DNA from: Janthinobacterium sp. UMAB-56
GTDB lineage: Bacteria > Pseudomonadota > Gammaproteobacteria > Burkholderiales > Burkholderiaceae_D
DNA length: 64,000 bases
Assembly: GCF_900095265.1 (NCBI RefSeq)
Contig: NZ_LT607671.1
Location: 1 to 64,000 of the forward strand
Reading direction: 5' to 3'
Positions within the stretch are counted from its first letter, which is position 1, and every line of letters begins with the position of its first letter. The notes under the pieces are model-generated. The model made no database searches. It had not been told where the DNA came from and saw nothing but the letters and a program-made list of their open reading frames with translations. Of the stretch, positions 1 through 64,000 are shown one piece after another. Position numbers and translations under genes: made by a program.

Positions 1-225
1 ATCGCGGAACAGATGCAAATGCTGGGCGGTCGCTCCGGCATGGGCGGCGACGCCGGCGGTGGCGATGACAGCTACGGTGGTGGTGGTGGTGGTGGTGGTG
101 GCGGCTACGACGCCCCGGCCCCGCGCCAGGCGCCCGCCCCGCGCCCAGCCCCGGCCCCGGCACCACGCCCGGCACCGAAGCCAGCACCGAACTTCTCGGA
201 TATGGATGACGATATTCCGTTTTAA
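1..225 (+). CDS. ssb: Single-stranded DNA-binding protein SSB, C-terminal part (5' end outside window)
   Basis: The open frame enters from the window edge and ends with the acidic tip DMDDDIPF, the conserved SSB C-terminus that docks partners such as RecO, PriA and DNA polymerase III chi. What is visible is only the disordered linker: a Gly-rich stretch with ten consecutive Gly residues encoded largely by GGT repeats, followed by a Pro/Ala-rich segment of about 30 residues. The OB-fold domain lies upstream of base 1. SSB coats single-stranded DNA during replication, repair and recombination. The tip makes the identification firm even though the DNA-binding domain is missing. A strong terminator follows directly. 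Confidence 0.93.
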   Translation: MAEQMQMLGGRSGMGGDAGGGDDSYGGGGGGGGGGYDAPAPRQAPAPRPAPAPAPRPAPKPAPNFSDMDDDIPF

Positions 226-250
226 TGCGGACAAAGCCGCTTTTTGCTAG

Positions 251-285
251 AAGCCTGTTTTCTGAGAGGAAAACAGGCTTTTTCT
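251..285 (+). terminator. Rho-independent terminator of ssb
   Basis: A perfect 12-bp stem (251-262 with 269-280) closes a 6-nt loop and is followed by a T-rich run TTTTTCTTT. It lies 25 bases after the ssb stop codon. Confidence 0.9.
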
Positions 286-576
286 TTATAGGGAATTTCC
301 TTTGCAAGTGGATGAATAAGCGGGCCATGGCGATGCCGCCGATCTCACGCCAGCGGCTGCCAGGCGCCTGTACGGCAGCGCGCAGGGCCAGTTCAAGGAA
401 GGTTTTTTCCCCCTTTCTTGACCTAGGTACTTTTTTTGGCTGCGCACGTTTCAAGATGCGGTCGAATGCCGATTTCAGGTAGGCTGAAGCGTTTCTACGT
501 TGCGGAACAGGCTGCGGGCGCTGCTGCGCCGGACCGGTTTTTGCTGCTCTTCTTCCCTGTATTGAAAGGAACGAAA
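286..576. other. Intergenic region between ssb and the SDR gene
   Basis: About 290 bases with no convincing gene; the open frames here lack ribosome binding sites and the long frame that joins the SDR gene starts far upstream of its good start. A TTGACC-like -35 hexamer occurs near 418 but no clear -10 follows at the right distance. The region presumably carries the SDR promoter. Confidence 0.4.
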
Positions 577-1356
577 ATGGGTATCTCTGGAAAAGTTGCG
601 CTGGTCACAGGTGCCGCGCAAGGCATAGGCAAGGCCATCGCCTTGCGCCTGGCCAAGGATGGCGCCGATATCGCGCTGGTGGATTTGAACCAGGACAAGC
701 TGGACGCGGCCGCTGCCGAAGTGCGTGCGCTGGGGCGCCGCGCCGTCACCTTCATTGCCGACGTGTCGCAGCTCGATCAGGTGACTGCAGCGGTGGCTTT
801 TGCCGAGCAGGAGTTGGGTGGCTTCGACATCATCGTCAACAACGCCGGCATCGCGCAAGTGCAGCCGCTGCTCGATGTGACGCCGGAAGAGGTCGATCGC
901 ATCATGCGCATCAATGTGCAAGGGACACTCTGGGGTATCCAGGCTGCCGCGAAGACGTTCAAGAAGCGCGAGCAGAAGGGCAAGATCATCAATGCCTGCT
1001 CCATCGCCGGGCATGACGGCTTTGCCTTGCTGGGTGTGTACTCGGCTACCAAGTTTGCCGTGCGTGCGCTGACGCAGGCGGCGGCCAAGGAACTGGCGGC
1101 TGACGGCATCACCGTCAACGCGTATTGCCCCGGCGTCGTCGGCACGGACATGTGGGTCGAGATCGACAAGCGCATGGCCGAAGTAACGGGCGCCGAGCTC
1201 GGTGCTACCTACAAAAAATACGTGGATGGTATTGCACTGGGACGTGCCGAGACGCCGGAAGACGTGGCGGGACTCGTCTCCTTCCTGGCTGGGCCGGATG
1301 CGGACTACATGACGGGTCAGGCGCCGCTGATCGATGGTGGTCTGGTGTACCGCTAA
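577..1356 (+). CDS. SDR family oxidoreductase, acetoin (diacetyl) reductase / 2,3-butanediol dehydrogenase-like
   Basis: A 259-residue classical short-chain dehydrogenase. The Rossmann nucleotide-binding motif TGAAQGIG is at residues 11-18, NNAG at 88-91, the catalytic Ser at 142 and the YSATK active site at 155-159. Asp-36 after beta-2 suggests NAD(H) preference. Length, the N-terminus and the C-terminal [13 protein letters not shown] segment resemble BudC-type acetoin reductases, which interconvert diacetyl, acetoin and 2,3-butanediol in the cytoplasm. The ATG at 577 is chosen because AAAGGA precedes it; the frame is open further upstream but without a ribosome site. It is monocistronic, bounded by terminators. 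The family is certain; the exact substrate is inferred. Confidence 0.85.
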
Positions 1357-1373
1357 ACGCTGCAAGCATAAAA

Positions 1374-1410
1374 AAACAGGCCACCTTGTCCGTGACAGCG
1401 TGGCCTGTTT
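1374..1410. terminator. Bidirectional terminator between convergent genes
   Basis: An 11-bp perfect stem (1374-1384 with 1400-1410) with a 15-nt loop, flanked by A-run on the left and TTT on the right, sits between the convergent SDR gene and ABC/M1 gene and can serve both. Confidence 0.8.
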
Positions 1411-1425
1411 GCGTTGCATCAAGGT

Positions 1426-4400
1426 TTAGGGAAAACTGACTTCCTTGCGGTTGTCGCGCGGGACGCGGTCGATCATCTTGTTGTAGGGATCGACACCCAC
1501 TTCGAACGGTTTTTCCTTCACCGTGATGGTGATCACCGGATCGCTGCCCGACAAGACGCGCTTATCCATGAGCAGGACCTTCTCGTCCTTTTCCTTGGCG
1601 CCAGGCGCACGCGCGAAGATGGCGATTTCCACCGGCTCGTCATAGGCGCGCGGGCTTTCCTTGCCCTTGCCGTCGGACTCCAGCTTGGCCAGGTGCAGCT
1701 GCATGCTGACATCCCACTGGCCATCCGGGCGCTTGACGGCGCTCGCCTGCGTGACGCGGTTATCGTAAAACACGATTTTCTCGAACAGATCGGTGATCAG
1801 CGCCTGCTTGTCCTGCGGCGTTTCGGCGCGTATGTAGGCCAGCAATTCCGACGATGTGGTGAACGGCGCCTGCTGGTAGCCCTTGTCCTGCAGATAGCGT
1901 TGCAGGGCACGGTTCAGCGCTTTCTCGCCGATTTCGTCGCGCAAACGGTAGAACACCAGGCTGCCTTTGTTGTAGTGGATGTATTGCTGTCCTTCCACGC
2001 GCGCCAGCGGCTGTTCCTCGATGGCTTCGCCGCCGCGCCCGCTCAGGTAGCGGTCCAGTTCATAGCGCAGGAAGCGGCGCATCTTGTCGCGCCCGTATTC
2101 CTTTTCCATCACCATCAGCGCCGAGTACTGCGCCAGGGACTCCATCAGCATGCTGGCGCCCTGCACGTTGGCGCCGATTACCTGGTGGCCCCACCACTGG
2201 TGCGCCATTTCATGCGCCGTAACGTAAAACACATAGTCGATGTCCTCCTTGTCGCGCAGGTCGGCGATGAAGCCGATGCCTTCCGAATAGGGAATCGTAT
2301 TGGCAAACGACTGGGCGAAGCTCTGGTAGCCAGGAAATTCCAGGATACGCACTTGTTTGTGCTGGTAGGGCGTGAACTCGGTGGTGTAATAGTCGAGCGA
2401 CTTTTGCACGGAGGTGATCATGCGCTGCGTGTTGTAGCCGTGCTTCTTGTCGACATAAATTTCGATAGGCAAGCCGTGCCACTCGCCTTTTGTGACTTCC
2501 CAGCGCGCCGACAGGTAGGCAAAGAAGGGCAGCATAGGCTGGTCCATCTTGTAGCGGTAATAGCGGCGGCCATCCTTTTCCCAGCTGGCCTGCAGATAGC
2601 CGGGCGCCAGGGCGATCTGCTCGCCGCTGGTGGAGACGGTAGTGTCGAAATGAATCCAGTCGGCATCGCCTCCCAGCACCGTATTGCCATACGCGCGCGA
2701 GTCTTCCAGCTTGGCCATGCGCTGCGGTTCACCCAGGCCCCGCTTGCGGCGCTCATTGCGGTCCAGCAATTCCATTTCCTTGGCATAGCCGAAGTGGGGA
2801 AAAAAGGCATGGTTATTGAAGAAGCTGCCGTTAAGGTTGACCTGGTCGGGCGTGCCGCTATTGGTAAAGCCCTGATGCGTGACGGCCACCGTGAAGTCCA
2901 GCGGCAAGGTGGCACCGGGTGCCAGGGGCAGGGCCAGTTTGAGGATGCTGAAGCCGAGTTTCTTGTCGTCCAGCGCCACCTTGTGTTCAGGCAAGTTCAA
3001 CCAGTGCGTTTCCAGGTCCGGGTTGAGCTGGACACGCAGGGTATCGAGCGGCTGTGCTGTCTTGTTCTGCAGCACGTAGTGGCCCTTGATCAACACCTTG
3101 CGTTGCTCAGGATAGATATCCACATCGGCCTGGATGTCCGTGATCTTCGGCTGCGGCAAATCCTTGTATTGCTTGTACAGTTTTTCGTAGCGCGCCTGCT
3201 TGTCCATGCCGATGTTCGACGTTACGTACTGGTTCAGCACATTCGTGTTGTAGAAGATCCAGCCACCGGTGCCCGCCCAGCACAGCAGGACCGTGGCCAG
3301 CGCGGCACCGGCGACACCGCTCAGGCGCTGTTGCGCCAGGCGCACGCGCGCACGCCAGTCGACCGACAGGCCGCGCACCCAGAACGCCTGCGCCAGCATC
3401 ACCAGTGCTACGGTAAACAGGCTCCAGTACAGCGCGAACCAGGCCCAGCCCGTCAGGAAGTGGCCATAGCCATTCATGTCCGAATACTTGATGGCGGGCA
3501 TACCGCCAAAGGCGTACAGATTATGTTCGAAGTGCAGCATGCCCAGCACGGCTTGTGCCACCATCAGCAGGATCACCAGCAGGTAGCCGATGAACTTGTT
3601 ATTCGACAGCACTTGCAGGGTGAGGGCGCACAAGCCCATCAGCACGAAGAAGAGGGCGCCCAGCAGGGTGCCTTTCAGGTACAGCCCCAGTTCCACGGGC
3701 GCGCCGCCCTTGACGAGCTGGAAGCCGATGGCGGCGATGACGCCCACCAGCAAATAGCCGGCGATGACGCCGATCAGTGCCGTGCATTTGGCCAGCAGCG
3801 GCACCCAGTCTGGCACGGGCATGGCGTCGCTGACGTCGGCGATCCTGGCTTGCCGTTCCTTGAAGATCAATTCGCCCGCGTAAAACGTGACGATGATGAT
3901 CAAAAGGAAGCTGAAGCTGTTGCTGATCTGCTGCAACATCAAATGCGTCATCGGATACACGGCCGTGCCGTACATGTTCTTGGCCACGCTGGAGCCGGCG
4001 ATCAGGTTGATGACGCCGAACAGCAGCATGACGAGGAAGGGCAGGCTCTTGAACACGCCGACGGCGTCGAAGCGCAGGATTTGCCACCATTGGCGCCAGG
4101 CTGTCGCGGCAGTCAAGGTGGGGATGCTGCGCGGCAGCTGCAGCGGCGCCGTGACGGCGGGAGCGGCGGCCACGGCCTTGTGCTTGCCGAACAGGCGCTT
4201 GCCCGTGCCCGTGCGCTGCGGCTTGAACAGGACCACGGTGGCGGCGAACAGCACCACCGTTATACCCAGCCACAGCAAGCGGTTGGCCAGCAGGAAGCCG
4301 GAAAACGGTGGCAGGCCCGCGTTCGCTTCGGCGGAGGTGAAGTAGCGCGTCATGCGGCCCAGGGCGCGCATGCCGAACGGGTCGAGCAGGACGGCGATCC

Positions 4401-5007
4401 ATTCGTTGTTGATGTCGCGCGTAAAGGCGCCGGCCGTGCCCCACAGCACTAAAAAGCCCAGTACGCCCACATAGACGAGCAGCATCGAGCGCGTGGTGGC
4501 CGCCAGTAGCATCAGCAGGGCGCCAATGAAGAGCAGATTGGGGATCACCATGACGCCGAAGCTCCACGCATACGCCTGCAGCGAGAACGCGCCCACGCGC
4601 TGCGGGTCGACCCAGGGCATGAGGGGACCGAGCATGATGGCCAGGGCAATGGCGGCAAAGATCACCAGGCAGGCGACGAAGCCGGCGGCGAAGCGGCCGA
4701 ACAGGTAATCCCACTTGCGCATGGGCGTGGCGAACAGCATGTCGGCCATGCCCACTTCGCTGTCGCGCAGCACGGCGCCAGCGATGAAGACGGTGATGAG
4801 CAACATCGACAGCAGGCTGAACATCGTCAGCAACTGCGCCACCACGGTGGGCGCATTGCGGTTGATGTTGCCGATGGCGCCGCCGACCTGGATCGAATCG
4901 CTGCTGCTGGCGCCAAACGCCAGCAAGGCCAGGATGACGGCAAATATCCACAGCAATGGCTGTTTCAGCTGATAGCCGAGGTCAAACTTGAAAAATTCCT
5001 TCCACAT
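1426..5007 (-). CDS. ABC transporter permease fused to M1 family aminopeptidase
   Basis: A 1193-residue membrane protein. Roughly the first 590 residues hold ABC-2-type membrane segments in two blocks. Residues from about 640 to the end form an M1 (gluzincin) metallopeptidase domain with the zinc motif HEMAHQ at residues 932-937 and the third zinc-ligand candidate Glu near 956 in MESLAQ. The canonical GAMEN exopeptidase motif is not obvious. This permease/M1 fusion is known in Proteobacteria and Bacteroidetes but its substrate is unclear. The ATPase partner lies 9 bases upstream on the same strand, so the two form an operon. The peptidase domain probably faces the periplasm, linking transport with peptide cleavage; that topology is inferred. 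Confidence 0.87.
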   Translation of the reverse strand: MWKEFFKFDLGYQLKQPLLWIFAVILALLAFGASSSDSIQVGGAIGNINRNAPTVVAQLLTMFSLLSMLLITVFIAGAVLRDSEVGMADMLFATPMRKWDYLFGRFAAGFVACLVIFAAIALAIMLGPLMPWVDPQRVGAFSLQAYAWSFGVMVIPNLLFIGALLMLLAATTRSMLLVYVGVLGFLVLWGTAGAFTRDINNEWIAVLLDPFGMRALGRMTRYFTSAEANAGLPPFSGFLLANRLLWLGITVVLFAATVVLFKPQRTGTGKRLFGKHKAVAAAPAVTAPLQLPRSIPTLTAATAWRQWWQILRFDAVGVFKSLPFLVMLLFGVINLIAGSSVAKNMYGTAVYPMTHLMLQQISNSFSFLLIIIVTFYAGELIFKERQARIADVSDAMPVPDWVPLLAKCTALIGVIAGYLLVGVIAAIGFQLVKGGAPVELGLYLKGTLLGALFFVLMGLCALTLQVLSNNKFIGYLLVILLMVAQAVLGMLHFEHNLYAFGGMPAIKYSDMNGYGHFLTGWAWFALYWSLFTVALVMLAQAFWVRGLSVDWRARVRLAQQRLSGVAGAALATVLLCWAGTGGWIFYNTNVLNQYVTSNIGMDKQARYEKLYKQYKDLPQPKITDIQADVDIYPEQRKVLIKGHYVLQNKTAQPLDTLRVQLNPDLETHWLNLPEHKVALDDKKLGFSILKLALPLAPGATLPLDFTVAVTHQGFTNSGTPDQVNLNGSFFNNHAFFPHFGYAKEMELLDRNERRKRGLGEPQRMAKLEDSRAYGNTVLGGDADWIHFDTTVSTSGEQIALAPGYLQASWEKDGRRYYRYKMDQPMLPFFAYLSARWEVTKGEWHGLPIEIYVDKKHGYNTQRMITSVQKSLDYYTTEFTPYQHKQVRILEFPGYQSFAQSFANTIPYSEGIGFIADLRDKEDIDYVFYVTAHEMAHQWWGHQVIGANVQGASMLMESLAQYSALMVMEKEYGRDKMRRFLRYELDRYLSGRGGEAIEEQPLARVEGQQYIHYNKGSLVFYRLRDEIGEKALNRALQRYLQDKGYQQAPFTTSSELLAYIRAETPQDKQALITDLFEKIVFYDNRVTQASAVKRPDGQWDVSMQLHLAKLESDGKGKESPRAYDEPVEIAIFARAPGAKEKDEKVLLMDKRVLSGSDPVITITVKEKPFEVGVDPYNKMIDRVPRDNRKEVSFP

Positions 5008-5016
5008 GGCGGCCCC

Positions 5017-5934
5017 TTACGCTGCGACCGCGACCGGCGCGGCGGCGGGAGCGGTGGCGCCATGGCGGGCAGCGTTGCGCACATGCAGGAAGTACACGTC
5101 TTCCAGGTCAGGGGCGATCTGCACGAAGCCGCTGTCGGGCTGGCTGTCGGCATACACATTGATTTGCGGCTTGCCGCCCACCAGGCGCGTTGACAGCACA
5201 TTCAAGGTTTGCTGGTACTGCGCCAGTTCTTCCGTCGTAACGCTGCGGCGCCAGACCTTGTCGTGCAAGGTGGCTATCGCCGCCTGCGGCTCGCCCTGCA
5301 CCAGCACCTGGCCCTTGACGATCATGGCCATGCGCGGGCACAGGTCCGTCACGTCGTCGACGATGTGCGTCGACAGTATAACCACTACTTGCTCGCCGAT
5401 CTTCGCCAGCAAGTTCAGGAAGCGATTGCGCTCATCCGGGTCCAGGCCGGCAGTGGGCTCATCGACGATCACCAGGCGCGGTGCACCGAGCAGTGCCTGG
5501 GCGATGCCGAAGCGCTGGCGCATGCCGCCCGAATACGTGCCCAGGTTGCGCTTGCGCGCTTCCCACAGATTGGTTTGTTGCAGCAATGCTTCCACGGCTT
5601 CCTTGCGCGGGCCCTTTTCCGTCAAACCTTTCAAGACGGCAAAGTGGTTGAGCAAGGTTTCCGCGCTGACCTTCGGGTAGACGCCGAAATCCTGCGGCAG
5701 ATAGCCGAGTTGGCGGCGCAGGCCGGCCTTGTCTTGCAACACATCGAGGCCATCGAAATGGATGCTGCCGCTATCGGGATCTTGTAAGGTGGCAATGGTG
5801 CGCATCAGCGAGGACTTGCCCGCGCCATTCGGTCCCAGCAAGCCGAACATTCCATTGGGAATTTCCAGGCTGACATTGTTGATGGCCTTGACGCCATTGG
5901 CGTACGTTTTGTTCAGCTGTTTGATCGATAGCAT
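5017..5934 (-). CDS. ABC transporter ATP-binding protein (partner of the permease/M1 fusion)
   Basis: A 305-residue cytoplasmic ATPase. Walker A GPNGAGKS lies at residues 34-41, followed by the YSGGMRQR signature and Walker B LVIVDEPTAGLD, with a D-loop and switch His (STHIVDD). The C-terminus ends in an Ala/Pro-rich tail. The start at 5934 is preferred over the ATG at 5943 because GGAG lies about 10 bases before it but only one base before the upstream ATG. It is the first gene of a two-gene operon with the downstream permease/M1 aminopeptidase, which it should energise. Family assignment is secure; export rather than import is inferred from the absence of a binding protein and the ABC-2 type partner. 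Confidence 0.9.
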   Translation of the reverse strand: MLSIKQLNKTYANGVKAINNVSLEIPNGMFGLLGPNGAGKSSLMRTIATLQDPDSGSIHFDGLDVLQDKAGLRRQLGYLPQDFGVYPKVSAETLLNHFAVLKGLTEKGPRKEAVEALLQQTNLWEARKRNLGTYSGGMRQRFGIAQALLGAPRLVIVDEPTAGLDPDERNRFLNLLAKIGEQVVVILSTHIVDDVTDLCPRMAMIVKGQVLVQGEPQAAIATLHDKVWRRSVTTEELAQYQQTLNVLSTRLVGGKPQINVYADSQPDSGFVQIAPDLEDVYFLHVRNAARHGATAPAAAPVAVAA

Positions 5935-5967
5935 GTGCAGCATTCTCCAGAGCTTGGGTCTAAAAAG

Positions 5968-5989
5968 CCGGCAGATACCTGTCTGCCGG
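5968..5989 (-). other. Stem-loop in the leader of the ABC/M1 operon
   Basis: A perfect 8-bp inverted repeat (5968-5975 with 5982-5989) with a 6-nt loop lies about 35 bases before the ATPase start. No T-run follows in the gene's direction, so it may be a 5' mRNA structure or an operator rather than a terminator. Confidence 0.4.
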
Positions 5990-6191
5990 TCTGTGCAAGG
6001 GGATCGCCCTTGTGTCCTGTCAACCGCGATGGCGGATGTTACCTAAAGGCAATAATATATAAGCAATTAGAAAAAAGGTAATATTTTTGCGACCGGAGGC
6101 GAAAAGATGGGCATGAAATGCCGCAGGCGGGGATGAGTGACGGTGATAAGATCGCGCACTGGCTAGACGCCACTGCGGAGGGAAGATTTTC

Positions 6192-6701
6192 ATGCATGCA
6201 ATACACGAGATCATCGCCTTGCGCGCCATTGCACCGGGCGAAGAGGCGGCATTGGCGCGCCTGTTTCAACTGTACTGTTATGACAATGCTGCCTGGAGCG
6301 GTGAGGCGCTTCTGACCGATGGCCGCTACGACGTGTGCGATGCGGGGCTGGCGTCGTATGTGCATGCTGCTGGCCACACGGCCAGCTGGATCGAGGTCGA
6401 GGGCGAACTTGCCGGCTTTTTCCTCACGGAGCCTGGCATGGCGGGCGGCCTGGCCGTGCAGGAGTTCAGCGACTTTTTCATCCTGCAGAAATACCGGCGC
6501 CGGGGCGTGGCGCTGGAAGTGGTGCGCAGGGTGCTGCTGGACAGCGCGCAGACGTGGCTGGTGGCGACGTTTCGCGACGATGCCGCTGCCTGCGCGTTCT
6601 GGCGGCAGGCGTTTGCGCGCCTGCCGTTTGCCAGGGTCGAGGCCTGCGACGATCCTGCCTTGCCGCAGTTCCAGCTGACCTTGCTGAAACCGGTGACTTG
6701 A
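6192..6701 (+). CDS. GNAT family N-acetyltransferase
   Basis: A 169-residue protein with the predicted-acetyltransferase layout: N-terminal helices, a central beta sheet (ASWIEVEGELAGFFL), then the acetyl-CoA pyrophosphate-binding region around LQKYRRRGVALEVVRR, where RRRGVA stands for the usual Q/RxxGxG/A loop at about residues 100-105. It should transfer an acetyl group from acetyl-CoA to an amine substrate that cannot be read from sequence. The start is supported by GGAGGGA about 9 bases upstream. It converges tail to tail with the outer membrane protein gene only 6 bases away and looks monocistronic. Confidence 0.8.
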   Translation: MHAIHEIIALRAIAPGEEAALARLFQLYCYDNAAWSGEALLTDGRYDVCDAGLASYVHAAGHTASWIEVEGELAGFFLTEPGMAGGLAVQEFSDFFILQKYRRRGVALEVVRRVLLDSAQTWLVATFRDDAAACAFWRQAFARLPFARVEACDDPALPQFQLTLLKPVT

Positions 6702-6707
6702 ACTGCC

Positions 6708-7556
6708 TTAAAAGCGGACTTTGACGTAGGCGGAGGGGCCCGTCAGGCGCACGTTCAGGTCGGCATCGCGTTCGCTGTCGCGGTGCAGCTTGATTTTCGA
6801 GATGCCGTAATCGGCCACGAAGCCGATGTTCTTGAACGGAAACCATTCCACGCCGATATTGCCGCCGTAGATGTGGCCGTTGATGCGCCCGCCATTTTTC
6901 TTGATGCCCGACGCTTCCGCATACAGGCGCAAGTCCGGCGTGAAGGCGTGGCGCCAGCCCACTTCCAGCAGCGGCGCAAACGCGTGCTCGCCGATGGAAT
7001 CGCGCGCCGTGGCCGTTTGGCCATTGACGAGGCCGGTGGCCGTGCCGTTCAGGCTAGCGTGGTAGTAGGCGGCACCCAGGCCGATGCCGAAGGTGTCGTT
7101 GCCGCTGCCCAGCCACCATTTATAGGCCAGCTTGGCCAGGTCCAGCTTCAAATCGGCATTCGCCGTGGCCGTGCCCGTAACGGGCTGGCCATTGATGATG
7201 GTTTCGCCTGTCAGGCTTGGCGTATAGGATTTGTCGTAGCGGTAGTAGTCGAATGCCAGCCCATGGCGGTCGCCGATCAGCAAGTCCGCCTGGATGCGCG
7301 GGATGGTGGTGTGGCTTTGCTTCGATTCGGGCGCGTCGATGCGGCCAAACTGCGTGTCGGCGCCGATATTGATGCGCGGATCGGCGGAAAACGCCCCTAC
7401 CGAGATGCTGACACGGTCCAGTGCTGGCGATGGCTCGGCCCGCGCCGTGGCGGTTGCCGTGGCAATGCCCAGCACCCCCAGCATCATGGCGCCGCGCAAG
7501 GCGAGATGTTGCAAACGGGGTGGGGACAGGCGGGCGGGGACGGACTTAACAAACAT
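6708..7556 (-). CDS. Outer membrane beta-barrel protein, unknown role
   Basis: A 282-residue protein with an N-terminal signal sequence (hydrophobic MMLGVLGIATATATA followed by ARAEP, cleavage likely near residue 40) and alternating-hydrophobicity strands typical of an 8- to 12-stranded barrel. It ends in YVKVRF, the terminal aromatic residue that BAM recognises. The ATG at 7556 is chosen because GAGGAG sits 7 bases upstream; the frame is open to 7727. It resembles OmpW/surface-antigen-like hypothetical barrels but I cannot assign a specific family. A divergent phosphoesterase gene lies 224 bases away. Confidence 0.72.
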   Translation of the reverse strand: MFVKSVPARLSPPRLQHLALRGAMMLGVLGIATATATARAEPSPALDRVSISVGAFSADPRINIGADTQFGRIDAPESKQSHTTIPRIQADLLIGDRHGLAFDYYRYDKSYTPSLTGETIINGQPVTGTATANADLKLDLAKLAYKWWLGSGNDTFGIGLGAAYYHASLNGTATGLVNGQTATARDSIGEHAFAPLLEVGWRHAFTPDLRLYAEASGIKKNGGRINGHIYGGNIGVEWFPFKNIGFVADYGISKIKLHRDSERDADLNVRLTGPSAYVKVRF

Positions 7557-7780
7557 GGGCTTACTCCTCGGAAAGATGACAGGTGGGCCGCGACGCTGTG
7601 GCGGCCGACAGATGTAATGCAATGAGGAAATGGTATCAACTGTTACATTTAGATCGCGTAGCCGCACGGCGCAAATTGCCGTCGGATTTATCCTACCGTG
7701 TGTAATAGCTGGTAGATAGGCCGGCATTGCCTGCAGCGGGGAAGGTGGGCAGAATGGTGGGAACGAGGAGGAGACACCGT

Positions 7781-8518
7781 ATGAAAATCGCCGCCATTTC
7801 CGATATCCACGGCAACGTGGACGCGCTTGACGCCGTGCTGGCCGACATCGCCCGGCGTCAGGTCGACGTCACCGTCAACCTGGGCGATATCGTTTCGGGT
7901 CATCTGCAGCCACGCGCCACGGCGGCGCGCCTGATGGGGCTAGCCTTGCCCACCATTCGCGGCAACCACGAGCGCCAGTTGCTGGGAGACCCGGCCCGCA
8001 TGGGTGTCTCGGACGCCTATGCGCGCGCGCAACTGTTGCCGGAGCAATTAGAGTGGATCGCGGCGCTGCCCGCCACCTTGCGTCTGCGGCATGACGTGCT
8101 GCTCGTGCATGGCACGCCCAGCAGTGACCTCGTGTATTTTCTCGACAGCGTCACGCCGCAAGGCAGCCGCGCCGCTACGCTGGAGGAGGTGGCAGGCCGC
8201 GCCGGGACGGCCGAGGCGGCCTTGATTTTGTGCGGCCACACGCATATGCCGCGCCAGGTGCGACTGCCCGATGGCCGGCTGATCGTCAACCCGGGCAGCG
8301 TGGGTTTGCAGGCCTACGATGACGACCATGTGTACCCGCACGTGATGGAAAACGGCACGCCGCATGCGCGCTATGCCATCGCCGAACAGGGCGCCGATGG
8401 CGCCTGGACGGCGCAGTTGCACGCCGTGGAATATGACTGGGAAAAGGCGGCCCGGCTGGCGCTGGCCAACGGCCGGCCCGACTGGGCCACGCCCTTGCGC
8501 ACGGGCCGGGTAGGGTGA
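7781..8518 (+). CDS. Metallophosphoesterase (calcineurin-like, YfcE/MJ0936 type)
   Basis: A 245-residue cytoplasmic enzyme with the full set of metal ligands: DIH (residues 8-10), GD near 38, GNHE near 61-64, the VHGTP histidine and the GHTH motif at about 150. Such enzymes hydrolyse phosphodiesters or phosphomonoesters with two divalent metals; the natural substrate here is unknown. ATG 7781 is preceded by GAGGAG with 7-8 bases spacing, so the longer open frame from 7727 is rejected. Its TGA stop abuts the stop of the convergent dctD-like gene with no bases between. Confidence 0.85.
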   Translation: MKIAAISDIHGNVDALDAVLADIARRQVDVTVNLGDIVSGHLQPRATAARLMGLALPTIRGNHERQLLGDPARMGVSDAYARAQLLPEQLEWIAALPATLRLRHDVLLVHGTPSSDLVYFLDSVTPQGSRAATLEEVAGRAGTAEAALILCGHTHMPRQVRLPDGRLIVNPGSVGLQAYDDDHVYPHVMENGTPHARYAIAEQGADGAWTAQLHAVEYDWEKAARLALANGRPDWATPLRTGRVG

Positions 8519-9862
8519 TCAGCGGAACTCTTCGGCCACCAGGTTGTATTTCTGCATCTTGTGATACAGGGTTTGTTTCGGCAAGCCGAGAACGGCGCTC
8601 ACTTCGCTCACGTTGCCGGAATATGCGCGTAGTTCCTGTTCGATAAGGGCACGTTCGAAGCCGTTTACTTGTTCCGCCAGCGACAGGGGACTGGCTTGCC
8701 CGCCCGCCAGCAAGCTCGAGGCCCCACCGGCGATGCCGAGCACGAAGCGGTCGGCGATATTGCGCAGTTCGCGCACATTGCCGGGCCAGGAATGGGCCAT
8801 CAGGTTGCGCATCTGTGCGCTGGACACCACGGGCGCGGCACGGTTGTAGCGGGCCGCAGCGGCCAGCACGAAGTGCTCGAACAGGATGGGAATGTCTTCG
8901 CGCCGTTCGCGCAGCGGCGGCAGATGCAGCACGATCAGATTCAAGCGGTAGTACAGGTCGCTGCGGAATTTCTGTTGCTGCGACAAGTCTTCCAGGTCCA
9001 GCTTGGCCGCCGCGATGACGCGCACGTCGACAGGCGTCGGCACGTTTGAGCCCAGGCGTTCGATATAGCGTTCCTGCAGCACGCGCAGCAATTTGACTTG
9101 CAGGGACAGGGGCAAGCTTTCGATTTCATCGAGGAAAAAAGTGCCTTGATCCGCATGCTCGATCTTGCCCACCTGGCGCTTGGCCGCGCCCGTGAACGCG
9201 CCCGGTTCGTGACCGAAGACTTCGCTTTCAAATATGCTTTCGGGAATCGCGCCGCAGTTGACGGCGACGAAGTTGTGCTTGCGGCGGTGGCTGAAGTCGT
9301 GCAGGCAGCGGGCCACCATTTCCTTGCCCGTGCCGGTGTCGCCATAGATCAGTACATCTGCCGGTTCATCGGCAACGTCGAGTATCAAGCGCCGTATGTC
9401 GCGCATCGCCACGGAATTCCCCAGCAGGCGTGCTTCGATGCCGCCGCCGTCCTCGAGCTGGCGGCGCAGGCTGTGCACTTCCAGCGTCAGGCGCCGCGTT
9501 TCCAGCGCGCGCAGGATGACGTCAACCAGTTGCTCGGATGAATAGGGTTTTTCGATGAAATCGTAGGCGCCCGTGCGCATGGCGTGCACGGCCATCGTGA
9601 TGTCGCCGTGGCCTGTGACGAGAATCACGGGCAAGTTGGCATCGAGCGTCTTGACCGCTTGCAGCAATTCCAGGCCGCTCATGCCGGGCAGGCGCACGTC
9701 GCTCACGACGATGCCGGGAAAATCCGGCGTCAGCAGTTTATAGGCCAGCTCGGCCGAATGAAACGCCAGCACGTCCAGGCCGGCCAGCTGCAGTGCCTGC
9801 TCGCTGCCTTCGCGTACGGTGGGGTCGTCCTCGACCAGCAAGACCTTCAAGCCGTCAAACAT
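8519..9862 (-). CDS. dctD: Sigma-54-dependent response regulator, DctD-like
   Basis: A 447-residue NtrC-family activator. Domains in order are a receiver (about 5-120, phospho-acceptor Asp in VVSDVRLPG), a AAA+ sigma-54 interaction domain with Walker A GDTGTGKE, the sigma-54 contact loop GAFTGA and Walker B FLDEIE, and a C-terminal Fis-type helix-turn-helix (GLPKQTLYHKMQKY). ATG 9862 has AGGAGG upstream. It overlaps the end of the sensor kinase gene by 8 bases, indicating translational coupling. Close proximity to dctA, which carries a sigma-54 promoter, supports a role as the activator of C4-dicarboxylate uptake. Confidence 0.9.
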   Translation of the reverse strand: MFDGLKVLLVEDDPTVREGSEQALQLAGLDVLAFHSAELAYKLLTPDFPGIVVSDVRLPGMSGLELLQAVKTLDANLPVILVTGHGDITMAVHAMRTGAYDFIEKPYSSEQLVDVILRALETRRLTLEVHSLRRQLEDGGGIEARLLGNSVAMRDIRRLILDVADEPADVLIYGDTGTGKEMVARCLHDFSHRRKHNFVAVNCGAIPESIFESEVFGHEPGAFTGAAKRQVGKIEHADQGTFFLDEIESLPLSLQVKLLRVLQERYIERLGSNVPTPVDVRVIAAAKLDLEDLSQQQKFRSDLYYRLNLIVLHLPPLRERREDIPILFEHFVLAAAARYNRAAPVVSSAQMRNLMAHSWPGNVRELRNIADRFVLGIAGGASSLLAGGQASPLSLAEQVNGFERALIEQELRAYSGNVSEVSAVLGLPKQTLYHKMQKYNLVAEEFR

Positions 9863-11762
9863 GTTTTTCCTCCTGCGTTGCAATCTGTAGTTCGATGGTG
9901 AAGATGGCGCCGCCGCCGGGGGCGTTTTCGGCGCGCAGCACGCCGCCGAACTGGCGCGTGATCTGTTCGGAAATGGCCAGTCCCAGGCCCAGTCCCAGGC
10001 CTTGCGGCTTGGTCGTGAAGAACGGTTCGAACAGGTGTTCGCACACTTCCGTCGACAGGCCCGGCCCCGTGTCAGCCACGTGGATCAGCACATGCTCCGG
10101 CGTGCACTCGACGGACACGCGCAGGCTGCGCACGTCGCTGCCATTCATGGCGTCGAGCGCATTCGCGTACAGGTTCACCAGCACTTGCTCAAGGCGGTTG
10201 CTTTCGCACATGGCGAAGATGTCTTCGGGCGGCAGTTGCAGGGTGAAACGCACATTTTCCACCTGCAGGCGGCGTTCGACGAGGAACAGGGCATTGCTGA
10301 TCGCCGTGGGAATCGAGACGGAGGTCAGGCTGGTGGTCGACTTGCGCGCAAAAATCTTTAACTGTCCGGTAATGGTCCCCATCCTGGCTGCAATTTGTGA
10401 GATCTTCGCCAGGTTGCGCCGCGCATCGTCGAGCCGGCCGCGCTCGAGCAGGATGACGGCATTGTCGGACATGGTGCGCAGCGCCGTCAGCGGCTGGTTG
10501 AGTTCATGCGTGATGCTGGCCGACATCTGTCCCAGCACGGCCATCTTGCCGGCCTGGAATAGTTCATTCTGCGTGATGTGGAGTTTCTGCTCGGCTTTGC
10601 TGCGCACCTCGATTTCCTGGCTCAGGCTTTGCGTCATGGCATTGAGTTCCGAGGTGCGTTCCTCGACCATGGCTTCCAGATTGTCGTAGGCATGCTGCAG
10701 ATCTTCGCGGGCGCGCAATTTTTGCGCCACGGCCGCGCGGCGCTGGCGCAGGTAAAAGAATAGCAGCATGAAAAAACCCAGCAGTACGCAAGAGAAGGCG
10801 GCCGCTGCGCGCGCACTGGCCTTGGCCTGAGCCAGGTCGGACAGGTAAATAAAAGTCCAGCCTTGCGGCGATTTGAGCTTGATTTGCGTCATCACGCTGG
10901 AGCTGATCTTGGGAGGGGTGTCGGCGTGTTCCTGCTCGCGCACGCTGATCACGCGCGCCCCATTGCCCAACTGGCGGTCGGAGACGAAGGGGATGGCGGC
11001 CAGCTGCTTCGAATAATACTGGCGCGTGCGGTTGAGCAGTGCCGTGATTTCGGGCGACAGCGGCGCCAGGGTCTTGTATTTCCAGTCCGCCATGGAGCTG
11101 AGGAAGATCACGCCATGCTCGTCGGCCAGCATGACCTTGTCGGCGCCCTGCACCCAGCGCTTTTCCAGGGTTTCCAGGTTCACCTTCACCGTTGCCAGGC
11201 CCAGCATGTGACCATTCTGGTAAATGCCATGGGCAAAGAAGTAGCCGGGCTCCAGCCGCGTCGTGCCGACGCCATAAAAACGCCCTGGCGTGCCGCGCAG
11301 CGCATCCTGGGCGTAGGGGCGGAACGAGATATTGTCGCCAATAAAGCTGTCGGGCTGCTGCCAGTTGCTGGCGGCCCGCGTGTTGCCGTCGAGGTTGCTG
11401 ATGAAGATCGTCGAGGATTTCGCCTGGGCATTCATCTGCTCAAGGTAATGATTGACCGTATCGACCAGCACCGGGTCTTCCGGGTGCTGCAGCAGGCGGA
11501 TCACGTCACGGTTCAGCTCCAGGGTCTTGGGCAGGAAGTCGTATTTTTCCAGCGCATTTTCCAGGCTGCTGACATACACCTCCAGGCGCTGTGCGCCGCT
11601 GGCCTGCAGTTTGCCAATGGCGATGCGTTCGGTCCAGAAATACACGAGCCAGACGGTGGCCAGGCAGGCGGCCAGCACCACACCCCAGGCCAGCGTTTCG
11701 CGGCCCGACCGTTGCGACAGGCGCTGGCGCCAGGAAAGGGAGGGTTTGTTACTGCTATGCAT
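9855..11762 (-). CDS. dctB: Sensor histidine kinase, DctB-like
   Basis: A 635-residue membrane kinase. A first membrane helix (about 25-45) is followed by a periplasmic double-Cache region of about 260 residues, a second helix (about 300-320, AAFSCVLLGFFMLLFFYL), a coiled coil (QHAYDNLEAMVEERTSELNA), a HisKA domain with the phosphorylated His in ITHELNQPL, and an HATPase domain with GLGLGLGLA. This is the DctB architecture, which senses succinate, fumarate and malate through the Cache domain. ATG 11762 lacks a strong ribosome site; a GTG at 11792 is the alternative. It heads an operon with dctD. Confidence 0.9.
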   Translation of the reverse strand: MHSSNKPSLSWRQRLSQRSGRETLAWGVVLAACLATVWLVYFWTERIAIGKLQASGAQRLEVYVSSLENALEKYDFLPKTLELNRDVIRLLQHPEDPVLVDTVNHYLEQMNAQAKSSTIFISNLDGNTRAASNWQQPDSFIGDNISFRPYAQDALRGTPGRFYGVGTTRLEPGYFFAHGIYQNGHMLGLATVKVNLETLEKRWVQGADKVMLADEHGVIFLSSMADWKYKTLAPLSPEITALLNRTRQYYSKQLAAIPFVSDRQLGNGARVISVREQEHADTPPKISSSVMTQIKLKSPQGWTFIYLSDLAQAKASARAAAAFSCVLLGFFMLLFFYLRQRRAAVAQKLRAREDLQHAYDNLEAMVEERTSELNAMTQSLSQEIEVRSKAEQKLHITQNELFQAGKMAVLGQMSASITHELNQPLTALRTMSDNAVILLERGRLDDARRNLAKISQIAARMGTITGQLKIFARKSTTSLTSVSIPTAISNALFLVERRLQVENVRFTLQLPPEDIFAMCESNRLEQVLVNLYANALDAMNGSDVRSLRVSVECTPEHVLIHVADTGPGLSTEVCEHLFEPFFTTKPQGLGLGLGLAISEQITRQFGGVLRAENAPGGGAIFTIELQIATQEEKHV

Positions 11763-11821
11763 AAAATTAGCTGCCAACTTGCAGGAACCCACAGTATCGC
11801 ATTTAAATATTGCGTAAAAAG

Positions 11822-11852
11822 AAAAAGCCGCCGGACATGCACCCGGCGGCTT
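11822..11852 (-). terminator. Terminator of the porin gene
   Basis: A perfect 10-bp GC-rich stem (11825-11834 with 11843-11852) with an 8-nt loop is followed, in the minus direction, by TTTTTC. It separates the porin from the dctBD operon. Confidence 0.85.
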
Positions 11853-11871
11853 GCGCTGTATTCAGCCGCGA

Positions 11872-12864
11872 TCAGAAGGTATGACGCATGCCTAAATTGA
11901 AACCGCTGTTGCCGGTGCCATCGTCGGTGGCATTGCCGACGGTGAAGGTGGCACCGTTCTTGTTGCTGATATGGCCGTAACCGGTGTACAGGTCGCTGCG
12001 CTTGGACAGCGCATAGAAGGCGCCGATGGCCCACTGCTGGGCGTCACGGTTCAGGTTGCTCTTGTCGTTGTGGCGGATGTAGGACGCGACCAGCTTGGTG
12101 GCGCCGAACGGGGCGCTGAAGCCAACGATGATGTCGTTGCTCTTGCTGTCGTCGATGGCGCGGTTGTCGGCGTAGCCGAAGTTGCCTTGCAGCACGCCAA
12201 AGTCGTAGCGCGCGGCCAGCAGGGTGTTGCGCGTTTGTTGCGACACCAAATTTTCCTTGCGGTGATGCGTCAGGGTCACGTTCAGCGGGCCGTCGATGTA
12301 ATGCACGGCACCGCCCATGCTGCGATTTTTCGCATTGTCGCCTGCCACTTCGCCAAAGCCATACGCCAGGTCGGCCGACAGCTTGCTCCAGGTCGGCGTG
12401 CTGTATTGCACCATGTTATCGACGCGGTAATTCGTCGTCGCCATGATGTTCGATGCCGTGCCGGCCAGGCCGATGACAAACGGATCGGCCACGTCGCGCA
12501 GGGCCAGGTAGTACGGCGTATATTGGCGGCCCAGGGTGACGGCGCCGGCGCTGCCGGTCAGGCCGACATACGCCTGGCGGCCGAACAGCCGGCCGCCCTG
12601 ACCCGAGGTACCGGTATCGATATTGAAACCGCTTTCCAGTACGAAGGTGGCGGCCAGGCCAGCACCCAGGTCTTCCTTGCCCTTGAAGCCGATGCGCGAG
12701 CCCGAGGCCACGCCGGAAGCGACGCGGTTCAGGCGGTCGCCGGCCGCATCTTTGTCGAACACCAGGCCGGCGTCAGCCACGCCATACATGGTCACGCTGG
12801 ATTGAGCCAATGCGCCGCCGGAAGCTGCGCCAAGGGCCAGCAGGGTAAACAGGACTTTTTTCAT
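11872..12864 (-). CDS. Gram-negative trimeric porin (beta-proteobacterial type)
   Basis: A 330-residue outer membrane porin. A classical signal peptide MKKVLFTLLALGAASGGALA precedes QSSVTMYGVADAGL, the hallmark N-terminus of betaproteobacterial general porins, and the chain ends in MRHTF with a terminal Phe for BAM recognition. Sixteen-strand trimeric porins allow diffusion of small hydrophilic solutes. It lies between dctA and dctBD, on the same strand, which suggests it may help C4-dicarboxylates cross the outer membrane; I could not find a GG-N10-GC sigma-54 site in its own upstream region, so co-regulation is only a guess. Confidence 0.92.
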   Translation of the reverse strand: MKKVLFTLLALGAASGGALAQSSVTMYGVADAGLVFDKDAAGDRLNRVASGVASGSRIGFKGKEDLGAGLAATFVLESGFNIDTGTSGQGGRLFGRQAYVGLTGSAGAVTLGRQYTPYYLALRDVADPFVIGLAGTASNIMATTNYRVDNMVQYSTPTWSKLSADLAYGFGEVAGDNAKNRSMGGAVHYIDGPLNVTLTHHRKENLVSQQTRNTLLAARYDFGVLQGNFGYADNRAIDDSKSNDIIVGFSAPFGATKLVASYIRHNDKSNLNRDAQQWAIGAFYALSKRSDLYTGYGHISNKNGATFTVGNATDDGTGNSGFNLGMRHTF

Positions 12865-12942
12865 GAAAATCTCTCTAATAAGTTGGAATGACTACTGATC
12901 GCACTACCTGACTGCTTGTTACTCAACATGGACAACAAATAA

Positions 12943-12965
12943 ATGGCCCGCTTGTGGCGGGCCAT
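12943..12965 (-). terminator. Probable terminator of dctA
   Basis: A perfect 9-bp stem (12943-12951 with 12957-12965), 5-nt loop, followed in the minus direction by TTTATTTGTT. It lies just after the dctA stop codon. Confidence 0.75.
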
Positions 12966-12972
12966 GGCGCTA

Positions 12973-14286
12973 TCAGGCTTTGCTAGCGTGGTCAGCTTCG
13001 CCCCAATGGCTTTCCGTGTTCTGGTTGGCGGCGTTGGCCGCGGCGGCTTCTTCCTCGGTGGCCAGGCCACCTTCCCACTTGGCGACGACGGCCGTGGCGA
13101 CGGCATTGCCGACCGCGTTGGTGGCCGAACGGCCCATGTCGAGGAATTGGTCGACACCCATCAGCAGCAGCAAGCCCGCTTCCGGAATATTGAATTGGTT
13201 CAGGGTAGCGGCAATCACGACCAGCGAGGCGCGCGGCACGCCGGCCATGCCTTTCGAGGTCAGCATCAGCAGCAGCAGCATGGTGATCTGTGTGCCGATC
13301 GACAGGTCGATACCATAGGCTTGCGCGATGAACAGCACGGCAAAGGTGCAATACATCATCGAACCGTCGAGGTTGAAGGAGTAGCCCATTGGCAACACAA
13401 AACTGGAAATCTTGCGGTCCACGCCAAATTGGTCGAGCGCCGTCAGCAGTTTTGGATAGGCCGCTTCCGAGCTGGCCGTCGAGAAGGCCAACAGGAACGG
13501 TTCGCGGATCAGGCCGACGAGCTTGAAGATGCGCGGGCCGATGACGACGAAGCCGGCGCCGATCAGCAGTGTCCACAGGCACAGCAGGCCCACGTAGAAG
13601 CCGCCCATGAACTTGGCAAACGTGACCAGCACGCCCAGGCCGTGCGTGGTGATGACGGAAGCCATCGCGGCGAACACGGCCAGCGGAGCCAGGTTCATGA
13701 TGGTGCCGGTGATGCGCAGCATGACTTGCGCCAGCTGGTCGACGACGGCCGTCAGGGTCTTGCCCGATTCGCCCAGGCCGGCCAGTGCGCCGCCGAAGAA
13801 GATCGAGAACACCAGTACTTGCAGGATTTCATTATTGGCCATGGCCTCGATCGGCGACTTCGGCACCAGGTGCGTGAAGAAATCTTTCAAGGTGAAGGCG
13901 GCCGTTTTCAGATTGGTTGAAGCGTGCACGTCCGGCAATGGCAAACCGAGGTTGGTACCCAGCTGCATCAGGTTCGACAGCACCATGCCCAGCGCCAGCG
14001 AGACCAGCGAGGCAACCACGAACCAGCACATGGCTTTCAAGCCGATACGGCCCGCCGTCTTGCCGTCGCCCATGTGGGCGATGCCGACTGTCAGGGTAGA
14101 GAACACCAGCAACGCAATGATCATCTTGATCAGGCGCAGGAAGACGTCGGTGACGATGGAAATATTGCCAGCGATCTGGGCGCTGAGCTTGGCATCAGGG
14201 AAGGCGGTGTTGCATCCATAACCGACGGCAATGCCGAGGACCATGGCAATCAGGATGTACAGGGTTAATGGCCGTTTCTTTTTCAT
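12973..14286 (-). CDS. dctA: C4-dicarboxylate:cation symporter DctA (DAACS family)
   Basis: A 437-residue inner membrane transporter of the dicarboxylate/amino acid:cation symporter family. Visible hallmarks are the serine-rich re-entrant loop AFSTASSEAAYPK, the SFNLDGSMMY segment with the TM7 cation-site Asn and Asp, the SKGMAGVPRAS hairpin 2 and the VDQFLDMGRSATNAVGNA TM8 motif, which is typical of DctA rather than glutamate carriers. It imports succinate, fumarate and malate with protons or sodium. ATG 14286 is preceded by GGAGGAG; the frame extends upstream without support. Upstream lies a sigma-54 promoter, and the DctBD pair is encoded nearby. Confidence 0.93.
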   Translation of the reverse strand: MKKKRPLTLYILIAMVLGIAVGYGCNTAFPDAKLSAQIAGNISIVTDVFLRLIKMIIALLVFSTLTVGIAHMGDGKTAGRIGLKAMCWFVVASLVSLALGMVLSNLMQLGTNLGLPLPDVHASTNLKTAAFTLKDFFTHLVPKSPIEAMANNEILQVLVFSIFFGGALAGLGESGKTLTAVVDQLAQVMLRITGTIMNLAPLAVFAAMASVITTHGLGVLVTFAKFMGGFYVGLLCLWTLLIGAGFVVIGPRIFKLVGLIREPFLLAFSTASSEAAYPKLLTALDQFGVDRKISSFVLPMGYSFNLDGSMMYCTFAVLFIAQAYGIDLSIGTQITMLLLLMLTSKGMAGVPRASLVVIAATLNQFNIPEAGLLLLMGVDQFLDMGRSATNAVGNAVATAVVAKWEGGLATEEEAAAANAANQNTESHWGEADHASKA

Positions 14287-14414
14287 TTTGACTCCTCCGG
14301 TGAAACGCCGCTGTGAGCGGATTATTGATAGCGAGCAACTCAAGCTTGGAGTCAATATTTCTCAGAAACAAGCCCTTGCGTGCCAGCGATTATTTGCAGC
14401 AAAACCTGTACATA

Positions 14415-14428
14415 GCAAAGGATATGCC
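14415..14428 (-). promoter_or_regulatory. Sigma-54 (RpoN) promoter of dctA
   Basis: On the minus strand the sequence AGGCATATCCTTTGCT gives GG-N10-GC at exact spacing, with four of the -24 bases (GGCA) and all of the -12 element TTGCT matching the consensus TGGCACG-N4-TTGCW. It lies about 130 bases before the dctA start, and a DctD-type activator is encoded in the same locus. Confidence 0.72.
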
Positions 14429-14546
14429 TGAAATGAGAATTTGGGAGCTAAGTTCTTAAGTTGTTGATTTAAGGAAGCTTTTTTGTTGCTAAGATGTCGC
14501 AAATTGGCGTGCTTGCGCGAAATATTGGACGCGGTGGATGATCGCT

Positions 14547-14562
14547 GTATGACTTTTCATAC
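14547..14562. promoter_or_regulatory. Palindrome, candidate upstream activator site for DctD
   Basis: GTATGA-CTTT-TCATAC is a perfect 6-bp inverted repeat with a 4-base spacer, centred about 130 bases upstream of the sigma-54 promoter. That distance suits a bacterial enhancer-binding protein. The assignment to DctD is inference. Confidence 0.45.
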
Positions 14563-14611
14563 GCTAGTCGCGGCAGGTCGTGCGTGCAGCAAAAAGACAA
14601 GATTATCAGGA

Positions 14612-14639
14612 CAATAAAAAAGCCCCTCCGAAGAGGGGC
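14612..14639 (-). terminator. Terminator of the TonB-dependent receptor gene
   Basis: A 7-bp GC-rich stem (14622-14628 with 14633-14639) closed by a UUCG tetraloop in the minus-strand transcript, followed by TTTTTTATTGT. The rest of the 14287-14669 gap holds the dctA control region described separately. Confidence 0.9.
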
Positions 14640-14669
14640 CCGATGTTGCGCGATTCTGTACTATTGACG

Positions 14670-17000
14670 TTAGAACTTGATATTCGCCGTCAGGCTGAAC
14701 GAACGTGGCTGGCCAGGGGTGTAGCGGAAGCCGGACTTGTTGATGGCCGCCACATAGGTCTTGTCGGCCAGGTTGTAGGCGTTCAACTGCAAGTCGAGGT
14801 TTTTGTTGACGGTGTAGGTCGCCATGGCGTCGAAGACCCAGTAGGCATCCACGCGGACCGGGGTGCCGACGGCGCCATCGGTGCCGCGCAGCATTTCACC
14901 CACGTAACGCGCGCCGCCGCCTATCTTCAGGCCAAACGGCAGGGTGTACGAAGTCCAGCTGGTGAACGACTGTTTCGGTGTGTAGCTGAGGTTATTGATG
15001 CCGCTGGCCGTGACGACCTTGCCCGACTCGACCTTGGTATTCATGCGCGTATAGCCGGCGCTGACCAGCCAGTTCGGCATGACTTCACCCACCACCCCGA
15101 TTTCGATGCCTTCCACGCGCTTCTTGCCGGTCTGATAGTAGATCAGATCGACAGGATCCTGTTCCACTTCATTTTTCACGGTGGTCTGGTAGACGGCGGC
15201 GGACAGCGACAGTTTTTGCTTCAGGAAGTCCCACTTGGTGCCGATTTCCTTGGTGATGGTTTCCTGCGCGTCATAGTTCGGGTTTTGCGCGCTGCTGGCG
15301 CCGGTGCTCAGCACAAAACTGGTACCCGGTGGCGCTTTCGACGTGGCCAGCAAGGCATACACGCTGCTGTCCGGCGTCGGCTTGTACATGGCCGAGATCT
15401 TGCCATTGGCAAAGGCATCGTTCAAGGTGATATGCACCGGAATCGGCGTGCCGACTGGCAGTTTTTGCACCTGGCCCGTCGCCACAGCCGTTTGCAGGGT
15501 GACGGCGTCATAGGTGGAGTTGAAATGGTCGAAGCGCACGCCGCCATTAAAGAGCCACTTGTCGCCGAACTTGACGGTGTCGAAGACATAAGCGCTTTGC
15601 GTATTGACTTCGCCTTGCGCGTAGGCGCCGCTGCGCACGGGATTGTGGCCGGTGACGGGGTCATGCGGGTTCGGCCGGTACAGGTTCGCTGCCGGCAAGG
15701 TGCCCAGGCTGGCGGCCACATAGCTGTAGTTGGTCTGTTTTTCGCTGGTGAACTCGGCGCCGGCCACCACGGAGTGCTTCAGCACGCCGGTGTCGAATTG
15801 CGCGCTGACCACGGTCTGATTGGTCAGAATCGTGTTTTCCTGGTCCTTGACGGTGCGCAGCGAGCGCGCCAGGGTCCAGCTCGACGGATCGGCGGCGTCC
15901 GGCGTCTTCAGGTTGGCGGTGTTGCCCATGAAGGCCGTCAGCAGGTAATCCTGCTTGGTCTTGCCGTAACGCGTGGTGTTCTGGATTTGCACGTTGGGCA
16001 AGAAATCATGGTCGATGCGCAAGGTGCCCATATCGGCCTTGACCTTGTTGTAGTCCGCAGTGGAGCCGTAAAAATTCTTCGGGTCGACCCTGGCCGCGCT
16101 GGTCAGGAAGGTGCGCACGACCGGGTTGGCCGTTGTGGCGGTGTCGGGCGCCGAGTAGCCTGGCAAGCCGATGGTCGGCACGCCGCCGTCGGGCACGTTG
16201 TTCTGGTCCACGTGCAGGTAGCTGGCCGTGATGCGCGTTGGCTTGCCGATGCCGAAGGTGACGGTAGGCGCGAAGGCCCAGCGCTTGTTGGTGACTTCAT
16301 CGCGGGCCGGGTCGCCGCTGTCCTGCGTCATCAGGTTCAGGCGCAAGGCCGTGCCGGTATCGCTGTCGAGGACGCGGTTCCAGTCGGCCGTGGCGCGTTT
16401 CTGCTTGCCGCTGCCCGCCGTCAGCAGCGAATTGAATTTGTTTTCCATGCTCGCCGTCTTGCTGACCAGGTTGATCGAGCCGGTGGGCGAACCGCGGCCG
16501 CTATCCGTGCCCGCCGGGCCCTTCAGTACATCGATCTGTTCGATGTTGAAGACGTCGCGCGAGATGGAACCCACGTCGCGCACGCCATCGACATAGATGC
16601 TGCCGGACGAATCGAAACCGCGCATGTAGACGGCGTCGCCCGTGTTGGTGTTGCCGTTTTCGCCGAGGAAGAAGGTTCCCACGCCCGGCGTGTTGCGCAG
16701 CGCATCCGTCAGAGTCAGCGCGCCTTGCTGTTCGATCAATTCCTTCTTGATCACGACGATGGTTTGCGGCGTATTGATCAGCTCTTCCGTGTATTTCGGC
16801 GACGAGGCTTTTTCGGCCTTGAAATCATTTTCCTTGGAGCCCACGACCTTGATTTCGTTCAGGGTTTGCTGCGCTGCCGGGGCGCTTTGACCGGCCGGGT
16901 CCGCCGCCTGGGCGGCGACGGGCAGCAGCATCACGGCCAGGGCGGCGCCGATGTGCTGGTTGAAACGGGTTGGTGCGTGTTTGCGGCTCTTGATTGCCAT
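14670..17000 (-). CDS. TonB-dependent catecholate siderophore receptor, Fiu-like
   Basis: A 776-residue outer membrane receptor. A signal peptide (cleaved near AAQAAD, residues 30-33) is followed by a plug domain containing TPQTIVVIKKELI and the DALRNTPGV motif, then GPAGTDSGRGSPTGSINLVSK and a 22-strand barrel ending in FSLTANIKF. The TonB box is probably LNEIKVVG (about residues 47-54). Overall order and the GRGSPTGSIN sequence match Fiu-type catecholate receptors that import Fe(III)-dihydroxybenzoylserine-like chelates. A Fur box lies about 130 bases upstream, so iron repression is expected. It is monocistronic with its own terminator; the substrate is inferred from family. Confidence 0.9.
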   Translation of the reverse strand: MAIKSRKHAPTRFNQHIGAALAVMLLPVAAQAADPAGQSAPAAQQTLNEIKVVGSKENDFKAEKASSPKYTEELINTPQTIVVIKKELIEQQGALTLTDALRNTPGVGTFFLGENGNTNTGDAVYMRGFDSSGSIYVDGVRDVGSISRDVFNIEQIDVLKGPAGTDSGRGSPTGSINLVSKTASMENKFNSLLTAGSGKQKRATADWNRVLDSDTGTALRLNLMTQDSGDPARDEVTNKRWAFAPTVTFGIGKPTRITASYLHVDQNNVPDGGVPTIGLPGYSAPDTATTANPVVRTFLTSAARVDPKNFYGSTADYNKVKADMGTLRIDHDFLPNVQIQNTTRYGKTKQDYLLTAFMGNTANLKTPDAADPSSWTLARSLRTVKDQENTILTNQTVVSAQFDTGVLKHSVVAGAEFTSEKQTNYSYVAASLGTLPAANLYRPNPHDPVTGHNPVRSGAYAQGEVNTQSAYVFDTVKFGDKWLFNGGVRFDHFNSTYDAVTLQTAVATGQVQKLPVGTPIPVHITLNDAFANGKISAMYKPTPDSSVYALLATSKAPPGTSFVLSTGASSAQNPNYDAQETITKEIGTKWDFLKQKLSLSAAVYQTTVKNEVEQDPVDLIYYQTGKKRVEGIEIGVVGEVMPNWLVSAGYTRMNTKVESGKVVTASGINNLSYTPKQSFTSWTSYTLPFGLKIGGGARYVGEMLRGTDGAVGTPVRVDAYWVFDAMATYTVNKNLDLQLNAYNLADKTYVAAINKSGFRYTPGQPRSFSLTANIKF

Positions 17001-17131
17001 CTTGCTCTCTCGATAAGGTCAGGGTAGTGGTTCCTGGCTGGCTCTGCGACGCGGTGTGTAGGCAGGCGGGCAAGTGGCTGGCGATGGAGACGGAAGGCCG
17101 TATTGTAATAACTGGGCGCTATTTCGTAAAT

Positions 17132-17150
17132 GAGAATCGTTATCAGTATC
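17132..17150. promoter_or_regulatory. Fur box
   Basis: GAGAATCGTTATCAGTATC matches the 19-bp Fur consensus GATAATGATAATCATTATC at 14 of 19 positions. It is in the intergenic region upstream of the siderophore receptor and on the nudC side of the divergent pair, so it should mainly repress the receptor under iron sufficiency. Confidence 0.8.
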
Positions 17151-17198
17151 ATTTACGCAACGGATAGGGCGTGCCGCAAAAAAAACACTGTCATGGCT

Positions 17199-17215
17199 CA
17201 TGCATGCATGCATGC
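17199..17215. repeat. Short CATG tandem repeat
   Basis: Four full CATG units plus one base lie in the leader before nudC, outside the preferred coding start. If translation began at the upstream frame the repeat would be coding (His-Ala-Cys-Met), but no ribosome site supports that. Confidence 0.5.
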
Positions 17216-17267
17216 TTGCTTTGCTGCCCGACCGCTGCTATGCGCGCAGGCGTTCCGGAGCAGGAGT

Positions 17268-18137
17268 ATGATGAGCAACCTTTACAAATCTTCGCCCAGC
17301 ATGCTGCAGACTCCCGATGCCTTTGTCCCCCTGATCGACCTACCCATACCGGCCCCGGCCGCCACCGAAACGCTGACATTTGTCTTTCACCGCGGACGTT
17401 TATTGTTGCGTACGCCCGAGCTATCCCTGCCCACGGCCGCCGAGGTGGCCTTGCTCGATATCGACCTGAGCCGCGCCCAGCCCGTCGGCCTGTGGCAGGG
17501 CCGTTACTGCCAGACCGTCTGGACCGATGAGGAAGTGCTGCCCGCCGACAGCCCCCTGGCGTGGCACGGTATGCGCTCGCTGTTCCATGCCGTCGATGAT
17601 GGCTTCCTGGGCCTGGCCAGCCGCGCCGTGCAACTGGCCGAGTGGGCGCGCACGCACCGCCATTGCGGCGTGTGCGCCACGCCCATGCAGCGCCAGCGCG
17701 GCGAACGCTGCTTCACGTGCGCCGCCTGCGGCATGCTGGCGTACCCGCGCATTTCGCCGGCCATGATGGTGCTCATCCGCAAGGGCGATTCCGTGCTGCT
17801 GGCCATGCACAAGCATTCGCCATCGCAGCGTTTCAGTCCGCTGGCCGGTTTCCTGGAAGCGGGCGAATCGATCGAGGAAGCCGTGCACCGCGAAGTGATG
17901 GAAGAGGTGGGCTTGCGCGTGCATAACTTGCAGTACTTCATGAGTCAGTCCTGGCCGTTTCCCCATTCGCTGATGATCGCGTTTACGGCCGATTACCTCG
18001 ACGGCGAGATCCGCCTGGACGAGAACGAGATCGCCGAGGCACGCTGGTTCGGCCCCGGCGATGCGTGGCCGGAAGCGAGCTCCAGCGTGTCGATCTCGGC
18101 CCTGCTGGTGCGGGCCCACCGTCCGCCAACGGTATAG
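17268..18137 (+). CDS. nudC: NAD(+) diphosphatase / NADH pyrophosphatase NudC
   Basis: A 289-residue Nudix hydrolase. The middle holds a four-Cys zinc ribbon (CGVC and CAAC), followed by the Nudix box GFLEAGESIEEAVHREVMEEVGL pattern with the REVMEEVG core, and then SQSWPFPHS, the NudC-specific motif that distinguishes NADH pyrophosphatases. NudC cleaves NADH to NMNH and AMP and removes NAD caps from RNA. ATG 17268 (or the adjacent ATG 17271) is chosen because GGAG and AGGAG lie just upstream; the frame is open back to 17130 through the CATG repeat. folE follows 77 bases later. Confidence 0.92.
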   Translation: MMSNLYKSSPSMLQTPDAFVPLIDLPIPAPAATETLTFVFHRGRLLLRTPELSLPTAAEVALLDIDLSRAQPVGLWQGRYCQTVWTDEEVLPADSPLAWHGMRSLFHAVDDGFLGLASRAVQLAEWARTHRHCGVCATPMQRQRGERCFTCAACGMLAYPRISPAMMVLIRKGDSVLLAMHKHSPSQRFSPLAGFLEAGESIEEAVHREVMEEVGLRVHNLQYFMSQSWPFPHSLMIAFTADYLDGEIRLDENEIAEARWFGPGDAWPEASSSVSISALLVRAHRPPTV

Positions 18138-18214
18138 GAAAGCCGGGGCCGCTCGGGCAGCTTGCCGCATTTTCTATATACTGGCGGCAATTGCAAATTT
18201 TAGGGTGGTTTAGC

Positions 18215-18781
18215 ATGTCTCAAGAAGAATTCTCCGAAAACGACTGGCGCCGGCTGATCAGCAGCTTTGGCGAAGATCCGCAGCGTCCTGGCTTGCTGGA
18301 AACGCCGGCGCGCGTGGCCAAGGCGTGGAAGCACTGGACGTCCGGCTATGGCCAGGATCCGGTGGACTTGCTGAAAGCCTTTGAAGATGGCGCGGAGCAG
18401 TACAACGAGCTGATCGTCGTGCGCGGCATCCCCGTCTACAGCCATTGCGAACACCATCTGGCGCCGTTCTTTGGCAAGGCCACCATCGGCTACGTGCCAA
18501 ATGGCAAGATCGTCGGCCTGTCGAAGCTGACGCGTCTCGTCGATTGCTTCTCCAAACGCCTGCAGGTGCAGGAACGCATGACGATGCAGATCGCCAATGC
18601 CCTGATGGAAGTGCTGGAACCGAAATCGGTGGGCGTGGTCGTACGCTGTCGCCACCTGTGCATGGAAAGCCGCGGTATCCGCACGCCGGGCGAAGAAACC
18701 ATCACCTCGGCCATGCTGGGCGAGATGCAGCCGAACCTGGCGCTGCGCACGGAATTCCTGGCCCTGGCACGCGAAGTCTGA
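18215..18781 (+). CDS. folE: GTP cyclohydrolase I
   Basis: A 188-residue enzyme that converts GTP to 7,8-dihydroneopterin triphosphate, the first step of tetrahydrofolate synthesis. Zinc ligands are Cys-78 and His-81 in SHCEHH and Cys-149 in RCRHLCMESRG; the catalytic HLCMESRGI region and TPGEETITSAMLG near the C-terminus are typical. Length is standard for the short bacterial form. AGGGTGG lies about 10 bases before the ATG. It may be read with nudC or from its own promoter, and a terminator follows directly. Confidence 0.96.
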   Translation: MSQEEFSENDWRRLISSFGEDPQRPGLLETPARVAKAWKHWTSGYGQDPVDLLKAFEDGAEQYNELIVVRGIPVYSHCEHHLAPFFGKATIGYVPNGKIVGLSKLTRLVDCFSKRLQVQERMTMQIANALMEVLEPKSVGVVVRCRHLCMESRGIRTPGEETITSAMLGEMQPNLALRTEFLALAREV

Positions 18782-18803
18782 CTTTCGGTGACGATGCATG
18801 ATG

Positions 18804-18828
18804 AAGGCGGCAGATGCCGCCTTTTTTC
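18804..18828 (+). terminator. Terminator of folE
   Basis: An AAGGCGGC/GCCGCCTT stem with a short loop is followed by six T residues. It overlaps the last codons of the convergent AraC gene by two bases. Confidence 0.85.
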
Positions 18829-19669
18829 ATGTGCGTGGGGATTCCCGTTCCGCCAGGTAGCGGGCCGGCGGCTTACCGACCGCCTTGCGGAACATGGTGA
18901 CAAAGCCGCTGGTGTTTTCATAGCCCAGTTCCATGGCCACCGCTTTCACGCTGTGGCCTTGCGCCAGCCGCTGCAAGGCAAGGATGATGTGCAATTGCCG
19001 GCGCCAGCGGCCCACGCTCATGCCCATCTCCTCGCATGACTGCCGGGTCATGCTGCGCTCGCTCATGCCGATGCGCCTGGCCCATTCGGTCAGGGTGCTT
19101 TTATCGGCTGGCTGTTCCAGCAGCAGGGCGGCCAGGCGGCGCAGGCGCGCATCGCGCGGCATCGGCAGATGCAAGTCTTCCACGGGCGCGAGCGCCAATT
19201 CATCGAGCAGGGTCGCCACCAGGCGTTCCTGCGCGCCATGCAGCGCAGTGAGGGTGGGAAAACCGGCCGCTTTGGTGATGAGTTCGCGCAACAGGGGCGA
19301 GACGGCCACGGTACAGCAGACGGCTGGCAAGGCCGGCGCCATGGCCGCCTCGACAAACAGGCAATAGCACTCGGCCTCGCCCACGCCCTGCGCGGCATGC
19401 ATCAGGCCGCCCGGTATCCACACGGCGCACTGGGGCGGCACGATCCACACCCCACTTTCTACTTCACAATGAATCACGCCCCGCGTGGCATACAGCAACT
19501 TCCCCTTGCGGTGCTGGTGCGGCGCCTGCTCCCACTCCTCGCGCACGCTGGCCAGGCCCAGGGCCAGCAAGGGCCGCAGCACGCCGTCGACATCGAAATC
19601 GAAGATGGAGGCGTCGGCGTCCAGAGCCAGTTGGGTAGTGAGCATGCTGGGCAGCAATGGATGGGGCAT
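18827..19669 (-). CDS. AraC family transcriptional regulator with cupin sensor domain
   Basis: A 280-residue regulator. The N-terminal half is an RmlC-like cupin (HQHRKGKLLYATRGVI, then the WIVPPQCAVWIPGG motif), and the C-terminal 100 residues carry two helix-turn-helix motifs (ADKSTLTEWARRIGMSER and VKAVAMELGYENTSGF) ending with FVTMFRKAVGKPPARYL. This is the single-domain-cupin AraC layout that often controls a divergent transporter or enzyme. The ATG at 19669 has AAGG about 10 bases upstream; the longer frame would start with TTG. The divergent neighbour is a hypothetical gene at 19840, 170 bases away, a possible target. Confidence 0.88.
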   Translation of the reverse strand: MPHPLLPSMLTTQLALDADASIFDFDVDGVLRPLLALGLASVREEWEQAPHQHRKGKLLYATRGVIHCEVESGVWIVPPQCAVWIPGGLMHAAQGVGEAECYCLFVEAAMAPALPAVCCTVAVSPLLRELITKAAGFPTLTALHGAQERLVATLLDELALAPVEDLHLPMPRDARLRRLAALLLEQPADKSTLTEWARRIGMSERSMTRQSCEEMGMSVGRWRRQLHIILALQRLAQGHSVKAVAMELGYENTSGFVTMFRKAVGKPPARYLAERESPRT

Positions 19670-19839
19670 GGAATGCGCCTTGGCTGGATTGAATAATATT
19701 GTGGCTATTGTATGCAATGACGGCGAGTGTCGTCATCGGTATCGTATGACTATCCGCAGCCCCGCTTCAACGGCAACCGCCGCCGCCCGTGTTCTGATGA
19801 AGGTGAGGAGGAACGGCAACCCCCTTGAAGGAGCCTTAC

Positions 19840-20265
19840 ATGCAACTCGATATCAGCGATTTCCCCCTCGTCTGGATCCGCCGCGATCCTGTCGCAGAGC
19901 GCCGCGACGAAGCCTTGTTCGCCCAGTTCGAAGCCTTGCTGGCGCGCCAGCAGGCGTTTGTCATTCTTAGCGAAGCAGGTCTGGATGACGATGGACATGT
20001 GCATCCGCAGAAAGAGCGCAAGCGCGCCGTGCTGTGGATGAAGCGACACAAGGCCGCCCTGCGCACCTATATTCAGGGCATGGTGCTGGTCGAACCGAGT
20101 GCGGCCAAGCGCCTGGCCGGCAAGGCCATCGCCGTCATGTTCGGCCAGTTCTGGGGCTACCCCTTGCATTTCGGCACCAGCCGCGATGACGCGCTCGACC
20201 TCGCGCAGCATTTGATCAGGGCGTGGCTGCCGCCAGGCAATGGCAGCACGGCCGCGCATCAGTAG
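19840..20265 (+). CDS. Conserved hypothetical protein
   Basis: A 141-residue soluble protein with no signal peptide or membrane helix and no motif I recognise. It has charged helices in the first half (RRDPVAERRDEALFAQFEALLARQQ) and an aromatic-rich segment near 112-118 (FGQFWGYPLHFG). AAGGAG lies 6 bases before the ATG, so translation is well supported. It is divergent from the AraC regulator, which may control it, and its end overlaps the convergent gene by 7 bases. No function can be inferred. Confidence 0.7.
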   Translation: MQLDISDFPLVWIRRDPVAERRDEALFAQFEALLARQQAFVILSEAGLDDDGHVHPQKERKRAVLWMKRHKAALRTYIQGMVLVEPSAAKRLAGKAIAVMFGQFWGYPLHFGTSRDDALDLAQHLIRAWLPPGNGSTAAHQ

Positions 20266-20624
20266 CGGTAATCGTTGACGAAGTGTTTTGTAAAGTTGTA
20301 CTTGCTGCCGCCGTCGAGCAAATCGACCAGGCGTTTCGGCGCCGAGGCCGACATGAAGGCGTCGGCCGCCCCACCCGTGCTGCGGAACTTCATGCCAGGG
20401 CTGAGAATCTGGTTGGCGCCGACTTTCAGGTGCTGGAAGCTTTTCGTCTTCTCGTTATTGAGGATGAAATGCAATTCCTGCTTGAAGGTCAGGAAGGGGA
20501 TCTTCAGCCACCAGCCTTCGTCCGTGCCATAGACGGCGACGCTGGCAAAATGCGTGTTCTTGTCCGTCAGGGTGGGTTTGCCCAGGCGGTCGTTGATGCG
20601 TTTCATGGCTTCATTCTTGGTCAT
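20259..20624 (-). CDS. Conserved hypothetical protein
   Basis: A 121-residue soluble, Lys-rich protein without recognised domain. The middle part alternates strand-like segments (HFASVAVYGTDEGWWLKIPFLTF) with helices, and the C-terminus is KHFVNDYRY. Only a weak GAAAG ribosome site precedes the ATG. Its stop lies inside the last codons of the convergent gene. Codon usage is like neighbouring genes. I cannot assign a role. Confidence 0.65.
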   Translation of the reverse strand: MTKNEAMKRINDRLGKPTLTDKNTHFASVAVYGTDEGWWLKIPFLTFKQELHFILNNEKTKSFQHLKVGANQILSPGMKFRSTGGAADAFMSASAPKRLVDLLDGGSKYNFTKHFVNDYRY

Positions 20625-20697
20625 GCTGTGCTTTCGTGATTCGATCTATCTGGCGTGCATTTTGACACAGGCGCGCCGCCGCGTGCCGCGTATCGCT

Positions 20698-21126
20698 TCA
20701 CAGCAGCAAAATCAGCGAGCCGAGTACGATCAAGCCACCGCCGAGGGCAGCTTTCACGGTGAACGGCTCGCCCAGCACCAGCCAGCCGGCCAGCATCACC
20801 AGTGCCACGCTGAGCTTGTCGACGGGTGCCACCAGTGAGACGGGGCCCAGCTGTAAAGCGCGGAAATAGCATAGCCACGACAGCCCCGTGGCCACGCCCG
20901 AAGCGATCAGGCAAGTCCAGCCCACCCAGTTGCCGCCGCTGGGGCGCTGCCATTCCGCGCGCAGCGAGATGATGGCTGCCGTCACCAGCAAGATGACACC
21001 CGTGCGTATCAAGGTGGCCATATTGCTGTTCAGATGGGCCACGCCCAGCTTGCCCAGGATGGCCGTCAGGGCCGCGAACACGGCCGACAGGATGGCAAAG
21101 CCTTGCCAGGTAAACGTGGTCGACAT
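20698..21126 (-). CDS. Small EamA (DMT-type) membrane protein
   Basis: A 142-residue protein with about five membrane helices that corresponds to a single EamA repeat, half the length of a typical ten-helix drug/metabolite transporter; it would therefore have to dimerise, as small DMT proteins do. The end SLVAPVDKLSVALVMLAGWLVLGEPFTVKAALG is the conserved EamA signature. AAGGAGTCCC precedes the ATG. It belongs to the short predicted-membrane-protein branch (COG2510-like). Substrate unknown. Confidence 0.82.
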   Translation of the reverse strand: MSTTFTWQGFAILSAVFAALTAILGKLGVAHLNSNMATLIRTGVILLVTAAIISLRAEWQRPSGGNWVGWTCLIASGVATGLSWLCYFRALQLGPVSLVAPVDKLSVALVMLAGWLVLGEPFTVKAALGGGLIVLGSLILLL

Positions 21127-21413
21127 GGGACTCCTTGCGCGGTGGGGATCTGCAGTGACTGTAGCGTAAAAGAATGGCGGCCGCTGCCAGCAATTTTAGG
21201 CAACGCAGCATAAATTCTCGCCAAATGTCGCACGCATTAACAACACCGGGCAAAATTCATTGCTACCCGGCATTGTAAATATCGGTCGTTCGAGCGTATG
21301 CTGGAGACGTCTGAACGGTGCCGCCAGAGCACCGTCGCCGCCGCATTCCCGGCCTGCAGAGCTGGAAGCGGGCCACGCCCCTTCGCCGCACAATAGATAG
21401 TTGGAGACACAGC
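21127..21413. other. Intergenic region upstream of the first MCP gene
   Basis: 287 bases without a supported gene. I looked for a flagellar sigma-28 promoter (TAAA-N15-GCCGATAA) before the MCP and did not find a good match. Confidence 0.4.
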
Positions 21414-23060
21414 ATGAAAAAATTGACGTTCCAGCAGAAATTATGGATCCCCCTGATTTGCAGCCTGTTGTGCATCACCGTTATTTTTGTCTACAACGCC
21501 CTGGAAATTCGCAAGATCCGCATTGAAGAGCGCAGCGCCGACCTGAGCAATGCCGCCGACTTGGGCCTGGGCGCCGTCAAGATGTTCGGCGACCTGGCTG
21601 CCAGCGGCGCCTTGACGCAGGAAGAAGCGCAAAAGCAGGCGACCGCCGTCATCAAGAGCATGCGTTTCGGCGAGACCGGTTATTTGTCCATCATTAACCT
21701 CGATGCCGTCGTCGTGATGAATCCCGCCGCGCCGCAAACCAACGGCAAGAACATGGCAGACTTCAAGGATGCCAACGGCACCTATCTGTATCGCGACATC
21801 GTTGCCGTGGGCAAGAGTGATGCAGGCAAGGGCTTCGTCCACTATTATTTCCCGCGTCCAGGCCAGAAAAATCCGGAACCGAAGATGAGCCGCGTGGTGG
21901 CCTACAAACCGTGGGCCTGGACCCTGGTGGTGGGCGTGTACATGGACGATATCGATGCGGCCTTCCGCCAGTCGCTGATCACCTCGCTGGGCGTGCTGCT
22001 GCTGGTGTGCGCGCTGCTGGCTGCCGTCGTCGTGGCGATCAACCGCAGCCTGCGCCATGCGCTGGGCGGCGACCCCGAATATGCGGCCGATGTGGCGGCA
22101 CAGATCGCCAACAACGACTTGAGCGGCAACGTGCGCACGCATGCCAAGGACCGCCACAGCGTACTGTACGCAATGAAAACAATGCAGGCCAATCTGGTCG
22201 ACGCAATCAGTGAAATCCGCCACAGCGCCGAGACGATCGCCACGGCATCGAGCGAGATTGCCAGCGGCAATATGGACCTGTCGGCACGCACGGAAATGCA
22301 AGCCAGTTCTCTGGAAGAAACGGCCGCATCGATGGAGGAATTGACCTCGACCGTGACACAGAACGCGGGCAACGCCGTGCAGGCGAATGAACTGGCGCAG
22401 TCCGCTTCCGCAGTGGCGCGCCAGGGCGGCGCCGTGGTGGCGCAAGTGATCGGCACCATGGATACCATCAACGCCTCGTCGCGCAAGATCGTCGACATCA
22501 TCGGCGTCATCGACGGCATCGCTTTCCAGACGAATATCCTGGCCTTGAACGCGGCCGTGGAAGCGGCCCGCGCCGGCGAACAGGGCCGTGGCTTTGCCGT
22601 GGTGGCGTCGGAAGTGCGCAACCTGGCGCAACGTTCGGCGGGCGCGGCCAAGGAAATCAAGGAACTCATCGGCGCTTCCGTCGACAGCATCGCGGCCGGC
22701 AGCACTCTCGTCGCACAGGCGGGCACGACCATGGATCAGGTGGTGGCCAGCGTCTCGCGCGTGACCGACATCATGGCCGACATCACGGCCGCTTCGCACG
22801 AGCAAAGCACGGGCATCGGCCACGTCAACCAGGCGATCACCGAGATGGATAGCGTGACGCAGCAAAATGCGGCACTGGTGGAAGAGGCAGCCGCTGCGGC
22901 GTCGAGCATGCAGGACCAGGCGGCCGTGCTGGCGCAACTGGTGGCCCGCTTCAAACTGTCGGCGCAGGAGCCGGGCACGTCGCCGCGTCTGGCGGCAAGT
23001 GCGGCCGGCGCGCCACGCGCCGTGGCGAAAAAGCCGCTGCGCAGCCTGGCGGGGCGTTAA
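21414..23060 (+). CDS. Methyl-accepting chemotaxis protein with single Cache domain
   Basis: A 548-residue chemoreceptor. TM1 (about 10-29) is followed by a periplasmic sCache_2 domain (around [20 protein letters not shown]), TM2 (about 190-212), a HAMP-like segment, and the cytoplasmic signalling domain whose tip reads [23 protein letters not shown]. Methylation-helix Glu/Gln pairs are visible on both arms. Cache domains of this type usually bind small organic acids. Unlike the two other MCPs in this window it lacks a C-terminal EWEEF-type pentapeptide and ends in a basic tail. GGAGACAC lies before the ATG. It is monocistronic. Confidence 0.92.
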
Positions 23061-23064
23061 GGCC

Positions 23065-23490
23065 TTATTGGGCTGGCGCCGCCGCTTGCGGCGCCGGTTC
23101 GAATTCCAGCTTGTCATCGACGACCACGAATTGCCCGACCGGTTGGCCCAGGTCGGCTTTCGGGTCGTTTTCCATTTCCGTCAGCGCATTGCAGGTCGTC
23201 GTTTCCGCCTGCCACAGCTGCTTGCCCATGCGGATATTCCACACGCCATCGCCGGCCGCAAACAGCTCGACGGTGATGTCGGCCGGCGCATCGGTCGACA
23301 GCGTATGCAGGCGTTGGCATCGCGGCAAATTGGTGGCCATCAGCTGCACCTCCACGCTATCTTGCCAAAAATAACGTTGCTGGCGGCGCACGGTCAGGGA
23401 ATGGTCTTGCCCATCGAACATATAGATGGCGAAGTCCTGGACACAGCCTGACAGCAGGACGGACAGCGTGACGATCAGGAGTTTGCGCAT
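23065..23490 (-). CDS. Small lipoprotein, unknown function
   Basis: A 141-residue predicted outer or inner membrane lipoprotein. The signal peptide MRKLLIVTLSVLLSGC carries a lipobox LLSGC with the modified Cys at residue 16. The mature part contains two further Cys residues that could pair (around RCQRL and TTCNAL) and a Pro/Ala-rich C-terminus. The upstream frame to 23532 is rejected because the signal peptide begins at the ATG 23490. It converges on the MCP gene with 4 bases between. No known family recognised. Confidence 0.72.
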   Translation of the reverse strand: MRKLLIVTLSVLLSGCVQDFAIYMFDGQDHSLTVRRQQRYFWQDSVEVQLMATNLPRCQRLHTLSTDAPADITVELFAAGDGVWNIRMGKQLWQAETTTCNALTEMENDPKADLGQPVGQFVVVDDKLEFEPAPQAAAPAQ

Positions 23491-23680
23491 GGTCGGCTTT
23501 CTTTGGTGGTTCTCTGTGGTGGCGGAGTTCAATACTGGTGGCGAGAGTGGGCGCTTGCTTGTATGGTTGGTGCGTCGCCCGCCGTCTTGTTTTTCGCTTA
23601 CGTGGCATTATATCCATGCACACCAGTTGCGGCGTGACAATAGTTACGCCCTCCCTATGCCAACGAGCTGAAAGACGACG

Positions 23681-24379
23681 ATGATCGACCTGTATTACTG
23701 GACCACGCCCAACGGGCACAAGGTGACGATGTTCCTGGAAGAAGCAGGCATCGCCTACAACATCATTCCCGTGCATATCGGCAAGGGCGAGCAATTCAAG
23801 CCCGAGTTTCTTGCCATCGCGCCCAACAACCGCATCCCCGCCATCGTCGACCAAGCGCCGGAAGATGGCGGCGCACCCCTGTCCTTGTTCGAGTCGGGCG
23901 CGATTTTGCAATACCTGGCCGAGAAAAGCGGGCAATTCCTGCCCGACGACGTGCGCGGCCGTGCCGAAGTCATGCAGTGGCTGTTCTGGCAAATGGGTGG
24001 CCTGGGTCCCATGGCGGGACAGAACCACCATTTCGTGCAATATGCGCCTGAACCGATCGACTACGCCATCACGCGCTACGTCAACGAAACCAACCGTTTG
24101 TACGGCGTGCTGAACAAGCGCCTGGCGGACCGTGCCTACGTGGCCGGCGACACCTACTCCATCGCCGACATGGCAATCTATCCGTGGATCGTGCCGCACG
24201 CACGCCAGCGCCAGAAGCTGGAAGATTTCCCGCATCTGGCGCGCTGGTTCGCAAGCATTGCCGCCCGTCCCGCCACCGTGCGTGCGTATGCGCGCGCGGC
24301 CGAGATCAATGTGCAACCCACGGTCAGCGGCGACGCGAAAAGCGTGCTGTTCGGGCAGACGGCGAAAACGCTAGGCTGA
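23681..24379 (+). CDS. Glutathione S-transferase, YfcG/YghU (Nu) type
   Basis: A 232-residue protein. The N-terminal thioredoxin-like domain starts MIDLYYWTTPNGHKVT, where the TPNG segment is the glutathione-contacting signature of YfcG-like Nu-class enzymes; NNRIPAIVD carries the cis-Pro and ESGAILQYLA the glutathione-gamma-Glu binding site. The helical C-terminal domain includes MQWLFWQMGGLGPMAGQ and the GDTYSIADMAIYPW motif. Relatives act mainly as disulfide-bond reductases or peroxidases using GSH. It stands alone but borders the probable oxidant-response locus at 24.4-27.5 kb. Confidence 0.9.
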   Translation: MIDLYYWTTPNGHKVTMFLEEAGIAYNIIPVHIGKGEQFKPEFLAIAPNNRIPAIVDQAPEDGGAPLSLFESGAILQYLAEKSGQFLPDDVRGRAEVMQWLFWQMGGLGPMAGQNHHFVQYAPEPIDYAITRYVNETNRLYGVLNKRLADRAYVAGDTYSIADMAIYPWIVPHARQRQKLEDFPHLARWFASIAARPATVRAYARAAEINVQPTVSGDAKSVLFGQTAKTLG

Positions 24380-24386
24380 GCAACGC

Positions 24387-24797
24387 TCAATTGCCGCGGT
24401 AAGTGGAAAAACCGAAAGGGCTGAGCAGCAAGGGAATGTGATAGTGCTGGTCAGTCTTTTCCACGTGAAACTGCACAGGGATTTCCGGAAAGAACGTTTC
24501 CTGTTTCAGCCGCGCATAGTGTTCGCCTGTTTTAAACACGATGCGGTAGTCGCCCGCCTGCATGGGCGCATCAGCCGGATACATGGCCGCGATGCGTCCC
24601 TGCGCATTCGTCACGGCGCTGGCCAACTGTTGCCAGCCTTCGCCTTTCTTTTGCTCCAGGGTCACCGTCACGCCCGCCGTCGGCTGGCCGCTCTGCAAGT
24701 CGAGGATGTGCACGCTCAAGGGATTGGTGGCGGCCGAGGCCATGCTGGACAGGCTGGCAAAGGCCAGGGCGGCAGCGGTTTTTTTCAGGTAGTTCAT
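24387..24797 (-). CDS. hiuH: Periplasmic 5-hydroxyisourate hydrolase (transthyretin-like)
   Basis: A 136-residue protein with a cleavable signal peptide (about residues 1-23, ending ASAA) and a transthyretin fold. Catalytic His residues are in SVHILD at the mature N-terminus and in the YHIPLLLSP segment, with Arg in QGRI. The C-terminus is YRGN where the family standard is YRGS. Members hydrolyse 5-hydroxyisourate to OHCU in urate breakdown. The ATG at 24797 is preferred to a TTG at 24812. It follows the GlcG/HbpS-like gene by 11 bases in one operon, divergent from a two-component system, similar to E. coli hiuH beside hprSR. Confidence 0.88.
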   Translation of the reverse strand: MNYLKKTAAALAFASLSSMASAATNPLSVHILDLQSGQPTAGVTVTLEQKKGEGWQQLASAVTNAQGRIAAMYPADAPMQAGDYRIVFKTGEHYARLKQETFFPEIPVQFHVEKTDQHYHIPLLLSPFGFSTYRGN

Positions 24798-24808
24798 CGT
24801 TGTGTCTT

Positions 24809-25303
24809 TCAAGGTGTGGTGAGATCGAGTTCAGGGATGGCCGCCAGGGCAGCCTGGGCGCAGGCACGGTCTTGCAGGGCGCCACCGCCACCAGCCACGC
24901 CGATGGCGCCGACCACTTGCCCCTGCGCCATCAATGGCAAGCCGCCACCCAGCAACAACAGTTCCGGCAGGCTAGTCAGGTTGCGCATATCGGCGTTGGC
25001 GTTCGCGGCGCTGGCCAGGGCATAGGTATCGCTCTTGGTGGACAGGGCCGTATACGCCTTGCGCCGGCTGGCCTCCGTGTTGTGGGGGCCGACGCCATCG
25101 GCGCGCTGCACGGTCACGACATTGCCGCCACGGTCCAGCACGCTGACGACGATATGCCGCCCTTGCGCCTGGCAAGCGGCCATGGCCGCATCGGCCAGAC
25201 GCTTGGCCGCCGCCAGCGAGAGCTCATCGACCTTGCGCAATTGGGCGTGGGCGGGGCTGGCCAGCAGGCACAGCAGGGTACTGCCGAGTAACAGGGTTTT
25301 CAT
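24809..25303 (-). CDS. Exported GlcG/HbpS family (DUF336) protein
   Basis: A 164-residue protein with a clear signal peptide (first about 20 residues, ending AHA) and a HbpS/GlcG fold: LSLAAAKRLADAAMAACQAQG, then IVVSVLDRGGNVVTVQRADG, and the Gly-rich LPLMAQGQVVGAIGVAGGGG. Secreted HbpS proteins bind haem and act in redox sensing; GlcG is of uncertain role. It is the first gene of a two-gene operon with hydroxyisourate hydrolase, and the divergent neighbour is a CusS/HprS-like two-component pair. A role in oxidant or metal stress at the cell envelope is inferred. Confidence 0.85.
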   Translation of the reverse strand: MKTLLLGSTLLCLLASPAHAQLRKVDELSLAAAKRLADAAMAACQAQGRHIVVSVLDRGGNVVTVQRADGVGPHNTEASRRKAYTALSTKSDTYALASAANANADMRNLTSLPELLLLGGGLPLMAQGQVVGAIGVAGGGGALQDRACAQAALAAIPELDLTTP

Positions 25304-25369
25304 CTGGCATCCACGAAATAAAGTGACGCCAGTATGGCCAGTGTTGCCCTACGAGAAGATGATCGCCGC

Positions 25370-25385
25370 ATGACATTTTTATCAT
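25370..25385. promoter_or_regulatory. CusR/HprR-type response regulator box
   Basis: ATGACA-TTTT-TATCAT lies in the 142-bp divergent control region between the HbpS-like/HIUase operon and the two-component genes. The half-site ATGACA and the 4-base spacing equal the core of the E. coli CusR box (ATGACA-N4-TGTCAT), with one mismatch in the second half. Confidence 0.65.
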
Positions 25386-25445
25386 CCGCAGTGGCTTGCG
25401 TGCGGCGTAGAATGCTTCTAGTTTCCACAAGAAAGCCCCCCATCC

Positions 25446-26156
25446 ATGCGCATCCTGGTCATAGAAGACGAACCGAAGACAGGCGACTATTTGCTGCGCG
25501 GCCTGGCCGAGTCAGGCTTTACGGTGAGCCTGGCGCGCAATGGCCGCGACGGCCTGCACATGGCCAGTAGCGAGGCACCGGATTTGATCGTGCTCGACGT
25601 CATGCTGCCCATCATGGATGGCTGGCAAGTCTTGCGCGCGCTGCGGCTGCAGGAGGGCGGCGCGGACGTACCCGTGATTTTCCTCACGGCGCGTGACGAA
25701 GTGCAGGACCGCGTGAAGGGGCTGGAACTGGGCGCCGACGATTACCTGGTGAAACCATTCGCCTTTGCCGAACTGGTGGCGCGCATCCGCACCCTGCTGC
25801 GGCGCGGACCGCCACGCGAAGACGAGGTGATCCGCATCGGCGACATGGAAATCGACGTGATGAAGCGCAAGGTCAGCCGTCAAGGCCAGCGCATCACCCT
25901 GACGGCCAAGGAATTTGGCTTGCTGCATTTGTTGGCGCGGCGCCAGGGCGAGGTCTTGTCGCGCTCCATCATCGCCTCGCAAGTGTGGGACATCAATTTC
26001 GAGAGCGACACCAATGTCATCGACGCGGCCATCCGCCGCCTGCGCAGCAAGCTCGATGACCCGTTCGAACCCAAGCTGATCCACACCTTGCGGGGCATGG
26101 GCTATGTCTGCGAATTGCGCGCGCCATCCAATCCCGACAGCGGCGCCACGCAATGA
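25446..26156 (+). CDS. OmpR-family response regulator, CusR/HprR (heavy-metal) type
   Basis: A 236-residue regulator with a receiver domain (about 1-118; acidic pocket EDE, phospho-acceptor Asp in VLDVMLP at about 52, conserved Lys in LVKPF) and a winged-helix DNA-binding domain (from about 130, recognition region [18 protein letters not shown] and the GMGYV hairpin). The [21 protein letters not shown] sequence is typical of heavy-metal response regulators. It overlaps the kinase gene by 4 bases (ATGA). A matching operator lies in the divergent promoter, so it likely controls both itself and the periplasmic operon. Confidence 0.92.
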
Positions 26157-27553
26157 AATTGGCAGAACTGCGCCGCTCGCTGACCCTGCGCGTCACGCTC
26201 GTCTTCGTGCTGATCGTGGCGCTCGTGTCGGCCGGGCTGGGCATGCATCTGTACCGCTCGTTCGTGGCGGAAATCGAGCGCCGCGACGACATTTTGTTGC
26301 TGGGAAAACTGCGGCAAATCCAGCAGCTGCTGGGCAATGCCGGCACCCTGGACATCATCCGCGAGCGGCCCCAGTATTTCCGCGACACCATGAGCGGGCA
26401 AGAGAATTCCTTGGTCCGTATCGTGCGCGCCGATGGCACGCGTTTGATCGATGTCAATCCGAACGGCGAGACGGTGGCGCATGCTGTTCCCGTGGCCGTC
26501 GATGCGCCCGTGACGGCCAGCGCCATCGTCAGCTGGACCAGCCGCGACGGCTATCCCGCCAGGGTCGTGGCAGCCAGCGCGCGCATCGGCGAACCGGCGC
26601 AGATGGCCGATATTGCCGTCGCCCGGGTCTACGGCGACCGCACGGCCATGTTTGCCGCCTACCGTTGGCAGATCGTCGTCTCGGTAGCCGTCAGCGCACT
26701 GGTGGCAGCCTTGCTCGCTAGCGTGATGCTGCTGCGGGGATTGCGGCCGTTGCGCAATATCGCCGCCCATGCTGCCCTCGTGCGGCCTGGCAAGCTGGAA
26801 CAGCAACTGGAGGCGCGCGGCGCACCCAGCGAACTGCTGCCCTTGATCCACGCGCTCAACGCCATGCTGGCGCGCTTGCAGGAAGGCTATGCGCGGCTGT
26901 CGCAGTTTTCCGCCGACCTGGCGCATGAATTTCGCACGCCCGTCACCAATCTGCTGGGTCAAAGCCAGGTCATGCTGGCCCGTCCGCGCAGTGCGCAAGA
27001 GTATGAACAGCTGGTATCGTCGAATGTGGAAGAGCTGGAACGGCTGTCGCGCATGATCGACAGCATGCTGTTTTTGGCGCGTGCGCAGCAGGAGGAAATG
27101 ATACTCGTCAAGCAAACCTTGCCCGTGCAGGACGAGTTCTTGCGCCTGGCCGATTTCTTTGAAGGCCTGGCCGAAGAGCGGGGGCTGGCGCTGGCCTGCC
27201 ACGGCAGCGGCACGGTGACGGCCGAGCCGCAACTGCTGCGCCGCGCGCTGGGCAACCTGTTGTCGAATGCGATACGCCACGCGGCGCCGGGCAGCACGAT
27301 TTTATTGCGTTCGCACGCGCCGAACGGGGGCGTGGAGCTGAGCGTGAGCAACCTCGGCCCGGCCATTCCCGCGCGCCACTTGCCCCACCTGTTCGAACGC
27401 TTCTACCGCGCCGACCCGGCCCGCAGCGACTCGGCCGCTTCCACCGGCCTGGGACTGGCCATCGTCACGGCCATCATGCAGCTGCATGGCGGCAGCGCGA
27501 GCGTGGCATCCGACGCGGCCGCCACGACGTTCACCCTCGTTTTCCCCGTTTAG
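26153..27553 (+). CDS. Sensor histidine kinase, CusS/HprS-like
   Basis: A 466-residue membrane kinase with TM1 (about 13-33), a periplasmic sensor of about 150 residues, TM2 (about 180-200), HAMP, HisKA with the phospho-acceptor in [16 protein letters not shown], and HATPase with N box [10 protein letters not shown] and G box STGLGLAIV. This is the heavy-metal sensor kinase layout shared by CusS and HprS. Because the divergent operon encodes a HIUase rather than copper efflux, an oxidant stimulus as for E. coli HprS is a reasonable guess. Its stop overlaps the end of the convergent helicase gene by 4 bases. Confidence 0.9.
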
Positions 27554-30500
27554 CCCATTTCTACCAAGAACTCATGCATGCCCGTATGCGGCAGTTGCGC
27601 GCAGGCCGGTGCAAAATGCGGCAACTGCCCCCACAGCAGCGGATTGCCGACGATGTACACGTAATGTTGCGCGCGCGTCAGGGCCACGTTGAGCAGGTTT
27701 GGCGTACTGGCCGCCCATTGCGCGGCGCCGGCCGTGCTGTCGTCGGCACCCAGGACCAGCATCACCACGCTTTGCTCCTTGCCCTGGAAGGTGTGCACGG
27801 TGCCCACCATCTGGCTGCTCCATAGGCGCAATTCGCGCGCCGTCGGTGCCTTGCCATAGCCGAGGCGGCGGTCCCAGTCCAGGTCGACGATGCGCGAGCG
27901 TAATTCGTTGCGCACGGCCTTGAACGGCGTGATCACATACATGTCGGGCAGCTTGCCGTCGCGGCGATACAGTTTCAGCAGCACTTCCAGCACGAAATCG
28001 AGTTGCACGGGCACCACTTGCTTGTAGCTGACGGCGCCGACGGCGTCGATCCAGCGGCTCGGGCCCCGCGTGAGGCCGCGCGCGCTGGCCGGCGGCGTGC
28101 GTTCGCTCAAGCCGTAGACCATCTTGTCTTCGTAGGCGATGCTATTGGCCAGCGAAAACATCGGTTCCACGCAGCGGCGGTGCACGCGCAAGGGGCTGCC
28201 TATCCACAGCGGCTGTGCGCTGCCGGCGCCGACTTGCGCGCCATAGCGGTTGGCCTTGTCGGCCAGTGTTTGCACGGAAACGGAAGTCGGCGCGTAACTG
28301 CCATCTTGCGTGTGCGGCGACAGGGCAGACAAGGTTTGCACGAGGCGCCCTGGCACCGTGAATACGGGTTCGATTTGCAGCGGGTCGCCCACGACGACGG
28401 CGCGCCTGGCGCGCCACAGGCTGCCCAGCGCCGCTTGCGGCACGGCCTGACCTGCTTCATCGATGAACAGCCAGCCCAGCGATTCGGGGCCCATGCCCTG
28501 GAACTGGCGCGCGAACGAAGCGAATGTGGTCGACACGACAGGCACCACCATGAACAGGCTATGCCAGACCATGGCGATGTGCGACTGGTCGTAGGCGCGC
28601 TTGTTTTTCAACAATTTCGACACGGCCAGCAAGTTGCCGCCAAAGCCGGGGCCGCCTTTCTTTGCTACTTCCGCCAGCCACGCTTCGTGCAGGGCCAGGG
28701 CTTTGGCGAACAGGCGCGAACGCAGGCGCGCCAGCGCCGGCTCATGCCACAGGCCGCCAATTTGCAGCGCGTCGCCGTCCAGCTCGTCCAGGGTCGCGGG
28801 CGCGATGATGGTGGGGAAGCGCATGCGCGCGCGGCGCAGCAGTTCCGTGCTGTCATCCCATTCGCGCTGGCGCGACTGCGCCGTGCGCAGGGCGATGTGC
28901 AGGCTGTGGCGGGCGCGCTCGCAGCGCGGCTCCAGCTCGCCCTTCAGCAGCAGCTTGATGGCGGATACGTCGCGCGCGGCCTGGCGTTGCGCTTCGGCGT
29001 TGGCGATGACGGCGTCCTTGTAGGCGCGCGCCGGCGCCGTGCGGAACAGGCGGGCAAAGAAACCTGGTTGCGTCAGCGCCACCAGGCGTTCTTCTTCCAG
29101 CAATTCCTTCTTGCTGGCAAGCAGGGTGTCCTGCTGTGCCAGCGCGCTGGACAGGGCGCCATTCGCCGCATCCATCTCTTGCTCGGCCGCAATCAACGCT
29201 TGCTGGCTGGCCTGGATGAAGTCGCCTTCCGTGCAAGTGCCTACGGCTTGCCACAGGGCCGCGTATTGGGCGTGTTCGGCCAGGGCTTTTTCCACCACGT
29301 GTTCCGTCTCGCGAAACTCGCGCGCCGCCTGGGCGAAGCTTACGCCCTGGTAGCTGGCCAGCCATTGGCGGATATTCTGCGCGTTCGGCGTCTTGCGCGC
29401 CGTGCTCTTGTCCCAGTCGTCGTCATAAAAATTGCTGACGAAGCGGCGGCGGTTCGCGCTATTGCCCAGCGCGCAGGACATCAAGCCCCATGGCGCTTCC
29501 GTCTCGCTCAGGGCGCGGTTCGCGCCATTGCCATCGGCCACGACGCGGCGCGCCACGCTTTCAAAGTAACGCGTGCGCGCCCATTCCTTGCCCAGCTGCT
29601 TTGGCTTCGGCAAGTCACCGGAAATGTTTTCCACCGCCGCGTTATTCGACGAGGCGACGACCATTTCAAAGCCCGTCAGTTCCGGGCGCAAGCGGGCGAT
29701 GGTGATGGGGTCGCGCACGCCTTCGAAGGCCACGGCCACCTTGCCGATGAAGGCGTCGCCGGCACGGTCCAGGCAAGCCAGTACGCTGGCGCGGCGCACG
29801 ATATTGTCGGCGAACAATTCGCGCAACAAGGTCGTCTTGCCCGTGCCGGGCGGGCCGTTGACGGAAAAGATGCCCCGTTCATGCAGACTGGTACGCGCGC
29901 CGTGGATGGCGAACTGTTGCATCAGGCTCATGGCATAGCTGGCGTCTTCCAGCCAGTGTCCCCGGTGCATATTGGCTGGATTGAGCATGGCGGCCAGCGC
30001 CTGGCGTCCGGCTGGACTGTACAGGTCGATGCGCTCATCGTGCGCCAGCGGCGTCAGATAGGCGGCCACGGTGGGCGGCAGCTTGCCGCCACGCAAGGCG
30101 CGGATGATCTGTTCCAGGTCGTCGAGATAAAAACTGTTGAGAATATCGATCGATGGTTCCACCGCATCGCCAAAGTCCAGCGTGCGGTTCTGGCTGGTCT
30201 CTAGCGTATCGGCCGCGTCGCTGGCGGCGCGTTTTTTGCGCGTGCGCAATTCCAGCACGGCCAGCGGCTGGCCCGCCGACGGGTGGAAGCCGGCCCAGTC
30301 GCGCAGCAGGTCGGCCAGCGCCGCGATTTCCATGCCGGACAGGGGCGACGAGACATTGCCCGCCTCGTCCGTCACTTGCTGCGGTACGCGGGCAGCGGCG
30401 AAATTGCGCAAGCTGTCTTGCAAGGCCAGCTGGCTGTCGCTGAAGGCGTCCAGGCTCAGGCCCGACCAGTCAGGCGTGCGCGCGCGACCCAGCGCCCACG

Positions 30501-30888
30501 GCAACGTTGAAACAGAGACGGGGTCGAACTGCGGCTCGCCCAGCGCATTCAAGTTCAGGCGGGCAAAGCACGAGCGTCCGGCCAGTTCCGTTTTTTCTGT
30601 TTCGGCCATGTTTTCCGGGCCGCTGGCCGGCGGACAAGCCTTGTTGATTTCGGCCTTGTCGAACACGCCGAGGAACAGCGAAAAGCCGTCGATCTCGCGG
30701 TCGGACGGTACTTGCCATTGCGTGGCGAACTGCAGCGGCAATTGCGCCAGCTGTTCGCGGTGCAGGAGACGCACGGTGGACTGGTCTTCAACGTCCGTGA
30801 TTTGATTCAGGTCAAACGGGATAAAGAATTCGATCTTGTGCCAATACTCCAGGATAGCCAGGAGGCGCTGCTGTTCTGCCTGATTCAT
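27550..30888 (-). CDS. Large SF1 (DNA2/NAM7-like) helicase / AAA domain protein
   Basis: A 1112-residue ATPase. Residues 1-340 match no domain I know. Walker A GPPGTGKTT is at 345-353, a long coiled-coil, Glu/Ala-rich insertion spans roughly 500-680, Walker B LFIDEAGQ is near 807, followed by motif III GDPLQIEPV, motif V GTVHTFQGKEQS and motif VI NVALTRAQH. This is a 5'-to-3' SF1B-type core with AAA_11/AAA_12 halves. Nucleic-acid unwinding is expected; the biological role is unknown. The ATG at 30888 has only a weak ribosome site, but similarity to the family's N-terminus begins there. The frame is open beyond it, which is a GC effect. It is transcribed alone. Confidence 0.85.
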   Translation of the reverse strand: MNQAEQQRLLAILEYWHKIEFFIPFDLNQITDVEDQSTVRLLHREQLAQLPLQFATQWQVPSDREIDGFSLFLGVFDKAEINKACPPASGPENMAETEKTELAGRSCFARLNLNALGEPQFDPVSVSTLPWALGRARTPDWSGLSLDAFSDSQLALQDSLRNFAAARVPQQVTDEAGNVSSPLSGMEIAALADLLRDWAGFHPSAGQPLAVLELRTRKKRAASDAADTLETSQNRTLDFGDAVEPSIDILNSFYLDDLEQIIRALRGGKLPPTVAAYLTPLAHDERIDLYSPAGRQALAAMLNPANMHRGHWLEDASYAMSLMQQFAIHGARTSLHERGIFSVNGPPGTGKTTLLRELFADNIVRRASVLACLDRAGDAFIGKVAVAFEGVRDPITIARLRPELTGFEMVVASSNNAAVENISGDLPKPKQLGKEWARTRYFESVARRVVADGNGANRALSETEAPWGLMSCALGNSANRRRFVSNFYDDDWDKSTARKTPNAQNIRQWLASYQGVSFAQAAREFRETEHVVEKALAEHAQYAALWQAVGTCTEGDFIQASQQALIAAEQEMDAANGALSSALAQQDTLLASKKELLEEERLVALTQPGFFARLFRTAPARAYKDAVIANAEAQRQAARDVSAIKLLLKGELEPRCERARHSLHIALRTAQSRQREWDDSTELLRRARMRFPTIIAPATLDELDGDALQIGGLWHEPALARLRSRLFAKALALHEAWLAEVAKKGGPGFGGNLLAVSKLLKNKRAYDQSHIAMVWHSLFMVVPVVSTTFASFARQFQGMGPESLGWLFIDEAGQAVPQAALGSLWRARRAVVVGDPLQIEPVFTVPGRLVQTLSALSPHTQDGSYAPTSVSVQTLADKANRYGAQVGAGSAQPLWIGSPLRVHRRCVEPMFSLANSIAYEDKMVYGLSERTPPASARGLTRGPSRWIDAVGAVSYKQVVPVQLDFVLEVLLKLYRRDGKLPDMYVITPFKAVRNELRSRIVDLDWDRRLGYGKAPTARELRLWSSQMVGTVHTFQGKEQSVVMLVLGADDSTAGAAQWAASTPNLLNVALTRAQHYVYIVGNPLLWGQLPHFAPACAQLPHTGMHEFLVEMG

Positions 30889-31040
30889 GATGACCAATAT
30901 TTTGTAAAGCGAGCGAGGATTGTAAAGCGTATGCGCGGCGCACGTTTTGCACTTTTGCCTATTGCGCGGGCTTTGCCGTAAAAAAAGTTGGCCTGTCAGT
31001 GGAAAGAAGCCGGACGGCAACTTCGAACGCATCTTTGTCG

Positions 31041-31070
31041 TTGACAGCTTGTTATTGTTGCTGCTACTGT
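31041..31070 (+). promoter_or_regulatory. Promoter of the GntR-ABC-peptidase operon
   Basis: A perfect -35 TTGACA (31041-31046) is followed after 18 bases by TACTGT (31065-31070) as -10, matching 4 of 6 positions. The -10 overlaps the left arm of the palindrome at 31066. Confidence 0.65.
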
Positions 31071-31090
31071 ACTGCCTGTAATAGTACAGT
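31066..31090. promoter_or_regulatory. Perfect inverted repeat, probable GntR operator
   Basis: ACTGTACT (31066-31073) and AGTACAGT (31083-31090) form a perfect 8-bp inverted repeat with a 9-base spacer, overlapping the -10 region and ending 11 bases before the GntR start codon. Position and symmetry indicate autorepression by the YtrA-type regulator. Confidence 0.75.
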
Positions 31091-31101
31091 GAAGTCATGC
31101 C

Positions 31102-31512
31102 ATGAACCGTCGAAGTCCCTTGATGCTGCAGATCGCTACAGGCGATCCGCGCCCCATCCATCGCCAGATCGTTGACGGTGTACGGCGCCTGATCGCCAGC
31201 GGCGAGTTGACGCTGGGCGCGAACTTGCCCAGTGTCCGTGGCCTGGCCTTGCAGTTGGGCATTAATCCGAACACGGTCGCCAAGGCTTATAGCGAACTGA
31301 CGGCGGAGGGCTGGCTGGATGCGCGCGCCGGCCTGGGCCTGTTCGTGGCTGCGCCGCGCCAGCGCCTGTCCGACGAGGAACGCGCACGGCGTCTGGACGA
31401 AGCGTTGACCCGCTTCGTCGGCGACGTCATCGCGCTCGACTATCCTGCTGGCGTGGTGCTGGAACGCGTAGCGGGCGAACTGGCCTTGTGCCTTCCCAAG
31501 AAGACCGGCTGA
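31102..31512 (+). CDS. GntR family transcriptional regulator, YtrA subfamily
   Basis: A 136-residue protein. An N-terminal winged helix-turn-helix (residues about 15-80: IHRQIVDGVRRLIASGELTLG, LPSVRGLALQLGINPNTVAKAY) is followed by only about 45 residues forming short helices, the small C-terminal dimerisation region that defines the YtrA group. YtrA repressors typically control ABC transporter genes encoded just downstream, as here: the ATPase starts 9 bases after its stop. The perfect palindrome upstream is its likely operator. The inducing signal is not visible. Confidence 0.92.
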   Translation: MNRRSPLMLQIATGDPRPIHRQIVDGVRRLIASGELTLGANLPSVRGLALQLGINPNTVAKAYSELTAEGWLDARAGLGLFVAAPRQRLSDEERARRLDEALTRFVGDVIALDYPAGVVLERVAGELALCLPKKTG

Positions 31513-31521
31513 AAGTATCCG

Positions 31522-32445
31522 ATGACGAATGAACCCATCTTGCAGACCGACAAGTTGTCGCTGCGCTTCAAGGACAAGCATGCGCTAGACCAGCTTAGCC
31601 TGCGCGTGGCGCGCGGCGGCATCCATGCCATCGTCGGCGCGAATGGCGCTGGCAAGTCTTCGCTGTTCCGCGTGCTGCTGGGCTTCGAGGCGGCGACCGA
31701 AGGCAGCGCCCGTATTCTCGGTTGTGACTGCGCCCGGCTGACGCCGGACTTGCGTGGACGCATCGGCTATGTCAACGAGGAGCACACCTTGCCCCTGTGG
31801 CTGACGATCGGTGAACTGACAGCCATGCAACGCCGCCTGTACACGGGATGGAATGAGGAACGCTATTGCAGTGTGTTGCGCAACTTCAATGTATTGCCAG
31901 GGCAGCGCATCGCGCAGCTGTCGCGTGGGGAACGTGCCGGCGTGAATCTGGCGCTGGCGCTCGGGCAGAGTCCGGAACTGTTGATCCTCGACGAACCCAC
32001 GCTGGGCCTCGATGTGGTTGCCAAGCGTCTGTTCCTGGGGGCCATGATGGAAAGCAGCTATAGCGATGGCATGACCATTATCTATTGCTCGCACCAAATG
32101 GAAGAAATCGAGCGCGTGGCCGACCAGCTGATCATTCTTGAGCGCGGGCGTTTGTTGCAGGCTTGCGCGCCGGACGTCCTGTGCGAGCGGGTACTGCTGT
32201 GGGTGGCCGAATTTCCCTTCCTGCCGCCCGATACGAGAGCGCTGCCCGGTATCTTGCATACCGAACATATTGACGGACTGAGCCACTTCATGGTGCTGGA
32301 CCAGGGACCGGAATTTGCCGCACGCCTGCGCCTGCTGGGTGCGCGCAGCGTGCACAACATGCCCGTCAGCCTCGACCGCGCCATCAATGCCTTGTTGGCG
32401 CGCGGGCATATTTCCGCTGCTAACCCCGCGCTGTACGCGGCCTGA
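31522..32445 (+). CDS. ABC transporter ATP-binding protein
   Basis: A 307-residue ATPase with Walker A GANGAGKSS (about 39-47), Q-loop region YVNEEHTLPLWLTIGE, a signature LSRGERAG slightly divergent from LSGGQ, Walker B LLILDEPTLGLD and the switch His in YCSHQMEE. The C-terminal 80 residues form an accessory region as in DrrA/CcmA-like exporters. It is second in a four-gene operon controlled by the GntR regulator and its partner is the multi-spanning protein starting 13 bases later. Confidence 0.92.
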   Translation: MTNEPILQTDKLSLRFKDKHALDQLSLRVARGGIHAIVGANGAGKSSLFRVLLGFEAATEGSARILGCDCARLTPDLRGRIGYVNEEHTLPLWLTIGELTAMQRRLYTGWNEERYCSVLRNFNVLPGQRIAQLSRGERAGVNLALALGQSPELLILDEPTLGLDVVAKRLFLGAMMESSYSDGMTIIYCSHQMEEIERVADQLIILERGRLLQACAPDVLCERVLLWVAEFPFLPPDTRALPGILHTEHIDGLSHFMVLDQGPEFAARLRLLGARSVHNMPVSLDRAINALLARGHISAANPALYAA

Positions 32446-32458
32446 GAAAGACTTCTTC

Positions 32459-34288
32459 ATGGGCGACCTGTACCTGAGTGAGTGCCGCCGCTACCTGCGG
32501 GCCACCCTGATCTTTGCTGCCGTCCATATATTGGTGCAACTCTTCCTGGCCCGCTTAGGCAGCATCTTCCAGCAAGGCTGGCCCATGCAACTGCTCATCC
32601 TGGCAGTGTGCATGCTGGCAGGTCTGGGTCTTGCGCTGCATCAGATCGGCAGCTATCGCCAGCCCAGCCGCTGGCTGTGGCTGCTGCACCGGCCGCTGGC
32701 TCCCGGCGCCATCCTGGGAGGCTTGATGCTGGCGTCGGCCACGCTGATTGCCCTGGCCATTGGCCTGCCGCTGCTGCTGACCGTGCTGGGCACTGATTTT
32801 CTGTCGCCGCGCACGGTCGACATGCGCCACTACCTGGCCGTGCCTTACCTGGTGATGATGACGCTGATCGCCTGGCTGTGCGGCGCCGCCATCATGGTCA
32901 GCCGCCTGCGCTGTGCCTTCCTGCTTATTCTCCTGCCCTATGTGATGCTGATGCACGCGGCCGGCGCGCTCAGCCTGCTGCTGGCGACGCTGCCCTGCGC
33001 AGCGTTGTTGATGTGGAACGTGCACGCCAGTTTCACGCCCAGCCGCATGCGGCTCGCCGGCGGCCGCACCGCCACGCTGGCACAGGCGGTGCCACTGGTG
33101 GTGGGCATATATTGTCTGTTGCTGTGGGGTACGTTGGCTGTCTTTCACATCGCCCTGATCGGCTTGGACCGGCATCCGCAGACGATGGCCATGCCGTCGG
33201 CTGGCGGCTACGCGGATGTGAGCCGCGCCGATGGCCGCAGCCTGATGCTTGCCGGACTGGCCGGCGCCCAGGATGAGCGTGCGCCACTGTGGCGGCGCCA
33301 GTTGCCTTTGCTCGAAGTGGGGACCTTGCAAGCGACGATCACGCGCTATGCCGTGCGACAGCAATTGTCGAACCAGAACGCGCCGCCGCAGGCTGAGCTG
33401 AGCGATCTGCAGCAGCGCCTGACCTTCAATCACGGCAGCATGCGTTTCGACGTGCACGACATGCGCACGGGTGCGCTCATCAATCAGATGGGGCTGCATG
33501 GACTGGGGGACTTGCAGGCGTTTCCCGGCGTACCCGTACTTGCCGGTAATGTGCTCACCGGAAACATGGTGCTGGCATTCGAACCGGCTGGTCATGCGCT
33601 ACGGTTGCAGGCACTCTTGCCAGCCGGGGAGCAAGCGGTTGCAGCACCGAAGAAAATCAGCGAACGCGTGTATGTGCTCAGCAACGGCCACCTGCTCGTC
33701 TATGCGCCTGCCGCAGCGGCGCAGCCCGGTGCTGCCGATACGGAAGTGTTCCGCCTGCCATTGCCTGTACCGCTGAGCAATCTGGAGCGGGTTGATATCG
33801 CGCCATTGCTCGACGGTACGCTGGTTTCCATCACGGGGGGGCGCGCCATGCAGTCAGGCGTACCAGGCAGTACGCAAGCGTTGCTGTTCGTCGACGCCAG
33901 CGGCCGCGCGCAGCCGGTCGCCACGCACGCCATCGACCACGATTTTCCGCTGCTGTTCGAACACGCCGACTGGTGGCTCTCACCCGCGCTGCATGCGCTC
34001 GTCAATCTGCCGCAGCGGATGTATGCTGATGGCGCCGTGCCGGATCTGACTGACGACAATGCCCGGCCTGTCGTCCGTCCGGCTGCCGTCTGGAGCGCCG
34101 CACTGTTGGCCGCTTTGCTCAGCGTCATGGGCGCGTGGTACTGGCGGCGGCAGGCCGGCGATGTGCCGCGCATCTGGCTGCTGGCCTGCGCGCTGCTGGG
34201 GCCTGCCTGCCTGCTGACGCTGCTGATCCTGCATCCACGCTCGCCAGTACCGCAGGCGCGCCCGCTTGCTGCTGCGTTGGCCAGATGA
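32459..34288 (+). CDS. ABC transporter permease-like membrane protein with large extracytoplasmic domain
   Basis: A 609-residue protein. Six hydrophobic helices occupy about residues 14-232, then roughly 300 hydrophilic, beta-rich residues (about 240-540), then two further helices (about 545-595). The first block resembles ABC-2 type permeases; the large domain has no motif I recognise and is predicted to lie outside the cytoplasm. ATG 32459 follows the ATPase stop by 13 bases. The last codons overlap the peptidase start (ATGA at 34285), indicating translational coupling with an extracytoplasmic S9 peptidase. The permease role is inferred from context and topology. Confidence 0.75.
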   Translation: MGDLYLSECRRYLRATLIFAAVHILVQLFLARLGSIFQQGWPMQLLILAVCMLAGLGLALHQIGSYRQPSRWLWLLHRPLAPGAILGGLMLASATLIALAIGLPLLLTVLGTDFLSPRTVDMRHYLAVPYLVMMTLIAWLCGAAIMVSRLRCAFLLILLPYVMLMHAAGALSLLLATLPCAALLMWNVHASFTPSRMRLAGGRTATLAQAVPLVVGIYCLLLWGTLAVFHIALIGLDRHPQTMAMPSAGGYADVSRADGRSLMLAGLAGAQDERAPLWRRQLPLLEVGTLQATITRYAVRQQLSNQNAPPQAELSDLQQRLTFNHGSMRFDVHDMRTGALINQMGLHGLGDLQAFPGVPVLAGNVLTGNMVLAFEPAGHALRLQALLPAGEQAVAAPKKISERVYVLSNGHLLVYAPAAAAQPGAADTEVFRLPLPVPLSNLERVDIAPLLDGTLVSITGGRAMQSGVPGSTQALLFVDASGRAQPVATHAIDHDFPLLFEHADWWLSPALHALVNLPQRMYADGAVPDLTDDNARPVVRPAAVWSAALLAALLSVMGAWYWRRQAGDVPRIWLLACALLGPACLLTLLILHPRSPVPQARPLAAALAR

Positions 34289-36375
34289 TGGGCCTGGGCT
34301 TGGGCTACCGGCACTGTCTCTGGCACGCTGTCCTGGTCCTGGTCCTGGCGGCTGGCTTGACTCTGGCGGCGCCCGCTGCCGTGACGGCGACCTTGACGTT
34401 GGCGCCATTGCTGGCTCGCAATGCCGCTCTGCCGCCAGCGCCGCGCATTCCCAGTGCTGCCTTCGAGCGTCGCCCGCGTCTGCATGCGGTACACCTGTCG
34501 CCGGACGGGGCGTCGGTAGCGTATCTGGATGGCGAGGGGGCAAAGGCCAGCCTGCATGTGCTCGACACCCGCACGCAAGTGGCCAGGCGCCTGCTGGCCT
34601 TGCCTGGGCAGGTGGCCTTGTTCTGGTCCGGCGACAGCAGCACGCTGTTCCTGGCCATGCCGGACGGCGTGTCGGTGGTATCCGTTGCCGACAGCAGCAG
34701 CTACAAGCTGGCCGCCTTTGACGGCAGGGCCGAGCATCGCTTGTTTCCCGCAGATGCCGCTCACGCGCGCCATGTGCTGATGGCAAGCTACGCTGCGGCC
34801 AGCGGTATCTATCGCCTGGAGCGCATGGACACGCAAGGCCAACGCGAGCTGTTGTACCAGGGTGAACAGCTTTCCGGTTTCCTGCTGGACGCAACGGGTC
34901 GGCTGGGTTTTGCCATGACCGTCGCCAGTGATGGCATGCGTAGCATCCAGCGTCGCCAGGCTGCGGGCTGGCAAGAGGTGCTGCGTTGCCAGCGCGTCGA
35001 TGACTGCACGCTGGTGGCTGCCGCGCCTGATGCTTCCCGGCTGAGCATGCTCATGGCGCAGTATGGCGACCGCAGCGCGCTGGTGGAGATTGATCTGGCG
35101 CAAGGCAGGCGTCGCGTTGTGCATGCCGACCGCGCCGGCCTGGCAGATATCCGCCGGGTGATCAGCGATGCGGACCAGCGTACGCCGCTGTTTGCCCTGT
35201 TCGAATCGCCCATGCTGCACCATGCCGGGCTGACACAGTTGGCGCGCCGTGCCGTGGCTGATATTGACCGGCAATTTGGGCACGGAGGCGTCTTCATCGA
35301 AGCGGCACGAGGCGGGGCGACACTGTTGCTGATCGAGAGCGGATCACGCCTGAACCACGACCGTTACTGGCTGTACGACAGTGCCCGTCGCAGCACGCGC
35401 GAAATCCTGCAGGCGCAGCGCGCGGCTGGCCAGCCTTTGCCGCCGGGCCAGCTGGCGCAGACTAGCCCCATCCATTACCGTGCCTCGGATGGCGTGCTGG
35501 TCCATGGATATCTGACCTTGCCGCCCGGAAAGGTAGCGGCGTCGATGCCGCTGCTGACGCTGGTCCATGGCGGGCCGTGGGAACGGGTCAATGCCGCTTA
35601 CGCGCCACTAGTGCAATTGCTGGCGAACCGCGGTGTCGCCGTGTTCCAGCCGAATTTCCGCGCTTCCGTCGGTTATGGCCTGCATTACATGACGGCGGCC
35701 GGTGGCGACCTGGGCAACGGCCGCGTGCAGGCCGACATCGTTGATGGCGTGCGCTGGCTGCTGCGGCAGGGGGTGGGCGACCGGCAACGCCTGGCCATTG
35801 CCGGCCATTCCTTTGGCGGCTATGCGACCCTGCTGGCGCTGACACACACGCCCAGTCTGTTTCAGTTCGGCATGGCCATCGCACCGTCGCCCGACTTCGC
35901 GCGTACCCTGCGCACCATGGCCAGCGGGCCGGGCGGCGACCAGGCATTCCCGCTGCGTCTACAGGATATGGGTGTGGACTTGCAGGATGGCGTCGCCATG
36001 CGGACGCTGGAGGCTGGCGCCCCCGTGCGCCACACGGACCAGGTTGGCAAGCCGCTGCTGATCATGGCTGGCGCCAGAGACAGCACGGTGCAGATCGCAT
36101 CGGTGACGGATTATGTGGCCCGGTTACAGTTGTCCGGCAAGCCAGTCAGCCTGCTGGTCGATCCCGAGGAAGGGCATAATCCGCGCCATCCCCTGTACCG
36201 CCAGGCTGCGGCGTATCTGCTGGAACAATTGCTGCAGCAGCATCTGGGCGGGCCGGCGCCAGCTGCACCGGGAGCGAAATTGGACTCCTACTTGCGCCAA
36301 ACGCTGAAAGCGAACCGGGCTTTGCCAGCGCTGTTCGCCGTGCCGGGGGCGGACGCAGCCCTCAAGATCCCTTAA
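34285..36375 (+). CDS. S9 family serine peptidase (prolyl oligopeptidase type), exported or membrane anchored
   Basis: A 696-residue protein. The first about 30 residues form a hydrophobic signal or anchor, followed by a seven-bladed beta-propeller-like region (about 60-400) and an alpha/beta hydrolase domain. The catalytic triad is readable: Ser-509 in GHSFGG, Asp-599 in GARDS and His-631 in EEGHNP; HGGP (about 430) supplies the oxyanion hole. S9 enzymes cleave short peptides after Pro or acyl residues; lasso-peptide isopeptidases share this architecture and size. It is the last gene of the GntR-ABC operon and overlaps the permease gene by 4 bases. The substrate is unknown. Confidence 0.88.
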   Translation: MMGLGLGYRHCLWHAVLVLVLAAGLTLAAPAAVTATLTLAPLLARNAALPPAPRIPSAAFERRPRLHAVHLSPDGASVAYLDGEGAKASLHVLDTRTQVARRLLALPGQVALFWSGDSSTLFLAMPDGVSVVSVADSSSYKLAAFDGRAEHRLFPADAAHARHVLMASYAAASGIYRLERMDTQGQRELLYQGEQLSGFLLDATGRLGFAMTVASDGMRSIQRRQAAGWQEVLRCQRVDDCTLVAAAPDASRLSMLMAQYGDRSALVEIDLAQGRRRVVHADRAGLADIRRVISDADQRTPLFALFESPMLHHAGLTQLARRAVADIDRQFGHGGVFIEAARGGATLLLIESGSRLNHDRYWLYDSARRSTREILQAQRAAGQPLPPGQLAQTSPIHYRASDGVLVHGYLTLPPGKVAASMPLLTLVHGGPWERVNAAYAPLVQLLANRGVAVFQPNFRASVGYGLHYMTAAGGDLGNGRVQADIVDGVRWLLRQGVGDRQRLAIAGHSFGGYATLLALTHTPSLFQFGMAIAPSPDFARTLRTMASGPGGDQAFPLRLQDMGVDLQDGVAMRTLEAGAPVRHTDQVGKPLLIMAGARDSTVQIASVTDYVARLQLSGKPVSLLVDPEEGHNPRHPLYRQAAAYLLEQLLQQHLGGPAPAAPGAKLDSYLRQTLKANRALPALFAVPGADAALKIP

Positions 36376-36381
36376 AACCCC

Positions 36382-38088
36382 TTAAAACTCTTCCCATTCG
36401 CTCTCTGCAGCGGCATTGCTGCGGCGCGCCGGTGCGGCGGCCACGGCCTGGCGCACGGGTGCCTTGCGGGCCACGGGGCGTGCGATGGCTGGCGCTGCCG
36501 GCGTCGCGCGCACAGGCGTCAGCTTGGGTGTGCTGGTGACTTGGTTGCCCGTCTTGAAGAAACCCACCACGTGCGCCAGTTCGCCCGCCTGTTCCTGCAT
36601 GCTTTGCGAAGCCGCCGCCGCTTCTTCCACCAGGGCTGCGTTTTGTTGCGTCACTTCATCCATCTGTGCAATGGCCATGTTGATCTGCTCGATGCCGATG
36701 GTTTGCTCGTGCGTGGCGGAGGTGATTTCGCCCATGATGTCGGTCACGCGCACGATGCTGTCGACGATGTCGCCCATGGTCTGGCCCGCTTCATTGACGA
36801 GGCGCGAACCCGTGTCTACGTTGGCGACGGAAGCGGCGATCAGTTCCTTGATTTCCTTGGCTGCCGAAGCCGAGCGGTGCGCCAGGTTGCGCACCTCGGT
36901 GGCCACGACAGCGAAGCCGCGGCCCTGTTCGCCCGCGCGCGCCGCTTCCACGGCCGCGTTCAATGCCAGGATGTTGGTCTGGAAAGCGATGCCGTCGATG
37001 ACGCCGATGATGTCGACGATCTTCTTCGACGACGCGTTGATGGTGCCCATGGTGTCGACCACTTGCGAGACGATGCTGCCGCCGCGCACGGCCACTTCGG
37101 ACGCGCTTTTTGCCAGCTGGTTCGCCTGGCGCGCATTGTCCGCGTTCTGCTTCACGGTCGAGGTCAGCTCTTCCATGGCCGACGCCGTCTCTTCCAGCGA
37201 ACTGGCCTGCTCTTCCGTGCGTGCTGACAGGTCGAGGTTGCCGGCGGCAATTTCGCTCGATGCCGTGGAGATCGCATCCGTGCCGTGGCGCACTTGCGCC
37301 ACCACGCCCAGCAGGCTGGTGTTCATGGCTTTCAGTGCGCCCAGCAGGCGCCCCGTTTCATCGCTGGAATTGACGACGATGTGCGACGACAGGTCGCCAG
37401 AGGCCACGGTTTCCGCCACGCTGACTGCCGCATTGATGGGGAGGGTGATCGAGCGCGTGATGATCCAGGCAACGAAGGCACCCAGCAGCACGGCCACGCT
37501 GCCCAGCGCTATCATGGAGGCGCGCGCGCTGGCGCTCAGCGATTCGGCCTCTGTTGCCGCCTGCGCCGCCTGCTGCGCTTCATAGGCGAGCAGGCTGTCG
37601 AGCGCGCCCAGCACGCGCTTCAGGCTCGGTGCCGCCTGCTGCGTCAAAAAGGCGATCGCTTCTTCGGTCTGGCCCGCATTGCGCAACTCGATGACCTTGT
37701 TGTTCAGCGGCGCGCCCGATTTCAGGGCGGCGTCCAGTTCGGCCATCAGGGCCGTTTCCTTGTCCGTCGAGATTTTCTTTTGCAAGGTTTCCTTGGCGGC
37801 GCCGTATTTCTTGCGCGATTCGCCGATTTTCGCCAGTTCCGCCTGCACCAGCGCTTCCGTCGGCGCCACCACCACGCTGGTGATCGCCAGGGTGATGTTG
37901 CGCACGTTGTCGCTCATGGTGTTGGCCGCCGCCATCTTGACGTTCTTGTCGGTGACGATGTCATGCGTGCGTGCGCTCAGTTGCCCCATGGAGTACAGGC
38001 CGACGAGCAAGACGGCCACCAGCAGGCCGAGAACGACAGCAAACCCGATCCCGAGCCGGGTGCCGATTTTGAATTGTGTGAGTGACAT
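36382..38088 (-). CDS. Methyl-accepting chemotaxis protein, 4HB type, with EWEEF tail
   Basis: A 568-residue chemoreceptor: TM1 (about 10-31), a periplasmic four-helix-bundle domain (about 35-190), TM2 (about 190-212), HAMP, and the signalling domain with hairpin tip [23 protein letters not shown]. The C-terminal linker is Ala/Pro/Arg rich and ends in EWEEF, resembling the NWETF pentapeptide that tethers CheR and CheB. Its ligand is unknown. It converges with the S9 peptidase gene, 6 bases apart. Confidence 0.92.
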
Positions 38089-38317
38089 GATTGCTTTCGT
38101 GTTGCGGAAGTGAGGGAAAACGTCGACAGGCCGGGTCTACGGGTTTATACGTATGGGCGGCGAGTCTGTAATTGTTCCTCAAAAATCCGCACTGCAATAC
38201 AAAAACTTGTATCAAGTCCGAGAAAAGTTTTAAAAATGGTAGTAAATTAAATAAGTTGTCGTGTGGAAACAACGTGCGCGACGCTGGATGGGCGCGCAGT
38301 TCTCCGGAAATACCTGG

Positions 38318-38509
38318 ATGGCCAGGAAATCGATGAAAGCGCTAGGTTTAACGAGATTTTTGCCCGATACGCCGCGCGAGGCGCCGATGGCGCAGGGACG
38401 TCAGCTGGCCGTGCTGCTGGGGACGGTGGCGCTGGCATTGATCGCGCTGAAAGCGTGGCTGCACCGCCTGCCCTCAGTCGGCAATATGGTTGGGAATGCG
38501 AAACAGTAA
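38318..38509 (+). CDS. Possible small membrane protein
   Basis: A 63-residue open frame in an otherwise empty 385-base gap (38089-38473). It has a Lys/Arg-rich start and one hydrophobic helix (AVLLGTVALALIALKAWL). GGAAA lies about 10 bases before the ATG; a GTG at 38261 would give 82 residues. It overlaps the convergent DinB gene end by 36 bases. Support is weak and it may not be expressed. The remainder of the gap, with AT-rich sequence near 38190-38250, is presumably the MCP promoter region. Confidence 0.3.
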   Translation: MARKSMKALGLTRFLPDTPREAPMAQGRQLAVLLGTVALALIALKAWLHRLPSVGNMVGNAKQ

Positions 38510-39019
38510 ATCCGTGTCGCCGATGTCCACGCCCGCTTGCGAAAGCAGAGTGCCGGCCTGGCCCCGGTGGTGCGTCTGGTGGTTAAAGAAATGCATGAGC
38601 AGGCTGAAAAACTCGCGCCGGTTCGGTCCCTTGCTGTTGCGGTAGTCGAGCAGGTGGTCCAGGTCTTCTTCGCGGATGGAGGCGGCCCAGTCCACAATGG
38701 TCTGGTCCAGCCACAGCCGGTGCGCGTGCATGGCGGCAAAATCGTCGGCGGCGAACAGCGGCTGCGTGAGCGAGGTGGGTGGCGTGATGGCGCGGATGGG
38801 GTCGAGCAGGGGAAAGCCGGCCGGGTGCCTGGCGTAGCGCTGCAGCCACAAGGTGTCGCCCACCATCACGTGGTTCAAGGTGGCCAGCAGGGAGCCGAAA
38901 AAGGCGCCCCGCTCGCGCTGCAGTTCGCCGGGCGGCAGGCCGGCCGCGGCCGCGTAGACCTTGGCATTCATCCACTGGTTGTAATCAGCCATCAGGCAAA
39001 GGTGGGCACAACGACTCAT
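38474..39019 (-). CDS. DinB family protein (putative metal-dependent hydrolase/transferase)
   Basis: A 181-residue four-helix-bundle protein of the DinB/YfiT superfamily. Three metal-ligand His residues are visible: one in LNHVMVGD (about residue 49) and two in NHQTHHRGQ (about 145-150). Members bind Ni or Zn and include thiol-dependent transferases and damage-induced proteins; the exact reaction is unknown. GGAGGAATCACC precedes the ATG at 39019. MarC-family gene lies upstream on the same strand, 31 bases away, so they may be co-transcribed. Confidence 0.85.
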   Translation of the reverse strand: MSRCAHLCLMADYNQWMNAKVYAAAAGLPPGELQRERGAFFGSLLATLNHVMVGDTLWLQRYARHPAGFPLLDPIRAITPPTSLTQPLFAADDFAAMHAHRLWLDQTIVDWAASIREEDLDHLLDYRNSKGPNRREFFSLLMHFFNHQTHHRGQAGTLLSQAGVDIGDTDLLFRIPNHIAD

Positions 39020-39050
39020 GGTGATTCCTCCAGGGTGTGAATGTTGTCTG

Positions 39051-39650
39051 TCAGACGGATTTCAAAAATGCGCGTATGCCGGCCAGCAGCATTTCAATGG
39101 CCATGGCCGTCAAAATCAAGCCCATCAGGCGCTCGAACGCCGTCATGACTCTCGGACCCAGCGCGCGCTGCAAGCGTTCGGCGCACAGGAAGACGGCCAG
39201 CCAGACGACGGCCACGGCCGTCAGCCCCGCCACGTGGGCGATGACGTCGTTCATTTCATGCGAGGAAAACAGCAGCACGGTCGCCAGGGCCGACGGGCCG
39301 GCCAGCGCTGGGATGGCCAGCGGCACGATGAACGGCTCGCCCCCCATTTCATGGTCGCTATTGCCCGCGTTGGGCTGTGGAAACACCATGCGCATGGCGA
39401 TCAGGAACAAAATCACGCCGCCGCCGATGCGCAGGGCCACTTCCGACAATTGCAAGGCGTTCAGGAAATGGCGACCGAAGAACATAAACAGCAGCAAGAT
39501 GCCGAAGGCGATCATGCATTCGCGCACGACGACTTTCCAGCGCCGCTCGACCGGTACCCGTTTCAGGGCATTGACGAACAGGGAAACGTTGCCGAACGGG
39601 TCGGTGACGAGCAAGAGCAGGATAAAAGTCTGGAAGAAATTCTGTGTCAT
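39051..39650 (-). CDS. MarC/YhgN family integral membrane protein
   Basis: A 199-residue protein with six membrane helices and the family signature LLLVTDPFGNVSLF near the N-terminus, RIGGGVILFLIAMRMV in TM3 and VPLAIPALAGPSALATV in the middle. MarC proteins were once linked to multiple antibiotic resistance in E. coli but that was not upheld; some relatives were described as amino acid transporters. Upstream of the DinB-family gene on the same strand with 31 bases between. Confidence 0.9.
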   Translation of the reverse strand: MTQNFFQTFILLLLVTDPFGNVSLFVNALKRVPVERRWKVVVRECMIAFGILLLFMFFGRHFLNALQLSEVALRIGGGVILFLIAMRMVFPQPNAGNSDHEMGGEPFIVPLAIPALAGPSALATVLLFSSHEMNDVIAHVAGLTAVAVVWLAVFLCAERLQRALGPRVMTAFERLMGLILTAMAIEMLLAGIRAFLKSV

Positions 39651-39768
39651 GGTGGTGTGAAAAAGAGGTCAACAACGCTGCCAGGATGGGCGCGGTGCGA
39701 TAAGGCTTGCGATGATAACAAGAGCGGCGGCGATCGCCCATGATTATTGATGCATAGCAGCATTTTTT

Positions 39769-40590
39769 TTATGCGGCGATGACTTTTGCCTGGTAAAACG
39801 CGGTGGGCGTGGTGCCGAAATGTTTCTTGAACATGGCAGTGAAGGCACTCTGGCTGGTGTAGCCATTCTCCATGGCCACGTCGATGACCTTGCTGCCGTG
39901 CGCCAATTGTTCCAGCGCCCGCAGCAAACGCGCCTGCTGGCGCCACTGGCCAAAGCGCATGCCCGTCTGTTTCTGAAACAAGCGATGCAGGCTGCGCTCG
40001 GTGATCGCCAGCGCCTGCGCCCAGTGCGCCACCGTCTGCTGTTCGCCCGGTTGCGCCATCAGCCGCGCGCAGATGCCGCGCAGGCGCGCATCGACGGGCA
40101 AGGGCAAATACAGGGGCAGCACGGGCAGGCTATCGAGCTCATGCAACAGCAATTGCAGCAGATGCCAGTCGCGGCTGCCTTCCGTGAAATCGGGCGCGAT
40201 GTCGACAGCCGCCACGATCAATTGCCGCAGCAGGGGGCTGATGTCGAGCACGCAACTGTGGCGCGGCAGCAGTGGCGAGCTGGCACAGTCGATGAAGACG
40301 GTGCGCATCTTGACGGCGCCGCTCATGCGTACCTGGTGCGCGATGCCGGGCTGCAGCCACACGCCGCGCGTGGGCGGCACCACCCAGCGCCCGCCCTGCG
40401 CCTCGATGGTCATCACGCCTTCGATGGCGTACAGCAACTGCGCATGCGTGTGGCGGTGCACGGAAATCACGTGGCCATGCGCATAGTCGACGGCCAGCGC
40501 CATGGCGCGCGCCGTGACGGGCAGCAGTTCCTGAAAGGCGGGGGAGGTGCAATCCATGAGGAAGGTCAGTTTTGCGATAGGTACGGACAT
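39769..40590 (-). CDS. AraC family transcriptional regulator with cupin domain
   Basis: A 273-residue regulator. The N-terminal cupin half includes HRHTHAQLLYAIEGVM and the WVVPPTRGVWLQPG motif; the C-terminal half carries two helix-turn-helix motifs (VAHWAQALAITERSLHRLF and VIDVAMENGYTSQSAFTAMF) ending in FGTTPTAFYQAK. It is closely similar in layout to the AraC gene at 18827. It is divergent from the EamA exporter gene with 67 bases between the start codons, so it probably controls it. No Shine-Dalgarno is seen before ATG 40590, and ATG 40557 is an alternative. Confidence 0.87.
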   Translation of the reverse strand: MSVPIAKLTFLMDCTSPAFQELLPVTARAMALAVDYAHGHVISVHRHTHAQLLYAIEGVMTIEAQGGRWVVPPTRGVWLQPGIAHQVRMSGAVKMRTVFIDCASSPLLPRHSCVLDISPLLRQLIVAAVDIAPDFTEGSRDWHLLQLLLHELDSLPVLPLYLPLPVDARLRGICARLMAQPGEQQTVAHWAQALAITERSLHRLFQKQTGMRFGQWRQQARLLRALEQLAHGSKVIDVAMENGYTSQSAFTAMFKKHFGTTPTAFYQAKVIAA

Positions 40591-40657
40591 CTTAGCGCGA
40601 GAAGGCGCGGCGCGCCTGCGGCATGATGGTTTCCCGTCACTATTCCTGGAGCTACAC

Positions 40658-41572
40658 ATGCCTGTGCGTGCCTATCTGTACCCGTTTCTGGCCATGCTGT
40701 TGTGGGCTGGCAACGTCATCGTGTCCAAGCTGGCTGCGTCCAGCATCGCCCCCACGGCCATCACCTTTTACCGCCTGGTGCTGGTCTTGCTGGTGATGAC
40801 GCCGTTTATCGCCCGCCCCCTGTGGCGCAACCGCGCCGCCATCCGACGCCAGTGGTGGCAGCTGGCCCTGTGCGGCGTGATGTCGATGGCCCTGTTCCAG
40901 AGCCTGTCCTACCGCGCCGCCGAATCGACGACGGCCACCAACATGGCCATCGTCACGGCGCTGGCGCCGCTGATGACGGCCCTGCTCAGCGTCTTGCTGC
41001 TGGGCGAGCGTCTGACGCTCGGCATGGCGGCAGGCGGCGTGCTGTCGTTTGGCGGCTTGCTGTACCTGGTCGGACGCGGCGACGTGCTGGCCTTGCTGCA
41101 GCAGGGCGTGCATGCGGGCGATGCGCTGATGCTGCTGGCCTGCCTGAGCTTTGCTCTGTATGGCGTGCTGCTGCGTCGCTGGCGTGTATCGATTCCCGCT
41201 TGGCAAGCCATTTATTGCCAGGCGCTGGCGGCCCTGGCGTGCATGTTGCCGCTGTTCCTGCTGCTGCCGCCCGGCAGCGCCAGGCTGGACGCCACCACCT
41301 TGCCCCTGATCGGCTATGCGGGCATCGGCTCGTCCATCGTGCTGTCCTACCTGTGGATCGAAGGCGTGAAATTGCTGGGGCCGAACCGCTGCAGCATCTA
41401 CGTCAACCTGTTGCCTTTGCTGACGGCCTTGCTGGCCATCGTCTGGCTGCACGAAAGCATGCATATTTATCACCTGGTCGGCGGCGGTATTTCGCTGCTG
41501 GGCGTGTTGCTGGCGCAGACGGTGCAGCGGCCCCTGTGGCGCCAGCGTCCTGGAGTGTCGGGACTTGCCTGA
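40658..41572 (+). CDS. EamA (DMT superfamily) transporter, ten-helix form
   Basis: A 304-residue inner membrane protein with two EamA repeats and about ten helices; repeat one contains [21 protein letters not shown] and repeat two NLLPLLTALLAIVWLHES. RhtA/YdcZ-type proteins export amino acids, purines or other metabolites. TGGAG lies 9 bases before ATG 40658; the open frame from 40547 has no ribosome site. Divergent from an AraC regulator, which suggests induced efflux of a specific compound. Substrate unknown. Confidence 0.9.
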   Translation: MPVRAYLYPFLAMLLWAGNVIVSKLAASSIAPTAITFYRLVLVLLVMTPFIARPLWRNRAAIRRQWWQLALCGVMSMALFQSLSYRAAESTTATNMAIVTALAPLMTALLSVLLLGERLTLGMAAGGVLSFGGLLYLVGRGDVLALLQQGVHAGDALMLLACLSFALYGVLLRRWRVSIPAWQAIYCQALAALACMLPLFLLLPPGSARLDATTLPLIGYAGIGSSIVLSYLWIEGVKLLGPNRCSIYVNLLPLLTALLAIVWLHESMHIYHLVGGGISLLGVLLAQTVQRPLWRQRPGVSGLA

Positions 41573-41612
41573 ACGACCATGCATAATGGCGTTTTTCGGC
41601 AGTGGAGTTGAC

Positions 41613-43235
41613 ATGCGGCAAATATTTTGGACGAGCGCGATGGCGGCGCTGCTGGCGCTGGGCGCCCTGGCGCCGGCACAGGCAGCTTCCCGTTTCTACG
41701 AAGGCGCCCCCATGGCCTATGCCAGCGCCGTCGAGCGTCGCGACGGTGGCGTGGTGCTGGCCTTCCTGCGGGAAAATGGCGAGGTCAACGGCTACTATTG
41801 CCAGTGCAATCAAGGCAGCGAGAAACGCATGAACCTGGACAAGTATGGCAAGGCCAGCATCGAGGCCGTGTTCCAGCTTGACCTCGACAGCGAAGGCGAG
41901 ACCACCCTGGTGCTCAGCCGCAGTGGCGGGCGCAGTGACAACCCCTTTGGCTTGCATGCCTACCGCTACCAGCGCGACGGCGGCAGAATGGTCAAGGTGG
42001 CCGCCTTGCAGCCCACGCTGGACGCCATCGTACACGGCGCCAAGGTCATGGACGAGGCCCAGGTGCGCGCGGCGCTGGCCCGTTTGCAGCTGATCGACTA
42101 CAGCATCGCTTACGCGCCCACGGGCGTGGCCGAGTTCGATGCCATCGAGCATGGCCATGGCAGCCTGGTCGGCTATTTCAATATCGACGGTGAATTACTG
42201 CCGGGTAAACCGGCGGAAGCGCCGGCGTTTGCCTATAAAAAAACCTTCCAGGAAAAGGATGGCCATTATCTGACCGTCACGTATCTGCTGGGCAAGGGCT
42301 GGGAACGGGGCCACGCGCCCAGTTACCACGTCAAGTGGATCACCTGGGAAACGCAGCCGCAACGCTTTGCCGCCACCCAGGATGGCGTATTCATCGAATA
42401 CGAGGTGAATTGCTGCGTGGGCAGTGTGTTTGCCCGTGGCCAGTATGCGCTGGGCAAGCGCACCGGCGTATGGCACTTCGAAGAGCCGTACACCATCCGC
42501 TGGTCTGGCGCCTATGTCGATGACAGGGCCGAGGGGCCATGGACGTATGAAAGCGGCGACGAAACCACCACGGGCATGATGCAGCGGGGTCAGCGCACGG
42601 GCCGTTGGGAAGTCAGCCCGGGCGTGGCCGAATGGCGCGCAGCGGACATGCACAGCTTCACTGGGTACGACCATTTTGTGAAAGACCGCCTGGACGGTCC
42701 CAGCGAGCGCCGTATCGATGGCGTGGTGCAATGGCAGGGCAACTATGTGCATGGCAAGAAGCAGGGCCAGTGGGTCGAACCTGGCGGTGGCGGCAACTAC
42801 GTCGATGATGTGAAACAGGGGCCGTGGAAGAAGGCGACGGCGGACGGCGGCTGGCAGGTGTTGACCATGCTCAATGGTGAACCGGAAGGCAAACTGGAAC
42901 AGTATGCGGCCGATGGCCAACTGCTGCTGGTCGAACATTACCGACTGGGTGTGCTTGAGGGCACGATGGAAAGTTTTTATCCGGATGGCAAGCGACGTTA
43001 CCAGGGCTCGTTTGCCGACGGCAAGCGCGATGGTGCGGAAACCCTGTTTTATCCCGATGGTGAACTGCCGCAATTTCACCGCAACTGGAACAAGGGCGTG
43101 CTGCACGGCGTCAGCATCGAGAATTTCAAGAACGGCATACCGCGCCATATCGGCGCCTACAACATGGGCAAGGAGGTGGGGCGCCACCAGTACTTTCGCA
43201 GCGACGGCCAGTTAATCGAAGAAACCGTGTATTAA
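41613..43235 (+). CDS. Exported MORN/YwqK-repeat protein
   Basis: A 540-residue protein with a signal peptide (first 26 residues, ending AQAAS). An N-terminal region of about 200 residues with Cys pairs (YYCQCNQG) is unassigned. From about residue 260 there are serial repeats of the form G-x-W-x-Y/F...DGxxDGP (for example SGAYVDDRAEGPWTY, FADGKRDGAETLFYPDG, HRNWNKGVLHG), typical of MORN or YwqK-like beta-hairpin repeats. YwqK-type proteins are annotated as immunity partners of secreted toxins, but no toxin gene is adjacent. GTGGAG precedes the ATG. A long hairpin follows the gene. Confidence 0.8.
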   Translation: MRQIFWTSAMAALLALGALAPAQAASRFYEGAPMAYASAVERRDGGVVLAFLRENGEVNGYYCQCNQGSEKRMNLDKYGKASIEAVFQLDLDSEGETTLVLSRSGGRSDNPFGLHAYRYQRDGGRMVKVAALQPTLDAIVHGAKVMDEAQVRAALARLQLIDYSIAYAPTGVAEFDAIEHGHGSLVGYFNIDGELLPGKPAEAPAFAYKKTFQEKDGHYLTVTYLLGKGWERGHAPSYHVKWITWETQPQRFAATQDGVFIEYEVNCCVGSVFARGQYALGKRTGVWHFEEPYTIRWSGAYVDDRAEGPWTYESGDETTTGMMQRGQRTGRWEVSPGVAEWRAADMHSFTGYDHFVKDRLDGPSERRIDGVVQWQGNYVHGKKQGQWVEPGGGGNYVDDVKQGPWKKATADGGWQVLTMLNGEPEGKLEQYAADGQLLLVEHYRLGVLEGTMESFYPDGKRRYQGSFADGKRDGAETLFYPDGELPQFHRNWNKGVLHGVSIENFKNGIPRHIGAYNMGKEVGRHQYFRSDGQLIEETVY

Positions 43236-43240
43236 CATAT

Positions 43241-43281
43241 CTGGCATTCCGGCGCGACCGCGCACGATAGCGGAATGCCAG
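43241..43281. terminator. Long stem-loop after the MORN-repeat gene
   Basis: A perfect 11-bp stem (43241-43251 with 43271-43281) encloses a 19-nt loop that itself can pair GCGC/GCGC. No T-run follows on the plus strand, so termination is uncertain. The rest of the gap to 43572 has no gene and is presumed to carry the promoter of the MCP gene; no sigma-28 match was found. Confidence 0.55.
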
Positions 43282-43572
43282 TTCTGCGCAAAAAACATCA
43301 TCCACTTGTTACAAAGCGTGAAAATCCCAGCTGAATGTTGCTACAGGTAATCTTTCCCTGTATCTTGCAATCAGGAAATTAAAAGTACGGAAAACCTCAA
43401 CCCTGTTGATCTGTATTGCACTCCTGACGATATGCGCGGGCCGCCTTCCCCCCTGCCGCCGCACACGCCGTATCGATCTGTCCTGAACAATTCACGTGAC
43501 CCGCCCATCGGCGCTTGCAGCTATCCCATTTGGTTGGCGCAGGCATGGTTGCGCCCTTACCAAGGAAACTGC

Positions 43573-45306
43573 ATGCTGTCGAATATAACAATAAAAATGC
43601 GCCTGATTGCCACCATGAGTGTGCTGGGCTTGCTGATCGCCGTGCTGGGCATCATGAGTATCATCAGCCTGAAATCGGCCAACAACACCCTCAACGAGGT
43701 CTACAGCAATCAGCTGGCATCGACCCAAGCCATCGGCGAAGCGCAAATTTCCCTGGGCCGTGCCCGGTTCACGATGGACCGCGTGATGGTGCACCCCGAT
43801 GCCGCCGAAGCCAAAGAGACGCTGGCGCGCGCCGGCCAGTTTATCGAGTCTTCGAACAAGGCCTGGAAGGTGTATCTGGCCTTGCCGCAGGGCGCGGAAG
43901 AAAAACGCCTGTCCGACGACATGGACAAGAAGCGCAGCGACTACATCAACAATGGCTTGTTAATTATGAGCAAGGCGTTGTTCGAGGGTAACATCGCGCA
44001 GGCGGACGGCTTCATGATGAAGGGCCTGACCCCTCTGTACCGCACGCTGGACCAGGCAGCCGAAACATTGACGCAGTTCCAGGTGAGCGGTGCCGCCAAG
44101 ATGTACGCCGATAGCCAGGCCAGCTACCACACGCAAGTGACCATGGCCATCGGCGGCATGCTGGTGGGCGCCTTGCTGACCATTATTTCCAGCATCTTGC
44201 TGCTGCGCGCCATCTTTGGCCCGCTGGACCAGGCCCTGCGCCATTTCGGCGCTATTTCGGACGGCAACCTGGCCAATGACATTGTCATCACGCGCCACGA
44301 TGAGATGGGTGCCTTGCTGACGGGCTTGCAGAAAATGCAGGAACGCCTGTCGACCACCGTGCGCGGCGTGCGCGACGGCAGCGGCGCCATCGCCACGGCC
44401 AGCAATGAAATCGCCTCGGGCAACCTGGACTTGTCCAGCCGCACGGAGCAGCAAGCGTCGAGCCTGGAAGAAACCGCCTCGTCGCTGGAAGAACTGACCT
44501 CGACCGTCAAGCAGAATTCGGACAATGCGCGCCAGGCGAACCAGCTGGCCGTCTCTGCCTCGGACGTGGCCGTCAAGGGTGGCGCGCTGGTGGCACAAGT
44601 GGTCGATACCATGGGTACCATCAGTGAATCGTCGAAAAAGATCGCCGACATCATCGGCGTGATCGACGGTATCGCCTTCCAGACGAACATCCTGGCCCTG
44701 AACGCGGCCGTGGAAGCGGCGCGCGCCGGCGAGCAGGGCCGTGGCTTTGCCGTCGTCGCCACGGAAGTGCGCAACCTGGCGCACCGCTCGGCCAGCGCCG
44801 CCAAGGATATCAAGACACTCATCGAAGCATCGGTGCAGAACGTGGGCGCCGGCAGTGCGCTGGTCAGCCAGACGGGCACGACGATGGACGAGATCGTGGC
44901 CAGCATTCGCCGCGTGACGGACATCATGGGAGAAATCAGCGCCGCCGGCCGCGAGCAGGAACTGGGCATCGGCCAGATCAATCAAGCCGTGGCGGAAATG
45001 GACACTGTGACGCAACAGAATGCGGCGCTGGTGGAAGAAGCGGCGGCCGCCTCGGAAGCGATGCAGGAGCAGGCAGCGGCGCTGGCCGAGATGGTCAGCA
45101 TTTTCAAGCTCGACGCCAACCATAGCGGCCCGGCAGCGGCCAAGCCCGCCTTGCGCAAGCCTGTCGTGGCCGCCACCAGCACGGCCTTGAAACGTCCGGC
45201 CCTGCGCCTGGCGCCGTCCCGCGCTGCGGCAGCACCTGTCGCCGCCGCAAAACCGCGTCCGGCCAAGCCCGCCGCAGATAACAGCGGCGAGTGGGAAGAG
45301 TTTTAA
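43573..45306 (+). CDS. Methyl-accepting chemotaxis protein, 4HB type, with EWEEF tail
   Basis: A 577-residue chemoreceptor with TM1 (about 10-30), a four-helix-bundle periplasmic domain, TM2 (about 190-212), HAMP, and a signalling domain with the tip [23 protein letters not shown]. The Ala/Pro/Lys-rich linker ends in SGEWEEF, similar to the CheR/CheB-binding pentapeptide. AAGGAAAC precedes ATG 43573, which excludes the longer open frame. Very similar in its cytoplasmic half to the receptor at 36382, probably a paralogue. Ligand unknown. Confidence 0.92.
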   Translation: MLSNITIKMRLIATMSVLGLLIAVLGIMSIISLKSANNTLNEVYSNQLASTQAIGEAQISLGRARFTMDRVMVHPDAAEAKETLARAGQFIESSNKAWKVYLALPQGAEEKRLSDDMDKKRSDYINNGLLIMSKALFEGNIAQADGFMMKGLTPLYRTLDQAAETLTQFQVSGAAKMYADSQASYHTQVTMAIGGMLVGALLTIISSILLLRAIFGPLDQALRHFGAISDGNLANDIVITRHDEMGALLTGLQKMQERLSTTVRGVRDGSGAIATASNEIASGNLDLSSRTEQQASSLEETASSLEELTSTVKQNSDNARQANQLAVSASDVAVKGGALVAQVVDTMGTISESSKKIADIIGVIDGIAFQTNILALNAAVEAARAGEQGRGFAVVATEVRNLAHRSASAAKDIKTLIEASVQNVGAGSALVSQTGTTMDEIVASIRRVTDIMGEISAAGREQELGIGQINQAVAEMDTVTQQNAALVEEAAAASEAMQEQAAALAEMVSIFKLDANHSGPAAAKPALRKPVVAATSTALKRPALRLAPSRAAAAPVAAAKPRPAKPAADNSGEWEEF

Positions 45307-45307
45307 A

Positions 45308-46459
45308 CTACTGCGCTGGCAGGGTGGCCTTGCTGCCCTGTTCCTGCAGCAGCGCCGCCTCGGCCAGGGCCTGGGCGCGCGCTTCCTCTGCCGCCTGCTC
45401 CGCTTTCTCCAGCGCATCATGGCGCGCCTGCAAGGCCGCCCGCGCACGCACGAAGACGATCTTGATGGCGGCCATCACAGGTACCGACAGGAAGATGCCG
45501 ACCACGCCACCCAACTGGTCGCCGGCCAGCAAGCCGACGATCACCATCAGCGGGCTTACTTCCACGCCTTCGCTCATCAAATACGGGTTGACCACGTAAT
45601 CCTGGAATAAACGGTAGGCGGCAATAAAGCCGATCAGCCAGAACACGTGCTCGTAACCACTGAAACCGGCAACGACCACGGCGATGACGGCGGCGGCCAG
45701 CGGACCGGCAAACGGGATGAATTCCAGCAGGGCGGCGGCGCCCGCCAGCAGCAGGCTGTATGGGACGCCCATCATGGAAAAGGCGATGCTGTAGGACACA
45801 AAAGTGGCGATCGACAACAGCAGCAGGGCGCGCACATAGCGCGACAGCAGGATGTCGAGGTCATCGATGATGGCGCCCCAAAGCTTCTTGTTCGGGCGGT
45901 TCAGCAAGGAGAGCAAGCCGTCGCGCATGTCCGGGCCTTCCTTGATCAGCAAAAAGCTCAGCACGGGCACCAGCACCAGATAGATCAGGTTGCTCGCCGC
46001 ATGCATGACGGTCATGCCCAGTTCTTTCGCCAGCGGCATGGCCTGGCCGGTACCGCTGCTGAGCTGCGTCTGCATGAACGACAGCAGGCGCGCGCGCAAG
46101 GGTTCCATGAATTCCGGCAAAGGAATGCGCTCGGCAAAATTATTGCCTTTGAGCAGGGTCGGCAATTGCGCGCTGAGCTTGCTGGCTTCTTCCTCGATGC
46201 GGGCACCGAAGATGGAGCCCAGTATGGCTACCAGCAATATCACCACCAGAAAGACGATGCCGATGGCGGCCGTGCGCGGCAGGCGCTTCGGCCCATACCG
46301 CTCCAGCAACCCGATCAGCGGATACACGAGGTAACTGAAGAACACTGCAAACACCACCACGATCAGGGTAGACGACACCTTGTACGTGAGAAATAACAAA
46401 AAAGCGACGAGAAAAGCCGTCCACACCATCTTGGCAACGCGCAAGTTAAAACCGAACAT
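45308..46459 (-). CDS. AI-2E family transporter (PerM/YdiK-like permease)
   Basis: A 383-residue membrane protein with about eight helices. The conserved C-terminal half contains FIPFAGPLAAAVIAV and the VNPYLMSEGVEVSPLMVIVGLLAGDQLGGVVGIFLSVPV region typical of the family; an extracytoplasmic stretch with amphipathic helices lies between TM3 and TM4. A charged Ala/Glu coiled tail forms the last 40 residues. Despite the family name most members' substrates are unknown and some are Na+/H+ antiporters. It converges with the MCP gene, with a single base between stops. Confidence 0.88.
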   Translation of the reverse strand: MFGFNLRVAKMVWTAFLVAFLLFLTYKVSSTLIVVVFAVFFSYLVYPLIGLLERYGPKRLPRTAAIGIVFLVVILLVAILGSIFGARIEEEASKLSAQLPTLLKGNNFAERIPLPEFMEPLRARLLSFMQTQLSSGTGQAMPLAKELGMTVMHAASNLIYLVLVPVLSFLLIKEGPDMRDGLLSLLNRPNKKLWGAIIDDLDILLSRYVRALLLLSIATFVSYSIAFSMMGVPYSLLLAGAAALLEFIPFAGPLAAAVIAVVVAGFSGYEHVFWLIGFIAAYRLFQDYVVNPYLMSEGVEVSPLMVIVGLLAGDQLGGVVGIFLSVPVMAAIKIVFVRARAALQARHDALEKAEQAAEEARAQALAEAALLQEQGSKATLPAQ

Positions 46460-46631
46460 ATGAATTCCTTAGAGGCAGGATGCTACGCAAGCGTGGCTGG
46501 CTTGACGGACTGGGTGGGCAAGGCAGGGATCGGGCCGCGCCGCACGGCCGGAAATCATACCGCAAAATGCCAAAATGCCATGCTCTTGTGCGTAATAGCA
46601 ATGCTTTCTTCTATCCCTCATTCCCTCCAGC

Positions 46632-47603
46632 CTATTTTTCCCGCCAGCTGGCCACGGTGATGAAGACGCCGTTTTCCTTGTCCGGCTCGCGCAAGGTCAC
46701 CGTGTAGCGGCCGCTCGTATCGCTGCCCGTGAACACAACTTTGTCGTCATGGCCCTGCACTTGCGCGCCCTTGGCCAGTTTGGCGTAGGTGTTGAGCACC
46801 CAGTGGAAATCGGCATAGCTGCGCAGGCTGATGCTGGCAGCGGGCATGGGCTGGTCGCCAGCCTCGGCCGCGTCCAAACTTGCCAGGTTCGTCGGTGCGA
46901 TGGGTTTGCCGCCGCTGGACCTGCCGGTCAATTCCGCATTCGGCAGCAGCAGGTGAAGCAAGCTGGCGGGAAAGCCGGGCGGTACGTCGCGCTGATGCCA
47001 GCCGGGCCGGCCGGGGCGGGTGGTGATGTATTCCACCACAGCAATGCTTTGCCGCTGTTCCGGGGCAGCCTGTGCCAGCATGGGCGGCAATTGCCGCGCC
47101 CAGATCAGCAGCGGCGCAGCCATCTCGTCTTCTAGGTCCGGTGGCAGGAACAAGGTCAGCACGGCGTGCGTGGGCGGCAGACAGTCGGGGTCGCAATGGC
47201 CGTTGACCAGGGCCAGTGCCAACAGCTTGCGTTGCGGGTCGAACAGCAGGGCGGCGCGCTGTGCGCCGTGTCCGCTAGGGTTGATGGAGGCCAGCACCGA
47301 GCGCCCGTCGGGCAGCATGGTGCGCGTGATGTCGTCCAGTGACTGCATGCTGTCGAGCACCTGGCGCGCGATCAGGGTGTTTCTCTGTGTATAGCTGCCG
47401 CGCGCATAGCCGAGCAGCTTGAAGACGTCGGCGCGAATTTCGGGATGCGCGCTCAGGCGCAGCGGCGCCGATGGTACGGGCACGCTGGCGGCCACGAAGG
47501 CGGCATCTTCGGCTGCCTGCGCTTGCGCCAGCGCAAAGGGGGACGTGACCAAGGCCGCGCACAGCGACAGCAGGGGCAAGATGCGGCGAATACAGGTGTT
47601 CAA
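46632..47603 (-). CDS. Exported protein of unknown function
   Basis: A 323-residue protein if started at the TTG 47603, which has AAGGA six bases upstream and begins a textbook signal peptide (NTCIRRILPLLSLCAALVT, cleavage near FALAQA). An ATG at 47627 gives 331 residues but has no ribosome site. The mature part has no motif I recognise; it includes two Cys in HCDPDCLPP and a C-terminal beta-rich region. No partner genes are evident; it is transcribed alone. Confidence 0.68.
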   Translation of the reverse strand: MNTCIRRILPLLSLCAALVTSPFALAQAQAAEDAAFVAASVPVPSAPLRLSAHPEIRADVFKLLGYARGSYTQRNTLIARQVLDSMQSLDDITRTMLPDGRSVLASINPSGHGAQRAALLFDPQRKLLALALVNGHCDPDCLPPTHAVLTLFLPPDLEDEMAAPLLIWARQLPPMLAQAAPEQRQSIAVVEYITTRPGRPGWHQRDVPPGFPASLLHLLLPNAELTGRSSGGKPIAPTNLASLDAAEAGDQPMPAASISLRSYADFHWVLNTYAKLAKGAQVQGHDDKVVFTGSDTSGRYTVTLREPDKENGVFITVASWREK

Positions 47604-47726
47604 TGGCAATCCTTGTCGAGACGCCATGCCGGTCGGTTTGCCGACATGCGCGCGCTGTGATCTTAGCATTTCAGGAATGAAACGCTTTCTGCCAAACTTG
47701 GCTTTTGAATCACTGTCCGCATTGCC

Positions 47727-48002
47727 ATGGCCAGGATATTGCGCATGGGAGAGGCGGGCTGTTTCTATACCTGCTCTTTGTATACGGACGAGCACGCCAA
47801 GGTGAGCCGCTTGCTCCGCCGCATGCTGGCCTGCTTGGAGAGCAAGCACATCCCCTTGACCGTCTTCAAGATCGGCGCCCGGGACGGCTGCTATGAGGTG
47901 TATCTTGAGCAGCGCGATCCCTGGAAGATGTCGTCGCAAGCCTTGCTGGCGCTGCTCGATGCCAGGCCCATTGGCGATGTTCAGGCGGCGTTGAGCACGT
48001 AG
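47727..48002 (+). CDS. Small hypothetical protein
   Basis: A 91-residue open frame, soluble, with a plausible alpha/beta sequence (helix HAKVSRLLRRMLACLESKH, strands TVFKIGARDGCYEVYLEQ). No ribosome site is obvious at ATG 47727; ATG 47745 is an alternative. It occupies the gap between the exported protein and the diguanylate cyclase and overlaps the latter's 3' end by 22 bases. Coding is likely from amino-acid composition but not certain. Confidence 0.5.
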   Translation: MARILRMGEAGCFYTCSLYTDEHAKVSRLLRRMLACLESKHIPLTVFKIGARDGCYEVYLEQRDPWKMSSQALLALLDARPIGDVQAALST

Positions 48003-49042
48003 CGGTTCTTGCCGTTCTTCTTGGCCTGGTACAGTGACTCATCGGCACGCCGGTAGCTGTGCGACAAGTCGGCTTCCTTGATCATTTCCGCGATGCCGAT
48101 GCTGACGGACACCTTGCGTTCCGGCACGAAAGCCGCCTCGACGCTGTCGACCAGTTGCGCGGCAAAGGCGCAGGCCGCGTTCTTTTCACCCAGGTAAATG
48201 ACGGCGAACTCTTCGCCGCCCAGGCGGCCGCACAGGTGCTCGCCCGATACCTCGGCGATCACCTCGGCAATCTTTTTCAGCACCTCGTCGCCCACGTCAT
48301 GGCCGCACATGTCGTTGATTTGCTTGAAGTCGTCGATGTCGATCATTAAAAAGTAAGCGGGCGTGAGCGCCGTACGCTGCAGCACGCGCGCGCTTTGCGT
48401 AAACATGCGTCGGTTGTTGAGCCCGGTCAAGCCATCCTTGTAAGCCATCGTCGCCAGTTCTCGCTGGGCACGATAGTTATGGATGCGCAAGACGAGAAAA
48501 TAGATATTCAGCGCCAGGCCGATGATCACGCTGATGGTGACGGCCAGCATGGGCCAATGCTGGTCGGCCTGGCCCGCATGCACGGGAAACTGCCCCAGTC
48601 CCAGGATCGCCCACACGCCCAGCGACACGCCCAGGTAATACGCAATGCCGCTGAAGATGGGCGCCGTCGTCAGGGTGATCATCACGCCCAGCGGCAGCAC
48701 CCAGAAAGCGGGGTCTTCCGTGCCCAGCAGCAGCACGCGAAAGCTGAAAGCGATGAACAATACGCTGACGGTGCCGCTGGCGATAATGGCCTGCAGCGAC
48801 CTGGCATACACGGCCAGCAGCAGCCCGACCAGCATGCCCGTCACGCCCAGCGCAGCTTGCGCATGATCGAGCGTAGCGCGCGACAAGGTCAGGGTGTATG
48901 TGGCCAGCCAGCAAGCCAGGCCAAACGTCAGGATGGCAACCGAAATGAAATGCAATTCCTTGAAAAAGCGCTGTTGCTGCGGCGGCTCTCCTGAGAAGAA
49001 CAAATAGTAGAAAGCAGGAGACAGGCTGCGCGAGGTGAACAT
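47981..49042 (-). CDS. Membrane-bound GGDEF diguanylate cyclase
   Basis: A 353-residue protein with about six membrane helices (residues 30-190) and a C-terminal GGDEF domain (about 205-350) whose active site reads GGEEF, a functional variant. The DGLTGLNNRR and DIDDFKQIND motifs supply metal and nucleotide binding. The RxxD inhibitory site is absent five residues before GGEEF. It should make cyclic di-GMP from two GTP. The ATG at 49042 is chosen over a TTG at 49066. Monocistronic. Confidence 0.9.
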   Translation of the reverse strand: MFTSRSLSPAFYYLFFSGEPPQQQRFFKELHFISVAILTFGLACWLATYTLTLSRATLDHAQAALGVTGMLVGLLLAVYARSLQAIIASGTVSVLFIAFSFRVLLLGTEDPAFWVLPLGVMITLTTAPIFSGIAYYLGVSLGVWAILGLGQFPVHAGQADQHWPMLAVTISVIIGLALNIYFLVLRIHNYRAQRELATMAYKDGLTGLNNRRMFTQSARVLQRTALTPAYFLMIDIDDFKQINDMCGHDVGDEVLKKIAEVIAEVSGEHLCGRLGGEEFAVIYLGEKNAACAFAAQLVDSVEAAFVPERKVSVSIGIAEMIKEADLSHSYRRADESLYQAKKNGKNRYVLNAA

Positions 49043-49186
49043 GACATTTGTCCAGGCAGACAACACGCCTTGCGGCAGGGACGCCTCCCGGCAATGACAG
49101 GCGGCTTGGTGCGCGTATAAAGGTAGTTGCGCTCAGGAACTAGTGTACTGGCTTCTTGGGGGCAACGGGGATATGGGCGAGGAAAT

Positions 49187-49212
49187 TGGCGGCAAGTGTC
49201 CTCGTGCCGCCA
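49187..49212 (-). terminator. GC-rich hairpin downstream of the MarR-GNAT gene
   Basis: A perfect 8-bp stem (49187-49194 with 49205-49212) with a 10-nt loop, followed in the minus direction by ATTTCC. A weak or Rho-assisted terminator is possible. Confidence 0.45.
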
Positions 49213-49248
49213 CAGTCGCCTCCCCGCCAGGGGCAGGCAAGCGCCTGC

Positions 49249-50169
49249 TTACAGATCGCGCGCCAGGACCTGGCCCAGCAAGTCCTTGCCAAAGCTGTGA
49301 TGCGCCTCTTCCTCGACCAGCTCGAAGCCAGCCCTGTCGTAGATGCGCCGTGCGCCTGTGAGGATGCTGTTGGTCCACAGCACCATTTTCGTGTAGCCCA
49401 CCTGGCGGCTGAAGCGCAGGCATTCATCGACCAAGCGGCTGCCGATGCCCAGGCCACGCGCGCAGGGATCGACATATAGCAGGCGCAGCTTGGCCGTCGT
49501 GTCGTCCTGACGCACGATGAAGACCGAACCGATCACCTTACCGTCCTTCTCGGCGATCCAGCAGCGCTCACGGGCCGGGTCGAATTCCCGCACGAACTTG
49601 GCGACGATGTCGGCAACGAGTGCTTCGTACTCGTTGTTCCAGCCATATTCCTGCGCATACAGCAGGGCTTGCCGGTGGATGATCCAGCCCATGTCGCCCG
49701 GTTGCGGATTGCGCAGGATATAAGCGGGTGATGGCTGCCCCAGCAAACCCTGGATCTGGCCCATGGCAGCGACCAATTCCTGCTGCGCCGTTGGCGGCAA
49801 GCGTTCCAGCATGGCCGCCACTTCGCGCCGCGAGGCGTCGACCAGGGGCGCCAGAGTGCGTTGTCCCTGTTCGGTCAGCTGCAATTGTGCCGCGCGTGCA
49901 TCCGTGGGCGAGCGCGTCTTGGCGATCAGCCCCTGCTTTTCGAACCCGGCAATGACACGGCTCAAGTAGCCCGCGTTCAAGCCCAGCTCGCGGCACAGGT
50001 CCGCACTGGTCAGTTGTTCACGATGCGCCAGCTCATACAGGATGCGCACTTCCGTCAGCGAAAACGCGCTGTCCAGCAAGTGTTCATGCAGCACGCCAAT
50101 CTGGCGCGTATAGAAACGGTTGAAACGGCGCACGATCTCCGTGCGCTCGCTCAGTGATTGCGTTGACAT
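49249..50169 (-). CDS. MarR-type HTH regulator fused to GNAT acetyltransferase
   Basis: A 306-residue two-domain protein. Residues 1-145 are a MarR winged helix domain (LTEVRILYELAHREQLTSADLCRELGLNAGYLSRVI as recognition region); residues 155-306 are a GNAT domain with the acetyl-CoA loop CARGLGIGSRLV. ATG 50169 has GGAG six bases upstream; adjacent in-frame ATGs at 50172 and 50181 are alternatives. Such fusions may sense acetyl-CoA or small substrates while controlling transcription. It lies between gyrB and the GGDEF gene and is read away from neither operon. Confidence 0.9.
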   Translation of the reverse strand: MSTQSLSERTEIVRRFNRFYTRQIGVLHEHLLDSAFSLTEVRILYELAHREQLTSADLCRELGLNAGYLSRVIAGFEKQGLIAKTRSPTDARAAQLQLTEQGQRTLAPLVDASRREVAAMLERLPPTAQQELVAAMGQIQGLLGQPSPAYILRNPQPGDMGWIIHRQALLYAQEYGWNNEYEALVADIVAKFVREFDPARERCWIAEKDGKVIGSVFIVRQDDTTAKLRLLYVDPCARGLGIGSRLVDECLRFSRQVGYTKMVLWTNSILTGARRIYDRAGFELVEEEAHHSFGKDLLGQVLARDL

Positions 50170-50253
50170 CATTAGCTCCATTTGCTTGCTTCTGGCAGAA
50201 TATTGATTGCTTTTGGCAAGTATGTCAATATGGCGCAAGGATTCTGCCACGCA

Positions 50254-50283
50254 TAAAAAAAGCGGCCCTGAAGAGGGCCGCCT
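50254..50283 (-). terminator. Terminator of gyrB
   Basis: An 8-bp GC-rich stem (50262-50269 with 50274-50281) with a 4-nt loop, followed by seven T residues in the gyrB direction. Confidence 0.92.
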
Positions 50284-50312
50284 TGGGTGCAACGGAAACC
50301 AGCGAAGCTGGC

Positions 50313-53998
<3,686 letters not shown>

Positions 53999-54148
53999 AT
54001 TTATCCTCAATGTATAGGTTGAACAGTACGACGTTTAACGTATTAATTTAACAATTGTTGCCATAGGGAGCCCCGACAGACCGGCTGCGGTGCCCTCCCA
54101 GATAATAAGGGTAAAGCACGTTTTGAGCCAGTCTTGCCCAAGCGGCGC

Positions 54149-55543
54149 CTAGCCCTTTAGTGTTTGTTCCAGCACATGCAATTCATGGTTGCATTCCGGG
54201 TTCTTGGTGCGGTCCAGCGCGATCTTGCGCACGGCGTGCAGCACCGTGGTGTGGTCGCGGCCACCGAACAGCTCGCCGATTTCCGGCAGGCTCTTCTGTG
54301 TCAATTCCTTGGCCAGGTACATGGCGATCTGGCGCGGCCGGGCAATATTCGCGGGGCGGCGCTTCGAATACATGTCGGCGACCTTGATATTGAAGAAGTC
54401 GGCTACCGTTTTCTGGATGTTTTCCACGGAAATCTGGCGGTTTTGCACCGACAGCAAGTCCTTCAGCGCTTCCTTGACGATATCGATGGTGATGTCTTTG
54501 CCATGGAAACGCGAGTAGGCCAGGATCTTGCGCAGCGCGCCTTCGAGTTCGCGCACGTTCGAACGCAAGTGCTTGGCGACAAAGAAGGCCACGTCGTCGG
54601 AGAAGGTCACGCCTTCCTGCTTGGCTTTTTTCAGCAGAATGGCCACGCGCATTTCCAGTTCCGGCGGTTCGATGGCCACCGTCAGGCCCGAGTCGAAGCG
54701 CGAGATCAGGCGGTCATCCATGCCCGTGATTTCCTTCGGATACGTATCCGAAGTGATGATGATTTGTTTCTTTGCGGCAATCAATGCCTCGAAGGCATAG
54801 AAAAACTCTTCCTGCGTGCGGCTCTTGCCGCCAAAGAATTGAATATCATCGATCAGCAGCATGTCGAGCGAGTGATAGTAGTGCTTGAAATCGTCGAAAC
54901 CCTTGCGTTGGTAAGCGGTCACTACGTCGCGAACGTACTGTTCCGCGTGGATGTAGCGGATTTTCGCGCCCGGATTGTCAGCCATTACCTGGTTGCCGAT
55001 GGCGTGGATCAAGTGGGTCTTGCCGAGGCCGACGCCGCCGTAGAAGAACAGCGGGTTATACGACACGCCGGGATTGTTCGCCACCTGGATGGCGGCGGCG
55101 CGCGCCAGCTGGTTGGCCTTACCGGTCACGAAGCTGTCGAAGGTCAGGTCGGTGTTGATGCGACTCTGCTCGCGGCGCGGCGCCGCGCCGATGCTCAGTT
55201 CCGGCACGCTGGGCTGCGGCTCCGCAGCGCGCGCGCTGGGCGCGCCGCCATTCGGATCGCTGGCCGGGGTGCTGGCGGTGACGGGTTTCTTCGGCAGGGC
55301 CAGGCGCGGGTCGAGCACGAACTGCACTTCCGTCGGCGCTTCGAAGTACTGAATGGCCAGGGCAGTGATGCGGCTGGCGAACTGGGTCTTGACCCAATCG
55401 AGCTTGAAGCGATTGGGCGCAGCAATGCGCAGCTTGCCCTCTTCGTAATCGAGAGGGATAAGCGGTTTGATCCACGCACTGAATTGTTGCGGTGTCAGCT
55501 CCAGTTCCAACTGCGCGGAACAGGCCTGCCAGAAATTATCCAT
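54149..55543 (-). CDS. dnaA: Chromosomal replication initiator DnaA
   Basis: A 464-residue AAA+ initiator. Domain I (1-80) begins [16 protein letters not shown], domain II is the Pro/Ala-rich linker, domain III holds Walker [11 protein letters not shown] and Walker [10 protein letters not shown], and domain IV has the DnaA-box binding motif [10 protein letters not shown]. It opens oriC. Its start faces the probable origin 55544-56056, and a perfect DnaA box lies over its promoter region, consistent with autoregulation. A 150-base gap separates it from dnaN. Confidence 0.98.
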
Positions 55544-55668
55544 GTATGTCTATGTGAAAAGGTGTGGGAGGGCGTATCGATTCTGCCCTGCGTTCACCGT
55601 GTTGCAAGGCCGGCGTCGCGCGAGGGCTCGCCACACGTAACGCGCTATTCTACTCCCGACTGACAAAG

Positions 55669-55677
55669 TTATCCACA
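55669..55677 (+). promoter_or_regulatory. DnaA box TTATCCACA
   Basis: A perfect 9-mer DnaA box about 125 bases before the dnaA start. On the minus strand it lies about 17 bases upstream of a TAGAAT (55647-55652) that could be the dnaA -10, so it may also repress dnaA. Confidence 0.9.
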
Positions 55678-55716
55678 GGCACAGCTGTTATTTTTCTGTG
55701 GCAGGGTGGGGCGCCA

Positions 55717-55725
55717 TGTGCATAA
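55717..55725 (-). promoter_or_regulatory. DnaA box TTATGCACA
   Basis: A perfect match to TTATNCACA on the minus strand, 40 bases from the first box and in opposite orientation. Confidence 0.88.
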
Positions 55726-55839
55726 GAGGCGACTTATCCCCCGGTTATCCCGTCGCAGGCAGAGCTGGCGCGGCCTGCAGCGGGGCCTTGCCGGCAGATG
55801 GGGGCCGGCGCGGAAATTTCCAGGCGATCACGGCAATCC

Positions 55840-55869
55840 TTGACAAGAGGGGGGCATATGCTGAATAAT
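55840..55869 (+). promoter_or_regulatory. Promoter of the rpmH-rnpA-yidD-yidC operon
   Basis: A perfect -35 TTGACA (55840-55845) and AATAAT (55864-55869, 5 of 6) as -10, 18 bases apart. It leaves a leader of about 180 bases before rpmH. Confidence 0.7.
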
Positions 55870-56056
55870 TCAGGGTTCCCCGCCCGTATTCCGTGTTTAT
55901 TCATTTGGAACGACAATATGGACTAAGCGTGGATTAAGCGGGCGATGAGATTGGCCAGCTTGTGCCTTGGCATAAGTGCGCGATTGTCATTGGCACCAAA
56001 AACTGACGGGACGTCAGACCCGATTTTGCATTTTTTTTGTTTTTAGCGAGACCAAC

Positions 56057-56191
56057 ATGAAACGTACTTACCAACCTTCCGTCGTTCGCCGCAAGCGTAC
56101 GCACGGCTTCCGCGCTCGTATGGCTACCCGTGGTGGCCGTGATGTGCTCAACGCACGTCGCGCAAAGGGCCGCAAACGTCTGGCCGTCTAG
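56057..56191 (+). CDS. rpmH: 50S ribosomal protein L34
   Basis: A 44-residue, highly basic protein with the invariant start [18 protein letters not shown] and the end [11 protein letters not shown]. It binds 23S rRNA in the large subunit. It is the first gene of the operon with rnpA, yidD and yidC, downstream of the probable oriC. The rnpA frame starts within a few bases of its stop. Confidence 0.98.
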
Positions 56192-56193
56192 GC

Positions 56194-56652
56194 TTGTCGT
56201 TGACAGCTGATCGCGTGGCTAGCTGTACTCCAGTCGGCAATCAACGCGAAGGTTCACACGACTTCGCGCGCGTTCGGCGTATCGTTAAAACGGATGAATT
56301 TTCATCCGTTTTTCGTTTGCGCCCTTCGCAAAAAACAGCGCATTTTGTGCTGTACACCCGACACAATCAATTGCCGCATGCGCGGCTGGGCGTCGTTGTG
56401 GCCAAGCGTTTCGCGCCACGCGCGGCGACCCGCAACACGATCAAGCGCGTCACGCGCGAGCTGTTTCGCAACAGCGCGATGCCACCGGTCGACTGCGTGG
56501 TGCGTTTGTCGCGCGCCGTCAACAGCAAGGATGGTCCGGCCACCACAGCCCGGCTCAAAGCCGAGTTGCGTGAAGAGTTGAGCCGCCTGTTCGCGGCGCA
56601 AATCGCCGCCCAGGCCCGTTCTGTTGCTGCGCCACCACCATCCGCGCCATGA
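56194..56652 (+). CDS. rnpA: Ribonuclease P protein component
   Basis: A basic 152-residue protein if started at TTG 56194; the conserved core begins at [17 protein letters not shown] and includes the RNR-like signature [16 protein letters not shown] that contacts the P RNA. RnpA assists RNase P in trimming tRNA 5' leaders. The true start is unsure: only TTG (56194, 56200) or GTG codons exist before the core and no clear ribosome site is seen, suggesting coupling to rpmH translation. The last bases overlap yidD by 4. Confidence 0.92.
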
Positions 56653-56909
56653 AAACCCTGCTGCTGTTCCTGCTGCGCGCTTATCAGTTGCTGATCAGCC
56701 CCATGCTGGGACAGAATTGCCGTTTCTATCCGAGCTGTTCGCATTACGCGATGGAAGCGCTGCGCGTGCACGGTACTGCCAAGGGCAGCCTGCTGGCTGC
56801 CAAGCGCCTGTGCCGTTGCCACCCCTGGAATGAAGGGGGCGTCGACCCGGTGCCGCCGGCCGATTGCAAACAATCTTCAACGACCGCTTGCGGTTGCAAC
56901 CACTCCTGA
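56649..56909 (+). CDS. yidD: Membrane protein insertion efficiency factor YidD
   Basis: An 86-residue protein with the family signature [25 protein letters not shown] and the RCHPW motif; the Cys residues are conserved. An N-terminal amphipathic/hydrophobic helix binds it to the inner membrane, where it helps YidC-dependent insertion. It overlaps rnpA by 4 bases (ATGA) and is followed by yidC 11 bases later. Confidence 0.96.
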
Positions 56910-56920
56910 CAAATACCCTA

Positions 56921-58657
56921 ATGGATATCAATAAACGTACCATCCTGTGGATCGTGTTTTCCGTCTCGCTGGTAATTCTCTGGAACGAATGGATGATCTC
57001 GAACGGCAAGCCGTCGATGTTCTCCGCGAACACGGAACAAACCGCCAAGGCGCCTGCGACCCCTGCCAAGACGGATGCCCTGGCTGCCGCAGCTGCAGCA
57101 GGCGTGCCTGCCCTGCCGGGCGAGGCTGTCGATCCCGCCGCGTTCAAGCGCGAAGTGATTACCATCACCACCGACGTCATCAAGGTCGACATCGACACCC
57201 TGGGCGGCCAGGTCAAGCGTCTGGAATTGCTGAAATTCAAGGGCGCTGGCAATCCGGGCTGGTTTGGCGGCTGCTTCGGCCTGTTCAAGGTGTGCCAGCC
57301 CGATGACGGCAAGCAAAACGAAGTGCTGTTCGACGAAGGCGCGAACCACACCTACCTGGCGCAATCGGGCCTGGTCGGCGGTCCTTTCCCTACCCATGCG
57401 AGCGGTTTCACCGTGCAGCCTGGCGTGCGTACCCTCGGTGACGGCAAGCAAGTGCAACTGGTGATGGAAGCGGTCGAAGGCGGCGTCAAGCTGACCAAGA
57501 CGTTTACCTTCAAGCGTGGCGACTACGTCATCGACGTGCGCCACGACGTGGCCAACGTGGGCGCGGCAGCCGTTACGCCGCAGCTGTATCTGCAACTGAC
57601 GCATGACGGCAACAAGCCGGTCGGCGACTCCTTCTTCAACAGCAGCTTCACCGGTCCGACGCTGTACACGCCGCAGGACAAGTACCAGAAGCTGACGTTC
57701 GAGAAAATCGAAAAAGCGGCCGTGGAAGACGAGAAGAAGGGCAACGACAACGCCATGAAGGGCTTGCACCCGGCGACGGCGAATGGCGGCTGGTTTGCTA
57801 TTTCGCAACACTTCTTCGTTTCCGCCTTCGTTCCGCCTGAAAACGCCAAGCGCGACATCTTCACCAAGAAGGTCGGCACCAACCTGTACGCCATCGGCAA
57901 CGTGCTGCCATTGCCTACCCTGGCGCCAGGCGCCACGGCCAGCATGGACAGCAAGCTGTACTCGGGGCCGCAAATCGCGCATCAGCTTGAAACGGTATCG
58001 CCTGGCCTGGAGCTGGTCAAGGATTACGGCTGGCTGACCATCATCGCCAAGCCGATCTTCTGGGTCATGGAACATATTCACAGCGTGCTGGGCAACTGGG
58101 GCTGGACCATCATCGCCTTCACGATCCTGATCAAGCTGGCATTCTTCCCCTTGTCGGCCGCCGGCTACCGCAGCATGGCCAAGATGAAACTGGTCACGCC
58201 GAAGATGCAGGCGATCCGCGAGCGCTACAAAGGCGATCCGCAAAAGATGAACCAGGCCACGATGGAGCTGTACAAGACGGAAAAGATCAATCCGCTGGGC
58301 GGCTGCCTGCCGATTCTGATCCAGATGCCCGTCTTTATCGCCCTGTACTGGGTGCTGAACGCGTCCGTGGAAATCCGCGGCGCGCCATGGATCGGCTGGA
58401 TCACCGATCTGGCCCAGCATGACCCATGGTGCATCCTGCCTGTGCTGTACGCGATCTCGATGTACATCACGACCAAGCTGAACCCGGCCCCGGCCGATCC
58501 GATGCAAGCGAAGATGATGCTGTTCATGCCACTGGCATTCTCGGTGATGTTCTTCTTCTTCCCGTCGGGCTTGGTACTCTACTGGGTCGTCAACAACGTC
58601 CTGTCGATCGGCCAGCAATGGGTGATCACCAAGAAATACGCGCCTGCCGCCAAGTAA
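56921..58657 (+). CDS. yidC: Membrane protein insertase YidC
   Basis: A 578-residue insertase of the Gram-negative long form: TM1 (about 6-24), a large periplasmic P1 domain (about 50-370) and five conserved C-terminal helices (from about 380), with GWTIIAFTILIKLAFFPLS, MAKMKLVTPKMQ and GGCLPILIQMPVFIALYWVL. The hydrophilic groove Arg is in the KLAFFPLSAAGYRS segment. It inserts small membrane proteins alone or with Sec. ATG 56921 starts MDINKRTILW, the conserved N-terminus. Confidence 0.97.
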   Translation: MDINKRTILWIVFSVSLVILWNEWMISNGKPSMFSANTEQTAKAPATPAKTDALAAAAAAGVPALPGEAVDPAAFKREVITITTDVIKVDIDTLGGQVKRLELLKFKGAGNPGWFGGCFGLFKVCQPDDGKQNEVLFDEGANHTYLAQSGLVGGPFPTHASGFTVQPGVRTLGDGKQVQLVMEAVEGGVKLTKTFTFKRGDYVIDVRHDVANVGAAAVTPQLYLQLTHDGNKPVGDSFFNSSFTGPTLYTPQDKYQKLTFEKIEKAAVEDEKKGNDNAMKGLHPATANGGWFAISQHFFVSAFVPPENAKRDIFTKKVGTNLYAIGNVLPLPTLAPGATASMDSKLYSGPQIAHQLETVSPGLELVKDYGWLTIIAKPIFWVMEHIHSVLGNWGWTIIAFTILIKLAFFPLSAAGYRSMAKMKLVTPKMQAIRERYKGDPQKMNQATMELYKTEKINPLGGCLPILIQMPVFIALYWVLNASVEIRGAPWIGWITDLAQHDPWCILPVLYAISMYITTKLNPAPADPMQAKMMLFMPLAFSVMFFFFPSGLVLYWVVNNVLSIGQQWVITKKYAPAAK

Positions 58658-58674
58658 TTCCGGCCAGCGAACAG

Positions 58675-58702
58675 AAAGCCCGCCTTGTGCGGGCTTTTTT
58701 TT
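58675..58702 (+). terminator. Terminator of the rpmH-yidC operon
   Basis: A 9-bp stem (58675-58683 with 58689-58697) and 5-nt loop, followed by a run of T residues. Confidence 0.92.
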
Positions 58703-58731
58703 GACATCGGACCCGATGGGGCCGATGTCAA
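58701..58731. other. Second long inverted repeat after yidC
   Basis: TTGACATCGG (58701-58710) and CCGATGTCAA (58722-58731) form a perfect 10-bp stem that extends into the flanking T and A runs to about 15 bp. It overlaps the preceding terminator's T-tract and could be a bidirectional back-up terminator. Confidence 0.6.
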
Positions 58732-58840
58732 AAAAGTGGGTTTTGTCGGTTTCCACTGAGCGCCCCCTTTATGTGCACCGCTTTGTCGCTGACAATAGCG
58801 CGGCCCCTGCAGCCTTCCCCGAATACACTACAATATCCCC

Positions 58841-60220
58841 ATGAAACTCGACTCTTCCCCTATCGCCGCCATCGCCACCGCACCGGGACGCGGCGGCATC
58901 GGCGTGGTACGCGCCTCCGGCAAAAACCTCGCTCCCCTGATGACGGCCCTGTTCGGCGCGCAGCAGCTCAAGGCGCGCCACGCCACTTACCTGCCATTCA
59001 CGGAAAGCGATGGCGCCATCATCGACCAGGGCATCGCCATCCACTTCAAGGGCCCGCATTCGTATACGGGCGAAGACGTGCTGGAATTGCAAGGGCACGG
59101 CGGCCCCGTGGTGTTGCAGTTGCTGCTGGCGCGCGTGCTGGAAGCAGGCAAGGACAGCGGTTTGCGCCTGGCCGAACCTGGCGAATTCACGCGCCGCGCC
59201 TTTTTGAATGACAAGCTGGATCTGGCGCAAGCCGAAGCCGTGGCCGACCTGATCGACGCATCCACGGAAGCGGCGGCCAAGTCCGCCTCGCAATCGCTGT
59301 CGGGCGCGTTCTCCAACACCATCCACGCGCTGGTAGAGCAGGTGACGGGACTGCGCATGTTGGTCGAGGCAACCCTGGACTTTCCGGAAGAAGAAATCGA
59401 TTTCCTGGAGAAATCGAATGCGCGCGGCCAGTTGAAAGCCGTCATCGAAGCCTTGAATAAAGTGTTTGCCCAGGCGGCGCAGGGCGCGCTGCTGCGCGAA
59501 GGCCTCAATGTCGTGCTGGCTGGCCAGCCGAATGTCGGCAAGTCATCGTTGCTGAACGCGTTGGCGGGCGCCGACGTGGCGATTGTCACGCCGATCGCCG
59601 GCACCACGCGCGACAAAGTCAGCGAAACCATCCAGATCGAAGGCATTCCGCTCAACATCATCGACACGGCCGGTATCCGCAGCGCGGGCGACACCATCGA
59701 CGCCGTCGAGCGCATCGGTATCGAGCGCACCTGGGGCGAAATCGGCAAGGCCGACGTGATCTTGCACCTGCTGGATGCCGACCATGGCCCCACCCTGGCC
59801 GACGAAACCATCGTCGCCGCCTTCCCCGAAGGCGTGCCCGTGGTGCGCGTGTGGAACAAGATTGACCTGTCGGGCCACAAACCCAGCGTCGACAGCCTGC
59901 CCGACGCCACCCACGTCTACCTGTCGGCGCACGAGCACATCGGCATCGATTTGTTGCGCGCGGAGCTCTTGCGCATTGCCGGCTGGCAGCAGACGGGCGA
60001 ATCGCTGTACCTGGCGCGCGAACGCCATCTGATCGCCTTGAAATCGGCAGGCAAGCACCTGGACATCGCCGCCGAACACGCGGCGCAGGACGATCAGTCG
60101 CTCGATCTGTTCGCCGAAGAGCTGCGCCTGGCGCAGGTGCAACTGTCGAGCATCACGGGCGAGTTTTCGCCGGACGATCTGCTGGGCGTGATTTTCAGCC
60201 GTTTCTGCATCGGCAAGTAA
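58841..60220 (+). CDS. mnmE: tRNA modification GTPase MnmE
   Basis: A 459-residue GTPase. The N-terminal folate-binding domain begins [19 protein letters not shown], the central helical domain follows, and the G domain carries G1 GQPNVGKSS (228-236), the GTTRD switch, DTAG and NKID. The C-terminus is the conserved catalytic CIGK. With MnmG it makes 5-carboxymethylaminomethyl uridine at tRNA wobble positions. It has its own transcription unit after the yidC terminator. Confidence 0.98.
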
Positions 60221-60228
60221 GAGCGGCC

Positions 60229-60537
60229 ATGAAGCGAATCCTGATCGCCGGTGTGCTGTGGTGTTTGCCCCTGCTGGCAACGGCACAGGAAAAACTGCCG
60301 CGCGACGTGGCGCGGTTTGTCGAGAACGCCCAGATGTGCGAGCACTTTGCCGGCGAGTGGGATGAGAACGACAAGGCGCGCCAACGCGACATTACGCAAG
60401 CCATCGAACAATCGTGTGGCCAGGCGCAGCGGCAGTGGAAACGGCTGTCCGCCAAGTATGCGGGCCAGCCGAAGTGGCAGAAAATCATAGACGAACAGGC
60501 CAATGACGCGGTGCGCAGCTACCGAAAATCTAGCTAG
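60229..60537 (+). CDS. Small exported hypothetical protein
   Basis: A 102-residue protein with a signal peptide (MKRILIAGVLWCLPLLATAQ; cleavage near residue 19) and a charged, mainly helical mature part with two Cys residues (MCEHF and QSCGQ) that could form a disulfide. It starts 8 bases after mnmE and may be co-transcribed with it. No known family recognised. Confidence 0.75.
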   Translation: MKRILIAGVLWCLPLLATAQEKLPRDVARFVENAQMCEHFAGEWDENDKARQRDITQAIEQSCGQAQRQWKRLSAKYAGQPKWQKIIDEQANDAVRSYRKSS

Positions 60538-60629
60538 CATCTGCCCAGTTGAGAATTATCATGAAGTCCAAATTGCGCTGACGTAATCTTGCTGAGCGGC
60601 CTTGAAGTGCCGCTAGGAAAGGAAGCGCC

Positions 60630-60827
60630 ATGGACAGCAAACAGCCGGATGTCGTGGAATGCGAAGCAGAGGTGGTGGTGGCTCTGCCTGCCTTGCCGGA
60701 CTTGATCGCCACCTTGCCGGCAAAAGGCGCGTGCTGGTATTGCGACAAGCCGCTCGATGCCGTGCGCCGTTTCTGTTGCAAGAGTTGTTGCGTGGCGTAT
60801 GCGGAAGAGGCGCAATACCACCGTTGA
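60630..60827 (+). CDS. Small Cys-rich, probable zinc-binding protein
   Basis: A 65-residue protein. The C-terminal half has CWYC, then CCKSCC about 18 residues later, a four-Cys arrangement like a small zinc ribbon or treble-clef finger. GGAAAGGAAG lies before the ATG, so translation is well supported. It is followed by a convergent Hpt gene. Function unknown; nucleic-acid or protein binding are both possible. Confidence 0.7.
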   Translation: MDSKQPDVVECEAEVVVALPALPDLIATLPAKGACWYCDKPLDAVRRFCCKSCCVAYAEEAQYHR

Positions 60828-60836
60828 GGGTCGCAA

Positions 60837-61472
60837 CTAGCGGCGCCGCAGCAGTGCCGCCAGCGCACCATCGTAGTCGAATTCATGCGCAGCTGCCGCT
60901 ACTTCCTGGTAGACGTGCACGCCCAGGCTGGCCGCGAGCAGGCTGGCCGAGTTTTCCAGGATATCGATGGCCGCGCCGTCGCCTTCGCGCAGGTGGCTGG
61001 CCAGGCGCGTCAGCAGCAGCTGGATGGCCGGCGCGGACGGATCGGGCGCCACATCCTGCGCCGCCGTGTGGGCCGTTTCCGGCGCGCCCAGCAGGCTGCT
61101 GACCGCTCCGAGCAATTGATCCTGGGCCAGTTCCAGTTGCAGCATCTGCTGGGCAAGATCGGGCGCCTGCGCGCGCAATGCCGACTCCAGGGTGGCTGAC
61201 AGGCCATGCACGTGGCGCGCACCGATCATGCCGGCGGCTCCTTTCAGGGTATGCGCCTTCAGGCGCGCGCAGGCATAGTTGCCCGCGTCGAATTCGGCGC
61301 GGATCTGGCACGGCGTGGTGCTGTGGTCATGCAGGAAGCGGCGCAGGATTTTCAGGTACAGGATGCGGTCGCCCATGATGCGGTCCAGTCCGTTCTCGAC
61401 ATCGAGAATACGGACCATGTCGGATGCAGCAACGGCGGCATCATCATCGCAAGTGGCGTGTGGTTTCATCAT
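60837..61472 (-). CDS. Orphan Hpt (histidine phosphotransfer) domain protein
   Basis: A 211-residue soluble protein. An Hpt domain (about 20-115) has the phosphorylatable His-74 in AHTLKGAAGMIGA. The C-terminal 80 residues form a second helical unit like the tail that follows Hpt domains in hybrid sensor kinases, without its own HxxKG. No kinase or receiver is adjacent. Two adjacent ATGs (61472, 61469) can serve; the ribosome site is weak. It probably relays phosphate between a hybrid kinase and a regulator encoded elsewhere. Confidence 0.82.
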   Translation of the reverse strand: MMKPHATCDDDAAVAASDMVRILDVENGLDRIMGDRILYLKILRRFLHDHSTTPCQIRAEFDAGNYACARLKAHTLKGAAGMIGARHVHGLSATLESALRAQAPDLAQQMLQLELAQDQLLGAVSSLLGAPETAHTAAQDVAPDPSAPAIQLLLTRLASHLREGDGAAIDILENSASLLAASLGVHVYQEVAAAAHEFDYDGALAALLRRR

Positions 61473-61580
61473 GCCTGGTGTGCAGGGCGCCCCAAAACTT
61501 GTCAATTGCCGTAAAGCAGGAACTGCTATTTTACATCCAGTCGTGCTCGACACTGCGCCCGCTTGGCAAGGCGTGTCGCC

Positions 61581-62531
61581 CTAGCGCGTGCTGAAGGACC
61601 AGCTGTACGTGACGTCCGCGCCATTGACTTTGCCGATGAAACTTACGTCATAGCTGGTGTTCGGGCTCAAGGGCGCCAGTGGAATGATGGATGCGGCCGA
61701 GACCGGCGTATGCACATCGCTGCCGCTGGTGAGCAGGCGTACTGCCAGGTCGCTGCCGGCACCGCGCTGGCGCACGCTGAACGCCGCCACGCTGACGGAC
61801 GTGCCGTAGTTGGCGTGCACGCTGATCGGGTAGCCGACCACGTCCTGGTTTGGCACGGGATCGGGCGATTCGTTATCGCTGGAGAAACTGACGGCCACTT
61901 TCTGCTGCCCGCTAAAAGGGTAGGTGACGATCTGTCCCGCCGCCAGCCCGGGGCCATAGCTGCGGTTGCCGGCCAGGTCGGTAGTGAAATACGCATAACC
62001 GGCGCCGCTGACGGCCGCGCCCGCGCCACCTTCCTTGAATAGCGGTTCGAAAATGACGAAGCGGTGATAGATGGCCGTGACCAGCTCTTCGGCCAGGTAA
62101 AAGCCCGACGTGTTGCTCGCGCCGGCGATGACTTCACCCTGCAGCGAAGTGACGACGTAGCCGGTCTTGGCCAGGCGGTCGCCCAGTTTGACGCCCGTAA
62201 AGCCGGGCTTGCCCTGCACTTGCTCGTGCGCCACCGTATTGTTGAGATTCAGATAGTTGGAATGGCCCAGGGCCGCGCTGTCGATCTGGCCGTTGCGTAC
62301 CAGCGGCGACAGGCCGATCTGGCTGCGCCGGTAGTTGAACCAGTTGAAACCGTCGGTGGCGATATTGTTGCTGAGGACGGGAGCGCCCGGTTCCTGTGTC
62401 AGCTGTCCGGCCGGGGTCGAGGTGCTCAGCGATGACTTGCCGCCGCTATCGCCGCCGCCACAGGCGCTCAACAGGGCTGCGCTCAGCAGGGCGGATATCC
62501 AGTGTTTCCAACGCAGTGACGAGGCAATCAA
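61581..62531 (-). CDS. CAP (SCP/PR1) domain lipoprotein
   Basis: A 316-residue secreted protein. AGGAG sits 5 bases before a TTG at 62531, and no ATG precedes the signal peptide, so TTG is the start. The signal ends in LLSAC with the lipidated Cys, followed by a Gly/Ser-rich linker. The middle is a CAP domain (NWFNYRRSQIGLSPLVRN, LGHSNYLNLN with a His, and AHEQ) and the C-terminus is an Ig-like strand-rich region ending YSWSFSTR. Bacterial CAP proteins bind lipids or are envelope factors; the exact role is unknown. Confidence 0.82.
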   Translation of the reverse strand: MIASSLRWKHWISALLSAALLSACGGGDSGGKSSLSTSTPAGQLTQEPGAPVLSNNIATDGFNWFNYRRSQIGLSPLVRNGQIDSAALGHSNYLNLNNTVAHEQVQGKPGFTGVKLGDRLAKTGYVVTSLQGEVIAGASNTSGFYLAEELVTAIYHRFVIFEPLFKEGGAGAAVSGAGYAYFTTDLAGNRSYGPGLAAGQIVTYPFSGQQKVAVSFSSDNESPDPVPNQDVVGYPISVHANYGTSVSVAAFSVRQRGAGSDLAVRLLTSGSDVHTPVSAASIIPLAPLSPNTSYDVSFIGKVNGADVTYSWSFSTR

Positions 62532-62733
62532 GTTGACTCCTGTATAGGTAGGCAGACAGGGGGAGGGGCGGTGTGTTGCCCTGTGAAACGATTCTAAGGC
62601 ATTTTGATCTGCCGTAGAGCATCCATGAAAAGATATGTCGCGCGCTCGTGCGCGGACGGTGCTGCAGCTGCGCAGGGTAGAATGAGCAAAGTGCAGCGTT
62701 TGCCGCTGCTTTGCCTGATTCCCGCTACTTTGA

Positions 62734-63540
62734 TTGCCGACAAATTTGAACACATTGCCCAAGTCGCGCCTGCAGCGCGCCAAATATGCCTTGCCCAGCA
62801 TGGTGACTTTGCTGTCGATAGCCTGTGGTTTTGCCAGCATCGTCATTTCCGTCGATAACGCGACCGTCGGCGATGCGGATGCCTATCGCCTGGCAGCGGC
62901 GCTGCTGGTGCTCGCCGGGGTATTTGATGCGCTCGACGGCTATGTCGCCCGGCTGACGGGGACCAGTTCGCAGTTCGGTGTGCAGCTCGATTCCATCGCC
63001 GACGTGATGAATTTCGGCTGCGCGCCGGCCGTTCTGTTGTACTGCTATGGCTTTGTGCAGATGGGCGTGCACGATCCGCTGCTGCTGCGTTTTGGCGGCA
63101 TGGCCAGCTTCTTCTTTGTCGCCTGCGGCGCCATGCGCCTGGCGCGCTTCAATGTGAACGTGGGGCGTACCGATCCCCTGTATTTCGTCGGCATGCCAAT
63201 CACGGCCGGGGCCGCCTGCGTGGCGGCCGTGGTGGTGGCCTGGCCGGCGCCCATCGATTCCATGCTGCACAGCTATCTGCTGATGCTGCTGCTGGTGGGC
63301 GTGGGCAGCCTGATGGTGTCGACCTTGCGTTTTCCCAGCTCCAAGCAAAAGAAAAGCCTGGCCGCGCTGCTGGTGCTGATCGCGGCCATCGCCCTGCTGG
63401 TATGGCTGAAGACCAGCTTCTTCGCACTGTTCTTCGCCGTCTACATCGCCGCCACCCTGGCCCTGAACCTGGCCTGGTATCTGGGCTGGCGGGGCATCGC
63501 TTTACCTCAGGTATTTAACGATCCCGACGAGATAGACTAA
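62734..63540 (+). CDS. pssA: CDP-diacylglycerol--serine O-phosphatidyltransferase (PssA-like)
   Basis: A 268-residue inner membrane enzyme with about seven to eight helices and the CDP-alcohol phosphatidyltransferase signature DGYVARLTGTSSQFGVQLDS (DG-x2-AR-x8-G-x3-D), completed by DV after IA. PssA joins CDP-diacylglycerol and L-serine to phosphatidylserine, the precursor of phosphatidylethanolamine. The start is uncertain: TTG 62734 is the earliest that fits, other in-frame TTGs exist, and the first ATG (62800 region) would remove part of the N-terminal arm. A different CDP-alcohol transferase is less likely. Confidence 0.85.
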   Translation: MPTNLNTLPKSRLQRAKYALPSMVTLLSIACGFASIVISVDNATVGDADAYRLAAALLVLAGVFDALDGYVARLTGTSSQFGVQLDSIADVMNFGCAPAVLLYCYGFVQMGVHDPLLLRFGGMASFFFVACGAMRLARFNVNVGRTDPLYFVGMPITAGAACVAAVVVAWPAPIDSMLHSYLLMLLLVGVGSLMVSTLRFPSSKQKKSLAALLVLIAAIALLVWLKTSFFALFFAVYIAATLALNLAWYLGWRGIALPQVFNDPDEID

Positions 63541-63543
63541 CTT

Positions 63544-64000
63544 TTAAGCGACCTCGTGCCCGCGCGCGGCGCGCAGGATGGCGAACCAGTCGCTGCGGCT
63601 GAGCGTGAACTGCGTACCTTCCACGGCCACGCCCACGGCCTCGATGCGGCCCGTGCCCGTCAGCGGTAGGGGACGGCATGGCAATTGCATGATCCAGGCA
63701 AATACCACGCTGGCAAACGGACGCTGCAGTTGATCGGCGATCTGCTTGATGACGTTGCGCAAGTTCTCCACATTCGCATCGCCGCCCTGGAACAGCCGGC
63801 CGCCCGCCAGCGGCGACCAGATCATCGGCGCCACCCCCACGTCTTGCAAGCCGTCGAAGGTTTCGTCGAACAGGGGCGCCACGTGCAGCGGCGAAAATTC
63901 CACCTGGTTCGTCACCAGCGGGTAGCGCCGGTGCAGGCACTCGAACTGGTGGCGGCTGAAATTGGATACGCCAAAGTGCAGCACCTTGCCCGCTTGCTGT
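63544..64000 (-). CDS. Aldo/keto reductase, C-terminal part (5' end outside window)
   Basis: The last 152 residues or so of an NADPH-dependent aldo/keto reductase, YdhF-like, running off the right edge. Readable parts are GVSNFSRHQFECL, TNQVEFSPLH, IWSPLAGGRLF and the nicotinamide-binding PLTGTGR(I) segment near the C-terminus. The TIM-barrel N-terminus with the catalytic Tyr and Lys lies beyond base 64000. It converges with the pssA gene, 3 bases apart. Substrate unknown. Confidence 0.87.
   Translation of the reverse strand, partial: QQAGKVLHFGVSNFSRHQFECLHRRYPLVTNQVEFSPLHVAPLFDETFDGLQDVGVAPMIWSPLAGGRLFQGGDANVENLRNVIKQIADQLQRPFASVVFAWIMQLPCRPLPLTGTGRIEAVGVAVEGTQFTLSRSDWFAILRAARGHEVA

Follow-up and report, generated by a model that had tools for sequence, protein, structure and literature searches.

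In staphylococci, the PmtR-PmtABCD system joins a GntR regulator to an ABC exporter of harmful peptides (phenol-soluble modulin) and, to our knowledge, includes no peptidase, and ABC permeases fused to M1 aminopeptidase domains unite a permease with an outward-facing peptidase. Atxe2-type lasso isopeptidases are S9-type enzymes that combine a propeller with a hydrolase domain. In Bacillus subtilis, the ytrGABCDEF operon places a repressor of the YtrA subfamily of GntR regulators within an ABC operon that carries a long dyad operator, and 13 bp are reported between the half sites in two known YtrA sites (PMC4730234). YtrA-type ABC operons serve as envelope-stress markers, and the function of the B. 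subtilis prototype is described as still debated (PMC12772383). A GntR regulator is likewise co-transcribed with ABC genes in an efflux operon of Acinetobacter baumannii, which differs from the operon described below in its substrate-binding protein, dehydrogenase and ferredoxin genes and in a GntR protein that acts as activator; the text of that paper contains neither the word YtrA nor the word peptidase (PMC13104710).

The locus analyzed here lies in the window, by which we mean the whole 64,000-nucleotide stretch from Janthinobacterium sp. UMAB-56. Like ytrGABCDEF, it comprises a regulator of apparent YtrA type within an ABC operon and a long dyad operator, which can be read as ACTGTA-N13-TACAGT and then has the spacing of the B. 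subtilis sites. It differs from ytrGABCDEF in its single ATPase and single permease, a permease domain predicted to be propeller-like and an S9 peptidase gene, and from the M1-fused permeases in that the S9 enzyme is a separate protein. A literature search yielded no paper on this gene set, for which we came across no described function. The operon is a compact version of a YtrA-type ABC system: besides its peptidase gene it has one ATPase, usually one permease and, in most genomes, a single operator, which turns the question of its substrate into one of what a single enzyme cuts.

Operon anatomy and products

The features of the locus are as follows.

31102..31512, + strand: gene of a putative GntR/YtrA-type repressor, 136 aa, with a Pfam GntR domain
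31522..32445, + strand: ABC ATPase gene, 307 aa, with a Pfam ABC_tran domain
32459..34288, + strand: permease gene, 609 aa, with helices flanking a predicted beta-propeller-like domain
33170..34081, + strand: permease middle domain (residues 238-541), predicted extracytoplasmic, partial beta-propeller-like
34285..36375, + strand: S9 serine peptidase gene, 696 aa, product predicted to be exported, triad Ser509/Asp599/His631
30989..36380, + strand: cassette comprising the complete operon with its control region, from the comparison with empty sites
31041..31046, + strand: TTGACA, likely -35 element, its TTGAC at a conserved distance from the operator
31065..31070, + strand: TACTGT, a poor -10 element overlapping the operator, placed with the likely -35 element
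31066..31090, no strand assigned: operator ACTGTACT-N9-AGTACAGT, presumed GntR site on the basis of conservation and shuffles

The four genes form one tight, conserved operon (31102-36375), in which GntR, ATPase, permease and S9 genes follow each other at 9, 13 and -4 bases, exactly the packing that had been read from the sequence beforehand. That sequence-only reading had further taken the 4-base overlap, as translational coupling, for a sign of one machine. The overlap is absent in eight other loci, where 7-38 bases separate the permease stop from the mechanically chosen S9 start (in five other S9-bearing loci of our scan of named genomes the mechanical S9 frame begins within the permease and the spacing is uninformative). 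As the overlap is not general, little can be argued from translational coupling.

The regulator scores 55.5 bits against Pfam GntR (PF00392; cut-off 27), and the domain ends at residue 82 of 136, which leaves a short C-terminal stretch of about 50 residues; among PDB sequences, short GntR-type proteins come nearest. A C-terminal part of this length defines the YtrA subfamily, whose motifs are typically about 24 bp long with distant half sites (PMC6746942). A site of 25 bp near the regulator's own gene occurs in 40 of 45 loci, and on these testable features the protein can be assigned to the YtrA subfamily. The site is unlike the GGTG-N16-CACC given for a YtrA relative of Xanthomonas citri (PMC6746942).

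The second product is an ABC ATPase (Pfam ABC_tran PF00005, 87 bits) by its Walker A, LSRGE signature, Walker B and H-loop, residues that are invariant in 31 of 31 sequences except at two Walker A positions. Models and structures of the DrrA, RbbA and ABCA types score best, and importer types such as DppD score lower.

The permease had been said to belong to no recognised family, and this stands: no match was obtained in Pfam (E ≤ 1), NCBIfam (E ≤ 0.1) or PDB sequences (E ≤ 1). A profile search started from three outside-family permeases retrieved 728 proteins at E ≤ 0.001; among the 120 matches listed, the organisms named include Lysobacter, Luteimonas, Pseudoxanthomonas, Frateuria and Montanilutibacter, and the proteins with a name of their own are called hypothetical, membrane or ABC permease proteins. 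In one family, f112, two loci (L070 and L072) harbor tandem permeases. The AlphaFold2 model of the full protein reaches a pLDDT of 89.5 and a pTM of 0.87 and that of the middle domain alone a pLDDT of 88.0, and the fold matches of this domain are mostly beta-propellers, partial and weak. The middle domain is accordingly modelled as a partial beta-propeller-like fold that is predicted to face the periplasm, and no receptor fold of another pathway, which would have spoken against the sequence-only reading, is evident among the fold matches. The membrane-embedded part had been described as eight-helical; helices flank the middle domain, and by the positive-inside pattern, which is not clean, nine crossings appear likelier than eight.

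The fourth protein can be placed in peptidase family S9 by its domain (Peptidase_S9 PF00326, 113.6 bits, cut-off 22.6) and its triad, since Ser509, Asp599 and His631 lie at the positions first reported and are invariant in 32 of 32 aligned sequences, the window included. Cys235 and Cys241 are each conserved in 29 of the 32, and signal-like N-terminal segments were recognised by eye in the S9 proteins (20 sequences). Apart from the operon copy, the window genome contains nine weaker S9-type matches. Among solved sequences, PDB 5l8s (E 1.2e-21) and 1ve6 (E 2.6e-20) are closest to the catalytic domain; in contrast to these aminoacyl and acylaminoacyl peptidases, the present enzyme is predicted to be exported and is tied to an ABC operon. 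S9-type enzymes also act on acylated, modified or non-peptide substrates, which speaks against taking a peptide substrate for granted.

Assignments to several described systems were set aside. NCBIfam models gave the regulator 37.7 bits as PmtR (cut-off 200) and the ATPase 114.8 bits as PmtA (cut-off 350), and a BceAB-type transporter was rejected by sequence as the permease has no FtsX-type Pfam match (E ≤ 1); unlike BceAB-type systems, the operon contains no two-component system and its permease bears the propeller-like domain. The BceB fold is not on the fold-match lists, which are filled by propellers and are no test of its absence. In PADLOC-DB 2023, the GntR, permease and S9 proteins matched 0 families at E ≤ 0.01, and ten matches of the ATPase (best mad3, 97.3 bits) are taken as generic ATPase similarity rather than anti-phage defence.

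Gene order and the distribution of the peptidase

The permease is present at full length in 3 of 37 genus genomes. Within the family, the permease profile matches 21 of 294 genomes at E ≤ 0.001, of which 19 were counted, the weak matches in G192 and G085 being dropped. A close S9 orthologue (E ≤ 1e-60, counted among the best few first-look candidates per genome, with remoter S9 proteins uncounted) occurs in 15 of the 294 genomes; all 15 lie within the 19 permease carriers, the S9 copy adjoins the permease in each of them, and no permease-less genome of the sample has such an orthologue. The close ATPase (E ≤ 1e-50) is similarly confined to 18 of the 19, the exception being G165 with its partial permease match. 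The scan of named genomes returned 24 loci, all from Massilia, Duganella or Pseudoduganella, which overlap the family sample (L034 and L044, for example, come from G169), so that the counts are not independent. GntR, ATPase and permease genes are together in 24 of these 24 loci, with S9 downstream in 13 of the 23 evaluable ones; ten are without S9, and one more is cut by a contig end.

Beyond the family, a sample of 398 genomes of the phylum yielded four matches, namely the window genome and three others, two from other families of the same class and one from another class, and all three carry the four genes in order. With the ATPase as query (E ≤ 1e-60), matches were found in 16 of 200 genomes in the order of G718, including both same-class genomes, and, among 210 genomes in the class of G629, in G629 alone. 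Across 17 loci outside the family, S9 lies directly downstream in 15 of 15 evaluable cases, the remaining two being cut by contig ends. The gene order thus persists in Oxalobacteraceae, in another order of their class and in a single genome from a different class. Identity to the window is 58-79% outside the genus and 58-69% outside the family for GntR (51-53% in f112) and 50-63% outside the family for the ATPase; where the window protein gave a figure, outside-family identity is 28-37% for S9 and 20-32% for the permease. Permease and peptidase, whose occurrence mostly apart would have spoken against the sequence-only reading, lie side by side in 15 of 15 S9-bearing family genomes and in 15 of 15 evaluable outside-family loci.

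In a tree built from 45 permeases (33 with S9 at their locus, 11 without and one of unknown S9 state), the S9 label needs to change four times, at least three of these changes being forced by well-supported branches, compared with a mean of 10.0 in shuffles. Because every evaluable outside-family locus carries S9, the simplest reading of the tree seems to be that the peptidase was lost about four times inside Oxalobacteraceae. Inspection by eye of ORF lists and sequence beginnings revealed no common replacement gene in the ten S9-less loci. Given these losses within the family, the core seems to consist of repressor, ATPase and permease, with the peptidase as an ancient partner that can be dispensed with. 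The one-machine view initially proposed is hard to maintain with the peptidase as an obligatory part, in light of its absence from 10 of 23 evaluable loci and four changes on the tree.

Operator and regulator

The operator starts 36 bases 5' of the GntR start codon. Of 31 upstream regions, among them those of S9-less loci, 30 contain it with up to 2 mismatches in 16 positions and 22 contain it exactly. Fourteen further loci contribute 10 sites at ≤ 2 and 11 at ≤ 3 mismatches, those lacking a site at ≤ 3 mismatches being three f112 loci, which brings the totals to 40 of 45 and 41 of 45, respectively. Mononucleotide shuffles of the 31 upstream regions gave 0 of 6200 at ≤ 2 mismatches, with a best shuffle at 3. 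In 27 of the 31 regions TTGAC starts 24-25 nt 5' of the operator, a spacing at which the operator would cover the -10 region; a generic promoter scan of 30900-36500 called no promoter.

Genome-wide scans at ≤ 2 mismatches covered 22 operon-bearing genomes (G165, with its partial permease, was left out) and located a single operator site in 20 of them, from which the regulator looks local. The window genome has one additional 2-mismatch site (C4:137655). A reversed control pattern matched in 8 of the 22 genomes, 1-3 times each, so isolated 2-mismatch sites can be due to chance.

The sole GntR gene of 31 that has no operator directly upstream belongs to Massilia arenosa (G169, L034/L044). Here, the gene of an M13 peptidase (Pfam PF05649, 410 bits; PF01431, 244 bits) is situated between a 2-mismatch operator (L044 11585-11609) and the GntR gene. 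This operator lies 25 bases 5' of an in-frame GTG and is itself preceded by TTGAC 25 bases 5' of the site, the layout of the main operon. The same genome has a second S9 copy elsewhere as a solo gene, and on contig C144 a 2-mismatch operator is located 77 bases 5' of the solo S9 ATG, with no TTGAC at the corresponding distance upstream. G169 thus contains three sites at ≤ 2 mismatches, the third being C92:6079. With 0-3 chance sites expected per genome, we estimate that two sites adjoining peptidase genes are unlikely to arise by chance, this being one species and 2-mismatch sites. The M. arenosa regulator may therefore control three peptidases, and likely shared control of the extra peptidases in this one species fits peptide handling.

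Possible functions and the genomic cassette

We tentatively favor a reading, just short of probable in our judgement, in which the operon encodes a self-contained, autorepressed envelope module that extracts or exports peptides, which are then hydrolysed in the periplasm. Its anatomy has good support; that it is repressed, in which direction it works and on what substrate, we infer. The repressor would bind ACTGTACT-N9-AGTACAGT over its own promoter and keep the operon normally off until an envelope signal releases it and allows expression. The ABC complex would consist of a permease dimer and two ATPase copies (the tandem permeases of one family suggest a heterodimer there); the beta-propeller-like domain is predicted to lie on the periplasmic side. 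Driven by ATP hydrolysis, the complex would extract or export a peptide towards the periplasm, where the presumably exported S9 peptidase, whose catalytic residues are observed, would hydrolyse the peptide. The ABC part is kept in loci without the peptidase, which argues that transport can proceed without it and that the enzyme would improve or complete disposal. The likeliest benefit would be protection against membrane-acting or otherwise harmful peptides.

Confinement of close S9 orthologues to permease-bearing genomes, the gene order shared by distant groups, the invariant triad, operator conservation at a length and spacing typical of YtrA sites and the operator copies at extra peptidase genes in M. 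arenosa together favor such a peptide-disposing module. Against it stand the S9-less loci (10 of 23), the negative promoter scan, the broader substrate range of S9-type enzymes and the restriction of extra peptidases to one species and 2-mismatch sites. Two reports weigh in the same direction: GntR regulators adjoining ABC genes can activate, as described for Acinetobacter (PMC13104710), which counts against repression, and a 2025 study saw no consistent contribution of the ytr operon of B. subtilis to survival of antibiotics (PMC12772383). A bolder form, which we regard as unlikely, is an energy-coupled periplasmic peptide-disposal machine of a new class, in which the propeller-like domain would hand an ATP-lifted peptide to a docked S9 enzyme, the YtrA-type repressor would be a dedicated sensor and further peptidases would be recruited by operator copying.

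The main rival, somewhat unlikely in our estimate, is envelope homeostasis as in YtrBCDEF, with the ABC complex acting on a cell-wall or lipid-linked intermediate while S9 trims an envelope protein or peptide aside. It owes this rank to the report that expression of the ytr ABC genes in B. subtilis promotes cell-wall synthesis at the level of the lipid II cycle (PMC12772383), and YtrA-type regulation and the 10 of 23 loci that have the ABC part without S9 suit it as well; by itself, however, it leaves unexplained why S9 sits beside the permease in 15 of 15 outside-family loci and why peptidase genes lie behind the same operator in one species. Importers usually need a binding protein. None is encoded among the four genes, which we count in favor of export or extraction, and nutrient import is the less likely direction. 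Scavenging, in which the ABC complex would import what S9 has released from peptides outside the inner membrane, is accordingly quite improbable: the predicted exported peptidase next to a transporter and the added M13 peptidase of one species speak for it, whereas the lack of a binding protein or outer-membrane receptor among the operon genes, the single operator site in 20 of 22 genomes, the top ATPase matches (DrrA, RbbA, ABCA types) and the patchy distribution do not.

About as doubtful is export-linked maturation or quality control, in which the ABC complex would release one of the host's own secreted or membrane-anchored peptides for maturation by S9. The constant gene order and the conserved, predicted exported peptidase agree with this; the cassette is nevertheless absent in 27 of 30 scorable genus genomes and so serves no general host function. 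Processing of a lasso peptide or other RiPP, with S9 linearising its cognate modified peptide and the ABC complex exporting that peptide, appears very improbable. The analogy had been raised in the sequence-only reading, as Atxe2-type enzymes resemble the S9 protein in general architecture and size; the best NCBIfam match is indeed the lasso isopeptidase model, and isopeptidase clusters also include a GntR-like regulator (PMC9266682). The score is weak, with 57.5 bits against a cut-off of 400 (NF033523) and 39.1, 67.9, 60.5 and 43.9 bits in four relatives. Isopeptidase clusters are further described with a TonB receptor and a sigma/anti-sigma pair, all but one without ABC genes (PMC9266682), whereas no TonB receptor or sigma pair is found among the examined genes adjoining the operon. 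These four neighbours are a helicase on the left and, on the right, a chemoreceptor, DinB and MarC.

To the conserved operator and its imperfect copies at the extra Massilia peptidases, both newly described here, the congeneric genomes add a clean cassette. Between helicase and chemoreceptor, measured from the query edges of their matches, 27 of 40 genomes have a spacing of 454-513 bases and three, which carry the operon, one of 5793-5800 bases; the site is thus filled in 3 and empty in 27, with 10 not scorable. Five empty sites were compared: on the left, homology stops at 30988 in three and at 31024 in two, and on the right it sets in again at 36381 or 36382 in four; in the L077 site a 26-base match from 36381 is followed by a long match from 36547. 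The left edge hence falls between 30989 and 31025 and the length is about 5.4 kb, and these edges delimit the cassette as the operon plus its own control region. Its natural presence or absence at the same site in close relatives provides matched strains. GC content is 64.8% in the cassette compared with 61.5% in the rest of the window, and third-position GC is 76-79% compared with 81-82% in two flanking genes.

Flanks of the cassette and the empty site

The GntR-ATPase-permease-S9 cassette (30989..36380) is flanked in the window by two genes:
27550-30933, (-), left: large helicase-like AAA protein with AAA_11 and AAA_12 domains
36382-38088, (-), right: methyl-accepting chemotaxis protein with a four-helix-bundle sensor

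Flank matches place these genes next to each other in 30 of 40 congeneric genomes; the chemoreceptor has multiple paralogues per genome. The empty site of one congener (L073) contains a GC-rich inverted repeat, read by eye:
L073 about 715-787: AAGCCAGGCAG...CTGCCTGGCTT

This repeat is possibly a terminator, and its left arm seems to persist, diverged, near 31007-31024 of the window (by eye).

Operator-like sites and divergent loci

Sites resembling the 25-bp standard operator, the presumed GntR binding site, with two mismatches lie elsewhere in the window's genome (G000) and in Massilia arenosa (G169):
G000:C4:137655-137679
G169:C92:6079-6103

The M. arenosa operon locus (L044) carries an additional gene between operator and GntR:
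9505-11559, (-): M13 peptidase

Loci of family f112 carry two diverged permease genes in tandem (L072 4379-8090; also L070), and the standard operator is absent from f112 loci, these two included.

C-terminal tail of the S9 protein

The S9 protein (gene 34285-36375) has a short tail past the catalytic His, at about residues 660-685. By eye, its conservation is partial and its length differs among relatives; it could represent a docking element.
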